A stretch of 64,000 bases of DNA from positions 124,001 through 188,000 of the forward strand of contig JACJID010000006.1 of NCBI GenBank assembly GCA_014138725.1. Direction: 5' to 3'. Positions 1 through 64,000 of the stretch are shown in pieces. Each line of letters begins with the position of its first letter. The stretch's first letter is position 1. A model generated the notes under the pieces. That model was not told the origin of the DNA and ran no database searches. It worked only from the letters and a program-made list of their open reading frames with translations. The position numbers and the translations under genes were made by a program. This DNA comes from Kutzneria viridogrisea. Lineage in GTDB: Bacteria > Actinomycetota > Actinomycetes > Mycobacteriales > Pseudonocardiaceae.

Positions 1-2
1 GC

Positions 3-860
3 GAGCTGATCACCACCGACGGGCAGCTGGAGTGGCGCGGGGTGCTGCTCGGCACGGCCAGCCCGTACCGGATGACCAAGCTGGAGGGCTGGCTGGACCT
101 GGCCGAGGTGCGGGGCCAGGACACGCCAAGACCCACGCACGGGCTGTTGCAGGGCTCCCAGCTGATGGGCAAACGGGTCGTCACGCTGACCTACCTGATC
201 AAAGGCGTGCCGGTGGAGTCCTTCGGTGCCGCCGTGGCCACCCTGCGGGCGATCACCGCACCGGCCGAGCGCCCGCTGGAGGAGCCGCTGGTGATTCGGC
301 TGGACGGCCAGTCCTGGCAGGTGAACGCGCGCTGCGTGCGGCGCTCGATCAACGTGGCGAAGTACTACTCGCTGGGCTACACCACCGGCTCGATCCAGTG
401 GCAGGCAACCGATCCCCGGCTGTACTCCACTGTGGAGTCCACCTCGGCGACCGGTCTGGCGGCCCCGCAGACCGACGGCCTGCCCTTCCCGCTGGTGTTC
501 CCGCTGGTGATGGGCACCGGACGGCAGGGCGGGGTGCTGCTCGCGCGCAACGCCGGGGACGTGGCGACCTGGCCGGTGCTGGTGGTCACCGGCCCGGTGC
601 TCGGCCCGGTGGTCACCAACCGGGACACCGGGCAGCGGCTGGTGTTCGACCCCGCCTTCCCCGTGGCGGCCGGGCAGCGGCTGGTGCTCGACACCGACAC
701 CAGGACCGTGCTGCTCAACGGGGCCAACCGCAACGACAGGCTGCTGACCCGCCAGTGGTTCCCGATCCCGGCGCACGGCTCGGTGCACATCGGGTTCGAG
801 GCGGGCGGCTTCGACCCGGCGGCCCGGCTCACCGCCCGCTGGCGGCACGCCACCATCTGA
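3..860 (+). CDS. Phage-type distal tail (Dit-like) protein, 5' end missing
   Basis: The frame is open from the first bases, so the start lies upstream of the window; 285 residues are visible. The N-terminal part (GVLLGTASPYR, then THGLLQGSQLMGKRVV) and the beta-rich remainder resemble siphovirus distal tail proteins that cap the tail tube and hold the tip. This is a family-level reading, not a recognised homologue. It is followed after 20 nt by a fibre-like gene on the same strand, which fits a tail-module order (tube end, then fibre, then minor tail). No integrase or lysis gene is visible. It could belong to a prophage, a prophage remnant or a domesticated tail locus. Confidence 0.6.
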   Translation, partial: ELITTDGQLEWRGVLLGTASPYRMTKLEGWLDLAEVRGQDTPRPTHGLLQGSQLMGKRVVTLTYLIKGVPVESFGAAVATLRAITAPAERPLEEPLVIRLDGQSWQVNARCVRRSINVAKYYSLGYTTGSIQWQATDPRLYSTVESTSATGLAAPQTDGLPFPLVFPLVMGTGRQGGVLLARNAGDVATWPVLVVTGPVLGPVVTNRDTGQRLVFDPAFPVAAGQRLVLDTDTRTVLLNGANRNDRLLTRQWFPIPAHGSVHIGFEAGGFDPAARLTARWRHATI

Positions 861-880
861 GAAGCACAGGGGGAGAGATC

Positions 881-2131
881 ATGGCTGAGCGCAACTCGTG
901 GGCTGTGTCGGACGCACCGAACGGGGTGATCACCACCGAGGACGCGCGGCTGGCGCTGTCCGCGCTGGCGCAGCCTGGCGCGGACCCGGTGAGCGCGCGG
1001 CAGGGCCTGCGCGCGGCGCCGGGCGACCCCGGCCGGGTCTCGGCCGCCGCCAAGCCGGACGCCACGGTGACCGTGCAGCCCTTCCAGATGTTCATGCAGT
1101 CCAAGCGGGGGCTCGGCAACTACGTGCAGACCCTGGACCGGGCCAAGACCCTGGACCTGATCACCGACCACCCGGCGGACTCGAAGAACCCGCGCATCGA
1201 CCTGATCATCGCCCAGCAGACCGACAAGTTCTACGGGGACACCGTCAACGGCTTCCTGGTGACCCAGGTGGTCGGCACCGCCTCGGGTACCCCGAACCCG
1301 CCGACGGTGCCCGGTCCCGGGGACTACCTGGAACTGGCCCGCGTGCGGATCCCGGCCAGTGCCAAGGAGATCACCGCGGACATGATCGAGGACCGCAGGC
1401 AGGGTTCGGTGGTGGGACTGGGCGGGGTGGTGCCGCTGCGCGGGGTCGCCGAGCGCGCCCAGCTGACCGCCTACCCCGGACTGACCGCGTACCGGGCCGA
1501 CCGCGGCTGGCTGGAGGTCAGCGACGGCACGGCGTGGCGGGTGCCCGGTGTGCCGGTCTGCGCCTCCCCGAACGAGCTGTCCACGATCAGCAGTCCGTAC
1601 CAGGGCCAACTGGTGGCCAGCATCCAGGACGGCCTGCTCTACCAATGGGACGGCGCGAAGTGGGTGGGTGTCGCCGGGGGCGTGGGCGGCATGCGGCACG
1701 AGGCCCGCTACGAGGTACGCGCGGGCCAGGAGCAGAACTTCCCGCAGAACCTGGACACCAGGATCAAGTTCCCCACCGCGACCTACACCAGCCCGGACGT
1801 GAGCCCGTCCAGCGACAACAGCGTGTTCACCCTGAACCGGGCCGGGCTGTGGAGCATCTCGGTGAGCCTGCGCATCAACGCCCCCGGCGGGGACGGCTTC
1901 TACGAGGTCTACGTGGCCATCACCGACGGTGCCAACCTCGGGATGCGCTACGCCAACCAGCACGATGACCGCAGGGCGGTCGTGCCCGGCTCGATCAGTT
2001 GCGCCACCGAGTACCGCTTCACCGCCGGTGACACGGTCAGCGTCATCCTGTGGACCTCGGCGGCGCAGAACCGCAACACCCAGGCGTGGACCAGCCTCAA
2101 CAACATCACCCTGACCTGGTTGAGGTCCTGA
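881..2131 (+). CDS. Phage-like tail fibre protein with C-terminal jelly-roll domain
   Basis: A 416-residue protein. The ATG at 881 follows a strong GGGGGAG ribosome site. The N-terminal half (about residues 1-200) resembles actinophage tail proteins, with a conserved-looking stretch around DLIIAQQTDKFYGD. The last roughly 140 residues, from about MRHEARYEV onwards, alternate beta strands and aromatic residues in the manner of C1q/TNF-like jelly-roll receptor-binding domains (NRAGLWSISVSLRI near the centre). The order, directly after the Dit-like gene and 1 nt before a large minor tail gene, supports an adhesin at the tail tip. The target is unknown. The longer open frame upstream of 881 is only a shadow of the Dit-like gene. 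Confidence 0.65.
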   Translation: MAERNSWAVSDAPNGVITTEDARLALSALAQPGADPVSARQGLRAAPGDPGRVSAAAKPDATVTVQPFQMFMQSKRGLGNYVQTLDRAKTLDLITDHPADSKNPRIDLIIAQQTDKFYGDTVNGFLVTQVVGTASGTPNPPTVPGPGDYLELARVRIPASAKEITADMIEDRRQGSVVGLGGVVPLRGVAERAQLTAYPGLTAYRADRGWLEVSDGTAWRVPGVPVCASPNELSTISSPYQGQLVASIQDGLLYQWDGAKWVGVAGGVGGMRHEARYEVRAGQEQNFPQNLDTRIKFPTATYTSPDVSPSSDNSVFTLNRAGLWSISVSLRINAPGGDGFYEVYVAITDGANLGMRYANQHDDRRAVVPGSISCATEYRFTAGDTVSVILWTSAAQNRNTQAWTSLNNITLTWLRS

Positions 2132-2132
2132 G

Positions 2133-3269
2133 GTGGCCTACACGTACCTGTTCTCCGACCTGGTCACCAACCAGACCCTGGCCGAGCTCCCGCTCACCTC
2201 GGTGCGGTTCGGCAAGAAACTCTGTGGCACAGGGCAGCTTTCGGCCACGCTCTCGCTGGGCGACCCGAGGGTGCAGGCCGCCGACCCGTACGACCTGAGC
2301 ACGCCCGCGCGGCGGGTGGTCTACGTGCTGCGCGAGGACGAGCCGGTGTGGGGCGGGCTGGTCTGGACCCGCAGGTACGACTCCGCCACCGGCCGGATCT
2401 CCTTGGGCTGCGGGGACTTCTGGTCCTACTACGACCACCGCAAGGTGTTGCCGGTGCTGCCCGAGCAGGCGTATCACGACCCGACCCGCGTGGCCAGGCT
2501 GGACCCGGTGCGCTTCGAGGAGATGGACCAGAACGACATCGCGCGCGGCCTGCTCGCGGTGGCCGCCCGGCACCAGGGCGGGGACATCGGGGTGCGCGCG
2601 GACCCGGACAGCCTGTCCGGGATCCGGCGCAGCCGGGCCTACTTCGCCTACCAGAACGTCAGCGTCGGGGACGCGCTGCGCAAGCTCTCGCAGATCCAGG
2701 ACGGACCGGACATGATGTTCGACGTCGGGCCGCTGGACGCGGGCGGCAGGCCGAGCCGGGTGCTGCGGCTGGGCACGCCGCGGCTGGGCCAGCAGGGCAC
2801 CGCGCACGTGTGGGAGTTCGGCGGCAACCTGATCGGCTACACCTGGCCCTCCGACGGCACACGCATGGCCGCCCGGATCTTCGCCGACGGGGACGGTACC
2901 GAGCGGGCAACGCTGATCGCGGTGGCCGAGGACCGGGACCGGTACCGGGACGGCTGGGCCTTGCTGGAGGGTGAACGCGGTTACACCGGGGTGAGAGATC
3001 CCGCCGAACTCCAGGCGCACGCCGCCGCCGACCAGCGGGCCGCGCGGCTGCCGGTGGCCCTGCCCACCCTGCTGGTGCACGGTGGGCTGCCGCCGGGCGT
3101 CGCCGAGATCGGCATGGGCGACGACGCGCGGGTGATCGTCGAGGACCTGTTCCACACCGGCGGGCTGGACACCCGGATGCGGGTGGTCGGCCTGGACGTG
3201 GCCGTGGGCGACCACGGGGACGACACCGTCACGCTCACCGTGAACCCGCTGATCGAGGACGCCGTCTGA
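2133..3269 (+). CDS. Phage minor tail protein (Gp37-like)
   Basis: A 378-residue protein. The GTG at 2133 lies 1 nt after the stop of the fibre gene, indicating translational coupling. The N-terminal motif YTYLFSDLVTNQTLAELPL, with WGGLVWTRRYD near residue 75, is typical of the Gp37-like baseplate or tail-tip proteins of siphoviruses and actinophages. These form the hub or the fibre attachment around the tail tip. The protein ends with an in-frame TGATG overlap into the next gene, so the four tail genes look like one transcript. The assignment is to family level; the exact position in a particle is inferred. Confidence 0.65.
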   Translation: MAYTYLFSDLVTNQTLAELPLTSVRFGKKLCGTGQLSATLSLGDPRVQAADPYDLSTPARRVVYVLREDEPVWGGLVWTRRYDSATGRISLGCGDFWSYYDHRKVLPVLPEQAYHDPTRVARLDPVRFEEMDQNDIARGLLAVAARHQGGDIGVRADPDSLSGIRRSRAYFAYQNVSVGDALRKLSQIQDGPDMMFDVGPLDAGGRPSRVLRLGTPRLGQQGTAHVWEFGGNLIGYTWPSDGTRMAARIFADGDGTERATLIAVAEDRDRYRDGWALLEGERGYTGVRDPAELQAHAAADQRAARLPVALPTLLVHGGLPPGVAEIGMGDDARVIVEDLFHTGGLDTRMRVVGLDVAVGDHGDDTVTLTVNPLIEDAV

Positions 3270-3721
3270 TGGGACTGACCAACCTGCCGAGCAACCTGCT
3301 CGACCAGATCACCCAGCTGCGCGCCGAACTCGCCGAGCTGCGCAAGCGACCGGCCGCCGTGCCGCCGCCGGTGCAGTTCAGCCCGGTGCGCGCCCAGGAT
3401 CTGCCGGTGGTCACCGCCGCCGAGTTCGAGACGGTCTGGGCCGCCCGGCTGACCGTGCTGTGCCCGCTGCTCACCCTGGACACCCTCGACGGCTGCGAGG
3501 CGGGCACCTCGGGTGAGGGCCAGATCCTGATCACCGACGAGAGCACCGGGCAGGGCGCCGTGGTGGCGTCCTGGGCCTGCGCGCCGGGCCTGGTGCGCAC
3601 CTCCCGCGGGCCGTACGCGCTGACCGGTACCCGGCTCGTGGTCGCCGTGCGGTACCGGCGTACCTCGGGCACCGGCTCGGTGCGCGCAGCGGTCACCGAC
3701 TCCGCGCAGCAGAGGGGTTGA
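3269..3721 (+). CDS. Small tail-cassette protein with N-terminal coiled coil
   Basis: A 150-residue protein. The ATG overlaps the previous stop (TGATG). Residues 1-30 form a short heptad-like helix (ITQLRAELAELRKRP), followed by a proline-rich hinge and a beta-rich domain. No family is recognised. Its place as last structural gene of the tail cassette suggests a trimeric tail-tip or fibre-associated protein, but nothing in the sequence proves this. The next gene starts 5 nt after its stop. Confidence 0.55.
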   Translation: MGLTNLPSNLLDQITQLRAELAELRKRPAAVPPPVQFSPVRAQDLPVVTAAEFETVWAARLTVLCPLLTLDTLDGCEAGTSGEGQILITDESTGQGAVVASWACAPGLVRTSRGPYALTGTRLVVAVRYRRTSGTGSVRAAVTDSAQQRG

Positions 3722-3726
3722 CCGAG

Positions 3727-4086
3727 ATGAGACTGAGGATCCTCGCGGTGGCCGGGCTCGTCACCGCGACGGCGCTGGTGCCGGGCGTGGTCCAGGCCCG
3801 CACACAAGGGCCCGCCGAGGTGCCCTGCGGGACCTCCGCCGACGTGGACGGGGCGGGCGGCTGGTGGCTGTACTGGCGCAACTGCTGGGGTGACGGCGGG
3901 CGCCCGGTGGCCCCGGTCTGGTCCAACGGCAAGGGCAACGTCTACGTCAACGTGCGCACCTCGAACGGCACGAACCTGTGCAAGTTCATCCCGCCGGGCC
4001 AGTTCGACTCCTGGCACATCGTCAGGGCCGAGCTGCCGCCCGAGGACACGAACTACACCGGGGTGGTGTTCTGCCTGACCTCCTGA
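3727..4086 (+). CDS. Small secreted cysteine protein at the end of the tail cassette
   Basis: A 119-residue protein. The ATG at 3727 is preferred because GAGGGG sits 9 nt upstream; a TTG at 3718 would overlap the previous stop. Residues 1-24 form a signal peptide (basic start, hydrophobic core, cut near VQARTQG). The mature domain has four cysteines (PCGTS, NCWG, LCKF, FCLT) that could form two disulfides, and is rich in Trp and Gly. No family is recognised. A Sec-exported protein is odd as the last gene of a tail cassette; it could be an immunity, lysis-accessory or unrelated host gene. A 17-bp stem terminator follows directly. Confidence 0.6.
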   Translation: MRLRILAVAGLVTATALVPGVVQARTQGPAEVPCGTSADVDGAGGWWLYWRNCWGDGGRPVAPVWSNGKGNVYVNVRTSNGTNLCKFIPPGQFDSWHIVRAELPPEDTNYTGVVFCLTS

Positions 4087-4087
4087 C

Positions 4088-4125
4088 GGGTGCGGCGCCG
4101 ACACAGGCGTGTCGGCGCCGCACCC
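4088..4125. terminator. Bidirectional hairpin between tail cassette and hppD
   Basis: A perfect 17-bp stem (4088-4104 with 4109-4125) and a 4-nt AGGC loop, without a T-tract. It sits between convergent genes and can serve both. Confidence 0.75.
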
Positions 4126-4131
4126 GCTGCC

Positions 4132-5982
<1,851 letters not shown>

Positions 5983-6471
5983 TCAGCCGTTGTAGGGCAC
6001 GGCCTTGATCAGGGTCACCTTCATGACCTTGCCGTTGGGCAGCTCGTACTCGCGGGTCTCGCCCTCACGCGCGCCCAGCAGGGCCTTGCCGATCGGCGAG
6101 GCGGGGGAGAACACGTCCAGCGGGCCCTCGGCGCCCTCTTCGCGGGTGGCCAGCAGGAACTGCTCGGTGTCGGTGTCACCCTCGTAACGCACCGTGAGCA
6201 CCTTGCCCGCCGCGGCGGTGCCGTCGTTGGCGGGGGCCTCGCCCACCTTGGCCGCGCGCAGCAGCTCCTGGAGCTGGCGGATGCGGGCCTCCTGCTTGCC
6301 CTGCTCCTCGCGGGCGGCGTGGTAGCCGCCGTTCTCCTTGAGGTCGCCCTCCTCGCGCCGGGCGTTGATCTCCGCTGCCATGACCGGGCGGTTGGCGATC
6401 AGCTCGTCAAGCTCCTGCTTGAGCCGGTCGTAGGATTCCTGGGTCAGCCAGGTCACCTGGGTCTCCGTCAC
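5983..6471 (-). CDS. greA: Transcription elongation factor GreA
   Basis: A 162-residue factor that rescues backtracked RNA polymerase by stimulating transcript cleavage. The N-terminal coiled coil carries the acidic tip ([13 protein letters not shown]) and the C-terminal FKBP-like domain contains [14 protein letters not shown]. The start at GTG 6471 (VTETQVTW) matches the M. tuberculosis GreA N-terminus; GTG 6477 is the alternative, nearer the AGGAG at 6482-6486. Gene order with DUF4307 and mca is that of Rv1080c-Rv1082. A T-tract terminator separates it from the upstream DUF4307 gene, so it probably has its own promoter. Confidence 0.97.
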
Positions 6472-6573
6472 GGTCACCAACTCCTCGTCGTACTCTCCAA
6501 GTCGACGTGCTCGCACGCCGACTCCGGAACGCAAGCGCGCCCCGGCGGATTCCGAGCCGTGAGGCCCGGAACG

Positions 6574-6603
6574 GAAAAACACGGCCCGACGAAAGGGGCC
6601 GTG
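6574..6603 (-). terminator. Intrinsic terminator after the DUF4307 gene
   Basis: On the minus strand, CACGGCCC pairs with GGGCCGTG (8 bp, 8-nt loop) and is followed by TTTTT. This is one of the few hairpins in the window with a true T-tract. Confidence 0.75.
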
Positions 6604-6694
6604 CTGTCGGACGATGATAACACGACGGCAACGCTGAGTGCGGGCCTTTTGGCTGGTCGACAGCTCGTAGCGGGCTGGTTCACCCGCTTGGCCG

Positions 6695-7120
6695 CTAGGG
6701 GGCCACCAGATACGCGGGCACCTGATAACTGCACCCGAACACCTCACCGCTGACTGCGCGTTTCGAGGTGTGCAGCACCGTCGTGACCGTCACCGAGGTG
6801 CCGCCGGGCGCGATGTAGACCTCGCGGCGACCGCTCTCGTCCCCGTCCGCGGAGCGGGCGCGCACGATGCAGTCGGCGGGCTTGGCCGGGTCGTCGCGGC
6901 GCACCGAGAAGCTGATCCGCACCGACCCGTCGTCGATGACCTGGCGGTCGACGCCCTCGGTCTCGATCGGCTGGGTGCCCAGGTTCTGGTAGCCGATCAC
7001 GGCCACCACGAGGCCGAGCGCGACGAACAGTGCGAGGCCCGCCCAGCGCAGCCAACGGGGTGCGGGTGGCTTGGCCCGCGAGCCGTAGCGGTCGGCGGGC
7101 AGTTGGCGCTGAGTGACCAC
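6695..7120 (-). CDS. DUF4307 membrane-anchored protein (Rv1081c-like)
   Basis: A 141-residue protein with a cytoplasmic basic N-terminus, one transmembrane helix (about residues 24-46, [17 protein letters not shown]) and an extracytoplasmic beta-rich domain with two cysteines. DUF4307 proteins are conserved in Actinobacteria and of unknown function. The start is GTG 7120, 5 nt after GGAGGAGG; GTG 7123 is too close. It is divergent from mca, as in mycobacteria. Confidence 0.85.
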
Positions 7121-7252
7121 CACCGCCTCCTCCCGGACTTGTCGGACCCCTCGGGAACAATGGGGTGCGACGACAGGTTGATTATCTCCGGGCCCGGTGG
7201 GTGTGCCGGTCCGGGGGTAGGAAGAGCACGGGACGAGGGGACTTTCGCGACC

Positions 7253-8134
7253 ATGGCCGAGAAGCTGCGCCTGATGGCAGTGCACGCGCACCCCGACGAC
7301 GAGTCGAGCAAGGGTGCCGCGACGATGGCCCGCTACGTGGCCGAGGGCCACGAGGTGATGGTGGTCAGCTGCACCGGGGGCGAGCGCGGGGACGTGCTCA
7401 ACCCCGCGCTGGACAGGCCGGAGGTGCTGGCGAACCTCAGTGAGCTGCGCAAGCAGGAGATGGCCAACGCCGCGGCCATCCTGGGCGTGAGCCACCGCTG
7501 GCTGGGCTTCGTGGACTCGGGCCTGCCCGAGGGCGACCCGCTGCCCCCGCTGCCCGAGGGCTGCTTCGCGCTGGTGCCGCTGGAGGAGTCCGCCGAGGCG
7601 CTGGTGCGGGTGATCCGCGAGTTCCGCCCGCACGTCATCACCACCTACGACGAGAACGGCGGTTACCCGCACCCGGACCACATCCGCTGCCACGAGGTGT
7701 CCGTGGCCGCCTTCGACGCGGCCGGTGACCCGGACCGCTTCCCCGGGCAGGGCGAGCCCTGGCAGCCGCTGAAGCTGTACTACTCGCACGGCTTCTCCCG
7801 GGCCAAGCTGATCGCCTTCCACGAGGCGATGCTGGCCAGGGGCCTGGAGTCGCCCTACGAGGAGTGGCTGAAGAACTGGAAGGACGACCGCCCCGACGTG
7901 ATGGAGCGGGTCACCACCCAGGTCGAGTGCGCGGACTACTTCGACGTGGCCAAGGAGGCCCTGCGGGCGCACGCCACGCAGATCGATCCCGAGAGCCGCT
8001 GGTTCGCCGTACCCTTGGAGCTGCAGCGCGAGGTGTGGCCGACCGAGGAGTACGAGCTGGTGCGCTCCCTGGTGGACACCACGCTGCCTGAAGACGATCT
8101 GTTCGCCGGAGTACGAGAGAAGGTGCGCGTGTGA
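7253..8134 (+). CDS. mca: Mycothiol S-conjugate amidase
   Basis: A 293-residue zinc amidase that cleaves mycothiol-toxin conjugates to a mercapturic acid and GlcN-inositol. The zinc and catalytic motif AHPDDESS is at residues 12-19 and the second metal-site motif is [11 protein letters not shown]. The length is close to that of M. tuberculosis Mca, and the divergence from DUF4307 and overlap with a small membrane protein gene reproduce Rv1082-Rv1083. The close relative MshB has the same HPDD fold, but the genome context points to Mca. This gene is the main evidence that the host makes mycothiol. Confidence 0.95.
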
Positions 8135-8385
8135 CCGGACTGCCAGGGCTACCTGGCCCGGTGGTGGGTGTTCCCGTGGTCATCGCCGCAGGTCAGGGCG
8201 GTGACTCCGGGGGACAGGGGGAGGATTTCGGCAAGTCCACCCCGGTCGGGTTCGTGATCCTGCTGCTGTTCTTCGTGGCGGTGGCCTTCCTGGTCCGCTC
8301 GATGACCAAGCACCTCAAGCGGGTACCCGCGAGCTTCGACCAGCCCGAGCAGGACGCCGCACCGAAACCCACTGCCGAGGGCTAG
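8131..8385 (+). CDS. Small single-pass membrane protein (Rv1083-like)
   Basis: An 84-residue protein starting with GTG in a GTGA overlap with the mca stop. A Gly-rich N-terminus is followed by one transmembrane helix ([18 protein letters not shown], about residues 40-58) and a charged tail. Its position after mca is the same as Rv1083. The function is unknown. Confidence 0.8.
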
Positions 8386-8993
8386 TGGCCGACGAGGAGT
8401 TCACCAGGCTCTACGGGCCCTGGGAGGTGGTCGACCCCGTCGCTGCCGCGGCACTGTGCGAGGGCATGGACGCGCCCTGGTGGGTTGCCGGGGGCTGGGC
8501 CATCGAGGCGTACGCAGCCGTGCAACGTGAGCACGGCGACATCGACCTGGGCGTGTTCCGCCGCGACCTGCCCACGGTGCTGGAGCACTTCACCCGCACG
8601 CACCACGTGTGGGCGGCCGGGTCGGGTGCGCTCCAGCCGATCACCAAGCCGGAGGAGCTGCCCAGCTGGGCCACCCAGCTGTGGATCCGCGAGCACGCGG
8701 GCGGACCCTGGCTGCTGGATCTGCTGCTGACCGAGGACCGCGAGGGGGACTGGGTGTGCCGCCGCGACCCCACGGTGGTGCTGCCGCTGGACGAGGCGAC
8801 CTGGGTCTCCGGCGGGATCCGCTACCTGCGGCCCGAGTTCGTGCTGCTGTTCAAGGCCAAGCGCGCGCAGCCCCATGACGAGGCCGACCTGTCCGCCACC
8901 ATGCCCTGGCTGGACGCCGCGGGGCGGCACCGCTGCGTGGACCTAATCGGCCGTGTGCACCCCGGCCACCCCTGGCTCGACATGCTCAGCTAA
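8385..8993 (+). CDS. Nucleotidyltransferase-fold protein (aminoglycoside adenylyltransferase-like)
   Basis: A 202-residue protein whose GTG overlaps the previous stop (TAGTG). The motif GGWAIEAYAAVQREHGDID matches the GG...DxD active-site pattern of the pol-beta nucleotidyltransferase superfamily, closest in style to ANT(2'')-like proteins. The substrate is unknown and resistance should not be assumed. It is translationally coupled to the mca operon, yet lies outside the mycobacterial gene order, so it appears to be the left edge of an insert. The 21-bp repeat array begins 5 nt after its stop. Confidence 0.7.
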   Translation: MADEEFTRLYGPWEVVDPVAAAALCEGMDAPWWVAGGWAIEAYAAVQREHGDIDLGVFRRDLPTVLEHFTRTHHVWAAGSGALQPITKPEELPSWATQLWIREHAGGPWLLDLLLTEDREGDWVCRRDPTVVLPLDEATWVSGGIRYLRPEFVLLFKAKRAQPHDEADLSATMPWLDAAGRHRCVDLIGRVHPGHPWLDMLS

Positions 8994-8997
8994 CCCC

Positions 8998-9686
8998 GAG
9001 TCCCGCCCAGAGGCACGCGAGTCCCGCTCCGGTGCAGGCGAACCCCGTCCTGTCGCGTGTGAGTCCCGCTCCGGTGCAGGTGAGTCCCGTCCTGGCGAGC
9101 GCGAGTCCCGTTCTGCCGCGTGTGAGTCCCGCTGTGGCATAGGTGGGGCCCGTTCTGGCGCGCGAGTTCCGTTCTGCCGCGTGCGAGTCCCGCTCAGAGG
9201 CGTGCGAGTTCCGCCGTGTCGCGTGCGAGTTCCGCCCTGGCGTAGGCGGGGCCCGCCCAGGTGCGCGAGTCCCGTCCTGGCGAGCGCGAACCTCGGCCAG
9301 GTGCAGGTGAGTCCCGTTCTGCCGCAGGCGAGTTCCGCCCAGATGCAGGCGAGTCTCGTCCTGGTGTGCGTGAGTCCCGCTCCGGTGCAGGCGAGTCCCG
9401 TCCTAGCGTGCGCGAGTTCCGCCCAGGTGCGGGCGAACCCCGTCCTGGCGAGCGCGGGTCCCGTCGTGTCGTGCGCGAGTCCCGCCGGGGCGCAGGTGAG
9501 TCCCGCCCAGGTACTGGCCAGTTCCGTTCTGCCGCAGGCGAGTCCCGCTCCGTGCAGGCGAGTCCCGCCCAGGTGTAAGCGAGTCCCGTCCTAGCGAGCG
9601 CGAGTCCCACCCAGGTGCAGGCGAACCCCGCCCAGGTGCAGGCGAGTCCCGCCGTGAGCCTGGCCGGGTCCCGTCAAGTGCCGCCG
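8998..9686. repeat. Tandem array of 32 degenerate 21-bp repeats (GAGTCCCG minisatellite)
   Basis: Reading from 8998, 32 consecutive units fill 667 bp, plus a degenerate 33rd. Twenty-nine units are exactly 21 nt, two are 19 nt and one is 20 nt. Each begins with GAGTCCCG or a one- to three-base variant and ends in one of a few alternating tails (GGTGCAGGC, TGGCGAGCGC, TGCCGCGTGC). The 19- and 20-nt units break any heptad reading frame, so the open frames on both strands are an artefact of GC richness. The array fills the gap between two convergent genes and there is no other gene from 8994 to 9706. It is not CRISPR-like, as there are no unique spacers. Confidence 0.93.
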
Positions 9687-9706
9687 TGTTCACCTGGTGC
9701 GTGGGC

Positions 9707-10396
9707 TCACAACTCGCCCAGTGCGGAGCGGCGGCGCACGGAGATCAGCCAGCGCTCCACGGCCCCGGCGTCAGGGACGACGGGCAGCGGGGAGCGCAGG
9801 ACGGCGCTGGCGGTGCGGTCGCGCAGGTCCTCGACCCAGCTCAGCACGTCCTTCCACGGCACATCACCCTCCTTGACCGCCAGCAACTGCTCCCGGTGCG
9901 CGCCGACCGCGAGCACGAGTTCGCCGGTGCTCAGCAGTCGCTCGCACATCGTCAGCATGCGCAGCACGTGCATGACCTGCTTCCAGCGCGGTGTGCCGCC
10001 ACTGGCCATCGCGGCCGAGGCCCTGGCGAACTGCTGTGCGGTGGCCCGCCGGAAGCTGTCGGCCGCCCGCTGGGAGAGCAGCGCGGGCAGCAGGGCGCGC
10101 AGTTCCTTGCCCAGCGGGGTGCTCACCTGCACCAGGGGCGAGGCGAGCACCTCCAGCACGGTGGGGTTCGCCTTGATCGCCAGCGCGCAGAAGTGTTCGA
10201 CCTCCCAGTTGAGGCGTTCGACCCCAGGGCCGTCCACACTGGACGGTGGTTTGTCGAAGCCCCAGAAAAGTTCGGTCGGCGGCACGTACACGCCTCGAAT
10301 GTCCACATCGGACTCCTCGGTGTGCAGGCCGTACGCGCGCGAGCCGACGACAACCGAGAGCACGGTGTGCTCGCTCACCAACTCGTGTTCCTGCAC
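9707..10396 (-). CDS. rlaP: RNA-repair-associated pol-beta nucleotidyltransferase (RlaP-like)
   Basis: A 229-residue protein. Near the N-terminus GSRAYGLHTEESDVDIRGVY is the GS...DxD active site of the PF10127-type nucleotidyltransferases named RlaP (RNA-ligase-associated Pol-beta). The GTG at 10396 lies 3 nt after the pnkp stop, so it is the third gene of the hen1-pnkp-rlaP operon. It is predicted to add or remove nucleotides on damaged RNA ends before ligation; that role is inferred from family and context. Its stop faces the 21-bp repeat array. Confidence 0.8.
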   Translation of the reverse strand: MQEHELVSEHTVLSVVVGSRAYGLHTEESDVDIRGVYVPPTELFWGFDKPPSSVDGPGVERLNWEVEHFCALAIKANPTVLEVLASPLVQVSTPLGKELRALLPALLSQRAADSFRRATAQQFARASAAMASGGTPRWKQVMHVLRMLTMCERLLSTGELVLAVGAHREQLLAVKEGDVPWKDVLSWVEDLRDRTASAVLRSPLPVVPDAGAVERWLISVRRRSALGEL

Positions 10397-10399
10397 TTG

Positions 10400-12898
10400 T
10401 CACAACCTCGGGTCGACGGGCTCGGACTCCAGTGCCAGCACGGCGAAGACGCACTCGTGCACGCGCCACAGCGGCTCACCCGAGGTGAGTCGCCGCAGAC
10501 CCTCGATGCCGAGCATGTACTCGCGCAGCGCGAGTGAACGCTTCGTGCCGAGATTGCGCTTGCGCAGCCGGTCCAGGTTCGCCGGTTCGGTGTAGTCGGG
10601 GCCGTAGATGATGCGCAGGTACTCGCGGCCCCGCACCTTCACCCCTGGCTGCACCACGCCGCGCTTGCCGCGCACGAGGTTGGCCATCGGCTTGACGACC
10701 ATGCCCTCGCCGCCGTCCTCGGTCAGCTCCGACCACCAGCGCACGCCGGCGGCCACCGAGTCCGGGTTCCCGGTGTCGACGAGCAGGTTGTCCGTGGTGG
10801 CAACGAACTCCGGGTCCGCAGTGGACAGTCGGTTGAGCAGGTCGAGGTGCCAGGAGTGCGGCCGGTCGTGGTAGGTGCGGCCCTCGCTGGCGAGCACCTG
10901 GAACGGCGCCACGCGCATGCCGCGCAGGCCATCGGTCGGCCAGCAGTAGCGCCGGTACGCCGCCCGGAACGCGTCCGCGTTGTTGACTCTGGACTCGTTG
11001 CGCTGCAAGAGATCCGTGACATCGACTCCGCGATCAGCCGCTGCGCGCAACATATCGAGAGCTGCGGGCAACGCCGCACTGGCGGCTGCACCAACCGCCG
11101 CGTACTGCTCGCGGATGAGCGGCTCCGCCTTGGCGCTCCACGGCAGCAGTTCGGCGTCCAGCAGCAGCCAGTCGGTGGCCAGCTCCGACCAGAGCCCGGC
11201 CGCCGAGATGGCCGCCTGCAACCGCGCCAGCACCTGATCGGTCAACCGCTGGTCGAAGAACGCCCGCCCGGTCCGGGTGTGCACGGCCCCGCCGTCGCGG
11301 CGCACGAGCAGCACCGCCCGCGAGCCCATGTGCTTCTCCTCGCAGATCACCTCGCGCACGCCCGCCGCCAGGTAGCCCGCGAACGCCTCCTCCGGGTGCT
11401 CCAGCACATCGGCACGCTGCGAGGTGGCGGTCGGCGCCATGGTCGGCGGCAGGTACAGCAGCGAACCGGGCTCGATCGCGAACCGGCTCATCACCTCCAG
11501 CGCCGCCGCCGCGTTCTCCGCGCGCACGGTGATCCGCCCGTGCTCGGCCGTCTCCACGACCCGTTTGCCGAGCACGTCGGTCAGGTTCAGCTCGTCATCG
11601 GGCCGCACCGGGTTCACCGGCTGGAGCGGTCGCACCGGCTCGCACCAGACCTGTTGTGCCGCAACGGAGACCAGTTCGCCCTCCGGGTAACGCAGTGCGG
11701 TCAGCCGCCCACCGAACACGCAGCCGGTGTCCAGGCAGATCGTGTTGTTGACCCACTCGGCGTCCAGCACCGGCGTGTGCCCGTACACGACGGCAGCCGC
11801 GCCGCGGTAGTCGTTCGCCCATGGGTAGCGCACCGGCAGCCCGTACTCGTCGGTCTCGCCGGTGGACTCCCCGTACAGCGCGAAGCTGCGCACACGGCCG
11901 GACGCCCGGCCCTGGAACCGCTCGGGCAGCCCGGCGTGCGCCACCACCAGCTTGCCGCCGTCCAGCACGTAGTGCGACACCAGGTCGTAGCAGAACTGCT
12001 CGGCCAGCTTGCGGAACTCCGCCGACTCCGCGGACAACTGCGCCAGCGACTCGGCCAGGCCGTGCGCCACGGTGACCTTCTTGCCACGCAGTGCCCGCAC
12101 CAGTTTCTGCTCGTGGTTGCCGCACACGCACATCGCCGTGCCCGCCGCGACCATGCCCATCACCAGCCGCAGCACACCAGGCGTGTCCGGGCCGCGGTCG
12201 ACCAGGTCACCGACGAACAGCGCGCGGCGTCCCCGCGGGTGCGCCGCGCCCACCGGCCTGCCCTCGGCGTCCCGCTCGACCAGGTAGCCCAGCTCTGCCA
12301 GCAACTGCTCCAACTCGGCCCGGCAGCCGTGCACGTCACCGATGACGTCGAACGGGCCGGTGTCCGCACGCCTGTCGTTGAGCAGCGGCTCCCGCACGAG
12401 CACCGTCTCGGCCACCTCCTCCGGCGAGCGCAGCACGTGCACCCGGCGGAACCCCTCCTTCTCCAAGTGGCGCAAGGACTTGTGCAGATCGGCGCGCTGC
12501 CTGCGCAGCACGTGCGCGCCGAAGTCGCGGTCCGGCCGCTCCGCGTTGCGCCGCAGGCACAGGCCCTCGGGCATGTCCAGCACGATCGCCACCGGCAGCA
12601 CGTCGTGCTCGCGCGCGAGGGCGACAAGTTGCGCGCGGCCCTCGCGCTGCACGTTCGTCGCGTCGACCACGGTCAGCCGTCCGGCGGCCAGCCGCTTGCC
12701 CGCGATGTAGTGCAGCACGTCGATGGCGTCCTTGGTGGCCGACTGGTCGTTGGGGTCATCGCTGACCAGTCCGCGGCAGTGGTCGCTGGAGACCACCTCG
12801 GTGGCGCGGAAATGCCTGGCCGCGAAGGTGGACTTGCCCGATCCGGAGACGCCGACGAGCGCGATCAGCGCCAGTTGCGGGATGCCGAGCCGACTCAT
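10400..12898 (-). CDS. pnkp: Bacterial polynucleotide kinase-phosphatase-ligase (RNA repair)
   Basis: An 832-residue, three-domain RNA repair enzyme. The N-terminal kinase has the P-loop GVSGSGKS at residues 16-23. The central metallophosphatase shows DVIGDVHG at about 182, GDLVDRGPD at about 228 and GNHE at about 260. The C-terminal ligase/adenylyltransferase carries the nucleotidyl lysine motif EEKHMGSR at about 515. In the characterised system Pnkp heals 5'-OH and 2',3'-cyclic phosphate ends and seals RNA together with Hen1, giving repair of ribotoxin-cut tRNA. The ATG at 12898 overlaps the hen1 stop (ATGA). The length is near that of the Clostridium thermocellum enzyme. Confidence 0.95.
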   Translation of the reverse strand: MSRLGIPQLALIALVGVSGSGKSTFAARHFRATEVVSSDHCRGLVSDDPNDQSATKDAIDVLHYIAGKRLAAGRLTVVDATNVQREGRAQLVALAREHDVLPVAIVLDMPEGLCLRRNAERPDRDFGAHVLRRQRADLHKSLRHLEKEGFRRVHVLRSPEEVAETVLVREPLLNDRRADTGPFDVIGDVHGCRAELEQLLAELGYLVERDAEGRPVGAAHPRGRRALFVGDLVDRGPDTPGVLRLVMGMVAAGTAMCVCGNHEQKLVRALRGKKVTVAHGLAESLAQLSAESAEFRKLAEQFCYDLVSHYVLDGGKLVVAHAGLPERFQGRASGRVRSFALYGESTGETDEYGLPVRYPWANDYRGAAAVVYGHTPVLDAEWVNNTICLDTGCVFGGRLTALRYPEGELVSVAAQQVWCEPVRPLQPVNPVRPDDELNLTDVLGKRVVETAEHGRITVRAENAAAALEVMSRFAIEPGSLLYLPPTMAPTATSQRADVLEHPEEAFAGYLAAGVREVICEEKHMGSRAVLLVRRDGGAVHTRTGRAFFDQRLTDQVLARLQAAISAAGLWSELATDWLLLDAELLPWSAKAEPLIREQYAAVGAAASAALPAALDMLRAAADRGVDVTDLLQRNESRVNNADAFRAAYRRYCWPTDGLRGMRVAPFQVLASEGRTYHDRPHSWHLDLLNRLSTADPEFVATTDNLLVDTGNPDSVAAGVRWWSELTEDGGEGMVVKPMANLVRGKRGVVQPGVKVRGREYLRIIYGPDYTEPANLDRLRKRNLGTKRSLALREYMLGIEGLRRLTSGEPLWRVHECVFAVLALESEPVDPRL

Positions 12899-14217
12899 CG
12901 CCCCTCCTGCCTGGTGAAGACCGCCAGCTGTGTCGGCGGTCCGAGCACCGGGTCCGGCTCGCCAACCGGCAGGTAGCTGACGGTGTACCCGTACTGCGCC
13001 GCAACGGAATCCGCCCAGTGCGCGAACTGGGCGCGGGTCCACTCGAATCGGTGGTCGGCGTGCCGGAATCGGCCCGTGACAAGGGTTTCGTAGCGCGCGT
13101 TGTACTCCTGGTTCGGCGTGGTCACCACCACCGTCGCGGGACGGGCCGAACCGAACACCGACCGCTCCAACGCGGGTAGCCGCTCCTCGTCGACGTGCTC
13201 GATCACCTCCATCAGCACAGCCGCGTCGTATCCGGTGAGACTCGAGTCTCGATATGTCAGTGCCGACTGCCTCAGCTCGACCTGCTCCGGCAGGCGCTCA
13301 CGCGCCAGTTGCAACGCCCGCACTGACACGTCCACGCCCAGCAGCTCGGTGAACTGCTTGTCCCGCACCAGATCGCGCAGCAGCGCGCCTGGCCCGCAGC
13401 CCAGCTCGACCACCCGTTTCGCGCCCGTCTCGCGCAGCACCTCCAGCACCGCCTGCCTGCGCGACCGCGCCAGCGGCACGGGCTTGGCCGGGTCCTCCTC
13501 CGGGGTGTCCCACTCCTGGGGCGCGACCTCGTCTGACTCGGCAAGCCGGGCCAGCGCCGTGCGCACGAACCCGCTCTGGTGAGCCAGATAGCGCCGACTG
13601 ATCAGTTCGCGCTCCGGGTGCGCCGCAAGCCACCCCGCGCCGACCCTGAGCAACTTGTCGACCTCGGTGTGATCCACCCAGTAGTGCTTGGACCCGTCCA
13701 GCACCGGCAGCAGCACGTACAGGTGGCTGAGCGCGTCGGCGACCCGGAGTTCGCCGGTCAGACGCAGGTCCACGTACGGGGAGTCGCCCCACTGCTCGAA
13801 CTCGGTGTCCAGCGGCAGCGGGGTCGCCGCCACCTGCCAGCCCAGCGGCTCGAACAGGCGGTGCACCAGTTGCGCACCGCCCACTGCGGGGATGTGCACG
13901 CGCAGCGGGATCGCCGTCTCCGCCAACTCCGGCCGCTGCTCGCACTGCCCGTTCATGGCGGTCCGGAACACTGAGCCAAGCGCCACCGCGAGCAGCGAGC
14001 TCGCCGCGTACGGGCGGTCGCTGACCCGCTCGCCGAGCGCGATCGGATCCACCTCGAGCAGCAGCGCGACCGTGCACTCCTGCTCGTCGGCGCGCGGGTA
14101 GAACACGTGCGCGGTGCCAGCCGAGACCTCGAATGCCCGCGCCCGCTGCGGGTGCTTGTGCAGCAGGAAGCCCAGGTCCGTCGCGGGCCTGGCGGTGGTG
14201 GTCAAGGTCATCAGCAC
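12895..14217 (-). CDS. hen1: 3'-terminal RNA ribose 2'-O-methyltransferase Hen1
   Basis: A 440-residue protein. The N-terminal half is the Hen1-specific domain that activates Pnkp ligation. The C-terminal half is a SAM methyltransferase ([14 protein letters not shown]) with the Hen1 metal site spread over [12 protein letters not shown] and [12 protein letters not shown]. It methylates the 2'-OH at the break so that the repaired RNA resists a second cut. The chosen start, GTG 14217 (VLMTLTTT), fits the typical Hen1 N-terminus although no clear ribosome site precedes it; ATG 14211 is the alternative. It is the first gene of the RNA repair operon and is divergent from the DUF255 gene. Confidence 0.94.
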
Positions 14218-14283
14218 GCCGGCCAGTGTTCCCGATCGGCCCGCGCCCGCGCAGCTCGGTTCCCCGGGTGGCAGGCTGGACGT

Positions 14284-16296
<2,013 letters not shown>

Positions 16297-16310
16297 GCGA
16301 TTTCCTTAAC

Positions 16311-16339
16311 ACCGTTCGACTCCGCTGGGGGCGAACGGT
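16311..16339 (+). terminator. Hairpin after the DUF255 gene
   Basis: An 8-bp stem (16311-16318 with 16332-16339) and 13-nt loop, without T-tract, 14 nt past the stop. It ends just before the next promoter. Confidence 0.45.
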
Positions 16340-16341
16340 CC

Positions 16342-16378
16342 TTGCCGTGCGTACTTGGTAGCGGTGTAATTGTGTAAT
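16342..16378 (+). promoter_or_regulatory. Predicted promoter of the RHH-like gene, with GTGTAAT direct repeat
   Basis: TTGCCG (16342-16347), a 17-nt spacer, then TGTAAT (16365-16370). The heptamer GTGTAAT occurs twice, 8 nt apart (16364 and 16372), so two overlapping -10 elements or a regulator site are possible. Confidence 0.5.
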
Positions 16379-16404
16379 CACCGTTGCAAGCAGGGGAGGG
16401 CGTC

Positions 16405-16998
16405 ATGCACAGACGCTTCGCACGAGTCGCCCGCGACGCCCGCGGGTGGAGTGGTCGTGGTCGCGGTGGCTGGCAGCAGTCCGAAGTGCCGCCCGCCGGG
16501 GACGCCGCGGCCTGGTTCACCGGGCGGCTGCCCGACGGCTGGTTCACCGCGGCGCCTGAGGTCACCGTGGACCGTGACGAGATCACCGTGGTCGGCGAGC
16601 TGCCCGCCCTGGAGGGCGAGTTCGCCGACGAGGCCGCCCGCGCGGGTGCCGAGGCCGGACGGATCAGCCGGTTCCGGGAGCAGACCCGCGAGGAGCGCAT
16701 CGAGATCGCCCGCCAGGCCGAGCACCGCTACGGCCGCAAGGTCGCCTGGGGCGCCAGCCTCGGCAGTACCACCGAGCTGTTCACCACCCTGTCCGTGCCG
16801 GTCATGACCCGGCTGCGCCAGTCCGAACGCCTCGTGCTCGACACGCTCGTCGACGCCGGGGTGGCCCGTTCCCGCTCCGAGGCGCTCGCCTGGGCGGTGC
16901 GACTGGTCGGCGAGCACGCCGAGTCCTGGCTCACCGAGCTCCGTGAGGCCATGGCCAAGGTCAACGACGTCCGCAACCAGGGGCCAGACCTGGGCTGA
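16405..16998 (+). CDS. Unknown actinobacterial protein with RHH-like C-terminus
   Basis: A 197-residue protein; ATG 16405 follows GGGAGGG. No family is recognised with certainty. The N-terminus is basic and Gly/Trp-rich. The middle is acidic (VGELPALEGEFADEAARAG) and ends in a charged helix (REQTREERIEIARQAEHRYG). The C-terminus (about 135-175) reads SVPVMTRLRQSERLVLDTLV, then VARSRSEALAWAVRLV, a strand-helix-helix arrangement like ribbon-helix-helix DNA-binding proteins. It may be a small DNA- or RNA-binding regulator. It has its own promoter and a strong terminator, so it is probably monocistronic. Confidence 0.65.
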   Translation: MHRRFARVARDARGWSGRGRGGWQQSEVPPAGDAAAWFTGRLPDGWFTAAPEVTVDRDEITVVGELPALEGEFADEAARAGAEAGRISRFREQTREERIEIARQAEHRYGRKVAWGASLGSTTELFTTLSVPVMTRLRQSERLVLDTLVDAGVARSRSEALAWAVRLVGEHAESWLTELREAMAKVNDVRNQGPDLG

Positions 16999-17007
16999 GG
17001 CACGCCG

Positions 17008-17038
17008 CCCGTGACGGCGTGCCGCACGCCGTCACGGG
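17008..17038. terminator. Bidirectional hairpin overlapping the hemolysin III stop codon
   Basis: A perfect 14-bp stem (17008-17021 with 17025-17038) with a 3-nt CCG loop. The stop codon of the convergent hemolysin III gene (17032-17034) lies inside the stem. Confidence 0.75.
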
Positions 17039-17709
17039 TACAGCGTGAACCAGATGGCGATGTAGTGGCAGATCGCGGCGAGCACGGTGGCCGCGTGGAA
17101 GAACTCGTGGTAGCCGAACACCTTCGGCCAGGGGTTGGGCCACTTGGTGCCGTAGAACACGGCGCCCGCGGTGTAGAAGGCGCCGCCGACGAGCAGCAGC
17201 ACGAGTGCGGCCACCCCGGCGTGGTCGAGCAACTCGGGCAGCACGAACACGGCGACCCAGCCGAGCGCGATGTAGATCGGCACGCCGAGCCAGCGCGGGG
17301 CGTGCGGCCAGGCCATCTTGAGCGCGACCCCGGCCAGCGCGCCGCCCCACACCACGGCGAGCACCACGGTGCCGGTGCCCGGCTCCATGGCCAGCAGCGC
17401 GAACGGGGTGTAGGTGCCCGCGATGAACAGGAAGATCATCGAGTGGTCGAGCCGCTTCATCAGCGTCCTGGCCCGGGTGCTCAGCCAGGTGCGCCGGTGG
17501 TACAGGGCGCTCACCCCGAACAGCCCGAGCACAGTGACCCCGTACACGGAGGTGGCCAGGGCGGCCTTGGCCGACACCGTCGCGCCGGCGACCGAGACCA
17601 GCACCGTCCCGCTGACCAGGGACACGAGAAACGACCAGAAGTGCAGCCAGCCACGCATCCTGGGCTTGATCGGCGGGGTCTGCGGCTCGTTGGCGGTCGC
17701 GACACTCAC
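17032..17709 (-). CDS. Hemolysin III / TrhA-family membrane protein
   Basis: A 225-residue polytopic membrane protein with seven predicted helices. Family motifs are visible: LYHRRTW with the preceding Ser (GVSALYH), RLDHSMIFLFIAGTY, and HEFFHAATVLAAICHY near the end, whose His residues form the putative metal site. It belongs to the PAQR-like TrhA family linked to membrane energetics; haemolysis is not implied. GTG 17709 is the start. The position matches Rv1085c between the DUF255 and Z-FPP synthase genes. Confidence 0.9.
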   Translation of the reverse strand: MSVATANEPQTPPIKPRMRGWLHFWSFLVSLVSGTVLVSVAGATVSAKAALATSVYGVTVLGLFGVSALYHRRTWLSTRARTLMKRLDHSMIFLFIAGTYTPFALLAMEPGTGTVVLAVVWGGALAGVALKMAWPHAPRWLGVPIYIALGWVAVFVLPELLDHAGVAALVLLLVGGAFYTAGAVFYGTKWPNPWPKVFGYHEFFHAATVLAAICHYIAIWFTLYP

Positions 17710-17788
17710 GTCCCCGAGGTTACGCGACCGTAGGTTGTGCGGTCACGCCACAGTGACGGGCTCATTCGGTGCGTTGCGCCACTCGGCG

Positions 17789-17794
17789 TACCCT
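17789..17794 (+). promoter_or_regulatory. -10 element TACCCT of the Z-FPP synthase gene
   Basis: TACCCT lies 8 nt before GTG 17803, which places the transcript start at or next to the start codon. Confidence 0.45.
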
Positions 17795-17802
17795 GCAGTT
17801 CC

Positions 17803-18588
17803 GTGGGTCTTCGCAAGCGCGTGAGCAAGATTGTCTACGGCCTCTACGAGATGCGGCTCAACCAGCAGATCGCACGGGAGACCCGACGGCCCCGGCACGT
17901 GGGCGTCGTGCTGGACGGAAACCGCCGCTGGGCCAAGGAAGCAGGGTTCGACGACGTCAGCCACGGGCACCGGGCCGGTGCCCAGCGCATCGCCGACCTG
18001 CTGGCCTGGTGCCAGGAGGCGGAGGTCGAGGTCGTCACCCTGTGGCTGCTGGCCACCGACAACCTCAAGCAGCGCTCCAGCGAGGAGCTGGAGTCCCTGC
18101 TGGAGATCATTTCCGATGTGGTCGACGAGTTGGCCGAGCCGCAGAACCCCTGGCGGCTGCGCATCGTGGGCGCCCTGGACCTGCTGCCCCGCGAGATGGC
18201 CACGAGGCTGACCGCCGCGGGCCAGCGCACGGCCAACCGCACGGGCATGGAGGTCAACGTGGCGGTGGGCTACGGCGGCCGCCAGGAGATCGCCGACGCC
18301 GTGCGCAAGTTGCTGTTGCAGCACGCCGAGGCGGGTACCTCGATCGAGGAACTGGCCGAGGTGCTGGACGTGGACCACATCGCCGAGCACCTCTACACCT
18401 CCGGGCAGCCCGACCCGGACCTGCTGATCAGGACTTCCGGTGAGCAGCGGCTGTCCGGGTTCCTGCTCTGGCAGTCGGCGCACTCGGAGTTCTGGTTCTG
18501 CGAGGCGTACTGGCCCGCGTTCCGCAGGGTGGACTTCCTGCGCGCGCTACGCGACTACGCCTGGCGGCACCGCCGCTTCGGAGGCTGA
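17803..18588 (+). CDS. (2Z,6E)-farnesyl diphosphate synthase-like cis-prenyltransferase
   Basis: A 261-residue cis-prenyltransferase. VLDGNRRWAKEAG is the pyrophosphate-binding loop and RTSGEQRLSGFLLWQ the conserved C-terminal motif. It aligns by eye over its whole length with Rv1086, the short-chain Z-FPP synthase that supplies the first Z unit for decaprenyl phosphate, a lipid carrier for cell wall building. Undecaprenyl-type synthases share the motifs, so product length is inferred from synteny. GTG 17803 appears leaderless. Confidence 0.9.
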   Translation: MGLRKRVSKIVYGLYEMRLNQQIARETRRPRHVGVVLDGNRRWAKEAGFDDVSHGHRAGAQRIADLLAWCQEAEVEVVTLWLLATDNLKQRSSEELESLLEIISDVVDELAEPQNPWRLRIVGALDLLPREMATRLTAAGQRTANRTGMEVNVAVGYGGRQEIADAVRKLLLQHAEAGTSIEELAEVLDVDHIAEHLYTSGQPDPDLLIRTSGEQRLSGFLLWQSAHSEFWFCEAYWPAFRRVDFLRALRDYAWRHRRFGG

Positions 18589-18594
18589 ACACGC

Positions 18595-18629
18595 CGAAGG
18601 CGCCGCGGCCTGTGGCCCCGGCGCCTTCG
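18595..18629. terminator. Hairpin between Z-FPP synthase and first small secreted protein
   Basis: A 10-bp outer stem (18595-18604 with 18620-18629) with an inner GGCC/GGCC stem. It lies between convergent genes. Confidence 0.7.
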
Positions 18630-18647
18630 AGTCGGCTGTGGCTGGGC

Positions 18648-18941
18648 TCAGCCGCCGTGGTGGTCACCGCTGGTGGAGGCGGCGACGCCGTCCACGCAGT
18701 CCTTCACGAAGGTCGGGTTCAGCGCGTTCACGGCGACGGCCACCGGCCCACCGGCGATGGTGTTGTTGGTCAGGCACACCGGGATGTCCACGTTCTCGGC
18801 CACGTGGTCGTCGTTGACCAGGTGCAGGTCGTGCAGGTTGCCCAGGCCGGTCTGGTCCGGGTGGTGCGAGGCGAACGCGGGGGCGCCCACCAGTGCGATG
18901 CCAGCGACGGTGGCGGCGACAACAGCAGCCTTCTTCAGCAC
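18648..18941 (-). CDS. Small secreted two-cysteine protein A (chaplin/rodlin-like)
   Basis: A 97-residue protein. The signal peptide (residues 1-24) starts VLKKAAVV and ends GAPAFA. The mature part has two cysteines 25 residues apart (IPVCLTNN and VKDCVDG) flanking a hydrophobic, beta-prone stretch (VAVAVNALNPTF), and a His/Gly tail (GDHHGG). The LNPxF-x-x-C pattern and overall size recall chaplin and rodlin surface proteins, but the match is by pattern only. The GTG at 18941 follows GAAGGAG by 9 nt. A paralogue lies just upstream with the same control region. Confidence 0.72.
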   Translation of the reverse strand: MLKKAAVVAATVAGIALVGAPAFASHHPDQTGLGNLHDLHLVNDDHVAENVDIPVCLTNNTIAGGPVAVAVNALNPTFVKDCVDGVAASTSGDHHGG

Positions 18942-18978
18942 GTCCGATCACTCCTTCTCGGGGATTTCCTGCGACCGC

Positions 18979-19029
18979 AACCTACTCGTTATTGGCTGAG
19001 GGTCGCACTCGCGCAACACCATTGTGTGA
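18979..19029 (-). promoter_or_regulatory. Shared upstream module, copy 1
   Basis: AACACCATTGTGTGA at 19015-19029 (contains ACAC-N4-GTGT) and AACCTACTCGT at 18979-18989 are both repeated upstream of the paralogue with 25 versus 26 nt between them. On the minus strand the second block reads ACGAGTAGGTT and includes TAGGTT, a plausible -10. Confidence 0.55.
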
Positions 19030-19066
19030 TCATCGTGCGGGTGATTCCTGAATCTCGCCGAAAACG

Positions 19067-19110
19067 CCAGAAAGCACCGGGTCGCGCAAAGGCGTCCCGG
19101 TGCTTTCTGG
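19067..19110 (-). terminator. Terminator of small secreted protein B
   Basis: A perfect 15-bp stem (19067-19081 with 19096-19110) and 14-nt loop, followed on the minus strand by CGTTTTC. Confidence 0.75.
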
Positions 19111-19123
19111 TCAAGCCGGAGGC

Positions 19124-19459
19124 TCAGCCGCCGTGGTGGTCACCGCTGTGCGAGATCGCAGCACCGTCGACGCAGTCCTTCACGAAGGTCGGGTTGAGGG
19201 CGTTCACCGCGACCGCGACCAGACCGCCGGCGATCGTGTTGTTGGTGGCGCAGATCGGCACGTTCACGTTCTCCAGGACGTGGACGTCGTTGAGAGCGTG
19301 CACGTCGTCCACGTTGACCAGGCCCACCTGGTGCGGGGCGCCGTGGTGGTGGTGACCCATCCAGTCATCGCCAGCCGGCGTGCCGGCGAACGCGGGTGCG
19401 CTGAGGACCATGAGACCTGCCGCCGCAGTGGCGGCGACAACGCCAGCCTTCTTCAGCAC
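19124..19459 (-). CDS. Small secreted two-cysteine protein B (chaplin/rodlin-like paralogue)
   Basis: A 111-residue paralogue of the protein encoded at 18648-18941. The signal peptide is VLKKAGVV to SAPAFA; a His cluster follows (MGHHHHGAP), then VNVPICATNNTIAGG, VAVNALNPTFVKDCVDG and the same GDHHGG tail. GTG 19459 is chosen because it aligns with the start of the paralogue and has AGGAG 10-11 nt upstream; GTG 19468 has only 2-3 nt of spacing. The C-terminal halves are nearly identical, indicating recent duplication. It is likely exported and disulfide-bonded, with a surface role inferred. Confidence 0.72.
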   Translation of the reverse strand: MLKKAGVVAATAAAGLMVLSAPAFAGTPAGDDWMGHHHHGAPHQVGLVNVDDVHALNDVHVLENVNVPICATNNTIAGGLVAVAVNALNPTFVKDCVDGAAISHSGDHHGG

Positions 19460-19527
19460 TTCCAACACTCTCCTTCATACCGGGGGATATCTGTGGAACT
19501 CCGAAGCTCGGGGCCCTACGACCGGGA

Positions 19528-19579
19528 AACCTACTCGTATACGCCTTCGATCGCCCACGGTGCTAACACCATTGTGTGA
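19528..19579 (-). promoter_or_regulatory. Shared upstream module, copy 2
   Basis: This holds the same 15-mer AACACCATTGTGTGA (19565-19579) and AACCTACTCGT (19528-19538) found upstream of the first small secreted gene. The minus strand reads GTATACGAGTAGGTT here. Confidence 0.55.
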
Positions 19580-19697
19580 ACAGTTCACTGTGGACTGTCG
19601 CACGTTCTGGTGTACTTGCCGAGACGCGTTAATTCCCCCGGGCGAGGTCGGGTTGGTGGTGGTAAAGCGCTTGCGGGGCGCCTAGGCTGCCCATCTC

Positions 19698-20897
19698 ATG
19701 GACGCGGATCGGCTGGTGCGGGAGTACCTGCTGCTGGGGTTGCGGCTGGGCAGGCTGCGCTCCGGCCTGGTCGATGCCTACACCGGCCCCGCCCGGCTCC
19801 AGCGTCAGGTCGAGGCTGAGCCGGTGCCCGATCCGGCGGACCTCGCCCGTGCCGCTGAGGACCTACGCAAGGCGCTGGCCGACACCGAGCTGCCCGCCGA
19901 GCGCAGGACCTTCCTGGACGCCCAGCTGGTGGCCCTCGCCTGCAACTGCCGGGTGCTGTCCGGCGAGCCGATCGGGTTCGTCGCCCAGGTGGAGAGCTAC
20001 TCGCAGACCACGATCGGGTTGGGCGAGCACGAGGCGTACCGGCAGGCCCATGACGAACTGCGCGCGCTGCTGCCGGGCTGGGGGACACTGCGCCGCAGGG
20101 TGAACGCGCACCGCACGCACGAGCAGGTGCCGCTCAGGAGCCTGGAGCCTGCCGTGCACGCGTTGTCGGCGGCCCTTCGCGCGCGCGTGCACGAGCAGTA
20201 CGGGCTGCCCGCCGGGGAGTCGGTCGAGTACGAGGTCGTCTCGAACCGTCCGTGGAGCGGGTTCAACTCCTACCTGGGGGAGTTCCGCTCGCAGATCGCG
20301 GTGAACGCCGACCTCGGGCACCGGCTGTCCAGCCTGCCGCAGCTGGTGGCGCACGAGGCGTACCCGGGACACCACACCGAGCACTGCGTGCAGGAGGCCG
20401 GGCTGGTCCGCGCCGGCGGTCGGCTGGAACACACGATCTCCCTGCTGAACACCCCGCGCTGCCTCGTCTCGGAGGGCCTGGCCGAGCTGGGGCTCTACGG
20501 GGCGGTCGGGCCGAGCTGGGGTGGGTGGGTCGCCGAGGTGCTCGCCGAGGTCGGCCTGACCTTGGACGGGCCGTTGGCGGAGGCGGTCGAGCGGGCCAGC
20601 GCGCCACTGGACGTGGTGCGACAGGACGCCGCACTGTTGCTGCACGATCGAGGTGCCGACCCGGAGGACGTGCTGGACCACCTCAAGCGATGGCTGCTGC
20701 TGTCCGACTACCGGGCCAACCAGGTGCTCCGATTCGTCGCCGACCCGCTGTGGCGTGCGCACATCACCACTTACGTCGAGGGGCGGCGGCTGCTGCGCTC
20801 CTGGCTGGACGCGCGGCCCGCGGGGGAGCCGGTGGCGGTCCGCTTCGCCCGGCTGCTCCGCGACTCGCTCGTGCCCGCCTCGATTCGTGTTACATAG
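19698..20897 (+). CDS. DUF885 family protein, probable metallopeptidase
   Basis: A 399-residue protein. VAHEAYPGHH (about residues 218-227) is the zinc-site motif of the DUF885 family, with a downstream Glu in LVSEGLAELGLYG as likely third ligand. No signal peptide or membrane segment is seen, so it is predicted cytosolic. The substrate is unknown; family members have been discussed as peptidases. ATG 19698 lies 9 nt after TAGGCT. It is absent from the mycobacterial block at this position. Confidence 0.82.
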   Translation: MDADRLVREYLLLGLRLGRLRSGLVDAYTGPARLQRQVEAEPVPDPADLARAAEDLRKALADTELPAERRTFLDAQLVALACNCRVLSGEPIGFVAQVESYSQTTIGLGEHEAYRQAHDELRALLPGWGTLRRRVNAHRTHEQVPLRSLEPAVHALSAALRARVHEQYGLPAGESVEYEVVSNRPWSGFNSYLGEFRSQIAVNADLGHRLSSLPQLVAHEAYPGHHTEHCVQEAGLVRAGGRLEHTISLLNTPRCLVSEGLAELGLYGAVGPSWGGWVAEVLAEVGLTLDGPLAEAVERASAPLDVVRQDAALLLHDRGADPEDVLDHLKRWLLLSDYRANQVLRFVADPLWRAHITTYVEGRRLLRSWLDARPAGEPVAVRFARLLRDSLVPASIRVT

Positions 20898-20921
20898 CTG
20901 ACTACTTTGTGTAGTCGAATC
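20882..20921 (+). terminator. Hairpin overlapping the DUF885 stop codon
   Basis: Outer arms GATTCG and CGAATC (20882-20887, 20916-20921) with an inner GACTAC-TTTGT-GTAGTC stem (20900-20916). It surrounds the stop at 20895-20897. There is no T-tract. Confidence 0.4.
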
Positions 20922-21300
20922 CTGGGTGTGCTGTGGCCGCCCCGTCCTGGAGATGATCGGCATTTGCCCTGATCAGTGAGGGTGTAGCGGTCTGTGGTCG
21001 AACCGCCGCCGGTCTTGACGGTCCGTGGCCGCTCGGTGACGACTATGTGAATCACCTGTGTGGCAGCCTGCATCGCGGGCGGTTGCGCGGGTAACTTGCG
21101 AAGTGTCGGGTCGTGTCCAATGCGATCCGACCCGGGAGGCCCTGGTCGTGTCGGTGACGAGCGCGAGGGGGCCGGCACCCGGCCCCTTTGGGACGTGGGC
21201 CTGACGCCGCAGGCGGCGTGAGGCGAGCGGACCAACCGGGTGGTGTGCCTGGCCCATCGAGGGAAGCGGGCGCGGGTGCCGCGTTCGCGAGGGAGTTGCC
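20898..21300 (+). other. Long structured leader region of the PIN-PhoH gene
   Basis: There are 403 nt without a supported gene. Three clear hairpins occur on the plus strand: CGGGTCG/CGACCCG (21107-21113, 21128-21134), GGGGCCGG/CCGGCCCC (21168-21175, 21179-21186, followed by TTT), and ACGCCGC/GCGGCGT (21204-21219). The second looks like an attenuator. No known riboswitch core was recognised. In mycobacteria this gap holds the small phoAT gene; no convincing equivalent ORF is seen here. A cis-acting RNA element is possible. Confidence 0.4.
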
Positions 21301-22671
21301 GTGACTGCACGACGTCCCGCCAGCCGTTCCTCAGGCCCTGCTCGGGCCAAGCGTCGCTCCACCCCCACCACATGTACCTATGTGCTGGATACCTCGGTGC
21401 TGCTCTCCGACCCCTGGGCGGTCAGCAGGTTCGCCGAGCACTCGGTGGTGCTGCCGCTCGTCGTCATCAGCGAATTGGAGGGCAAGCGTCATCACCCCGA
21501 ACTGGGTTGGTTCGCCAGGGAATCCCTCCGCCTGCTCGACGAGCTGCGGTTGCGGCACGGCAGGCTGGACTCACCGATCCCGATCGGTGAGGACGGCGGC
21601 ACCCTGCACGTAGAGCTCAACCACACCGACCCCGAGGTGCTGCCTGCCGGGTTCCGCACCGACTCCAACGACGCCCGGATCCTCGCGTGCGCGCTCAACC
21701 TCGCCGCCGAGGGACGGTCGGTCACGCTGGTGACCAAGGACATGCCGCTGCGGGTCAAGGCCGCCGCCTGCGGTCTGGCCGCCGACGAGTACCGGGCCCA
21801 GGACGTCACGCCCTCGGGCTGGACCGGGATGACCGATGTCGAGGTCGAACCCGCGGTGATCGACGAGTTGTACCGCAACTCCGTCGTGGAACCCGCATTG
21901 TTCGACCTGGCCGATGTCGCGGAGATGCCCTGTCACACCGGGTTGCGGCTGCTCTCGGGCACGGCGAGCGCGCTGGGGCGGGTCACCGCGGACAAGCAGA
22001 TCCGGCTGGTGCGCGGGGATCGCGAGGCGTTCGGCCTGCACGGCCGCTCCGCCGAGCAGCGCATCGCGCTGGACCTGCTGCTGGACTCCGAGGTCGGCAT
22101 CGTCTCGCTGGGCGGCCGGGCGGGCACCGGCAAGTCGGCGCTGGCGCTGTGCGCCGGGCTGGAGGCGGTGATGGAACGCCGCCAGCACCGCAAGGTCGTG
22201 GTGTTCCGGCCGGTCTACGCCGTCGGCGGGCAGGAACTGGGCTACCTGCCCGGTTCCGAGAGCGAGAAGATGCAGCCCTGGGCGCAGGCGGTGTTCGACA
22301 CCCTCGGCGGCCTGGTGAGCCAGGACGTGCTGGACGAGGTGCAGGACCGCGGCATGCTCGAAGTGCTGCCCCTGACCCACATCCGGGGACGTTCGCTGCA
22401 CGACTCGTTCGTCATCGTGGACGAGGCGCAGTCACTGGAGCGCAACGTGCTGCTGACCGTGTTGTCCCGGCTCGGTTCCGGCTCGCGGGTCGTGCTGACC
22501 CACGACGTCGCCCAGCGGGACAACCTCCGCGTCGGCAGGCACGATGGCGTGGCGGCGGTGATCGAGAAGCTCAAGGGTCACCCGCTGTTCGCGCACATCA
22601 CGCTGACCCGCTCGGAGCGCTCGCCGATCGCGGCGCTGGTCACCGAGATGTTGGAGGACTACGCCAGCTGA
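21301..22671 (+). CDS. phoH2: PIN domain-PhoH family RNase/helicase
   Basis: A 456-residue fusion. The N-terminal PIN nuclease ([23 protein letters not shown] and [12 protein letters not shown] supply the acidic site) is joined to a PhoH ATPase with Walker [14 protein letters not shown] (about 273) and Walker [10 protein letters not shown]. Mycobacterial PhoH2 unwinds and cleaves RNA in an ATP-dependent way and is paired with the antitoxin-like PhoAT. GTG 21301 follows GAGGGAG with good spacing. The position corresponds to Rv1095. Confidence 0.93.
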
Positions 22672-22679
22672 GCACACCG

Positions 22680-22721
22680 GCCGTGGGCTGTCCGCGAATT
22701 TCCCCGCGGGCGGCCCACGGC
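22680..22721. terminator. Terminator of the PIN-PhoH gene
   Basis: A 9-bp stem (22680-22688 with 22713-22721) with an inner CCGCG/CGCGG pair, 8 nt past the stop. Confidence 0.65.
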
Positions 22722-22750
22722 TGCTCCTGGGCTGCTGGCGTTTCCAGTGA

Positions 22751-22966
22751 GCGCTGTGCGCCGTCGGCCAGGACTGGTTTCCCGGGCTGTGCAAGGAGCT
22801 CCCCGAGGCCAACGGCGGCGAGACCGCTGCTGGCGACGCGCGGTCGGCCCTTGCCGAACTGGCGGATTCCGCCGCGTGCCAACGGATCGGTCCCCGTGCC
22901 GAGCTGTACTCGGGCGATGTGTTCCAGGCCTCCGCCGATATCGGCAATCCCGTGTGCCGGAGCTGA
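22751..22966 (+). pseudogene. Possible decayed gene remnant (startless ORF)
   Basis: A 71-residue open frame with a coding-like composition (high GC3, four spaced cysteines, WFPGLCKELPEANGG, CQRIGPRAELYSGDVFQ) ends at TGA 22964-22966. It has no usable start: an in-frame TGA sits at 22748-22750, preceded by LLGCW. This could be the C-terminal end of a lost secreted or lipoprotein gene. Chance in GC-rich DNA cannot be ruled out. Confidence 0.3.
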
Positions 22967-22969
22967 GGT

Positions 22970-23737
22970 TCAGTCCAGCGCGCGGCGCATGAAGCCGCGG
23001 ATGCCGAGCAGGCCGAAGGCCACGATGGCCAGGACCATGACCGGGAGCGTCACCCACAACTCCATGTGTGGAACCTCGGGCAGTAGCGCAGCGCGCATGC
23101 TCTCGCTGACGTAGGTGAGCGGGTTCAGCGCGCAGATCACCTGGAACCAGCGCAGGTGGTCCAGTTGGGGCCACGGGAACTGCGTGGCGCCGGTGAACAT
23201 CAGCGGGGTGAGGATCACCGCGAACATGATGTTGATCCGGCGCTGCGGCACGGAGGTGCCGACCACCATGCCCACGGCCGCGCCCGCGAGCGAGCCGAGC
23301 ACCAGCACGAGCACCACCAGCGGCAGACTGGACAGCGGCCAGTTCACGTCGAGCACCACGAAGCCGATGGGCACCATCAGCAGCGCCGAGACCACGCCCC
23401 GCAGCGCGCCGAACACCATCTTCTCCACCGCGACCAGGCTGATCGGCATCGGCGCGAGCAGCCGGTCCTCGATCTCGCGGGTCCAGGAGAAGTCCAGCAC
23501 CAGCGGCAGGGTCGTGTTCTGCAACCCGCCGAGGAATCCGGTCAGCGCGACCACACCGGGCAGCAGCACCTGGGCGAAGTTGCCCTGCACGTAGCCGATG
23601 TCGCCGAGCACCTTGCCGAAGATGAACAGGGTGAAGAAGGGCTGGATCACCACCTGCGCCAGGAAACTGGGCAGCTCCCTGCCGGTGACGAAGATGTCCC
23701 GCCCCAGCACGGCGGTGAACGTGCGCAGCGAGGTCAT
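22970..23737 (-). CDS. ABC-2 type exporter permease
   Basis: A 255-residue membrane protein with about six helices (FLAQVVIQPFFTLFIFG, GALRGVVSALLMVPIGF, LPLVVLVLVLGSLAGAAVGM, LPVMVLAIVAFGLLG). The ABC-2 motif region around INIMFAVILTPLMFTGATQFP is typical. Its ATG overlaps the stop of the upstream ATPase gene (ATGA), so the two form a two-subunit exporter of DrrAB type. The substrate is unknown; related pairs export drugs or lipids. Confidence 0.88.
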   Translation of the reverse strand: MTSLRTFTAVLGRDIFVTGRELPSFLAQVVIQPFFTLFIFGKVLGDIGYVQGNFAQVLLPGVVALTGFLGGLQNTTLPLVLDFSWTREIEDRLLAPMPISLVAVEKMVFGALRGVVSALLMVPIGFVVLDVNWPLSSLPLVVLVLVLGSLAGAAVGMVVGTSVPQRRINIMFAVILTPLMFTGATQFPWPQLDHLRWFQVICALNPLTYVSESMRAALLPEVPHMELWVTLPVMVLAIVAFGLLGIRGFMRRALD

Positions 23738-24714
23738 CGCAGCTCCCTGCCGGTCAGGTGGATGAACACGTCCTCCAGGCTCGGCTTGCCGATAGCCAGG
23801 TCGGTGACCTCGCACCCCAGGTCGGCGACCGCGTTCAGCGCCGAGGGCAGCACCACCACGGGCTCGATGTCGGTGTAGACCCGGAACTGGCCGCCCGGCG
23901 CGGAACCGTTGGCGGCTGCGGAGATCTGCTCCACGCGCTGCACCTTGTCCAAGGCGGACAGCCGGTCCGCGACGGCCTGCTGCCCGGTGGCGCCCAGTTG
24001 GACGGTGAGGGTGACCGTGGTGCTGCCGGGCAGCGACTTGGTGAGCTCGCTCGGCGTGTCCAGCGCCAGCAGCTTGCCGTGGTCCACGATGCCGACCCGG
24101 TCGCACAACTTCGTGGCCTCGTCCATGTCGTGCGTGGTGAGCACGACGGTGACCCCGTCCTCGCGCAGTTGGGCAACCCGGTCGTGCACGAACAGTCGCG
24201 CCTGCGGGTCCAGGCCGGTGGACGGCTCGTCCAGGAACATCACCTTGGGGTGGTGCATCAGCGCGCGGGCGATCATCACCCGCTGCGCCTGGCCGCCGGA
24301 GAGCTTGTCGATCGCCGCGTCCCGGTGGTCGGCCAGCCCCATCCGCTCGATGATCTCGTCGGCGCGACGGTTGCGCTCGGCCCTGGCCACCCCGTGGTAG
24401 GCGGCGTGCCAGAGCAGGTTCTGCCGCACCGTCAGCGAGCGGTCCAGGTTGTTGCGCTGCGGCACCACGGCGAGCAGTTGCCTGGCTCGCCGGGAGTCGG
24501 CCACCACGTCCACGCCGTGCACCAGTGCCCGGCCCGAGGTCGGTAGCACCCGGGTGGTAAGCACGCCCACGGTGGTGGTCTTGCCCGCACCGTTGGGGCC
24601 CAGCAGGCCGAACACCTCACCGGCGTGGACGGTGAAGCCCAGGCCGTCCACGGCCGGTTTCGGGTTGCGCGGATAGACCTTGACCAGGTCCTCCACGACG
24701 ACGGTGTCAGTCAC
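23734..24714 (-). CDS. DrrA-type ABC exporter ATPase
   Basis: A 326-residue protein. Walker A GPNGAGKTT (about 39), signature LSGGQAQR, Walker B VMFLDEPSTGLD and the H-loop TTHDMDEA are all present. The C-terminal 90 residues match the extension of the DrrA/daunorubicin-resistance ATPase group. GTG 24714 is the start. It works with the permease encoded by the overlapping next gene. Confidence 0.92.
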   Translation of the reverse strand: MTDTVVVEDLVKVYPRNPKPAVDGLGFTVHAGEVFGLLGPNGAGKTTTVGVLTTRVLPTSGRALVHGVDVVADSRRARQLLAVVPQRNNLDRSLTVRQNLLWHAAYHGVARAERNRRADEIIERMGLADHRDAAIDKLSGGQAQRVMIARALMHHPKVMFLDEPSTGLDPQARLFVHDRVAQLREDGVTVVLTTHDMDEATKLCDRVGIVDHGKLLALDTPSELTKSLPGSTTVTLTVQLGATGQQAVADRLSALDKVQRVEQISAAANGSAPGGQFRVYTDIEPVVVLPSALNAVADLGCEVTDLAIGKPSLEDVFIHLTGRELR

Positions 24715-24778
24715 GGGTCAACGATACGAGCGGCGATTAATGGGGGCAACCCATGTCTTGGCTGCCTCGTCGATCTGC

Positions 24779-26248
<1,470 letters not shown>

Positions 26249-27790
26249 TCAGCCGGGCAGCAACGCCCTGACCTGGTCGATGGTGTCGGCCTCGGGCACC
26301 TCCTTGTCCGGCCGGTACCGCAGGACCCGCGCGAACCGCAGCGCCACACCACCCGGGTAGCGCGGGCTGACCTGCACCCCGTCCAACTCGATCTCCACCA
26401 CCAGTTCCGGCCGCACGTGCACGACGCCGAAGCTCGACCCTGCAAGCGGTTCTTCGGCCAAGTCGCTCCGCTCCGTCGCTATCGCCGACAGAGCCTCGGT
26501 CTGCCAGCGCAGCAACTCGTCGGTGAGCCCCTTGAAGGTCTTGCCCACCATCACCGGCGGACCGCCGTCCGGGTCCCTCGCGCCCAGGTGCAGGTTGGAC
26601 AGCAGGCCCTTGCGGCGACCGTGCCCCCACTCGGCGGCCAGCACCACCAGGTCGAGCGTGTGCACGGGTTTGACCTTCTGCCAGGACCGTCCCCTGCGAC
26701 CCGCCGCGTAGGGCGAATCCAGTGCCTTGACCATCACCCCCTCGTGTCCGGCGGCCGCGGCCGCCTCCTGCACCCGCAGGGCCTGCTCGGCGCTCGGTTC
26801 GACCGCACCCGGGATGCGGAAGGCCCCGGCCACCGAGTCCAGCGCCGACAGCCGCTCGCGCAGCGGCAGGTCGAGCAGGTCCCGGCCGTCGAGGTGCAGG
26901 CAGTCGAAGTAGTAGGGGTGCAACAGCAACTCCCTGGAGCTGCTGGCACCGAAGCGGCTCATCGTCTCCTGGAAGGGGCGCGGGCGACCGTCCTCGGTCA
27001 GCGCCAGCGTCTCGCCGTCCAGCACAACCGACTCGCACGGCAGTCCTCGGACGTGCTCGACCAGTTCCGGCACGCTCGCGGTGATCTCCCGCAGTGTCCT
27101 GGTGTAGACGAGGACCTCGTCGCCCTGCTTGTGCACCTGGATGCGGGCACCGTCCAACTTGTACTCCACCGAGACCTGGCCCAGTTCGGCCAGCGCCCCG
27201 TCCAGGGACTCCGCGGGGGAGGCCAGCATCGGCCGCACCGGGCGACCAACCTCCAGCCCGAAATCGGCCAGTGCGGTCACGCCGCCGGTTCGTGCGGCGA
27301 CCGCGGTGGTGTGCAGCCGGCCGGAGAGCATGAAGGCCCTGCGCACCGAATCCGCCGGTACCTCGAACGCGGCAGCGACGGCGTCGGTCATCACGCCTTC
27401 CAGCGCGCCCTGCCGCAACTCCCCGGTCAGCAGCCTGCGCAGGAAGTCCTGCTCCTCGGCGGTGGCACGGCTCAGCAGACTGGTCAGCAACTCGGTCCTG
27501 CGCTGCGTGGATCCCTTGCCATTGGTGGCCGCGAGCGTGGTCAGCGACTGGTCGACCTCGCTCAGGGTGAGCGAAGCCCGGTCGGCCGGGTCGACCTGGA
27601 TGCGGAACAGGGTGCGCCAGCCCGCACCCAGCTTGCCCTGGCGAGGCAGCCCCACCAGGAACGCGGTCGCGGGCTCCACCTCGGCCTCGGGCAGCTGCGC
27701 GAGCAACTCGGCGAGGGCGGCCACCTTCGCCAGCCGGGACCTGGTTGAGGCCACGGCCGCTGAGGTGGTGACGACGTCGGCGAAGAGCAT
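26249..27790 (-). CDS. ligB: ATP-dependent DNA ligase
   Basis: A 513-residue ligase. The N-terminal DNA-binding domain is followed by the adenylation domain with the nucleotidyl-lysine motif VEYKLDGARIQVHK (Lys near 215), VLDGETLAL, GHEGVMVKALDSPYAAGRRG and WQKVKPVHTLDLVV, then an OB fold. The size is that of Rv3062 LigB, a non-essential mycobacterial ATP ligase. ATG 27790 sits 6 nt after CACCAT, itself 8 nt after TTGTCGGTG, a PafBC-like DNA-damage promoter layout. The mRNA would be leaderless. Confidence 0.95.
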   Translation of the reverse strand: MLFADVVTTSAAVASTRSRLAKVAALAELLAQLPEAEVEPATAFLVGLPRQGKLGAGWRTLFRIQVDPADRASLTLSEVDQSLTTLAATNGKGSTQRRTELLTSLLSRATAEEQDFLRRLLTGELRQGALEGVMTDAVAAAFEVPADSVRRAFMLSGRLHTTAVAARTGGVTALADFGLEVGRPVRPMLASPAESLDGALAELGQVSVEYKLDGARIQVHKQGDEVLVYTRTLREITASVPELVEHVRGLPCESVVLDGETLALTEDGRPRPFQETMSRFGASSSRELLLHPYYFDCLHLDGRDLLDLPLRERLSALDSVAGAFRIPGAVEPSAEQALRVQEAAAAAGHEGVMVKALDSPYAAGRRGRSWQKVKPVHTLDLVVLAAEWGHGRRKGLLSNLHLGARDPDGGPPVMVGKTFKGLTDELLRWQTEALSAIATERSDLAEEPLAGSSFGVVHVRPELVVEIELDGVQVSPRYPGGVALRFARVLRYRPDKEVPEADTIDQVRALLPG

Positions 27791-27796
27791 GTGTCC

Positions 27797-27819
27797 ATGG
27801 TGGACCCGGGCACCGACAA
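27797..27819 (-). promoter_or_regulatory. PafBC/RecA-independent-type promoter of ligB
   Basis: On the minus strand, TTGTCGGTG (27819-27811), an 8-nt spacer and CACCAT (27802-27797) are followed 6 nt later by the ATG. The mycobacterial consensus is TTGTCRGTG-N8-TAnnnT; only the first base of the -10 differs. Confidence 0.5.
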
Positions 27820-27916
27820 TTTCTGGTTCAGCACCTCTGAACTGCGATTACGTCAACTTGTCGGTGGTCGGTCGCACACTGGGCCCCACGCGGTGGACCG
27901 AGTGGGAGGAGGTGGT

Positions 27917-29317
27917 TCATGACCAGACGGCGGCCATGAGCTCGACCGCGGATCGCAGCCGATCAGGAGTCAGCCAGGCGTAGCCGACCACGAGCCCGGG
28001 AAAGGGTGGGGCCGCGCCGTCCGGCACGTAGTTGGACAGTGCGAGGGCGTTCACCCCGTTCGCCGCCAAAGACCGTTGCAGCGCCAGGTCGTCGGCACCG
28101 TCCGGCAGCCTCAGCACCAGGTGCAGCCCCGCCGCCACACCGACGGGACGCCAGCCGGGCAGGTGCTCGCCGACGGCGGTGAGCAGGGCGTCCCGCCTGC
28201 GCCGGTACAGGCTCCTGGTCCGTCGCAGGTGGCGCTCATACCCACCGGTCCGCAGCAGGTGGGTGAGCGCGGCCTGGGGCAGTGGCCCGCAGCCCAGGTC
28301 GTTGTAGTGCTTGGCCGTCACCACGGCCTCGCGCAGCGACGGCGGGGCGATCAGCCAGCCGATGCGCAGGGCGGGGGCGAGCACCTTGCTCACGCTGCCG
28401 AGGTAGGCGGTGCGGGTCGGGTCCAGCGCTTGCACCGCACCCATGGCGTGCCGGTCGTAGCGGTGCTCGGCGTCGTAGTCGTCCTCGATCACCAGCCCGT
28501 CGTGGTCACGGGCCCAGGCCAGCAGGGCGCGCCTGCGCTCCTGGTGCAGCACCACGCCCAGCGGGAACTGGTGGGCGGTGGTGACCAGCACCGCCCGCGC
28601 GCCGCTGGCGGCCAGCTCGTCCACGCGGAGGCCGTGGTCGTCGACGGTGATCGGCACCGGGGTGAGGCCGTGTGCTCGGAACAGGTCGGCCTGACCGCGG
28701 TGGCTGGGGTTCTCCACCGCGATGGTCCGGTGGCCGGTGCCCCGCAGCACACGCGCCAGCAGCCCGAGCCCCTCCGCGACGCCGTGGGTGATCACCACGT
28801 CCTGCGGTATGGCGAGCACGGCCCGGACTCGGCCCAGGTAGCCCGCGAGCTCCGCGCGCAGGTCCGGCAGGCCCGCGTAGTCGGGGTAGCCCAGCGCCTC
28901 GTCGGGGAGCGCGGCGAGACCCGCGCGGGTGGCGGCTAGCCACTCGGCCCTGGGGAAGGCGCCGAGTGCGGGCAGCCCGGGACGCAGGTCGAAGCGCCAG
29001 CGTTCGGGCTGGTCCGGCGGGGCTGGCGCGGACCTGGCCGTACAGACCGTGCTGGCGACCACCGTGCCCGAGCCGTGCCTGGCGACCAGGTAGCCCTCGG
29101 CGACGAGCTGGCCGTAGGCGGCGGTGACGGTGCCCCGGGCCAGTCCGAGCTGGCTGGCCAGGTCCCGGCTGGAGGGCAGCCTGCTGCCGGGGTGCAGCCG
29201 CCCGGTCCGGATCGCCTCGCGCAGGGCGAGCTCCAGGCTGCGGCCCCGGTTGCAGAGCTGGCCGCCGACACCGGGTGGGAGCAGCAGCTCGCGAAAAGTG
29301 GTCCAAGACTCAGCCAT
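27917..29317 (-). CDS. MocR-type GntR regulator (aminotransferase fusion)
   Basis: A 466-residue protein. The N-terminal GntR winged helix (SLELALREAIRTGRL, then LPSSRDLASQLGLARGTVTA) is fused to a fold-type I aminotransferase-like domain with the PLP lysine in YLGSVSKVLAPALRIGW and the motif EDDYDAEHRYD. It is divergent from an EamA exporter with three AAGTGG-type boxes in the shared region, so it very likely controls that exporter, perhaps with PLP or an amino compound as effector. ATG 29317 is the start. Confidence 0.92.
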   Translation of the reverse strand: MAESWTTFRELLLPPGVGGQLCNRGRSLELALREAIRTGRLHPGSRLPSSRDLASQLGLARGTVTAAYGQLVAEGYLVARHGSGTVVASTVCTARSAPAPPDQPERWRFDLRPGLPALGAFPRAEWLAATRAGLAALPDEALGYPDYAGLPDLRAELAGYLGRVRAVLAIPQDVVITHGVAEGLGLLARVLRGTGHRTIAVENPSHRGQADLFRAHGLTPVPITVDDHGLRVDELAASGARAVLVTTAHQFPLGVVLHQERRRALLAWARDHDGLVIEDDYDAEHRYDRHAMGAVQALDPTRTAYLGSVSKVLAPALRIGWLIAPPSLREAVVTAKHYNDLGCGPLPQAALTHLLRTGGYERHLRRTRSLYRRRRDALLTAVGEHLPGWRPVGVAAGLHLVLRLPDGADDLALQRSLAANGVNALALSNYVPDGAAPPFPGLVVGYAWLTPDRLRSAVELMAAVWS

Positions 29318-29345
29318 GGAAGTGGAGCATATTGCTGGTCCACTT
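29296..29345. promoter_or_regulatory. MocR operator boxes
   Basis: Three copies of AAGTGGNSC: AAGTGGTCC at 29296-29304, AAGTGGAGC at 29320-29328, and an inverted copy (GGTCCACTT) at 29337-29345. Boxes 2 and 3 form AAGTGGA-N12-TCCACTT. The first box is inside the start of the regulator gene. Confidence 0.65.
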
Positions 29346-30234
29346 CCGGGGCAGACTGCGTCCGTGAGCGCACAGAACACCTACCGGGCCGTGGCCAGCG
29401 GTGCCACCGGCATCCTCATCGTCGGCGCCTCGTTCCCCGTCACGGCACTGCTGGGCGGCTACCCGGTGCTTGCCGGGCAGGCGATCCGCTACGCGGTGGG
29501 CGGACTGGTGCTGCTGGGTGTGCTGCTCGCGCGCGGTCGGCGCCTGCCCAAGCCGGGGCTGCGCGATCTCGCGGGCATGGCCGGCATGGTGATCGCGGGC
29601 ATGTTGGGGTTCAACGCCGCGATCCTGGCCGCCGAGCAGTACGCCACGCCGGGCTTCGTGTCGGCGGTGGTCGGGGTCTCACCCCTGGTGCTGGCCGTCG
29701 CCGTGCCGCTGCTCGGCGGGCGGCGCCCCGCCGTGGCCGCCCTGCTGGGCGCGGCGCTGGTGGTGCTCGGCGTCGCCGTGCTGACCGGCGGCGGGTCCTG
29801 GCACGGGCCTGGGCTGGTGCTGGCCCTGCTGTGCATGGTCGGCGAGGTGCTGTTCACCCTGTGCGCGGTCGGCACGGTCAACCGGCTCGGCGCGCTGGAG
29901 GTGTCCACCTGGGCCTGCCTGATCGCGGCGGTCGGCGGCGCGGTGGTGGCCACGGCCGTGGACGGAGCCGCTGCCTGGCGGCTGCCGACCCAGGGCGAGG
30001 CCGTGGCGCTCGGCGTGCTGTCGGTGCTCGTCACCGCGGTGGCGTTCACCTGCTGGTACACCTGCGTGGCCGCGATCGGCGCCGACCGGGCCGGGGTGCT
30101 CATCGGCCTGATGCCGGTGTCCGGGCTGGTGGTGTCGGTGCTGCTCGGACTCCAGCCGATGAGCCTGGCCGGGGTGGTCGGCGCCCTCGCGGTCGCCGGT
30201 GGCTGCGTGCTGGGCCTGCGCCGCAGGCGTGAGC

Positions 30235-31632
<1,398 letters not shown>

Positions 31633-31638
31633 GTCCTG

Positions 31639-31644
31639 AGTCTG
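31639..31644 (-). promoter_or_regulatory. -10 element CAGACT of fumC
   Basis: CAGACT on the minus strand is 6 nt before ATG 31632. Confidence 0.4.
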
Positions 31645-31742
31645 GCCCCCGCGCGCTCCCTGGGCAGCGTGGCGTGCAGCACCTAGAGTCGTGGAATAGG
31701 ACTGAGCGCTGCCTCCCACCACAGGCGGAAAGCTGGGGATCC

Positions 31743-32726
31743 ATGACTCCTGTCGAGGACGTCGAAGTTGATCTGCTCATCGTCGGCGCGGGCCCCACGG
31801 GCCTGTTCGCCGCCTACTACGCCGGGTTCCGCGAGCTGTCGGTCGCCCTGGTCGACGCGCTGCCCGAACCCGGCGGGCAGGTCACCGCGATGTACCCGGA
31901 GAAGATGATCTTCGATGTGGCCGGGTTCCCCGCCGTGCGCGGACGGGACCTGGTGGCCGCACTGGTCGAGCAGACCGACCAGTGGAAGCCCCGCTACCTG
32001 CTGGGCCGTCAGGCCAGAACGATCGAGCAGACCGCCGACGGGCTCGCCGTGGGCCTGGCCGACGGGCAGACCGTGCGCACCAAGGCGGTGCTGATCACCG
32101 CGGGCATGGGTGAGTTCCGGCCGAGGCCGCTGCCCGCGGGCGGGGACTGGGTCGGGCGCGGGGTGGTCTACTTCGTGCCCGCGCTGGACGCCCACCGGGA
32201 CCAGGACGTGGTCGTGGTCGGCGGCGGGGACTCGGCCTTCGACTGGGCGCTGGCCCTGCACCCGATCGCCCGCAGCGTGACGCTGGTGCACCGCAGGGCG
32301 GCGTTCCGCGCCCACCAGGCAACGGTCACCAAGGTGCGCGAGCTCGGCGTGCCGATCATCACCGACGCGGAGGTCGCCGAGCTGCGCGGCGATCCGGAGC
32401 TGTCCGAGCTGGAGATCAAGCTCAAGTCGGGCGACCGCAAGGTGCTGCCCGCGCAGGCCGTGGTCGCCGCGCTGGGCTTCACCGCCGACCTGGGGCCGAT
32501 CGAGTCCTGGGGCCTGGAACTGGACCACCGCGCGGTGCTGGTCGACTCGACCATGCGGACCGCGCGGCAGCGGATCTACGCCGCGGGCGACGTGGCGACC
32601 TATCCCGGCAAGGTGAAGCTGATCGCCACGGGGTTCGGCGAGGCGGCGACGGCGGTCAACAACCTGGCCGTCGAACTGGACCCGCAGGCGCACCTGTTCC
32701 CGGGGCATTCCAGCAACGCGGGCTGA
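31743..32726 (+). CDS. Ferredoxin/flavodoxin-NADP reductase, thioredoxin-reductase-like type
   Basis: A 327-residue flavoprotein. The FAD motif is [15 protein letters not shown] (about 16-30) and the NADP motif [13 protein letters not shown] (about 157). No redox CxxC is present, which separates it from thioredoxin reductase and points to the YumC/TrxR-like FNR group. It probably passes electrons between NADPH and ferredoxin. ATG 31743 has GGGGA a few bases upstream. It is divergent from fumC and followed by a strong terminator. Confidence 0.88.
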
Positions 32727-32734
32727 GCACGAGA

Positions 32735-32763
32735 ACAGGGCCCCGCACCGCGCGGGGCCCTGT
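32735..32763. terminator. Bidirectional hairpin between reductase and L,D-transpeptidase genes
   Basis: A perfect 12-bp stem (32735-32746 with 32752-32763) with loop ACCGC, without T-tract. Confidence 0.8.
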
Positions 32764-32766
32764 CGC

Positions 32767-33378
32767 TCAGGCAACGACCTGGACCGGGTCCCCCTGGTCG
32801 AGGTTGGCGAAGAACTTGGCCGAGGCGGCCATGGTCAGGTGCACGCACCCGGCCGAGGGCACGCTCAGGCTGCCCTCGTGGAAGGCCACGCCGCCGGAGG
32901 TGAAGTAGACGGAGTTCTCCATCGGCGCGTTGTTGAATTCCTTGCTCTTGTCGTGCTGCACCTTCCACAGCACCTGGAACATGCCCACCGGGGTCGGCGC
33001 GCTCGCCTTGCCGGGCATCATCGGCACCGGCCCGTAGAGCACCTGGCCGTTGTAGATCAGCCACGCCTTGCCCTGCGACTTGCTCACGCAGGCGGCCACG
33101 GTCGCCTTGCACGGCGTGCCCGGCGCGTTGCCGACCGGCCTGGGCTTGGTGGTGGTCGTCGTGGGCGGCGGCGGTGGGGGTGTGGTCGTGGTGACCTTGG
33201 TGGTCGTCGTGGTCGTGGTCGGCGCGACCGTTGTGGTCGTGGTCGTCGGGGCAGTGCTGCTCGCCGTGGTGGTCGCGCTCGCGGGCGAGGCGTTGGACGC
33301 CAGGCTGACCTGGCTGGAACACGCGGTCAGCGTGGCGAGCGCGGCCACCGCCGCTAACACGATCTTGTTCACCCGCAC
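32767..33378 (-). CDS. L,D-transpeptidase lipoprotein (YkuD domain)
   Basis: A 203-residue protein. The signal peptide ends in the lipobox LTACSS, so it is membrane-anchored outside the cell. A Thr/Pro linker of about 45 residues (TTTTTT runs, PPPPPP) spans the wall, and a YkuD domain follows with HEGSLSVPSAGCVHL, the His-Ser-Gly-Cys active site. It would make 3-3 peptidoglycan cross-links or attach proteins. Start GTG 33378 is preferred, 8 nt after GAGGGG; GTG 33387 overlaps that site. Confidence 0.9.
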   Translation of the reverse strand: MRVNKIVLAAVAALATLTACSSQVSLASNASPASATTTASSTAPTTTTTTVAPTTTTTTTKVTTTTPPPPPPTTTTTKPRPVGNAPGTPCKATVAACVSKSQGKAWLIYNGQVLYGPVPMMPGKASAPTPVGMFQVLWKVQHDKSKEFNNAPMENSVYFTSGGVAFHEGSLSVPSAGCVHLTMAASAKFFANLDQGDPVQVVA

Positions 33379-33490
33379 CGGGAACACCCCTCAGGACTCA
33401 CGACCTCTAACACCACCTACGACGTGGCAGGGTGGCACCGGGTTGTGTGGCGGGTTCCCGGTTCGGGTAACGGTTTGGCCTCCTCCGCGA

Positions 33491-34552
33491 TCAGGGCAGC
33501 GGGGGCAGCGCGCCCTCGGCCTCCAACCGGTCGAAGTCCACAGAGGAGTACTTGCGCAGCTTGGTCAGCCGGTGGAAGCCGTCGATCACCCGGACGGTGC
33601 CCGACTTGGAGCGCATGACGATCGACTGCGTGGTGCAGCCGCCCGCGGTGTAGTGCACCCCGCGCACCAGGCCGCCGTCGGTGACCCCGGTGGCGCAGAA
33701 GAACACGTTGTCCCCGCGCACCAGGTCGTCGGTGGTCAGCACCCGGTCCAGGTCGTGACCGGCGTCGAGCGCCTTGGCCCGCTCGGCGTCGTCCTGCGGC
33801 CAGAGCCTGCCCTGGATCGCGCCGCCCATGCACTTCATGGCGCAGGCGGTGATGATGCCCTCGGGTGTGCCGCCGATGCCCAGCAGCAGGTCCACACCGG
33901 TGTCCGGGCGGGCCGCGGCGATCGCGCCCGCCACGTCCCCGTCGGCGATGAACTGGATCCGGGCGCCCGCCTCGCGGACCTCCTTGACCAGCTGCTCGTG
34001 CCGGGGCCGGTCCAGGATGCACACGGTGACGTCGCTGACGTCGAGCTGCTTGGCCTTGGCCACCCGGCGGATGTTCTCCGAGATCGGCGCGGTCAGGTCG
34101 ATGACCTCGGCCGCCTCCGGCCCGGTGGCGATCTTCTCCATGTAGAACACGGCGGACGGGTCGTACATGGAGCCGCGCTCGGCGACCGCGAGCACGGCGA
34201 CCGCGTTGGGCATGCCCTTGCTCATCAGGGTGGTGCCGTCCACGGGGTCCACGGCCACGTCGCACTCCGGGCCGTCCCCGTTGCCGACCTGCTCGCCGTT
34301 GTAGAGCATGGGCGCCTCGTCCTTCTCGCCCTCGCCGATCACGACGGTCCCGCGCATGGACACGGTGCCGATCAGTTTGCGCATGGCGTCCACGGCGGCA
34401 CCGTCGCCACCGTTCTTGTCGCCGCGGCCGACCCAGCGCCCGGCCGCCATCGCGGCGGCCTCGGTCACCCTGACCAGTTCCATCGCGAGGTTGCGGTCAG
34501 GCGCTTCGGGGGTGCGCCGCGAGCTGCTGGTGGACGGTCCAGAGGTGGTCAT
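33491..34552 (-). CDS. glpX: Class II fructose-1,6-bisphosphatase
   Basis: A 353-residue enzyme of gluconeogenesis. [29 protein letters not shown] and the metal-site motif [13 protein letters not shown] are class II signatures. The Ser-rich N-terminal 20 residues are not conserved in the family. ATG 34552 follows GGGAGG. The gene matches Rv1099c and is divergent from the DUF4245 gene as in mycobacteria. Confidence 0.96.
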
Positions 34553-34733
34553 TCGGCCTCCCTGGTCGACGCGGCCGGTCGCCGTTGACCGGACCTGCGG
34601 TGCACGTGGGGATTACCCCGGAATCCTCCCAGAACCCGCCGTTGTTCACCGACCGTGATCGATTCCGCGTGACACAACTAACGGTCCGTGACGCGGTGCT
34701 GCCGCCCGCGGACTGGCTTGAGACGATGGGGGC

Positions 34734-35339
34734 GTGCCTGAGACCCCGGCCCCGCAGCGCCCCACCGGACGTGGCGCGCAGGGCGCCCGCGACATGCTGC
34801 TGTCCCTCGCCGCGCTGCTCGTGGTGATCTTCGCGATCCTGGGCCTCGGGCGCGGCTGCTCGTTCAGCCCCGGCGGGCCCACCGTGGACTCCGGGGCGGC
34901 GCCGACCGTGGACGAGGCCGCGCAGCTCAAGGGTGCCGCCGCGGGCGTGGACTTCCCGGTGCGCGAGCCCGCGCTGCCCACGGGCTGGCGGGCCAACTCG
35001 GCGGCCACCGTGCCGGTCGGGCTGGGCGACAGGTCCCGGCCCGCGATCCAGATCGGCTGGCTCACCGCGGGCGGGGCCTACCTGCGGCTGTCCCAGTCGC
35101 AGGCGGACGCCGCCGACCTGGCCAAGTCGGAGACCGAGGGCACGACCACGCCGAGCGCCACCGGCACCGTCGAGGTCAAGGGCGTGCGGTGGACCGTCTA
35201 CCCGGCCCGGCGCCAGGAGAGGTCCTGGCTGACCGAGCGGGACGGGGTGCGGTTGCTGATCTCGGGCAGCGCGCAGGAGGCGGAGTTCCGCGTGCTCGCG
35301 GAGGCGACCCAGACCGCCCCGCTGGTGGCACGCGGGTAG
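34734..35339 (+). CDS. DUF4245 membrane-anchored protein (Rv1100-like)
   Basis: A 201-residue protein with one N-terminal transmembrane helix (LLSLAALLVVIFAILGLG, about 22-40) and an extracytoplasmic domain of alternating strands. DUF4245 is actinobacterial and of unknown function. The GTG at 34734 is 6 nt after GACGAT (34722-34727), so possibly leaderless. It ends 1 nt before the stop of xseB on the other strand, with no terminator between. Confidence 0.85.
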   Translation: MPETPAPQRPTGRGAQGARDMLLSLAALLVVIFAILGLGRGCSFSPGGPTVDSGAAPTVDEAAQLKGAAAGVDFPVREPALPTGWRANSAATVPVGLGDRSRPAIQIGWLTAGGAYLRLSQSQADAADLAKSETEGTTTPSATGTVEVKGVRWTVYPARRQERSWLTERDGVRLLISGSAQEAEFRVLAEATQTAPLVARG

Positions 35340-35340
35340 C

Positions 35341-35571
35341 TCAGGAGCCGGGCTCGGCCACGTCCTCCTCGACCACGGCCAGCGCGGCGTCCACCCGCTG
35401 CCGGGCGCCGGCCAGGTGCTGCTCGCAGGCCTTGGCCAGCGCCTCGCCGCGCTCCCACAGGGACAGCGAGTCCTCCAGGGACAGACCGCCTGCCTCCAGC
35501 CTGCGGACCACCTCGGCCAGTTCGTCGCGGGCGGCCTCGTACCCGAGTGACTCGGGTGCTGACTCGGTCAT
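35341..35571 (-). CDS. xseB: Exodeoxyribonuclease VII small subunit
   Basis: A 76-residue helical protein ([32 protein letters not shown] is the family core, shown here in part as [18 protein letters not shown]). It binds XseA to form ExoVII, which degrades single-stranded DNA. Its ATG overlaps the stop of the hypothetical gene that separates it from xseA. Confidence 0.94.
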
Positions 35572-36002
35572 GTGGCTGTGGTCCCCATCCGGCTCTGCAC
35601 GCCGACCACCACGGTGGCCAGCGCCTGGTCGTACCCGACGAACGCCTCGGCGAACTCCTCGCCGTCGAGTTCGCGCACCGCCTCGTCGATGCGGCCCTCG
35701 GCGGCGGCGACGCGCCTGCGGTGCACCGATCCGTCCCCGTGCCACCACTGCGTCCCCGCATACACCGAGGTCGCCTCGGTCAGTTCGCGAAGACGCGAGG
35801 GTAACGCGTGCCGTCCGGGGTAGTCGCACCCGGCGAGCAGCGAGATCCAGCACTCGGCCGCGGCCGAGTCGGCGGCCTCCGCGCGGTGCTGCACGACCTC
35901 GGCGGCCCGGGTGCGCAACGAGGGGCCGAGCGTGGCCGCGGCCGAGCGCGCGGCCGAGACCGTGAGCGGGAGGAACGTGGGTTCCCGTGCCGGGCTGGTC
36001 AC
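35568..36002 (-). CDS. Hypothetical protein inserted between xseA and xseB
   Basis: A 144-residue protein. GTG 36002 has GGAGG upstream and starts 3 nt after the xseA stop; its own stop overlaps the xseB start (ATGA). It is predicted soluble and mostly helical, with three cysteine/tryptophan-bearing segments ([34 protein letters not shown]) and an acidic helix ([20 protein letters not shown]). No family is recognised. In M. tuberculosis xseA and xseB are adjacent, so this is a lineage-specific insertion. Confidence 0.7.
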
Positions 36003-36004
36003 CC

Positions 36005-37255
36005 CTACCTCCGCTCGCCCTGGGTGTCGTCGTCGGACACGACGGCACGTACCGCCCCGTCAACGAGCCGTACCCGCAATCGCGTTCCCGGTGGCGCGTC
36101 GGCGACCGAACGCAGCACCGAGGTGCCGCCGTCCTGGGCGACACCCTGCACCACGGCGTAGCCCCGGGCCAGGGTCGCGGCCGGGCCCAAGGTGGTCAAC
36201 CTGGCTCGGATGCCCGAAAGGGCAGCCTCCTCCGTGCCCAGGCTGGCGCGCACCGCACGGCGCCCGCGTTCCCGCAGCGCCTCGACGTCCTCGGCACGCC
36301 TGCGCAGCGGGCTGTGCGGGTCGGCCAGCGCCGGCCTGCTGCGCAGCGCGTCGAGCAGGCGGCACTCGCGGTCCACCCAGCCGCGCAGGGCCCGCCGCGC
36401 GCGGTCGCGCAGCTGGCCGATGCGCTGGGTCTCCTCGGCCACGTCGGGCACCACCCGCTTGCCCGCGTCCGTGGGCGTGGAGCAGCGCAGGTCGGCGACG
36501 TGGTCGAGCAGCGGTGTGTCCGGTTCGTGCCCGATCGCGCTGATCACCGGCGTGCGGCACGCGGCCACGGCACGGCACAGCGCCTCGTCGGAGAACGGCA
36601 GCAGGTCCTCCACGCTGCCGCCGCCGCGGGCCACGATGATCACGTCCACCTCGGGGTCGGCGTCCAGCGTGCCCAGGGCGGTGATCACCTGCGGGACGGC
36701 GGACACCCCCTGCACCGCCACGTTGACCACCCGGAACCGGGCGGCGGGCCAGCGTCCGCGGGCATTGGTGAGCACGTCGCGCTCAGCGGCCGAGGCCCGG
36801 CCGGTGACCAGCCCGATCGTGCCGGGCAGGAACGGCAGCGGTCGCTTGCGCCTGGGGTCGAACAGGCCCTCGGCGGCCAGCAGCTTGCGCAGCCGCTCGA
36901 TGCGGGCGAGCAGCTCGCCGATGCCCATCGCGCGGATCTCGTCCACGCGCAGACTCAGCGTGCCGCGGCCCGCGTAGAAGCTGGGCTTGCCGTGCACGAC
37001 GACCCGGCTGCCCTCGGTCAGTGGCGGCTCCATTGAGCGCACCAGGTTCGTGGCACAGGTCAGGTTGATCGACACGTCGGCGGTCGGGTCGCGCAGCACG
37101 ATGAAGGCCGTCGAGGTGCCCGGCCGCGCGGAGATCTGGGTGATCTGACCCTCCACCCACACCGCGCCGAGCCTGCTGATCCAGTCGGCGATCTTGCGGG
37201 TGACCGTGCGCACCGGCCACGGCTGCTCGGCGGTGGTGGGGCCGGGCGTCGTCAC
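36005..37255 (-). CDS. xseA: Exodeoxyribonuclease VII large subunit
   Basis: A 416-residue protein. The N-terminal OB fold ([15 protein letters not shown]) binds DNA and the catalytic domain contains [34 protein letters not shown] and [19 protein letters not shown]. The C-terminal coiled coils bind XseB. The GTG at 37255 has GAGGAG about 10 nt upstream. It lies downstream of the lipid-droplet-type gene and upstream of the hypothetical gene and xseB in one transcript. Confidence 0.95.
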
Positions 37256-37281
37256 GGGCTGTCGTTCTCCTCGCTCGCTGC

Positions 37282-37830
37282 TCACTCCTGGGCACGCACC
37301 GTCGAGATGCGTCTGGTCAACATGCCGACGAAGGCGGGCCGCGCGGAGTGCGCGCGCTCGTAGTCCAGCAACTGTTGGAGGTCGTCCACGGTGAAGCGGC
37401 GCAGCCGCGCGCGCAGCTGCGGCACGGTGAGCCCGTCGTACTCGGGCAGCACGGCCGGGCCGTCGCCCGCACCGGTGTACTCGGGCTCGCCGAACTCCTC
37501 GGTGCCCTCCGACTGCTCGGCGAAGGCCTGCTCCTCCTGCGCCCACAGGTCGGTGACCTCGGCGTCGGCGGAGGTGTCCTCCGGTTCGTCCTCGTCGAAG
37601 GTGGCCCACTCCGGGGTCTCCTCCGCGGGACGCAGCGAGGCCAGCGCGTCATCGCCCTTGATGGCCAGTTCGGTCACCCGCTGCTGGACCCGCATGGACA
37701 GCTGAAGTGCCTGGCTGACCACCGTCACAGGCAGGCCCGTCAACTGCTCGGGCAGCTTGCGGGCCTGTTCGACAGCGAGGACCGCCAGGCCCGCCGCGAC
37801 GCGGACCGGCAACGGCAGTGACGACTTCAT
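37282..37830 (-). CDS. Lipid-droplet-associated-type protein (Rv1109c-like)
   Basis: A 182-residue protein. The N-terminal 80 residues are amphipathic ([39 protein letters not shown]). A long acidic middle ([17 protein letters not shown]) and a C-terminal helical motif ([20 protein letters not shown]) follow. The synteny and layout match Rv1109c, and relatives carry the name lipid droplet-associated protein. ATG 37830 is preferred over GTG 37836. It heads the xseAB operon. Confidence 0.8.
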
Positions 37831-37946
37831 GGCCACTAGCCTGCCTGAGTCGGGGCCTCCTGCCCAGCGGTGTAGTCCACCGGGTGACGCGGAGGCGGCG
37901 TGACGCAGGCAACCCGCCGTCCCGGTGAGAGCCCCGGCGACCCCAG

Positions 37947-37952
37947 TACCCT
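37947..37952 (+). promoter_or_regulatory. -10 element TACCCT of ispH
   Basis: TACCCT ends 6 nt before ATG 37959, consistent with leaderless initiation. Confidence 0.45.
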
Positions 37953-37958
37953 TGGGTC

Positions 37959-38957
37959 ATGACCCCGTCAAGCCCCGGTACCGACCAACACCGTGACCAG
38001 GACGGCGCACTGCCGCCCAAGCGTGTGCTGCTGGCCAAGCCGCGCGGCTACTGCGCGGGCGTGGACCGCGCGGTGGAGACGGTGGAACGCGCGCTGGAGA
38101 CCTACGGCGCCCCGGTGTACGTGCGCAAGGAGATCGTGCACAACCGGCACGTCGTGGAAACCCTGCAGGAGCGCGGCGCGATCTTCGTGGACGAGACCGA
38201 CGAGGTGCCCGAGGGCGCGCTCGTGGTGTTCTCGGCGCACGGGGTCTCGCCCGCCGTGCACGAGCAGGCCGCCGAGCGCAAGCTGCGCACGATCGACGCG
38301 ACCTGCCCGCTGGTCACCAAGGTACACAAGGAGGCGCAGCGGTTCGCCCGTGACGACTACGACATCCTGCTGATCGGCCACGAGGGCCACGAGGAGGTCG
38401 AGGGCACCGCCGGTGAGGCGCCCGAGCACATCCAGCTCGTGGACACCGCCGAGGACGTGGACAAGGTCGTGGTGCGCGACCCGAGCAAGGTGATCTGGCT
38501 GTCGCAGACCACCTTGAGCGTGGACGAGACCCTGGAGCGGGTGGACCAGCTCAAGCAGCGCTTCCCGCTGCTGCAGGCCCCGCCCAGCGACGACATCTGC
38601 TACGCCACGCAGAACCGCCAGGTCGCGGTGAAGACCATGGCCCCGGAGTGCGACCTGGTGCTGGTCGTCGGCTCGACCAACTCCTCCAACTCCAAGCGGC
38701 TGGTCGAGGTCGCGTTGCAGGCGGGCGCCCGCGCCTCGTACCTGATCGACTACGCCCGCGAGATCGACGAGACCTGGCTGGACGGTGTGCGCACCGTCGG
38801 CGTGACCAGCGGGGCCTCGGTGCCCGACGTGCTGGTCATGCAGGTGCTGGACTACCTGGCCGAGCGCGGCTGGGGCCAGGTCGAGGAGATCACCACCGCC
38901 AACGAGAAGATCGCCTTCTCGCTGCCCAAGGAACTGCGCAGGGACCTGGTTCGCTGA
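37959..38957 (+). CDS. ispH: 4-hydroxy-3-methylbut-2-enyl diphosphate reductase
   Basis: A 332-residue [4Fe-4S] enzyme, last step of the MEP isoprenoid pathway. The three cluster cysteines lie in [24 protein letters not shown] and [11 protein letters not shown], and the TxxN/E site is in [12 protein letters not shown]. It corresponds to Rv1110 (lytB2). Its product feeds prenyl chain synthesis, including the Z-FPP synthase encoded at 17803-18588. Confidence 0.97.
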
Positions 38958-38969
38958 CCCAGGCCACCG

Positions 38970-39014
38970 ACGAGTGAGGGGCCGCGTCCGATGTGGACGC
39001 GGCCCCTCACTCGT
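38970..39014. terminator. Perfect 20-bp-stem terminator between ispH and DUF6542 genes
   Basis: Arms 38970-38989 and 38995-39014 pair without mismatch around a 5-nt GATGT loop. The genes on either side converge. Confidence 0.85.
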
Positions 39015-39018
39015 CTTG

Positions 39019-39879
39019 TCAGTACTCGTCGTCCTCGGGACGGCGCGGTCGCCTTGGCGGCGGCTGCGGTGGGCGGCCACCAGCCGCGGGCCTGCCGCGA
39101 CCGGGTGCGGGCCGCCCCTGTCCACCCGCGCCGCGCACGGGGCCACCGGCACCGGGCGCCGGGCGTCCACCGGGCGGCACACCCCGGCCACCGGCCCCAC
39201 CACGGGGCGGCGGCGGGCGGTCGCCGCGGTCCGGGCGGTCCGCGCGCTCGGGACGCTCCGCGCGGTCACGGGCCGGTCCCGGCGGGCGCTCCCGCTCACG
39301 GGCGGGCGGCTGCGCGTTCGGCCGGGGACGGGCCGCGGGCTGCCGGGTCGAGGTGCCCTTCGCGGCGGGCTCGGGCCTTCGGGGGCGCGGGCGCTCCTCG
39401 GCGGAGTCCTCCTCCGAGTCCAGCGCGGGCTTGCGCTGCAGCACCATGCGGATGCCGCCGATCACCAGCGTCAGCACGGTGGCGACCGCCATCACCGGGA
39501 AGTTGCCGATCAGCGGCGGACCGACCGCGATCGCCTTGCCCATCAGGCCGCCCGAGGAGCCACCGGTGAACAGGGCCAGGGTGGGCGCGGCCACCACCGC
39601 CATGATCAGCGGCGGCTGCACCATCGGCCCGAACAGGCTCCTGCGTTTGACCAGGGTCACAGCCAGCACACAACCCAGCACGTAGGCCACCTTGAAGACC
39701 CAGTTCAGCGAGCCGCTGGTCTTCAGGTCGATGACGGTGCCCGCGAGCGTCAGCACGAACGCCAGCAGCACGGCTCCCCACCAGGGCACGGCCCTGGAAC
39801 CGAGGGCGGGACGCTCGCCCCAGGAGGGGTGCACCGGGTCGTTGTCAAGATCGCTTCGGCGATCGCGCGTGGCGGTCAC
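39019..39879 (-). CDS. DUF6542 membrane protein with long Pro/Arg-rich tail (Rv1111c-like)
   Basis: A 286-residue protein. Four membrane helices lie in the first 150 residues (VPWWGAVLLAFVLTLAGTV, VAYVLGCVLAVTLV, LIMAVVAAPTLALF, FPVMAVATVLTLVIGG). The C-terminal 120 residues are a low-complexity cytoplasmic tail of Arg, Pro and Gly. The preferred start is GTG 39879, 7 nt after a minus-strand TACCGT (leaderless); GTG 39888 is an alternative. The position between ispH and ychF orthologues fits Rv1111c. The function is unknown. Confidence 0.8.
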   Translation of the reverse strand: MTATRDRRSDLDNDPVHPSWGERPALGSRAVPWWGAVLLAFVLTLAGTVIDLKTSGSLNWVFKVAYVLGCVLAVTLVKRRSLFGPMVQPPLIMAVVAAPTLALFTGGSSGGLMGKAIAVGPPLIGNFPVMAVATVLTLVIGGIRMVLQRKPALDSEEDSAEERPRPRRPEPAAKGTSTRQPAARPRPNAQPPARERERPPGPARDRAERPERADRPDRGDRPPPPRGGAGGRGVPPGGRPAPGAGGPVRGAGGQGRPAPGRGRPAAGGRPPQPPPRRPRRPEDDEY

Positions 39880-39886
39880 GAACGAC

Positions 39887-39892
39887 ACGGTA
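39887..39892 (-). promoter_or_regulatory. -10 element TACCGT of the DUF6542 gene
   Basis: TACCGT is 7 nt from GTG 39879. It overlaps the upstream candidate start GTG 39888, arguing against that start. Confidence 0.4.
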
Positions 39893-40026
39893 GCCCGTTT
39901 GTGTGCTGAACCTCGTCAAAGCCGGGTCCAGGACCGCTCCAGTCACTCCTCCGAGCGGCGGTCACTACGCGTATGACCGGGCAAAACCAGTGCGCGAGGT
40001 GCCGTTTGTCCGGTGTTTGTGCACTG

Positions 40027-40998
40027 TTAGCTGCCCTCGCCGACCACCTCCGTCTCCTCGCCCGCCGTGCGCTGCCCGCCCGGGGTCGCGGACAGCTCGT
40101 CGGCCCGGCGCACCCCGGCGATCGGGGTCGGGCTCGCCGCGGCGTCGGTCAGCGGCTGCACCGCCGAGCGGAAGCTCTCCAGCGCGTCGAGCTCGCGTCG
40201 GCGCGCGGACAGGAACCGCTGCAGGTGCGTGCTGGACAGGTTCACCGCGTCCACGGCGGTGCTGGCGGCCCGGTGCGCCCCGGCGGCCTGGGTGCGCACC
40301 TGGTCCACGTCCTCGGCGATGGCCCGCTCGGTCGCCGCGAACAGCGCGGCCGAGGCCAGCACGGCGAAACCCGTTGGCCCGCAGAGGAAAACCCGGCGGT
40401 CCAGTACCCAGCGCAACAGTTCCGGATCGGTGTCCATGGCCGCGACCACAGCGGTGTCGGAGGGCACGAACATGATCGTCCCGTAGATCGCGTCGGCCCA
40501 GCGGGCGTAGCCCTTGCCCGCCAGCTCCGCCGCCCTGGACCGGATGTTGCGCACGTGTACGCGCAGCGCGTCGGCACGTTCCTCGGGGTTGTCGGTCTCC
40601 ACCGCCTCGGCCCAGCAGGCCATGCTCATCTTGGCGTCCACCGGCACCCGGCGGCCGCCGCCGACCATCAGCACCATGTCCGGCCGCACCGTGCCGCCAC
40701 CGGCCAGATCGGTCTGCAGGGTGAAGTGCAGGCCCTCGCGCAGCCCGAGCGCCCGCGCCGTCTCGACCAGCACCTGCTCGCCAAGTTCACCCCTTCCAGT
40801 GATCGAGGCGAAGGCCACCTCGTACCGCCGGAGCGCGGTCTGCTGCTGGTCGTACCGGTCCCGCTCGGCCTGCACGGCGGCGAAGGCCGCGTCGCTGCGC
40901 CGCACGCTTTCCTGGTACATCCGCCACAGCAGCACCAGGCCCAGGCCCAACAACAGGGCGAGGACGATGGCCGCGGTGCTGATCACTTCTCCCGTCAC
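40027..40998 (-). CDS. rmuC: RmuC-family DNA recombination protein
   Basis: A 323-residue protein. An N-terminal membrane helix (ISTAAIVLALLLGLGLVLLW) precedes a coiled coil (AFAAVQAERDRYDQQQTAL) and the RmuC nuclease-like core (GELGEQVLVETARALGLREG, RVPVDAKMSM, then TIMFVPSDTAVVAA). The family limits DNA inversions in E. coli. The start is taken as GTG 40998; GTG 40983 has a GGGAG closer by. It is divergent from sbcDC, placing three DNA-metabolism genes together. Confidence 0.87.
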   Translation of the reverse strand: MTGEVISTAAIVLALLLGLGLVLLWRMYQESVRRSDAAFAAVQAERDRYDQQQTALRRYEVAFASITGRGELGEQVLVETARALGLREGLHFTLQTDLAGGGTVRPDMVLMVGGGRRVPVDAKMSMACWAEAVETDNPEERADALRVHVRNIRSRAAELAGKGYARWADAIYGTIMFVPSDTAVVAAMDTDPELLRWVLDRRVFLCGPTGFAVLASAALFAATERAIAEDVDQVRTQAAGAHRAASTAVDAVNLSSTHLQRFLSARRRELDALESFRSAVQPLTDAAASPTPIAGVRRADELSATPGGQRTAGEETEVVGEGS

Positions 40999-41029
40999 AC
41001 CCCGATGATTACCCACACCCCCGACAAGA

Positions 41030-41052
41030 CTGTCGGACCGACCGCCTAACTT
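41030..41052 (+). promoter_or_regulatory. PafBC-like promoter of sbcDC
   Basis: CTGTCGGAC (41030-41038), 8 nt, then TAACTT (41047-41052), with ATG 7 nt later. It matches the TTGTCRGTG-N8-TAnnnT layout with three mismatches in the upstream block and a perfect -10. Confidence 0.4.
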
Positions 41053-41059
41053 GGGTCGC

Positions 41060-42187
41060 ATGCGGGTGCTGCACACCTCCGACTGGCACGTGGGACGAAC
41101 CTTCCACGGCAGGGACCTGCTGGCCGACCAGGAGTCCGTCCTGGGTGGGCTGGCCGACCTCGTGCGGGCAGAAGGCGTGGACGTGGTGGTCGTCGCGGGC
41201 GACCTGTACGACCGGGCCGTGCCCTCGGCCGAGTCGGTGGAGATCTGCGCCCGCGTGCTGACACGGATCCGCGAGGCGGGCGCGCGGATCGTCATCACCC
41301 CGGGCAACCACGACTCGGCGCAGCGGATCGGCGTGTTCGGGGAGTTCGCCGCCGCGGGCGGCCTGCACCTGCTCACGCGGATCTCCGGGCTGGCCAGCCC
41401 GGTGCTGATCGACGGGGTCGCGTTCTACGGGCTGCCCTACCTGGACCCGGAACCGGCCCGGCACAGCCTGGGCATCACCGCGGGGCGCGGGCACGCCGTG
41501 GTGCTGGCCGAGGCGATGCGCCGGGTGCGCGCGGACATCGAGCAGCGGCCCGGCACGCGCTCGGTGGTGCTGGCGCACGCCTTCGTGGTGGGCGGCCAGA
41601 CCAGTGACTCGGAGCGGTCCATCCGGGTCGGCGGGGTGGAACACGTGCCAGCCTCGGTGTTCGACGGGGTGGACTACGTGGCGCTCGGGCACCTGCACGG
41701 CCCGCAGGTCCTCGCCGAGCACCTGCGCTACTCGGGCAGCCCGATCGCGTACTCGTTCTCCGAGGCACAGCACCGCAAATCGGTGTGGCTGGTGGACCTG
41801 GACGACTCGGGGCTGCGCCAGGTGCGGCGGCACGAGTTGCCGGTGCCGCGCAGGCTGGCCACGATCACCGGGCGGCTGCACGAGGTGCTCGCCGACCCCG
41901 CGCACACCGAGCTGGAGGACTGCTTCCTCTCGGTCACGGTCACCGACGAGGTGCGGCCGCTGGACCTGCAACGCCGTCTGCAGCAACGGTTCCCACACGC
42001 CGTGCACGCCGACTGGCGGCCCGAGGGCGGTCGTGCGCGCGGGGAGATGCGCTACGCCGAGGCCGTGCGCGGTCGCACCGACCAGCAGATCGCGGCGGGC
42101 TTCGTCGCCGACTGCCGGGGCAGCACCCCGACCGGTTCCGAACAGGCCTTGCTGGACAAGGCGTTCCAGGAGGTGGGCCGGGAATGA
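41060..42187 (+). CDS. sbcD: SbcD nuclease subunit
   Basis: A 375-residue Mre11-type phosphoesterase. Metal motifs are visible in order: HTSDWHVGR, AGDLYDRA, TPGNHDSAQR, LAHAFVVGG and LGHLHGPQ. With SbcC it cuts hairpins and processes double-strand break ends. The ATG at 41060 appears leaderless behind TAACTT. Its stop overlaps the sbcC start (ATGA). Confidence 0.96.
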   Translation: MRVLHTSDWHVGRTFHGRDLLADQESVLGGLADLVRAEGVDVVVVAGDLYDRAVPSAESVEICARVLTRIREAGARIVITPGNHDSAQRIGVFGEFAAAGGLHLLTRISGLASPVLIDGVAFYGLPYLDPEPARHSLGITAGRGHAVVLAEAMRRVRADIEQRPGTRSVVLAHAFVVGGQTSDSERSIRVGGVEHVPASVFDGVDYVALGHLHGPQVLAEHLRYSGSPIAYSFSEAQHRKSVWLVDLDDSGLRQVRRHELPVPRRLATITGRLHEVLADPAHTELEDCFLSVTVTDEVRPLDLQRRLQQRFPHAVHADWRPEGGRARGEMRYAEAVRGRTDQQIAAGFVADCRGSTPTGSEQALLDKAFQEVGRE

Positions 42188-45111
42188 GGTTGCACCGCCT
42201 GGAACTGTGCGCGTTCGGCCCCTACCCGCGCCGTGAGTCGGTGGACTTCGACGCCCTGGGCTCCGACGGCCTGTTCCTGCTGCACGGCGACACCGGTGCG
42301 GGCAAGACCTCGCTGCTGGACGCCGTGGCCTTCGCGCTGTTCGGCCGGGTGCCCGGCGCCCGCGGGGACGTGAAGCGGCTGCGCTACGACAACGCCGACC
42401 CGGACCTGCCCACCGAGGTCAAGCTGGAGCTGACCGTGCAGGGCCACCGGCTGCTGCTGGCCCGCAGCCCCGAGTACGACCGGCCCAAGAAGCGCGGCGA
42501 CGGCCTCACCACGCAGAAGGCCACGGCCTCGCTGACCTGGCTGAACACCGAGGCCCAGGGGGTCACCCGCAACGACGAGGTGGCCCGCACGGTGGAGCGG
42601 CTGCTGGGCATGAGCGCCGAGCAGTTCTTCCAGGTCGTGCTGCTGCCGCAGGGGGAGTTCGCGCGCTTCCTGCGGGCCGACACGGCCGAGCGGGAGAAGC
42701 TGCTGGAGAAGTTGTTCGGCACGCACCGGTTCCACGAGGTGGAGCAGTGGTTCCGGGAGCGGCGCACGGAGGCGGGGCGGCAGACCGAGCAGCACCGGCA
42801 GCGGGTGCGCGAGCAGGTGGCCCGCACCGCGCAGGCCGCGGGCGAGGACATGCCGGAGGACGCCGACCCGGCTTGGCTGGACGAGCTGACGCGGCGCGGG
42901 GAAACCGCCGTGGAGCGGGCGAAGGTGGCCGAGGCGCAGGTCCGTGCCGAGTGCCAGCGGGCGGAGACCGAGCTGGCGCGCAGGCGTGAGCTGGCGGAGA
43001 AGGTGCGCCGGGTGCGGCGGGCGCGGGCGCAGTTGGCGCAACTGCCCGAGCAGGACCGCGTCGCGTGGCGGGCCGAGGTCGCCGCGGCGCGCAGGGTCGT
43101 GGGCGTCGCCGCGGCGCAGCGGTCCGCACAGCAGATCGAGGCCGAACTCGGCCAGGCGCGGGCCCAGGAGCGGGCTGCGCTGCACCGGCTCGGCGCGGTC
43201 GAGCCCGAGCAGGACCTGCGCGCGCAGGCCGGGCGGTTCCGGGACGAGGCCGGGTCCCTGCGCCAGTTCGTGGCCGAGGCCGAACAACTGAGCCAGGACC
43301 AGGCTCGGCTGACGCGGCTCGGCACGCAGCATGACGAACTGACCCGCGTACTGGAAAAGCTTGCCACACAACAGGTTGAGGTGTCGGCCTTACTGGTCGC
43401 GGCACGGGAGGAACTGGCTGCCGCGCGGGACGCCCAGTCGCGCCTGGACGGAGTGACGGCTCGTCGCGAACAGCTCGTGGCCGCCGTGCGCGAGGCCGAC
43501 CGGCTGCCCGTGGTGCAGCGGGTGCTGGCGGCGGCGCGCGAGGCCGCGCGGGGCGCCGTGGACGAACACCAGGCCGCCCGCGAGCACTTCCTCGACCTGC
43601 GGCAACGCCGCCTGGACGGCATGGCGGCCGAGTTGGCCGCCGGGCTCGCGGACGGCTCGCCCTGCCCGGTGTGCGGCGCCGCCGAGCACCCGGCGCCAGC
43701 ACAACCCGCGGACGGCTCGGTCACCCGCGAGCAGGACGCCGCGGCGCAGCGAGCCGAGCAGCAGGCGCAGGCCCGCCGCGAGGAGGCGGCCAGCAAGCTA
43801 CAGGCCGCCGAGCAGGAGTTCGCCGCGCTGACCGAACGGCTCGCCGGGCGGGACGCCGAGGCGCTGCGGGCCGAGTTGGCCCAGGTCACCGCCGAGCACG
43901 CCGAGTTGGCCGCCAGCGCGGCGCGGGTGGAGCACATCGCCGCGCGGGTGCACACGCGCGAGTCGGAGCTGGCCGGGCACAGTGAGCAGCACGCGGAGTC
44001 GGAGCGGCGGCTGGCCGTGGTCGGCGCGGAGCGGGCCACGCTGGCCGGGTCGATCGCGGAGCGGGCCGAGTCGGTGGCGCGGGCGCGCGGTGAGTTCGCC
44101 GACGTGGCGACGCGCCGCGAGCACCTGATCTCCGTGGCCGACGGGCTCGACGCGCTGGCCCAGGCACGCGGTGCGGCGGCCGGTGCCCAGGACAGGCTCA
44201 CCGCGCAGCGCAGGGCGGTCACCGAGGCGGCGGCCGAGGCCGGGTTCGACTCCGTGGCCGAGGCCCTGGCGGCGGTCCGTTCCCAGCAGGCGGTCACCGA
44301 GCTGGAACGGCGGCTGGAGCAGGCACAGCAGGTCGAGAACGCGGCCCGGGCCGTGCTGGACGAGCCGGAACTCGCCGGGATCGCACCGGACACCGAGGTG
44401 GACCTTGCCGCGGCCGAGGAGCTGGCCAGGCAGGTGCGGGCCGGGCTCGAAGCCGGGGTCGCCGCGCTGCGCAACGCCGAACGCCGGCGGTCCGAGCTGG
44501 CCACGCTGGGCGAGCAGTTGCGGGCGGCCTGGTCCGCGCTGGCCCCGGTGCAGGCCAAGTACGCCGAGCTGGACGCGCTCACCGACGTGGTGATCGGCCG
44601 CGGCCAGAACGCGCGCGGCATGTCGCTGCGTTCGTACGTGCTGGCCGCGCGGTTGGAGGAGGTCGCCGTCGCGGCCTCGCTGCGGCTGCGCAGGATGAGC
44701 CACGAGCGCTACGAGTTCGTGCACTCCGACGCGGCCGGTCCGCGTGGCACCCGCGGTGGGCTGGGCCTGGACGTGATCGACGACTACACCGGCCGGATCC
44801 GCCCGGCGAAGACGCTCTCCGGCGGCGAGTCCTTCCTCGCCTCGCTCTCCCTCGCGCTGGGCCTGGCCGACGTGGTCGCGGGCGAGACGGGCGGGGCAGT
44901 GCTGGACACGCTGTTCGTGGACGAGGGTTTCGGCACCCTCGACCCGGACACCCTCGACCTGGTCATGGACACCCTGGACGAGCTGCGCGCGGGCGGCCGG
45001 GTGGTCGGGCTGGTCTCGCACGTGGAGGAGCTGCGGCAACGGATCCCGGTGCGGTTGCGGGTGCGCAAGGCCCGCACCGGGTCCACCCTGGAGGCCACCA
45101 CGCAACTGTGA
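42184..45111 (+). CDS. sbcC: SbcC ATPase subunit
   Basis: A 975-residue SMC-like ATPase. The N-terminal Walker A is HGDTGAGKTSLLDAV, the long coiled coils are interrupted by the zinc hook CPVCGAAEHP (about 498), and the C-terminal end has the signature LSGGESFLASL and Walker B LFVDEGFGTLDPD. It forms the SbcCD head with the preceding gene's product. The stop abuts that of the convergent ogt gene with no spacer or terminator. Confidence 0.96.
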   Translation: MRLHRLELCAFGPYPRRESVDFDALGSDGLFLLHGDTGAGKTSLLDAVAFALFGRVPGARGDVKRLRYDNADPDLPTEVKLELTVQGHRLLLARSPEYDRPKKRGDGLTTQKATASLTWLNTEAQGVTRNDEVARTVERLLGMSAEQFFQVVLLPQGEFARFLRADTAEREKLLEKLFGTHRFHEVEQWFRERRTEAGRQTEQHRQRVREQVARTAQAAGEDMPEDADPAWLDELTRRGETAVERAKVAEAQVRAECQRAETELARRRELAEKVRRVRRARAQLAQLPEQDRVAWRAEVAAARRVVGVAAAQRSAQQIEAELGQARAQERAALHRLGAVEPEQDLRAQAGRFRDEAGSLRQFVAEAEQLSQDQARLTRLGTQHDELTRVLEKLATQQVEVSALLVAAREELAAARDAQSRLDGVTARREQLVAAVREADRLPVVQRVLAAAREAARGAVDEHQAAREHFLDLRQRRLDGMAAELAAGLADGSPCPVCGAAEHPAPAQPADGSVTREQDAAAQRAEQQAQARREEAASKLQAAEQEFAALTERLAGRDAEALRAELAQVTAEHAELAASAARVEHIAARVHTRESELAGHSEQHAESERRLAVVGAERATLAGSIAERAESVARARGEFADVATRREHLISVADGLDALAQARGAAAGAQDRLTAQRRAVTEAAAEAGFDSVAEALAAVRSQQAVTELERRLEQAQQVENAARAVLDEPELAGIAPDTEVDLAAAEELARQVRAGLEAGVAALRNAERRRSELATLGEQLRAAWSALAPVQAKYAELDALTDVVIGRGQNARGMSLRSYVLAARLEEVAVAASLRLRRMSHERYEFVHSDAAGPRGTRGGLGLDVIDDYTGRIRPAKTLSGGESFLASLSLALGLADVVAGETGGAVLDTLFVDEGFGTLDPDTLDLVMDTLDELRAGGRVVGLVSHVEELRQRIPVRLRVRKARTGSTLEATTQL

Positions 45112-45615
45112 TCAGGCGGCGTTCTCGTGGTCGAGCAGCCAGCGCTTGACCTCCAGCCCCCAGCGGAAGCCGCCCAGCGAGCCGTCGGTGCGCAGCACTC
45201 GGTGGCAGGGCACGAACAGGGCCGCCGCGTTGCGGGCGCAGGCCGAGGCCGCCGCACGCACCGCCGCCGGGCGTCCGGTCAGCTCGGCGTACACGGCGTA
45301 GGACACCGGGTGGCCCGCGCGTACCGTGCGCAGCACCTGCCAGGCGTGCTCGCGGAACTCACCGGAGCGCTGCGTCACCTCGATCTCGTCCACCACGTCG
45401 AGCTGACCCTCGTGGTAGGCCAGCACGGCCTTGGTGACGCGGCCCAGTTCGGCGCGCTCGGTGAGCTGGGCGGGCCGCAGCTTGGCGGAGATCAGCGGCA
45501 CGAGCTGGCCGACATCGGCCGTCCAGCCGCTGGCGAGCACCACCTCGTCGGCGTCGACGACCGTGCTGAACGGCCCGGCCGGGGTGTCCACAGTGGATGA
45601 AAAGGCGGTGCTCAC
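45112..45615 (-). CDS. ogt: Methylated-DNA-protein-cysteine methyltransferase
   Basis: A 167-residue suicide repair protein that takes alkyl groups from O6-methylguanine. The active site is LFVPCHRVLRTDGSLGGF. The GTG at 45615 follows GAGGAGG by 5 nt and overlaps the stop of the upstream ada-alkA gene (GTGA), so the two alkylation-repair genes are co-translated. Confidence 0.95.
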   Translation of the reverse strand: MSTAFSSTVDTPAGPFSTVVDADEVVLASGWTADVGQLVPLISAKLRPAQLTERAELGRVTKAVLAYHEGQLDVVDEIEVTQRSGEFREHAWQVLRTVRAGHPVSYAVYAELTGRPAAVRAAASACARNAAALFVPCHRVLRTDGSLGGFRWGLEVKRWLLDHENAA

Positions 45616-47090
45616 GTGGTCCTCCTCGTCAGGGGCGGGGCGATGGCCGCCGCCCGCCACAGGTGCATGCCCGCGTAGGACCGCCAGGGCCGCCACGCCG
45701 CCGCACGCTCAGTCAGTCCGTCCACATCGGACGGTAGTCCCAGTGCCGCCGCGCCCTTGCGCAGTGCCAGGTCGCCGGTCAGCAGCACATCAGTCATGCC
45801 CAGCACGCGCATCACCACGTAGCCCGCGGTCCACGGTCCCACACCGGGCAGCGCCTCCAGTTCGGTGCGCAGCTCCTCGGGGTCGCGACCCACGTCGACG
45901 GTGAGCGAGCCGTTCGCCAGCGCGGCACTGACGGACAGCACGGTATCGGTGCGCCGCCTGGGCCCGGTGAGCAACTCGCCCGCGTGTGCGGCGATCGCCT
46001 CCGGAGTGGGGAAAAGCCTGGTCAGTGAGCCGTCCGGGGTCTGGAGCGGCTCGCCGAGCTCGGTCACCAGCCGGGTCAGCGCCGTGCGTGCCGCGGCCAC
46101 CGACACCTGCTGGCCCAGCAGCGCGCGCAGCACGACCTCCGACCCGTCCACGGCACCCGGCAACCGGATGCCCGGGGTCGCCGCCACGGAGGCGGCCAGC
46201 GCCGGATCACCGGCCAGCAGCTCGTCGCAGGCCGCGGGGTCGGCGTCCAGGTCCAGCAGCCGCCGCAGCCGACTCACCGCACTGCCCAGGTCACGCAGGT
46301 CGGCGAGCCAGAGCGAGCACTCCACATGTTCCGGGTTGGGGGTCAGCCGGGCGGTGGCCGGGCCGTGCGCGAGCCGCAGCGTCCTGGCGTAGCCGCCCTC
46401 GGTGACCTCCTCCACCCCGGGCACCGCCCTGGCTGCGAGGAAGGTGAGCAGCCCGGCGGAGTCCATCGGCGGGCGGAACGGCAACCGCAGCGTGATCCGG
46501 CCCGGGGTCGGGGCCGGGCGCTTGTGCCGGGCCGCCGCCGTGCGCAGCTGGGACGGGGTGGTGGCGAACACCGCGCGCACCGTGTCGTTGAACTGGCGGA
46601 TGCTGGCGAAGCCCGAGGCGAAGGCGATGTCGGAGAACGGCAGGTCGGTGCTCTCGATGAGCAGTCGCGCGGAGTGCGCGCGGTGCGCCCTGGCCAGCGC
46701 GAGCGGGGCGGCGCCCAACTCGGCGGTGAGCACCCTGGCCAGGTGCCGTTCGGAGTAGCCCAGCCGCCTGGCAAGGCCCGGGATGCCGTCGCGTTCGACG
46801 ACCCCGTCGGAGATCAGCCGCATGGAGCGGGCGGCCAGGTCGGCGCGCAGGTTCCACTCCGGTGAGCCGGGCACGGCGTCGGGCAGGCAGCGGCGGCAGG
46901 CGCGGAAACCGGCCGACTGGGCGGCCGCGGCCGTGGGGTAGAAGTCGACGTTCTCCCGCTTGGGGCGGACCGCGGGGCAGGACGGTCGGCAGTAGATGCC
47001 GGTGGTGCGCACCGCGGTGATGAAGTGGCCGTCGAACCGGGCGTCGCGCGAGGCGACGGCCCGGTAGGCGGCTTCGGAGTCGATGGGCAC
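45612..47090 (-). CDS. alkA: Ada-AlkA fusion: methyl-sensing regulator and 3-methyladenine glycosylase
   Basis: A 492-residue, three-part protein. The N-terminal Ada domain carries the zinc cysteines (GIYCRPSCPAVRP and FRACRRCLPD), one of which accepts methyl from phosphotriesters. An AraC-type HTH follows (about 100-180). The C-terminal AlkA glycosylase has the HhH-GPD motif LPGVGPWTAGYVVM with the catalytic Asp in LLTGDLALRKG. It likely senses and activates its own operon. The start GTG 47090 gives the usual short lead before the Ada domain; ATG 47141 would add 17 residues and run close to ychF. Confidence 0.93.
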   Translation of the reverse strand: MPIDSEAAYRAVASRDARFDGHFITAVRTTGIYCRPSCPAVRPKRENVDFYPTAAAAQSAGFRACRRCLPDAVPGSPEWNLRADLAARSMRLISDGVVERDGIPGLARRLGYSERHLARVLTAELGAAPLALARAHRAHSARLLIESTDLPFSDIAFASGFASIRQFNDTVRAVFATTPSQLRTAAARHKRPAPTPGRITLRLPFRPPMDSAGLLTFLAARAVPGVEEVTEGGYARTLRLAHGPATARLTPNPEHVECSLWLADLRDLGSAVSRLRRLLDLDADPAACDELLAGDPALAASVAATPGIRLPGAVDGSEVVLRALLGQQVSVAAARTALTRLVTELGEPLQTPDGSLTRLFPTPEAIAAHAGELLTGPRRRTDTVLSVSAALANGSLTVDVGRDPEELRTELEALPGVGPWTAGYVVMRVLGMTDVLLTGDLALRKGAAALGLPSDVDGLTERAAAWRPWRSYAGMHLWRAAAIAPPLTRRTT

Positions 47091-47156
47091 GTACCTGATG
47101 CTGCCAGCGCCGACGGGCTCCGGCTGGCGGAAATCGGCCATGGCCGTGACGACCGC

Positions 47157-47162
47157 TAAACT
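47157..47162 (+). promoter_or_regulatory. -10 element TAAACT of ychF
   Basis: TAAACT is 8 nt before GTG 47171. It lies in the short divergent gap shared with the ada-alkA gene. Confidence 0.45.
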
Positions 47163-47170
47163 GGCTGGTC

Positions 47171-48250
<1,080 letters not shown>

Positions 48251-48405
48251 GCAGTCGCCCGATCGGTCGCGCGTGGTGCGCCGGTTCGGTCGGGCACGCC
48301 CAGTTGGCCACGAGCCCGGCTCGCCGCGTTGTGGACCTGACCTGGACGGACATGCCTCGGCGGTGCCGCAGGCAGGTAGGGCGGGTCAGCCCGGTTTCGG
48401 CCGAA

Positions 48406-48445
48406 CGGTCATGGCGCCCACGCTAGCTGGCGGGCGCCATGACCG
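48406..48445. terminator. Hairpin between ychF and a small membrane protein gene
   Basis: A perfect 14-bp stem (48406-48419 with 48432-48445) and 12-nt loop, without T-tract, between convergent genes. Confidence 0.75.
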
Positions 48446-48452
48446 GCGTAGT

Positions 48453-48671
48453 TCAGCGCTCCGCGTCGCGGTGGCGGGCGGCGTAGAAGATCACGCCGCA
48501 GGCCAGGCCGAGCATGGCCAGGCCGACCACGCCCGCGAACACCACGTCCCAGTCGCCCTGTTGCGTCACGGCAGCGGCCTTGCCCGGCGCGGCCTGAGCC
48601 TGCGCCGCGAACAGAACGGTCAACACCAGCGCCACCGCACCGGCGGCGGCTCCCCGAACAGTCTTGATCAT
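48453..48671 (-). CDS. Small membrane protein with signal peptide
   Basis: A 72-residue protein. Residues 1-27 form a signal peptide (MIKTVRGAAAG to AAQAQAAPG), then a short polar loop and one transmembrane helix (VVFAGVVGLAMLGLACGVIFY), ending in basic RHRDAER. Start ATG 48671 is 9 nt after AGGGG; ATG 48680 is too close to it. The function is unknown. It could be cut to a single-pass peptide. Confidence 0.6.
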   Translation of the reverse strand: MIKTVRGAAAGAVALVLTVLFAAQAQAAPGKAAAVTQQGDWDVVFAGVVGLAMLGLACGVIFYAARHRDAER

Positions 48672-48846
48672 CTTCAACATCCCCTAGTCGCGCTCTCCCC
48701 ACTTCTTGAGACGCACGAGGGGGTACCCATGTTGCGGCAGTAGTGCACCTCACATCTGAGAGTCTCCTGTGGACTTCGCCCAGCCCGGCACGAATCCGGC
48801 ACCGCCACGCGTTGGAACGGGTGTAGAGCTGGAAGGAGCTACCACG

Positions 48847-49332
48847 ATGACCACCGCATTCGCAGCCAACCCCACGACTTCCGGCCTGCCGACGTTGCCC
48901 TCTGGCTGGCCGATCGCCTCCTACGACACCTACGAGCAGGCGCAGCGCGCCGTGGACCACTTGGCGGACAACGACTTCCCGGTGCAGGACGTGACGATCG
49001 TCGGCGTGGAGCCGATGGTGGTCGAGCGTGTCGCGGCCCGGCTGACCTGGGGCCGGGTGCTCGGTGCGGCGGCCGCCTCGGGTGCCTGGTTCGGTCTGTT
49101 CGTCGGCCTGCTGCTGACGATGTTCACCCCAGGCGCGGGCCTGCTGCCGATCCTGATCGGACTGGTCGCCGGTGTGGGCTCCAGCATGATTTTCGCGGCG
49201 ATCAGCTACGCCGCCACCCGGGGCAAGCGCGACTTCGTCTCGCACAGCCAGTTGGTGGCACGCCGCTATGACGTGCTGTGCCTGCCCCGCAACGCCGAGC
49301 AGGGCAGGCAGCTGCTCTACTCGCTGGTCTGA
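48847..49332 (+). CDS. General stress protein 17M-type membrane protein
   Basis: A 161-residue protein. An N-terminal YflT/GSP17M-like module (IASYDTYEQAQRAVDHLADN, then VQDVTIVGV) precedes two membrane helices (ASGAWFGLFVGLLLTMF, LLPILIGLVAGVGSSMIF). Actinobacterial relatives are annotated as general stress proteins; the role is unproven. ATG 48847 follows GGAAGGAG. Its last 16 nt overlap the end of the convergent pterin dehydratase gene. Confidence 0.82.
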   Translation: MTTAFAANPTTSGLPTLPSGWPIASYDTYEQAQRAVDHLADNDFPVQDVTIVGVEPMVVERVAARLTWGRVLGAAAASGAWFGLFVGLLLTMFTPGAGLLPILIGLVAGVGSSMIFAAISYAATRGKRDFVSHSQLVARRYDVLCLPRNAEQGRQLLYSLV

Positions 49333-49622
49333 GCGAACACCTCCAGCACGCCGTCGATCTCCTCGGCCAGGGACACGTCCAGTGCGGTGATGCCACCCGC
49401 CGAGTGGGTGCTGCACCGGAACACCACGGTCCGCCAGCTGATCTGCATGTCGGGGTGGTGGTTGTTGTTCTCGGCGATCTCGGCGATGCGGTTCACCACC
49501 GCGATCGCCTGCGGGAAGCTGGCCAGTTCGGCGCTGCGCGTGAGCGCGGCGCCGTTCTGCTGCCAGCTCTCCAGCTTCGCCAGCGCCTGGGCCACCTGAT
49601 CGTCACTGAGCAATTCGGCCAT
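49317..49622 (-). CDS. 4a-hydroxytetrahydrobiopterin dehydratase
   Basis: A 101-residue PCD/DCoH protein. The active-site motif NNHHPDMQISWRTV (about 52-65) is intact. It recycles pterin cofactor, but many bacteria without pterin hydroxylases keep it, so the partner here is unclear; no phenylalanine hydroxylase is in the window. ATG 49622 is the start. Confidence 0.92.
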   Translation of the reverse strand: MAELLSDDQVAQALAKLESWQQNGAALTRSAELASFPQAIAVVNRIAEIAENNNHHPDMQISWRTVVFRCSTHSAGGITALDVSLAEEIDGVLEVFAQTSE

Positions 49623-49673
49623 GACCCCATGGTGGTCCTCCGCACCGCCCGCCGCCGCGTAGGCTGCTCATCA

Positions 49674-49768
49674 GCCACGGGAGTCCGGTACCGCCGGGCT
49701 GAGAGGAGAGCGCGCGAGCTCTCGACCGTATGCACCTGATCCGGGTCATGCCGGTGTAGGGAGGCCAC
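49674..49768 (+). ncRNA. TPP riboswitch (THI element)
   Basis: The conserved core is present in order: GGGAGTCC, GGGCTGAGAGG, a variable stem AGAGCGCGCGAGCTCT, then ACCGTATGCACCTGATC, CGGGTCATGCCGGTGTAGG and GAGG. It precedes a thiamine importer operon. No terminator hairpin is obvious between it and the first gene, so control may act on translation via the nearby GGAGGAG. Confidence 0.95.
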
Positions 49769-49809
49769 GGGTGATGTGTTCGCGCGCGAGCAGGTCACCT
49801 GGAGGAGAC

Positions 49810-50838
49810 TTGGCCAAGCAGGCAAGACTGGGCGCCGCGCTGCTCGTCGCGGCACTGGCCGCCGGGTGCTCACTGTCCGGCGGGCAGTCGCAGAACCAGT
49901 CACACACGGTCACCCTGGTCACGCACGACTCGTGGCAGGTGGACAAGGCCACGTTCGAGGAGTTCCAGAAGACCTCCGGCATCAAGGTCACGGTCAGCCC
50001 GAACGGGGATGCCGGGGCGCTGACCACGAAGCTGGTGCTGACCAAGTCCAACCCGATCGGGGATCTCGCCTACGGGGTGGACAGCACCTTCGCCTCGCGG
50101 GCGCTGGGCGAGGGCGTGTTCGCGGAGTACCGGAGCCCCGAGGCGGAGCAGGGCCCGCAGCGCTACAAGCTGGACGACACGGGTCGGCTGACCGCCGTGG
50201 ACGTGGGTGACGTGTGCCTCAACGTGGACACCGGCTGGTTCACGCAGAAGGGCCTGCCCGCGCCGGCCAGCTACGCCGACCTGATCGACCCGCGGTACAA
50301 GGACCTGCTGGTGGTCGAGGACCCCGCGACCTCCTCACCGGGGCTGGCGTTCCTGCTCGGCACGATCGCCGCGAACGGCCAGAACGGCTGGCAGGACTAC
50401 TGGACCAGGCTCAAGGCCAACGGCGTGAAGGTGGACGCGGGCTGGACCGAGGCGTACAGCCAGGACTTCTCCGGGTCCAGCGGCAAGGGGCCCCGGCCGA
50501 TCGTGGTGAGCTACGCGTCCTCGCCGCCGTCCGAGCAGGGACGGACCAAGGCCCTGCTGGACACCTGCTACCGCCAGGTGGAGTACGCGGGGGTGCTCGC
50601 CGGGGCCAAGAACCCCGAGGACGCCAGGAAGGTGCTCGACTTCCTGCTGTCGCAGAAGTTCCAGTCGCAGGTCGCCGAGCAGATGTACGTCTACCCGGCC
50701 CGCGCCGGTGTCGCCCTGCCGGACAGTTGGAAGACCGCCGCCCCGCTGCCGGACAAGCCCGCTCAGCTGCCCGCCGACCAGGTGCAGGCCAACCGCGAGC
50801 AGTGGGTGCAGCAGTGGCGCAAGCTGGTGCAGGGGTGA
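49810..50838 (+). CDS. thiB: Thiamine ABC transporter substrate-binding lipoprotein
   Basis: A 342-residue protein. The lipobox LAALAAGCSL anchors it outside the membrane. The mature protein reads as a ThiB-type binding protein (VTLVTHDSWQVDKATFEEF, then SNPIGDLAYGVDSTFASRAL). The start TTG 49810 is preferred: it follows GGAGGAG and gives a short basic signal peptide (MAKQARLG); GTG 49771 would overlap the riboswitch end. The TPP riboswitch upstream confirms the thiamine role. Confidence 0.92.
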   Translation: MAKQARLGAALLVAALAAGCSLSGGQSQNQSHTVTLVTHDSWQVDKATFEEFQKTSGIKVTVSPNGDAGALTTKLVLTKSNPIGDLAYGVDSTFASRALGEGVFAEYRSPEAEQGPQRYKLDDTGRLTAVDVGDVCLNVDTGWFTQKGLPAPASYADLIDPRYKDLLVVEDPATSSPGLAFLLGTIAANGQNGWQDYWTRLKANGVKVDAGWTEAYSQDFSGSSGKGPRPIVVSYASSPPSEQGRTKALLDTCYRQVEYAGVLAGAKNPEDARKVLDFLLSQKFQSQVAEQMYVYPARAGVALPDSWKTAAPLPDKPAQLPADQVQANREQWVQQWRKLVQG

Positions 50839-50850
50839 TCAACTCCCCCT

Positions 50851-50899
50851 ACTGGTGTGCGTCCCCCGCCACTCCCTGGGGGGCGTCCCCAGCACCAGT
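50851..50899 (+). other. Stem-loop in the thiB-thiP gap
   Basis: Outer arms ACTGGTG and CACCAGT (50851-50857, 50893-50899) enclose GCGTCCCCC pairing with GGGGGGCGT (50859-50867, 50878-50886, with G-U pairs). It starts 12 nt after the thiB stop and may cause partial termination or stabilise the thiB part of the message. Confidence 0.5.
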
Positions 50900-50932
50900 C
50901 TACCGCCCCACCCCGACACCTGATCTTGCTGA

Positions 50933-50968
50933 AGATCCACATGTGGACAACTCGGCGGCTGTGGACAA
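50933..50968. promoter_or_regulatory. Cluster of DnaA-box-like 9-mers upstream of thiP
   Basis: TGTGGACAA, the reverse complement of the high-GC actinobacterial DnaA box TTGTCCACA, occurs at 50942-50950 and 50960-50968, 18 nt apart. An opposed, weaker AGATCCACA adjoins at 50933-50941. Confidence 0.4.
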
Positions 50969-50971
50969 CCC

Positions 50972-52528
50972 GTGTCGGCCCGCGCGCTAGGGCTGCTGGG
51001 GCTGGCCCTGCTGCCGCTGGTCTTCCTCGGCCTGTTCTTCGCCTGGCCGGTGGCCTCCATCCTGGGCCTCGGCCTGCGGGACGGCGGGGTGCTGGACGTG
51101 CTGACCAGCGCCGACACCTGGCGGCTCGTCGGGTTCACGGTGGGGCAGGCGGCAGCGGCGACGGCCGTCGCGGTGCTGGCTGGCATGCCGCTGGCCTACG
51201 TGCTGGCGCGCTGCGCACTGCCGGGCATGGGCCTGCTGCGGGTGCTGATCGTCGTGCCGTTCGTGCTGCCCACGGTGGTCGTCGGCCTGGCGTTCCGCGC
51301 CCTGCTGCCCGACGGCGGGGTGCTGTCGATCGTGCTGGCGAACGCCTTCTTCAACGTGGCGGTGGTGGCCAGGACGGTGGGCGGCCTGTGGGCGCACACC
51401 GACCGCCGGGCGGAGGAGGCGGCCCGCGCGCTGGGCGCCTCGCGCTGGCGGGCGTTCACCTCCGTGGTGCTGCCCGCCATCGCGCCCGCGATCGGCTCCG
51501 CGGCGGCCGTGGTGTTCCTGTTCTGCGCGACGAGCTTCGGCGTGGTGCTGATGCTCGGCGGGGCCCGGTTCCGCACCCTGGAGACGGAGATCTACCTGCG
51601 CACGGTGGAACTGTTCGACCTGCCGGGTGCCGCGGCGCTGTCGGTGCTCCAGGTGGCCGCCGTGCTCGCGGTGCTGGTGATCGGCGCGGTGGCGCGCAGG
51701 CGGCGTGAGACGGCGCTGGCGCTGCGCCGCAGCGTGGAGACGGCGCGCCGGCCGGTGGGCGGGGAGTGGGCGGTCGTGGCGGCGGCCTGTCTGGTGCTGG
51801 TGGGGCTGATGGTCCCGGTGATCGGACTGGTGGCGCGCTCGCTGTCCGGTGGGGTGGACGGCTACCTGGCGCTGGCCGGTCAGGGCGACTCGAACACGCT
51901 CCAGGTGCCCGCCCTGGAAACGGTGCAGAACTCGCTGCGCGCGGCCACGGACGCGACCCTGCTGGCGATGGCGCTGGGGGTGACCTCGGCGGTGGTGCTC
52001 TCCCAGGTGCGCAGGGGCCGCAGGGTGCTGGGTGAGGCGCTGGACGTGGCGCTGATGGTGCCGCTGGGCGTCTCGGCGGTGACGGTCGGCTTCGGCTACC
52101 TGATCACGCTGGGCGACCTGCCGGTCCTGGTGCCGCTGGCCCAGGCGCTGGTGATCACCCCGCTGATCGTGCGCACGGTGCTGCCGGTGCTGCGCGCGAT
52201 CGACGAACGGCTGCGCCAGGCCGCGGGCACGCTCGGCGCGAACCCGCTGCGGGTGTGGCGGGAGGTCGACCTCGCGCTGGCCGGGCGCTCGCTGGTGGCC
52301 GCGGCGGGCTTCGGTTACGTCGTGGCCCTTGGCGAGTTCGGGGCGACGAGCTTCCTGGCGCGACCGGAGGCGCCGACCCTGCCGGTGGCCATCGGCAGGC
52401 TCATCTCGCGACCCGGTGTGCTGAACAACCAGATGGCGTACGCGGCCTGCGTGCTGCTGATGCTCGTCACGGTGGCTGCCGTGGTCGTGATCGAACGGCT
52501 GCGCACGACGGCTGTGGGGGAGTTCTGA
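50972..52528 (+). CDS. thiP: Thiamine ABC transporter permease (two fused domains)
   Basis: A 518-residue protein with about twelve helices in two homologous halves. Each half has an ATPase-coupling EAA loop (EEAARALGASRWRAF and RQAAGTLGANPLRVW). Such fused permeases are typical of thiamine and iron importers; the riboswitch-led operon selects thiamine. GTG 50972 is the start, after a 133-nt gap holding a stem-loop and DnaA-like boxes. It overlaps the ATPase gene (TGATG). Confidence 0.9.
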   Translation: MSARALGLLGLALLPLVFLGLFFAWPVASILGLGLRDGGVLDVLTSADTWRLVGFTVGQAAAATAVAVLAGMPLAYVLARCALPGMGLLRVLIVVPFVLPTVVVGLAFRALLPDGGVLSIVLANAFFNVAVVARTVGGLWAHTDRRAEEAARALGASRWRAFTSVVLPAIAPAIGSAAAVVFLFCATSFGVVLMLGGARFRTLETEIYLRTVELFDLPGAAALSVLQVAAVLAVLVIGAVARRRRETALALRRSVETARRPVGGEWAVVAAACLVLVGLMVPVIGLVARSLSGGVDGYLALAGQGDSNTLQVPALETVQNSLRAATDATLLAMALGVTSAVVLSQVRRGRRVLGEALDVALMVPLGVSAVTVGFGYLITLGDLPVLVPLAQALVITPLIVRTVLPVLRAIDERLRQAAGTLGANPLRVWREVDLALAGRSLVAAAGFGYVVALGEFGATSFLARPEAPTLPVAIGRLISRPGVLNNQMAYAACVLLMLVTVAAVVVIERLRTTAVGEF

Positions 52529-53568
52529 TGGGCCTCGAACTCAGTGGTGTGACCGTGCGCTACGGCGCGACGGAGGCAGTGTCCGAAGTGGACCTGTCGG
52601 TGGCCGACGGCGAGGTGCTTGCCCTGCTGGGCCCCTCGGGGTGTGGCAAGTCCACCCTGTTGCGGGCGGTTGCCGGGCTGGAGCGGCCGAACGCCGGGCA
52701 GGTGCGCTGGGACGGTACCGACCTGTCCGGGGTGGCGGTGCACCGGCGGGGGTTCGGCCTGGTGTTCCAGGACGGCCAGTTGTTCCCGCACCGCGACGTG
52801 GCGGCCAACGTGGCCTTCGGGCTGCGCATGCACGGGGTGGACCGCGCCGCGCGCTCGCGCCGCGTGGACGAGTTGCTGGAACTGGTCGGTCTCGATGGCT
52901 ACCAGCAGCGCCGGGTCACCGAGCTGTCCGGCGGGGAGCAGCAGCGGGTCGCGCTGGCCAGGGCACTGGCCCCGGCGCCACGCCTGCTCCTGCTGGACGA
53001 GCCGCTGTCGGCGCTGGACCGGGTGCTGCGCGAGCAGTTGGCGGTGGACCTCGCGGGCTTGCTGCGGCAGACCGGCACCACGGCCCTGGTGGTCACCCAC
53101 GACCACGACGAGGCGTTCACCCTGGCCGACCGGGTCGCGCTGATGCAGGCGGGACGGATCAGGCAGGTCGGCCCGCCCGACGAGGTGTGGCGCAGGCCCG
53201 CCGACGAGGAGGTGGCCGGGTTCCTGGGCTGCACGACGTTCGTGCCGGGCACGGCCTCCGACGGGGTGGTGTCCAGCGTGCTCGGCGCCGTGGACCTGCC
53301 GGGCACGGCCGACGGCTCGGTGCGACTCGGTCTGCGCGCCAACGCCTTGCGCGCGGACACGGAAGGTTCCGTGCGCGGTGAGGTCGTGCAGCGGCTGCAC
53401 CGCCGCGACCACGCCCGGCTGCTGGTGCGCCTGGACGTGGTCGCGTCACCGGTCGAGGCCGTGGCACCGGTCGTCGGTCCCCCCGGTACCGGCGACCACG
53501 TGCACCTCGTGCTGGACCCCGACGGGGTGGCGGTGATTCATCCGTCCTTTGTGGACAGTCGCCCGTAG
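52528..53568 (+). CDS. thiQ: Thiamine ABC transporter ATPase
   Basis: A 346-residue importer ATPase. Walker A GPSGCGKST (about 34), signature LSGGEQQR, Walker B LLLLDEPLSALD and THDHDEA are present. A C-terminal TOBE-like domain (about 270-340) follows. The ATG overlaps the thiP stop. Its last 31 nt overlap the 3' end of the convergent ABC-2 permease gene. Confidence 0.9.
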   Translation: MGLELSGVTVRYGATEAVSEVDLSVADGEVLALLGPSGCGKSTLLRAVAGLERPNAGQVRWDGTDLSGVAVHRRGFGLVFQDGQLFPHRDVAANVAFGLRMHGVDRAARSRRVDELLELVGLDGYQQRRVTELSGGEQQRVALARALAPAPRLLLLDEPLSALDRVLREQLAVDLAGLLRQTGTTALVVTHDHDEAFTLADRVALMQAGRIRQVGPPDEVWRRPADEEVAGFLGCTTFVPGTASDGVVSSVLGAVDLPGTADGSVRLGLRANALRADTEGSVRGEVVQRLHRRDHARLLVRLDVVASPVEAVAPVVGPPGTGDHVHLVLDPDGVAVIHPSFVDSRP

Positions 53569-54380
53569 GCCAGCGACAGGCCGATCACCGAGTAGCACAG
53601 CGCCTTCACGGTGGACCGCAGCAACTCGGTGCCGGGCACCGGGTCACGCAGCACGTCGGTGAGTGACATCCAGCCGGTGGGCAGCAGGTAGGGCTGGATC
53701 CACTCGGTGTTGGGCAGTGCGCTCACCACGGCGGACACCAGCACGAAGGCCAGGGCCACGGCCAGCACCACCAGCGGGTGCTCGGTCCACGCGGACACCG
53801 CCAGCGCGATCGAGGCCACGGCGAACACCTGGAAGCCCACCCACAGCACGGCAAGTCCGATGCGCAGCAGCGCGTCGGCCACCGACAGGGTCGTGCCGGA
53901 CAGGGTGATCAGGCCGTTGCTGCCGACCAGCACCAGCCCGGTGACCACGCCGGACAGGGCGACCACGAGCACGCCCAGCCAGACCACGACGGCCACCCCG
54001 AACGCCTTGACCGCCAGCAGCCTGCCCCGGCTCACCGGGGCGAGCAGCAGCCCGCGCAGCGTGCCGTGCGCGGACTCACCGGCCAGCGCGTCGGCGGCGG
54101 CCATCGAGCCCAGCAGCGGCAGCAACACCGGCAGCAGCATGTACATCGCCACGATCGGCAGCACGAACCCGTTGCCCGCCAAGGCACCGAACAGGCCGCC
54201 GGGGCCGCCCCGGCTGCCCTCACCGGCGATGGCGATGCCGATGCCCATCAGCACCGGCGCGAGCGCGAGCGCGGCCAGCGCGATGATCGTCCTCGGCCTG
54301 CGCAGGGTCCACCGCACCTCGGCGGCCAGTAGCCTGCCCAGCGGGGCCCGCAGGGGCCGGTCCAGCACGGCGGCGGTCAT
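53538..54380 (-). CDS. ABC-2 family permease
   Basis: A 280-residue protein with six helices, including IIALAALALAPVLMGIGIAI, FVLPIVAMYMLLPVLLPLLG, VVVWLGVLVVALSGVVTGLV and LVVLAVALAFVLVSAVVSAL. The stretch LAGESAHGTLRGLLLAPVSR is typical of ABC-2 permeases. The ATG overlaps the stop of the ATPase gene. It is third in the LolA-like/ATPase/permease operon. Confidence 0.87.
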   Translation of the reverse strand: MTAAVLDRPLRAPLGRLLAAEVRWTLRRPRTIIALAALALAPVLMGIGIAIAGEGSRGGPGGLFGALAGNGFVLPIVAMYMLLPVLLPLLGSMAAADALAGESAHGTLRGLLLAPVSRGRLLAVKAFGVAVVVWLGVLVVALSGVVTGLVLVGSNGLITLSGTTLSVADALLRIGLAVLWVGFQVFAVASIALAVSAWTEHPLVVLAVALAFVLVSAVVSALPNTEWIQPYLLPTGWMSLTDVLRDPVPGTELLRSTVKALCYSVIGLSLAYGRLSTKDG

Positions 54381-55357
54381 CCCTGGTCACCACTTTCCTC
54401 GGACTCGGTGAGCTGCGCGAACAGGTCCTCCAGCCCGGCGCGGCGGCGGTGCACCTCGTGCACGGCCACGCCCGACTCCACCAGCACCCGCACCACGTAC
54501 GGCGCGGTGGTGCCGACCAGGTCGACGACCAGGCCGTCCTGTTCGGACCGGGCGCCGATACCGTTGTCCCGCAACGAGTCCAGTGCGAGCTGAACATCTG
54601 GTGTGGACACCACGACGGCGGGGCTGCCCGCTTCGAGCAGCTCGTCCAGCTCGCCCTGGGCCACCACGGAACCCCTGTGCAGCACGGCGACGTGCGTGCA
54701 GGTGGCCTCCACCTCGGCGAGCAGGTGCGAGGACACGATCACCGTGGTGCCCGCCGCGTGCAGCTCGCCGATCACCTTGCGCACCTCGCGGGTACCTGCG
54801 GGGTCGAGGCCGTTGGTCGGCTCGTCCAGCACGACCAGCTTGCGCGGCAACAACAACGCCGCCGCCAGGCCCATGCGCTGCTTCATGCCCAGCGAGTAGC
54901 CCCGGTACCGCCGGTCGGCGGCGTGCGAGAGGCCGACCCGCTCCAGGGCCTCGGACACGGCACCGCGGATGGAACCGCTGGCCATCAGCGGTTCCGCGCT
55001 GGCGCAGCGCCGCAGGTTCTCCCGCCCGGACAGGAACGGGTGGAAGCCCGGCCCCTCCACCAGGGCTCCCACGTGCGGCAGGGTGATGCCCGCGGACTCC
55101 GGCATCGGCCTGCCCAGCAGTTCGACCTCCCCCGAGGTCGGCCGCACCAGCCCCAGCAGCATCCGGATGGTGGTGGTCTTGCCCGAGCCGTTCGGGCCGA
55201 GCATGCCCAGCACCGCGCCCTCGGGGACCTCCAGGTCCACCCGGTCCACCGCCACGGTGCTGCCGTAAACCTTGCGCAGGCCCCGAGTCCGCGCCGCGGG
55301 GGTGGGAGCGGCCGCGGCCGCCCCCACCTCCTGCTCCACGAGGGAGGCACTGGTCAC
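54377..55357 (-). CDS. ABC exporter ATPase
   Basis: A 326-residue protein. Walker A GPNGSGKTT (about 55), the ABC signature region in YSLGMKQR (LGMKQR in place of LSGGQ, common in CcmA/BcrA types), Walker B LVVLDEPTNGLD and SSHLLAEVE. An Ala-rich N-terminal extension of about 25 residues precedes the domain. GTG 55357 overlaps the LolA-like stop (GTGA). Confidence 0.9.
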   Translation of the reverse strand: MTSASLVEQEVGAAAAAPTPAARTRGLRKVYGSTVAVDRVDLEVPEGAVLGMLGPNGSGKTTTIRMLLGLVRPTSGEVELLGRPMPESAGITLPHVGALVEGPGFHPFLSGRENLRRCASAEPLMASGSIRGAVSEALERVGLSHAADRRYRGYSLGMKQRMGLAAALLLPRKLVVLDEPTNGLDPAGTREVRKVIGELHAAGTTVIVSSHLLAEVEATCTHVAVLHRGSVVAQGELDELLEAGSPAVVVSTPDVQLALDSLRDNGIGARSEQDGLVVDLVGTTAPYVVRVLVESGVAVHEVHRRRAGLEDLFAQLTESEESGDQG

Positions 55358-56418
55358 TTCGACTGCTCCAGCGCGTTCGTCAGTACCTGCAGCGGCACGG
55401 CGCCCACGGCGTAGCGGCCGTCCTGGGTGACCACGGCGTTGCCGATGCTGGCGCCGATCGTGTAGCCCGAGCCCCAGGCCCCGCTGACCGGCTTGGCGAT
55501 CTGCTTGAGCAGCGCCATCGGGTCCTGGCTGCGGCCGGACTTGTCAGTCGCGCCGGTGGTGGGCAGCTTGCCGACCAGCACGGTGTCCCAGCCCTCGCCG
55601 ACGGTCTTGCTCGCCGCGTCCCCAGGGAAGTCCTTGGCCTTGTCCTGCTTGGGCTCCGCGGTGGTGACCGTGGCGTTGGCGGGCGGCGTGAACTGGAACA
55701 GCGACGCGTCCTGCGCGCCGATGGTCAGCTCGGAGAAGCCGATCTGCAGCACCGGGTCGGCCGAGCCGTTGCCGTACACGCTCAGCTGCAACGGCAGCTT
55801 GGTCTCGGCGTCCACCGAGATGCGCACCTCACGCAGCATGGTGCGCTCGCTGGGCTTGGGCGCCAGCACCAGCTGGTACACCGAACGGCCCGCGACGGTG
55901 GCCGTGCCGTCCACCTTCACCGTGCTGTCCTTGCTGATCAGCTCGATGATCTGCTTCGCGGCGGTGGCCGGGTCGCTGGCCGCCTGCGGGTGCTCCCGGT
56001 GCTCGGCGGGGGACTGCTCGCTCTTGCGTACCGTGTGGTCGGAGGACTTCCAGTCCCACAGCGTCTTGCCGTCGTAGACGATCGACTCGCTGCCGCTGTT
56101 GCTGGGCAGCTCCAGCTTGCCCCGGCCCTCGCCGTCGGACCAGATCCGCACCTCGGCGGAGCTGTTGGCGAGGAACTTGCCCGCCTCACCCAGCCCCGGC
56201 ACGCTGGGCAGCCCCAGGTTGTTCGTGCCGCGCACGGTGCCCGCGAAGGCCGGTACCGACTTGGTGGTCAGCACCGACTGCACCAGCTGCTCGGCGCTGA
56301 CCGCGGGCAGCACCGGTGCGGACCCCGCGCTGGCGGGCATCGCCAGCACGGCCAGCCCCGCGACCCCCACCACGGTGCCCGCGACCGCGGCGGTCACACT
56401 TGCTCGCTTCCTGTTCAA
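55354..56418 (-). CDS. Secreted LolA/RseB-like protein
   Basis: A 354-residue protein. The signal peptide (MNRKRASVTAAVAG to AMPASAG) is followed by a beta-rich domain resembling LolA/MucB folds (VPAFAGTVRGTNNLG, RIWSDGEGRGKLELP, IVYDGKTLWDW, REVRISVDAETKLPLQLSVY). The Gram-positive host lacks an outer membrane, so a lipid-binding or stress-sensing role at the membrane is more likely than lipoprotein sorting. TTG 56418 is supported by GAGGAGGGG upstream. It heads the ABC operon and is divergent from the two-component system. Confidence 0.82.
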   Translation of the reverse strand: MNRKRASVTAAVAGTVVGVAGLAVLAMPASAGSAPVLPAVSAEQLVQSVLTTKSVPAFAGTVRGTNNLGLPSVPGLGEAGKFLANSSAEVRIWSDGEGRGKLELPSNSGSESIVYDGKTLWDWKSSDHTVRKSEQSPAEHREHPQAASDPATAAKQIIELISKDSTVKVDGTATVAGRSVYQLVLAPKPSERTMLREVRISVDAETKLPLQLSVYGNGSADPVLQIGFSELTIGAQDASLFQFTPPANATVTTAEPKQDKAKDFPGDAASKTVGEGWDTVLVGKLPTTGATDKSGRSQDPMALLKQIAKPVSGAWGSGYTIGASIGNAVVTQDGRYAVGAVPLQVLTNALEQSK

Positions 56419-56454
56419 GACCCCTCCTCGTCACCCGTGTTCAAGTGAACGCCT

Positions 56455-56509
56455 CTGAGCCTGCTCGGGGCCACCTGAGACCGCGCTGAGGAGCTGAGAG
56501 AGCACTGAG
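56455..56509. promoter_or_regulatory. CTGAG direct repeats between the LolA-like gene and the response regulator
   Basis: CTGAG occurs five times, starting at 56455, 56475, 56486, 56494 and 56505. Two pairs are spaced 11 nt (56475/56486 and 56494/56505), the spacing used by OmpR-family dimers. Confidence 0.5.
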
Positions 56510-56551
56510 ACGGCGAGCGCGGACGGGCGGGCTGCCGTCATGCTGTGCAGC

Positions 56552-57256
56552 GTGAAGCCACGGGTACTCGTCGTGGACGACGAGATTGGGGTGCGTCGGG
56601 CGCTGGAACGCGGCCTGACCGCCGAGGGCATGGACGTGGTCTGCGCCGCGGACGGGCCGACCGCGCTGCGGGCCGCCCTCACCGGGGCGTTCGACGTGGT
56701 GCTGCTGGACATCATGGTGCCCGGCCTGTCCGGCTACCGGGTGCTGGAGCGGATGCGCGCCGAGGGCGTGGACACCCCGGTGCTGATGGTCTCCGCCAAG
56801 GACGGCGAGGTGGACCAGGCCGACGGGCTGGACCTGGGCGCGGACGGCTACCTGGTGAAGCCGTTCTCCTTCGTGGTGCTGGTGGCCCAGGTGCGCGCGC
56901 TGCTGCGCCGCGGCTCGGGGGAGCAGGCGACGCACCAGCTGCGGGTCGGCGAGCTGCTGATCGACCGGCCGACCAGGCAGGTGCTCTGGGCGGGGGAGCC
57001 GGTGCCGCTGAGCCCGCGCGAGTTCGCGGTGCTGGAGGTGCTGGCCAGCCGGGCGGGCTCGGTGGTGACCAAGGACGAGCTGCTGCGCGCGGTGTGGGGC
57101 GACGAGCTGGCCGCCACGCGCAATGCCGTGGAGGTCTACGTGGGCTACCTGCGGCGCAAGCTGGACTCGGTGGGGGCCGGTGACGTGGTGCGCACCGTGC
57201 GCGGGCACGGCTACATGGCCAGCAGCGCCGATCTGGACACCGTCTTCAGCACATGA
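56552..57256 (+). CDS. OmpR-family response regulator
   Basis: A 234-residue protein. The receiver domain has VVDDE, the phospho-acceptor Asp in VVLLDIMVPGLSG and the Lys in LVKPFS. The C-terminal winged helix (LSPREFAVLEVLASRAGSVV, VEVYVGYLRRKLD, RTVRGHGY) binds DNA. GTG 56552 is 7 nt after CATGCT and suggests a leaderless mRNA; ATG 56540 is an alternative. Its gene overlaps the kinase gene (ATGA). The CTGAG repeats upstream suggest it controls itself and the divergent LolA-ABC operon. Confidence 0.93.
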   Translation: MKPRVLVVDDEIGVRRALERGLTAEGMDVVCAADGPTALRAALTGAFDVVLLDIMVPGLSGYRVLERMRAEGVDTPVLMVSAKDGEVDQADGLDLGADGYLVKPFSFVVLVAQVRALLRRGSGEQATHQLRVGELLIDRPTRQVLWAGEPVPLSPREFAVLEVLASRAGSVVTKDELLRAVWGDELAATRNAVEVYVGYLRRKLDSVGAGDVVRTVRGHGYMASSADLDTVFST

Positions 57257-58599
57257 ACCCACGCCTGTGGTGGCGGCACCGCGCACTGCGCACGAGGATC
57301 GCGCTCGCGGCGACCGTCGCGGCCATGGTCTTCCTGTTCCTGCTGGCCAGGACGGCCTCGTGGGCGATCGGCACGCTGCTGATCAACGCCGCCGACACCG
57401 AGCTGAGCTCCGCACTGGACCAGGCCGTGCCCGAGGTCGTGGCTGGTCAGCAACTGCACAGCACGCCGATCGACGTGCAGCTGCGTGTGCTGGACAGCGC
57501 CGGGGCACCGGTGGACGGCCGCCCGGCCCCGCAGTTGGACGCGGCCGAGATCGAGCAGCTCAAGTCCGGCCGGAGCCTGTTCCGGGAGAACGACGACCCG
57601 CCACACCGCTGGCTGGGACGGGTCGTCTACGACCCGCGGGGCACGCCCCGGCTGGTGGCGGCCGGTGCCGACCTCGTCGGCTACGCGCACGCCCGCCAGA
57701 CCGGCGGCCGGTGGCTGACCATCGCCGGGCTGGTGGCATCAGTGCTGGTCGGCGGGGCGACCTGGGTGGTCGTCGGCTGGTCGATGTACCCGGTGCGGCG
57801 GATGCGCGAGGTGGCCGGTGCCCTGCCCGCGGGCCAGCGGCTGCCCGTGCCGGAGGCCCGCGACGAGCTGCGCACCCTCGCCGAGTCGCTCAACGACCTG
57901 CTCGCCCGCCGCGACGAGGCCAACGAGCGGCTGCGGCGGTTCACCGGGGACGCCGCGCACGAGCTGCGCTCGCCGGTGGCCTCGATCCGCGCGCAGGCCG
58001 AGGTCGCCGTGGCGCACCCCGACCCCGAGTTCGCCCAGGAGGTGCTGGCGGCCGTCACCGCCGAGTCGGAGCGGATGTCCACGCTGGTCGACGACCTGTT
58101 GTCGCTGGCCCGCACGGACGCGGGCGAGGTCCGTCCCGGCCAGCGCGTGGACCTGGCCGAGGCCGTCGCGTCGGCGATCGACCGGCTGCCCAGGGGCGGG
58201 CCCGCCGTGGTGCTGGCGACTCCGCGCGCCGGGGTGTCGGTGCACGCCGCGCCCGGCGAGGTCGACCTCGTGCTGGACAACCTGTTGCGCAACGCCGTGC
58301 GCTACGCCCGCGCGCAGGTCAGGGTGCTGGTGCTGCCCGCGGGCACGAGTGTGCGGCTGCTGGTGGACGACGACGGCCCCGGCGTGCCCGTGGAGCATCG
58401 GGCCCGGGTGTTCGATCGGTTCTACCGGGTGGACGACGACCGCGGGCGGGATACCGGCGGCGCCGGGCTCGGGCTGGCGCTGGTGGCCGAGGCCGTGCGG
58501 CGGCGCGGCGGCACGGTCCGGGTGATCGACTCCCCGCAGGGTGGCGCGCGGTTCGAGGCGCGGTGGCGGGCGGCCGGTGTGCTGTCGGGCAGGATCTGA
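57253..58599 (+). CDS. Sensor histidine kinase
   Basis: A 448-residue membrane kinase. Two helices (about 17-40 and 157-178) frame an extracytoplasmic sensor of about 115 residues; HAMP follows (VGWSMYPVRRMREVAGAL). The H-box is FTGDAAHELRSPVASIR, the N-box NLLRNAVRYA, G1 DDDGPGVP and G2 GGAGLGLALV. It is the partner of the overlapping response regulator. The signal is unknown; envelope stress is plausible from the neighbouring genes. Confidence 0.94.
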   Translation: MNPRLWWRHRALRTRIALAATVAAMVFLFLLARTASWAIGTLLINAADTELSSALDQAVPEVVAGQQLHSTPIDVQLRVLDSAGAPVDGRPAPQLDAAEIEQLKSGRSLFRENDDPPHRWLGRVVYDPRGTPRLVAAGADLVGYAHARQTGGRWLTIAGLVASVLVGGATWVVVGWSMYPVRRMREVAGALPAGQRLPVPEARDELRTLAESLNDLLARRDEANERLRRFTGDAAHELRSPVASIRAQAEVAVAHPDPEFAQEVLAAVTAESERMSTLVDDLLSLARTDAGEVRPGQRVDLAEAVASAIDRLPRGGPAVVLATPRAGVSVHAAPGEVDLVLDNLLRNAVRYARAQVRVLVLPAGTSVRLLVDDDGPGVPVEHRARVFDRFYRVDDDRGRDTGGAGLGLALVAEAVRRRGGTVRVIDSPQGGARFEARWRAAGVLSGRI

Positions 58600-58602
58600 G
58601 CC

Positions 58603-58992
58603 GTGACCGGAGTCGTCGTCGGTGCCGCCATCATCCGTGCCGGGCGCGTGCTCGCCCAGCAGCGCTCCTTCCCGAGCGAGTGCGCGGGCCGCTGGGAGTT
58701 CCCCGGCGGACGTGTCGAGCCCGGTGAGTCCGAGCGGGCCGCCGTGGTGCGAGAGTGCCACGAGGAGCTGGGCGTCGCGGTGTCGCCGGGCCGCCTCATC
58801 GGTGGTGACCTGCCGCTGGCCAACGGCATGGTGCTGCGGGTCTACACCGCGAGCCTGGACGACCCCGCCAGCGAGCCCGCCGCCGTCGAACACCGGGCCG
58901 TGCGCTGGGTGGCCGCGTCCGAACTCGACGAGCTGCCCTGGTTGGACGCCGACCTGGCGTTGCTGCCGGACCTGCGAGCGCTGTTGTCATGA
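58603..58992 (+). CDS. NUDIX hydrolase (MutT/CTP-pyrophosphohydrolase type)
   Basis: A 129-residue protein. The Nudix box starts at GGRVEPGESERAAVVRECHE and continues EELGV, fully intact. The size and the start VVVGAAIIRAGRVLAQQRS match MutT-like enzymes that sanitise 8-oxo-dGTP or 5-methyl-CTP. GTG 58603 is 3 nt after the kinase stop. Its stop codon lies within a 55-nt near-perfect palindrome. Confidence 0.92.
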   Translation: MTGVVVGAAIIRAGRVLAQQRSFPSECAGRWEFPGGRVEPGESERAAVVRECHEELGVAVSPGRLIGGDLPLANGMVLRVYTASLDDPASEPAAVEHRAVRWVAASELDELPWLDADLALLPDLRALLS

Positions 58993-59039
58993 AAGTGCGG
59001 TATGCGACATCAGATGTCGCATACCGCACTTTCATGACA
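58985..59039. terminator. 55-nt near-perfect palindrome between NUDIX and trpS genes
   Basis: Arms of 27 nt (58985-59011 and 59013-59039) pair without mismatch around a single central A. It covers the NUDIX stop and ends 5 nt before the trpS stop. As RNA it would end the two convergent transcripts; as DNA it is a candidate cruciform or mobile palindrome. Confidence 0.7.
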
Positions 59040-59043
59040 TGCC

Positions 59044-60009
59044 TCAGCCCAGACCGGCGGCCGCCAGCGCCGCGTCCAGGCGCTTGCCGCACCGTTCCCG
59101 CGCCAGCTCCGCCCCCGCCGCGCGCACCGCGTCCAGCTCGGCCGTGTCGGCCAGCAGCTCGGCGGTCCGCTCCCGAACCGGCCCCAGCTCGGCCAGCACC
59201 GCCTCGGCGGTGGCCTCCTTCAGCTCCCGGTACGACCCGAGCCCGGCGGCGGCCCGCTCCGGCGTGACACCGGTGCAGGCGGCGAGGATCTCCAGCAGGT
59301 TGGCGACACCCGGCTGGCCCTCGGGGTCGTAGCGGACCTCGCCGAGGTTGTCGGTGACCGCGCGCCGGAACTTGCGCCGCACCACCTCGGGCGGGTCGAG
59401 CAGGTAGACCACCCCGTTGCCCTCGGCGGAGGACTTGGACATCTTGCGCGTCGGGTCGGCCAGGTCGCGCACCCGTGCCGCCGCGGCGGGCAGCACCCCG
59501 CGGGGCACCACGAACACCTCGCCGTACGTGCTGTTGAACCGCTGCGCCAGGGTGCGCGCCAGCTCCACGTGCTGGCGCTGGTCCTCGCCGACCGGCACCT
59601 CCTCCGTGCCGTGCAGCAGGATGTCGGCGGCCATCAGCACCGGGTAGGTCAGCAGGCTCAGCCGCACCGACTCCCGGCCCGCGCCCTTCTCCTTGAACTG
59701 GATCATGCGCTGGGCCTCGCCGAAGGTGCAGGTGCACTCCAGCAGCCAGGTCAGCGCCATGTGCTCGCGCACCAGGTCGGACTGCACGAACAGCGAGTCG
59801 GCCGGCACGCCCGCGGCGAGCATGACGGCCAGCAGTTGGCGGGTTCCCGAGCGCAGCCGCTTCGGCTCGTGCGCCAGGGTCATCGCGTGCAGGTCGCTGA
59901 CGAAGTACAGGTCCCCGGGACCCGCTTCGGCGGCCCAGCGGCGCACGGCACCCAGGTAGTTGCCCAAGTGGATGTCACCCGACGGCGTGATGCCGGACAG
60001 CCTGGTCAT
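59044..60009 (-). CDS. trpS: Tryptophanyl-tRNA synthetase
   Basis: A 321-residue class I synthetase. The HIGH-type motif is GDIHLGNYLGA (about 12-22) and the second motif TRKMSKSSAEG. It is slightly shorter than the usual 330-345 residues but complete at both ends. ATG 60009 follows GAGGAGGA. The leader on the minus strand contains a 9-bp hairpin at 60061-60083 whose role is unknown. Confidence 0.95.
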   Translation of the reverse strand: MTRLSGITPSGDIHLGNYLGAVRRWAAEAGPGDLYFVSDLHAMTLAHEPKRLRSGTRQLLAVMLAAGVPADSLFVQSDLVREHMALTWLLECTCTFGEAQRMIQFKEKGAGRESVRLSLLTYPVLMAADILLHGTEEVPVGEDQRQHVELARTLAQRFNSTYGEVFVVPRGVLPAAAARVRDLADPTRKMSKSSAEGNGVVYLLDPPEVVRRKFRRAVTDNLGEVRYDPEGQPGVANLLEILAACTGVTPERAAAGLGSYRELKEATAEAVLAELGPVRERTAELLADTAELDAVRAAGAELARERCGKRLDAALAAAGLG

Positions 60010-60060
60010 CGGTCCTCCTCGTGAGTGGGGTCACCCGCGAGCTGTGAGGCCGGTCACCGC

Positions 60061-60083
60061 CAGGCCGCCTCGCGGGCGGCCTG
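60061..60083 (-). other. Hairpin in the trpS leader
   Basis: CAGGCCGCC and GGCGGCCTG pair (9 bp, 5-nt loop) 52 nt upstream of the trpS start. There is no T-box core nearby. Confidence 0.35.
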
Positions 60084-60167
60084 CGGTAGTGGAGCGCGCG
60101 CAGTCAGGGCCGCCGGTCGGCGACCCGCCAGAAGGCTGAAATACTGCGCACGTCACTATTCTAGCAG

Positions 60168-60196
60168 ACCCGGAACCACCATTCCGGGTTTATCTT
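60168..60196 (+). promoter_or_regulatory. Inverted repeat and -10 element before the YciI gene
   Basis: ACCCGGAA and TTCCGGGT (60168-60175, 60182-60189) directly precede TATCTT (60191-60196), which is 6 nt before ATG 60203. The palindrome covers the -10/-35 spacer and could be an operator. Confidence 0.45.
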
Positions 60197-60202
60197 CGGG
60201 CT

Positions 60203-60505
60203 ATGTACATCGTGCTGCTCAACTACAAAGCCCCGTTGGAAGAAATCGACTACGTGCTGCCCGACCACTGTGCCTGGCTGGACCGCCAGTACGCGCTGGG
60301 CTACTTCCTCGCCTCGGGCCGCAGGGCCGGGCGCACCGGTGACGTGTTCATCGCGCGGCCGATGACCAGAGAGAAGCTCCTCGCCGTGCTGGCCACCGAC
60401 CCTTTCGTGCTAAAACGCCTGGCCAGCCACGAGGTGGTGGAGTTCGAGGCGACCAGGACGGCACCTGATCTGATCATCCACAACGAGGCGCTGCGGGCCG
60501 GCTGA
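60203..60505 (+). CDS. YciI family protein
   Basis: A 100-residue ferredoxin-like alpha/beta protein. MYIVLLNYKAPLEEID and the conserved His-Asp pair region LPDHCAWLDRQYALGYFLASG are family hallmarks, with DPFVLKRLASHEVVEF near the end. Relatives include muconolactone-type enzymes and stand-alone proteins of unknown substrate. It is leaderless behind TATCTT. A 9-bp inverted repeat (60515-60523 with 60582-60590) follows. Confidence 0.88.
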   Translation: MYIVLLNYKAPLEEIDYVLPDHCAWLDRQYALGYFLASGRRAGRTGDVFIARPMTREKLLAVLATDPFVLKRLASHEVVEFEATRTAPDLIIHNEALRAG

Positions 60506-60598
60506 CGCGGGTACGGGAACCGGTCGTCGACGAACCGACGGCGTGAGGTACGGCTGGGTGTTGCCGCCTGGACCGCCCCGGCCGGTTCCCTGAGAACA

Positions 60599-60712
60599 CT
60601 AGCGCTTTTCGTGTTCTTTCTTTTTCTTTTCCTTGAGCAAGGCGAGAACTGGACACCGCTTGCAACGCGGTGTGGACCGGCAGCACTTCTTCTTGACTTT
60701 CTTTTTGCCCAC
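60599..60712 (-). CDS. 37-residue Lys/Cys-rich microprotein
   Basis: The ORF VGKKKVKKKCCRSTP, RCKRCPVLALLKEKK, KKEHEKR has two basic ends around CC...C..CP. The GTG at 60712 has GGGAG 7 nt upstream. The codon mix (AAG/AAA-rich, low GC) stands out from the neighbours, and small KKKCC proteins of this pattern occur widely in Actinobacteria. Four cysteines could bind a metal; the ends could bind nucleic acid. A possible iron box overlaps its promoter. Confidence 0.7.
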   Translation of the reverse strand: MGKKKVKKKCCRSTPRCKRCPVLALLKEKKKKEHEKR

Positions 60713-60740
60713 CTGGTCGCTCCCGCCGTCGAGTGACGCC

Positions 60741-60762
60741 AGGATAGGTGAGGCTGACCTCA
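60741..60762 (-). promoter_or_regulatory. Possible DtxR/IdeR iron box with overlapping -10
   Basis: ATAGGTGAGGCTGACCTCA at 60744-60762 matches 15 of 19 positions of the iron-box consensus TTAGGTTAGGCTAACCTAA and has GTGAGG/CCTCAC arms. A minus-strand TATCCT (60746-60741) is the probable -10 for the microprotein gene and overlaps the box. Confidence 0.4.
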
Positions 60763-60798
60763 CTCCGTGTGCGCTGCGGGGAACCGCCGCCCAACCGG

Positions 60799-60804
60799 TA
60801 CGCT
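60799..60804 (+). promoter_or_regulatory. Possible -10 element TACGCT of typA
   Basis: TACGCT lies 78 nt upstream of GTG 60883. A clear -35 was not seen. Confidence 0.3.
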
Positions 60805-60882
60805 GGGAAGGGTCACGCGCGCGGGTCAGCTGTCCGCTCCGCCGGTGCCCACCACCCACTCGCAAAGCTCTAGGAGTCCCGC

Positions 60883-62790
60883 GTGCCCACGGCAACCGCC
60901 CCCCACGCGAGTCAGCACATCCGGACCGATCTCCGCAACGTCGCGATCATCGCGCACGTCGACCACGGCAAGACCACCCTGGTCGACGCCATGCTGCGGC
61001 AGTCCGGTGCTTTCTCGGCCCGTGCCGAGCTGGTCGACAGGGTCATGGACTCCGGCGAGCTCGAGCGCGAGAAGGGCATCACCATCCTCGCGAAGAACAC
61101 GGCGGTGCGCAGGCACACGCCGGACGGGGACATCACCATCAACGTGGTCGACACCCCCGGTCACGCCGACTTCGGCGGCGAGGTGGAGCGCGCGCTGTCC
61201 ATGGTCGACGGCGTGCTGCTGCTGGTCGACGCCAGCGAGGGCCCGCTGCCGCAGACCCGCTTCGTGCTGCGCAAGACCCTGGCCGCGGGCCTGCCCGTCG
61301 TGCTGGTGGTCAACAAGGTGGACCGCCCCGACGCGCGCATCGCCGAGGTCGTCGAGGAGACCCACGACCTGCTGCTGGACCTGGCCACCGAGGTCGGCGC
61401 GGACGACTCCGTGCTGGACGTGCCGGTCATCTACGCCTCCGCCCGCGCGGGCAAGGCCAGCCTGACCCAGCCCGAGGACGGCGGCCTGCCCGACAGCGAC
61501 AGCCTGGACCCGCTGTTCGACGTGCTGCTGGGCCACGTGCCCGCCCCGCGCGGCGACGCCGAGGCCCCGCTGCGCGCCCTGGTGACCAACCTGGACGCCA
61601 GCGCCTTCCTCGGCCGCATCGCGCTGTGCCGCATCCACGCGGGCAAGATGCGCAAGGGCGAGTTCGTCGCCTGGTGTCGCGAGGACGGCAGCACCCAGCG
61701 GGTGAAGATCACCGAGCTGCTGATCACCGAGGCCCTGGACCGCGTGCCCGCCGAGGTGGCCAGCGCGGGCGACCTGGTGGCCATCGCGGGCATCGACGAG
61801 ATCACCATCGGCGACACCCTGGCCGACGCGGACACCCCGGAGCCGCTGCCCCGGATCACCGTGGACGAGCCGGCCATCTCCATGACCATCGGTGTGAACA
61901 CCTCCCCGCTGGCCGGTCGCAACGGCGGCACCAAGCTGACCGCCCGCCTGGTCAAGGCCCGGCTGGACGCCGAACTGGTCGGCAACGTCAGCGTGCGCGT
62001 GCTGCCCACCGAGCGCCCCGACACCTGGGAGGTGCAGGGCCGTGGTGAGCTGGCGCTGGCCATCCTGGTCGAGCAGATGCGTCGCGAGGGCTTCGAACTG
62101 ACCGTGGGCAAGCCCCAGGTGGTCACCAGGGAGATCGACGGCAAGCTCTGCGAGCCCTACGAGCGGCTGACCGTGGACACTCCCGAGGAGCACCTCGGCG
62201 CGGTGACCCAGCTGCTGGCCAACCGCAAGGGCCGCATGGAGAACATGGACGGCCACGGCACCGGGCGCATCAAGCTGGACTACGTGGTGCCCGCGCGCGG
62301 CCTGATCGGCTTCCGCACCGAGTTCCTCACCGAGACCCGTGGCACCGGCATCGCCAACCACGTGTTCGAGGGCTACTTCCCGTGGGCGGGCGAGATCCGC
62401 ACCCGGCACAGCGGTTCGTTGGTGTGCGACCGCACCGGCTCGGTCACCAGCTACGCGATGTTGCAGCTGGCCGACCGCGGCACCTTCTTCGTGGAGCCCG
62501 GCGCGGACGCCTACGAGGGCATGGTCGTCGGCGAGAACCCGCGTGCCGAGGACCTGGACGTCAACGTGTGCCGGGAGAAGAAGCTCACCAACATGCGGCA
62601 GTCCTCCGCCGACGTGATGGAGACCCTGGCCCGCCCGCGCAAGCTCTCGCTGGAGGAGGCGCTGGAGTTCTGCGCCAGCGACGAGTGCGTGGAGGTGGCC
62701 CCGAAGGTGGTCCGGGTGCGCAAGCTGATCCTGGACAGCACCACCCGCGGCCGCGAGCGCTCCCGCGCCAAGGCCCGCGATAGGGCCTGA
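60883..62790 (+). CDS. typA: Ribosome-associated GTPase TypA/BipA
   Basis: A 635-residue translational GTPase. G1 is AHVDHGKTT, the switch I region [16 protein letters not shown]3 [10 protein letters not shown] and G4 [12 protein letters not shown]-like domains II, III and V and the BipA-specific C-terminal domain ([18 protein letters not shown]) follow. It helps ribosome assembly and stress growth. The GTG at 60883 follows AGGAG by 7 nt. With the next gene it reproduces Rv1165-Rv1166. Confidence 0.96.
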
Positions 62791-62804
62791 CACCTGCACT
62801 GATA

Positions 62805-62839
62805 CGCCGATGGGCCCCTCACCGAGGGGCCCATCGGCG
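62805..62839 (+). terminator. Terminator after typA
   Basis: A perfect 16-bp stem (62805-62820 with 62824-62839) with a 3-nt ACC loop, without T-tract. Confidence 0.8.
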
Positions 62840-63013
62840 CAATCGGGTGACACGCGATACCGTCCCAGCACCCGCTGGCAGTGAACCTGGACCGCCCGCC
62901 GAACGTCTCACCCTCGGTGCGCCCGGCTCCGGTTTATCCGCGGGCGCGGTGTCAGGGGTCTCTGGCACCCTCGATCGTGCTGGTCAGCAGGGGAGTTTCG
63001 GGAGGTGTCGGCG

Positions 63014-64000
63014 TTGGCGTCACGAGTGCGGCCGGTCTGGCTGCTCGTGCTGCTCGGCGTGCTGCTCGCCGCCTGCACCAACTCCCCGCCGCCCCCGCTG
63101 GTCAACTCCCCGGTGGCGAGCACCCAGCCCAGCCAGCCCGCCGACCCGACCCAGGTCGTGGTCGGGGTGGACAGCGTGGCGGGCGGCTACAACCCGCACC
63201 TGCTGGCCAACCAGACCACGGTGGCCAGGACCCTGGGCGAGCTGGTGCTGCCCTCGGTGTTCCGCTCCGCCCCGGACGGCACCCCGCAGCTGGACCAGAC
63301 GCTGATGAACTCCGCCGAGGTGACCTCGGCCGAGCCGTACACGGTGACCTACACGATCCGCAAGGACGCGGCCTGGGGCGACGGCCCGCCCATCGCCGCG
63401 GAGGACTTCGCGTACCTGTGGGACAACATGCGCAGCCAGCCGGGTGTCGCCGACGCCTCGGGCTACAAGCTGATCACCAGCGTGTCCGGGCGGGACGGCG
63501 GGCGCACGGTGGAGGTGGTGTTCAGCAAGCCCTACCCGGGCTGGCGCACCCTGTTCCACGACCTGCTGCCCTCGCACGTGCTCAAGGACGCCCCGGGCGG
63601 CTGGGCCGCCGCGCTGACCGAGACCTTCCCCGCCGCGGGCGGACCGTTCTCCATCAAGCGGCTGGACCCCGAGCGCGGCGAGATCATCCTGCAGCGCAAC
63701 GACCGGTACTGGGGCCCCTCGACCAAGCTCCAGCAGATCATCCTGCGCAAGGCCGACCCCTCCGGGCTGGTCAAGGCGCTGACCGGCGGCGACGACCAGC
63801 TGGGGCTGTTCCCGGCGACAAAGTCCACCAGCGACGCGCTGGCGGGCGGGAACCACACCCTGGCCGTGTCCACCGTGCCCAACCCGGTGCTGGTCCAGCT
63901 GCTGCTGCGGCCGAGCACCCCGCTGATGGCCAACCCGAAGATCCGGGCCGCCGTGGCCGCCGCCTTCGACCGGGACTCGCTGATCTCGCTGGGCACCGGC
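63014..64000 (+). CDS. lpqW: LpqW-like extracytoplasmic solute-binding lipoprotein, 3' end missing
   Basis: 329 residues are visible and the frame runs off the window. The signal peptide ends in the lipobox LLAACTN; a Pro/Ser linker follows, then an SBP_bac_5 (oligopeptide-binding) fold (VVVGVDSVAGGYNPHLLANQ, AAWGDGPPIAAEDFAYLWDN, FSKPYPGWRTLFHDLLPSHV). Start TTG 63014 is chosen because GGGAGG ends 8 nt before it; GTG 63005 overlaps that site. Its position after typA matches LpqW, which controls PIM/LAM synthesis in mycobacteria rather than peptide uptake; that role is inferred from synteny. Confidence 0.82.
   Translation, partial: MASRVRPVWLLVLLGVLLAACTNSPPPPLVNSPVASTQPSQPADPTQVVVGVDSVAGGYNPHLLANQTTVARTLGELVLPSVFRSAPDGTPQLDQTLMNSAEVTSAEPYTVTYTIRKDAAWGDGPPIAAEDFAYLWDNMRSQPGVADASGYKLITSVSGRDGGRTVEVVFSKPYPGWRTLFHDLLPSHVLKDAPGGWAAALTETFPAAGGPFSIKRLDPERGEIILQRNDRYWGPSTKLQQIILRKADPSGLVKALTGGDDQLGLFPATKSTSDALAGGNHTLAVSTVPNPVLVQLLLRPSTPLMANPKIRAAVAAAFDRDSLISLGTG

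What the first reader, a model, noticed from the sequence alone, without database searches (positions are those of the whole stretch)
8998..9686. Array of 32 tandem 21-bp repeats, two helical turns per unit, between two nucleotidyltransferase genes
The gap between a convergent ANT-like gene and rlaP is wholly made of GAGTCCCG-led units: 29 of exactly 21 nt, two of 19 and one of 20. Twenty-one bp is two turns of B-DNA, so the conserved octamer recurs on one face of the helix. The short units break any heptad reading frame, so coding is unlikely. A few tail variants alternate, suggesting unequal exchange of larger blocks. A protein-binding array, a 3'-end element for both convergent genes, or a recombination-prone minisatellite are all possible. 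I know of no named family for it.
Basis: partly seen in the sequence, partly recalled or inferred. Interest (0 to 1): 0.72.

Follow-up and report, generated by a model that had tools for sequence, protein, structure and literature searches.

The report
Helix-phased repeat arrays at gene ends
A run of 32 short DNA repeats between two genes turns out to be one of an estimated several hundred such runs in this bacterium, with similar runs in related genera, mostly placed just after genes end and spaced so that the copies probably face one side of the DNA helix, which suggests an unnamed protein-binding marker that separates neighbouring genes.

Summary
In detail: 32 units at 8998-9664 (28 steps of 21 bp, two of 19, one of 20). 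It is not a lone curiosity. In 2.06 Mb sampled by position from the same 10.25-Mb genome there are 77 such arrays, extrapolating to about 380. They occupy 32 of 140 convergent, 22 of 497 co-oriented and 2 of 283 divergent gaps, often close to stop codons and never within 30 bp of a start. Similar arrays occur in other genera, including named Amycolatopsis and Pseudonocardia. Sister species carry palindromes sharing the end GCGAGTCCCGC, often in the same niche. The array is non-coding and its RNA folds no better than shuffled sequence. The octamer, G16, G20 and 21-bp spacing are kept while other columns vary. Opposite-strand copies tend to lie in steps of about 10.5 bp in two genera. Best reading: a helix-phased, protein-bound 3'-end element separating neighbouring transcription units. 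Anatomy and placement are shown; protein and function are inferred. Nearest in niche are REP/BIME repeats, but two defining features tested are not met.

The parts
8998..9664 (+). array of 32 units, consensus GAGTCCCG-N7-G-N3-G-Y, period 21 bp
9665..9686 (+). degenerate remnant after the last unit (CGGGTCCCGTC...), not counted as a unit
8991..8997 (+). stop codon TAA plus CCCC leading straight into the first unit; a similar stop-plus-C-run lead-in precedes most of the G005 palindromes (such as TGAACCCCC-GCGAGTCCCGC)
8385..8993 (+). upstream flanking gene, aminoglycoside-2''-adenylyltransferase-like (PF10706, 26 bits); its stop codon ends 4 bp before the array
9707..10396 (-). convergent flanking gene, RlaP family (PF10127, 97 bits)

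Best explanation
The array is one copy of a family of 3'-end elements found in several genera of this bacterial family. Each 21-bp unit carries a conserved site, (GC)GAGTCCCG plus two nearly fixed G's. Units are held two helical turns apart, and inverted units tend to keep helical register, so sites would face one side of the DNA. I infer that an unidentified DNA-binding protein covers the array cooperatively and forms a nucleoprotein block just after stop codons. This would stop or separate transcription, mainly between convergent genes, where sister species often carry a palindrome that can form an RNA hairpin. Shown: family, placement, constrained core and spacing, lack of coding and of RNA structure in the window array. 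Supported but not settled: helical register of inverted copies. Inferred: a bound protein and its role as roadblock or insulator.
For: Abundance: 77 arrays in 2.06 Mb, about 380 if extrapolated; 477+563 exact two-unit matches in the genome against 0 for the reversed pattern. Placement: 32/140 convergent, 22/497 co-oriented, 2/283 divergent gaps; Fisher convergent against divergent 9e-15; 46 of 86 stop-side distances are at most 30 bp, 0 of 26 start-side. Core: within-array mismatch 0.11 in columns 1-8, 0.155 at G16, 0.151 at G20, against 0.51 over ten other columns; window alone 0.17 against 0.49. Register: 49 g16 '-+' distances, best period 10.5, R 0.92; merged by me into six classes (21, 31, 42, 51, 63, 105) R 0.947, reached by 5 of 20000 random sets. 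Own genome: 12 array-to-array '+-' distances, R 0.77 at 10.5, p 0.00016 (10 distinct values p 0.0027); the 9 from stretches taken by position, R 0.885, p 0.0001; control motif R 0.20, n 42. Not RNA: window array fold z +0.56 and -1.44.
Against: No protein is known to bind. If arms gain or lose whole 21-bp units, the inverted distances reduce to about two classes per genus half a period apart, so the independent evidence for 10.5-bp register is moderate. The six g16 '+-' distances show no such period (R 0.28). '-+' junctions of the own genome are almost all 22 bp (9 of 11) and add no information. Genus g9 keeps 22 bp, and in sister species only 9 of 19 listed same-strand pairs are 21 apart, the rest 22-25. 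Most listed sister palindromes are out of the own-genome phase (lengths). A repeat tolerated only away from promoters would also collect at 3' ends. Array finding favours the octamer, which inflates columns 1-8, though less so G16 and G20.
Confidence: 0.45

Rival explanations
1. A terminator acting through RNA: inverted arms form hairpins in both transcripts of a convergent pair, and one-armed arrays are expanded or decayed forms.
For: Of 20 palindrome sites read in G005, 13 are convergent, and 9 of these have stop codons 5-20 bp away on both sides. Seven palindromes folded (six of G005, one of G003) give z -10.3 to -14.7. Some own-genome arrays come as inverted pairs (17 junctions).
Against: The window array has no inverted partner core within its gap and folds no better than shuffles. 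Arms of one element are no more complementary than arms of random elements: g16 6.74 against 7.10 of 11 positions, G005 15.60 against 16.87 of 23. No T-run in the 46 bp after the window array.
Confidence: 0.25
2. A non-functional, self-spreading interspersed repeat, tolerated only downstream of genes where no promoter is hit.
For: Patchy distribution: G004 of the same genus has no palindrome match, sister species have few two-unit matches, 11 of 397 order genomes hold three-unit arrays. REP repeats show the same preference for convergent gaps (PMC1525189, passages).
Against: Position-specific conservation with nearly free columns beside it, and few spacing changes. No PF01797 (Y1 transposase) hit in the genome; other transposases were not searched.
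Confidence: 0.22
3. A minisatellite made by slippage and unequal exchange, without function.
For: Tandem structure, with arrays of 24, 25 and 32 units and one 52-unit chain that bridges degenerate sequence.
Against: Units are hardly homogenised within arrays (0.489 against 0.451), no lag structure in the window array, constant 21-22 bp spacing in four genera looked at.
Confidence: 0.06
4. Part of a protein-coding repeat with a seven-residue period.
For: Period divisible by three; open frames exist.
Against: Codon scores negative in six of six frames, stops in each, and 19- and 20-bp units shift the frame.
Confidence: 0.01

Closest known systems
REP sequences and BIMEs (bacterial interspersed mosaic elements)
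   Same: High copy number, extragenic, gene 3' ends and convergent gaps, sometimes inverted arrangement
   Different: The window array is a one-direction tandem array without a palindrome; fixed two-turn period; no PF01797 (Y1/RAYT) hit in the genome
Plasmid iterons (properties recalled; only a search listing seen)
   Same: Direct repeats about two helical turns apart with a constrained core; works like a phased operator array
   Different: Dispersed over a chromosome at gene ends, not at one replication origin; no Rep protein shown
Bidirectional intrinsic terminators
   Same: Position close to stop codons, between convergent genes; seven of seven sister-species palindromes folded form strong hairpins
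   Different: The window array has no significant RNA fold and no T-run after it
Heptamer tandem repeats (GAGTCCC)n
   Same: Same letters, and 21 is three times 7
   Different: Runs of 7-bp units, seen in Microbulbifer and proteobacterial metagenome genomes; no 13-bp variable segment

Membership tests
REP/BIME | high copy number (more than 100 per genome; PMC2817692, passages) | tested here: met
   77 arrays in 2.06 Mb, about 380 if extrapolated
REP/BIME | extragenic location | tested here: met
   75 of 77 arrays lie in gaps between called genes; the other 2 are one place (my own gene caller)
REP/BIME | each repeat contains an imperfect palindrome | tested here: not met
   window array: no opposite-strand core within one mismatch at 8500-10200, fold z +0.56 and -1.44; met by the sister-species palindromes folded
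REP/BIME | cognate RAYT (Y1 family) transposase in the genome | tested here: not met
   PF01797: 0 matches in the own genome; 1 of 7 genus genomes (G003) has a short partial hit
REP/BIME | GTAG/GGAG-type foot beside the hairpin (GTAG in the table of PMC2817692; GGAG recalled) | tested here: inconclusive
   flanks show a C-run beside the first site and no GTAG foot by eye; not counted, and GGAG occurs inside units
REP/BIME | binding of gyrase, IHF or Pol I | not testable with these tools
   needs biochemistry
Intrinsic terminator | stable RNA hairpin beyond chance | tested here: not met
   window array; met for 7 of 7 sister palindromes folded
Iteron array | direct repeats at about two helical turns with a conserved core (recalled) | tested here: met
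   416 of 435 steps 21 bp; core conservation
Iteron array | located at a replication origin next to a Rep gene (recalled) | tested here: not met
   dispersed over many gaps; window flanks are PF10706 and RlaP genes; Rep genes were not searched
CRISPR array | longer, nearly identical repeats separated by unique spacers (recalled) | tested here: not met
   8-bp core inside a 21-bp unit, imperfect copies; cas genes were not searched

The most novel reading that the evidence does not exclude
A chromosome-wide system of helix-phased operator arrays, kept in several genera of this family, in which a dedicated DNA-binding protein builds a nucleoprotein barrier at about a quarter of convergent gene junctions, replacing RNA hairpins as the device that separates facing transcription units or absorbs supercoiling between them.
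Probability: 0.3. Interest if true: 0.82.

Novelty: new variant of a known kind. Interest (0 to 1): 0.66.

Why it matters
Overlapping read-through between convergent genes is described as common in Streptomyces (PMC3765725, passages), and how actinomycetes end transcripts seems to me poorly settled. A family of elements close to stop codons, in 32 of 140 sampled convergent gaps, makes that testable, and its fixed spacing predicts a binding protein that could be fished out with the array itself. Amycolatopsis and Pseudonocardia are antibiotic producers (recalled), so such elements might also serve as natural insulators in engineered gene clusters.

Tried and rejected
Coding: rejected by codon scores and frame shifts. 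RNA ladder in the window array: not supported. Known RNA family: one chance-level hit (E 0.38) in window 7500-11000 outside the array, none at gathering score in 8 relatives' loci. REP-type mobilisation: no PF01797 hit in the own genome. Plasmid or phage origin: no match to the array in either collection (low-complexity filter on). Block exchange in the window array: no signal. An orthologue test with the gene beside a 24-unit array failed, because the gene belongs to a large paralogous family. The first script for mutual information stopped on a division and was rerun; the strongest couplings are between neighbouring columns and show no clear base-pairing excess. Paper searches: searches returned no paper; the listings (15 of 1,142; 15 of 18; 20 of 9,893; 10 of 39) show none on this repeat by title and start of abstract. 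They cover open-licence PMC papers only and the lists are capped, so absence from print is not shown. The REP survey PMC12306157 does not contain the words Amycolatopsis or Pseudonocardia (word search). A smaller sample gave weaker placement statistics: 5/45 convergent, 11/153 co-oriented, 1/117 divergent gaps; an earlier count by array rather than by gap was 19 convergent, 23 co-oriented, 5 divergent of 47. My gene caller missed some DUF222-HNH genes: I added four by hand and three; later stretches were not checked for such misses. The organism could not be named, and that genus g16 is Amycolatopsis and family f1 Pseudonocardiaceae is inference (named species).

Full report
The array is real. 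Tandem Repeats Finder reports it, and a profile made from 21-bp units of own-genome arrays (196 units; matrix made and applied) finds one array of 32 units at 8998-9664. Its score is 465.5, against best chance scores of 11.7 in 400 kb of reversed and 17.3 in 400 kb of shuffled own sequence; the window's own units were in the training set. Steps are 21 (28 times), 19 (twice) and 20 (once), and 17 of 32 octamers are exact. It begins 4 bp after the stop codon of a PF10706 gene, as TAA-CCCC-GAGTCCCG, and lies before a convergent RlaP gene.

It is one of many. The own genome (10.25 Mb, 11 contigs) holds 477 forward and 563 reverse matches to GAGTCCCG-N13-GAGTCCCG, and none to the reversed pattern. 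In 2,064,000 bases taken by position plus the window, there are 77 arrays, which extrapolates to about 380 per genome and 0.52% of bases; 416 of 435 steps are exactly 21 bp. Ten own-genome stretches chosen for their arrays are not in these counts, but they are in the unit statistics and partly in the junction lists.

Placement is strong. Of gaps of at least 60 bp, arrays occupy 32 of 140 convergent, 22 of 497 co-oriented and 2 of 283 divergent ones (Fisher convergent against divergent, 9e-15). Of 86 stop-side distances 46 are at most 30 bp (some arrays overlap the called stop); of 26 start-side distances none is. Two of 77 arrays, both at one place, fell outside called gaps. A smaller sample gave the same direction with less force. 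Genes were called by my own codon-score script, not by a standard annotator.

Sister species show what may be the older form. Of 20 sites read in G005, 13 are convergent and 7 co-oriented; 9 of the 13 have stop codons 5-20 bp away on both sides. Eighteen further loci of the genus, three of them the same places, are less tidy: 8 convergent, 7 co-oriented, 3 divergent. The lead-in at most G005 sites is a stop codon and a run of C, as at the window array. Seven palindromes folded, six of G005 and one of G003, give z scores from -10.3 to -14.7. At the window locus itself none of the six mates shows the array within the 900 bp read after the flanking gene; gene content there differs, and in G003 such a palindrome lies about 400 bp downstream.

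Beyond the genus, the three-unit pattern GCGAGTNNCG every 21 bp occurs in 11 of 397 genomes of the order (own included), in 5 of 86 genera, all of the same family; seven of the eleven are of genus g16, and one (G154) has near-identical repeats inside an open frame and is probably unrelated. The reversed control hits four other genomes. In a phylum sample only 2 of 396 match: the own genome and one with plain 7-bp runs. By eye three are Amycolatopsis and four Pseudonocardia arrays, both of Pseudonocardiaceae, one is a Spirochaetaceae and one a Solirubrobacteraceae metagenome genome, and five are runs of about 7-bp GAGTCCC units. The second half of the unit differs by genus: Amycolatopsis and genus g16 use CACGCGAGT-N12. 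That g16 is Amycolatopsis is my inference.

The unit is constrained by position. In 206 interior units of 31 arrays, taken by register, within-array mismatch (arrays with at least four such units) averages 0.11 in columns 1-8, 0.155 at G16 and 0.151 at G20, but 0.51 over ten variable columns; the commonest base of column 17 reaches only 0.33. In the window alone it is 0.17 against 0.49. In the variable columns, units of the same array match at 0.489, units of different arrays at 0.451. So arrays are not freshly copied, yet the core stays. The scan favours the octamer, which inflates columns 1-8; G16 and G20 were not part of the first octamer seed and stood at 95% and 91% there.

Spacing looks helical. 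In 60 loci fetched from that listing (40 of G450, 20 of G150), 74 of 75 '++' and 54 of 57 '--' neighbours are 21 apart, the others 42 or, once, 94. The 49 '-+' neighbours lie at 21, 31, 41-44, 51, 62-64 and 105 bp; the best period is 10.5 (R 0.92), and the six classes into which I merged them reach R 0.947, which 5 of 20000 random sets do. The six '+-' distances of g16 do not follow (R 0.28). In the own genome the 12 array-to-array '+-' distances are 18, 27, 28, 28, 38, 38, 50, 58, 79, 81, 91 and 108 (R 0.77, p 0.00016; distinct values p 0.0027; best period 10.3); one overlapping pair at -3 was dropped. The 9 from stretches taken by position give R 0.885, p 0.0001. Including single cores, n is 27 with R 0.617 (19 distinct values p 0.011), and a control motif gives R 0.20 with n 42.

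Caveats on register. If arms lose or gain whole units, the distances collapse to about two classes per genus half a period apart, so the independent support for 10.5 bp is moderate. In the own genome 9 of 11 '-+' junctions are 22 bp. Genus g9 (G014) uses 22-bp steps, with '+-' at 27-30 bp. In the sister species only 9 of 19 listed same-strand pairs are 21 apart, the rest 22, 23 or 25, and most palindrome core distances are out of the own-genome phase.

RNA is not the likely medium in the window array: 300 nt of the + strand folds at z +0.56 (140 of 200 shuffles as good) and 311 nt of the - strand at z -1.44 (8 of 100). Arms of one element are no more complementary than arms of random elements; in G005 they are less so (4998 of 5000 shuffles reach the observed value). 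Perfect palindromes may be avoided because they are unstable; that is inference.

Comparison with the known. By niche it resembles REP/BIME repeats, which are described as frequent between convergent genes (PMC1525189, passages) and as binding gyrase and IHF (PMC2817692, passages). But the window array lacks a palindrome and the genome has no PF01797 hit. It works more like an iteron array, but is not at an origin. Paper searches showed nothing on it in what they listed; only open-licence PMC papers were searched and the lists are capped. I conclude: anatomy, family and placement well shown; DNA-level phasing supported; the bound protein and the insulating role inferred.

Noticed in passing
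L014:2427-4719 (G000:C1:22427-24719); also G000:C1 near 243096, 304220, 326918, 344070, and L043, L044: Composite clusters beside repeated genes, one checked as DUF222-HNH by Pfam and the others alike by eye (13E12-like, name recalled): 21-bp arrays, a roughly 150-bp long-hairpin element GGGTTGGTTTGGTGCGGGT..., and a second tandem repeat of about 22 bp (GTGTCGGACGTT...).
   Followed up: partly
L114-L133 (G005) and L191-L250 (G450, G150): The two arms of one palindromic element are less alike than arms of random elements (clearly in G005, slightly in g16), as if two arm types were paired or perfect palindromes avoided.
   Followed up: partly
G004 (same genus, 4.7 Mb): No palindrome match and no excess of GCGAGTCCCGC (3 and 4, control 6 and 5), unlike the six other genomes of the genus; a natural absence useful for finding a binding protein.
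   Followed up: no
L085 (Spirochaetaceae metagenome genome): A 21-bp array with GCGAGTCCCGCGTTTGGTYRT units far outside the family; transfer, mis-binning or convergence not tested.
   Followed up: no
L080, L084, L088, L090, L091, L042: Runs of about 7-bp GAGTCCC units in Microbulbifer, proteobacterial metagenome genomes and G001; same letters, different repeat.
   Followed up: partly
L144 (G154:C1:5341116-5341356): Near-identical 21-bp repeats GCGAGTCCCGTCCAGCAGTCG; my gene caller put them inside an open frame, so probably coding and unrelated.
   Followed up: no
L181 (G450, near 599928): A long separate hairpin AAGTACATGAAGGCCCCCTTCATTGCG... lies just upstream of the phased element, possibly another dispersed repeat of that genus.
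   Followed up: no
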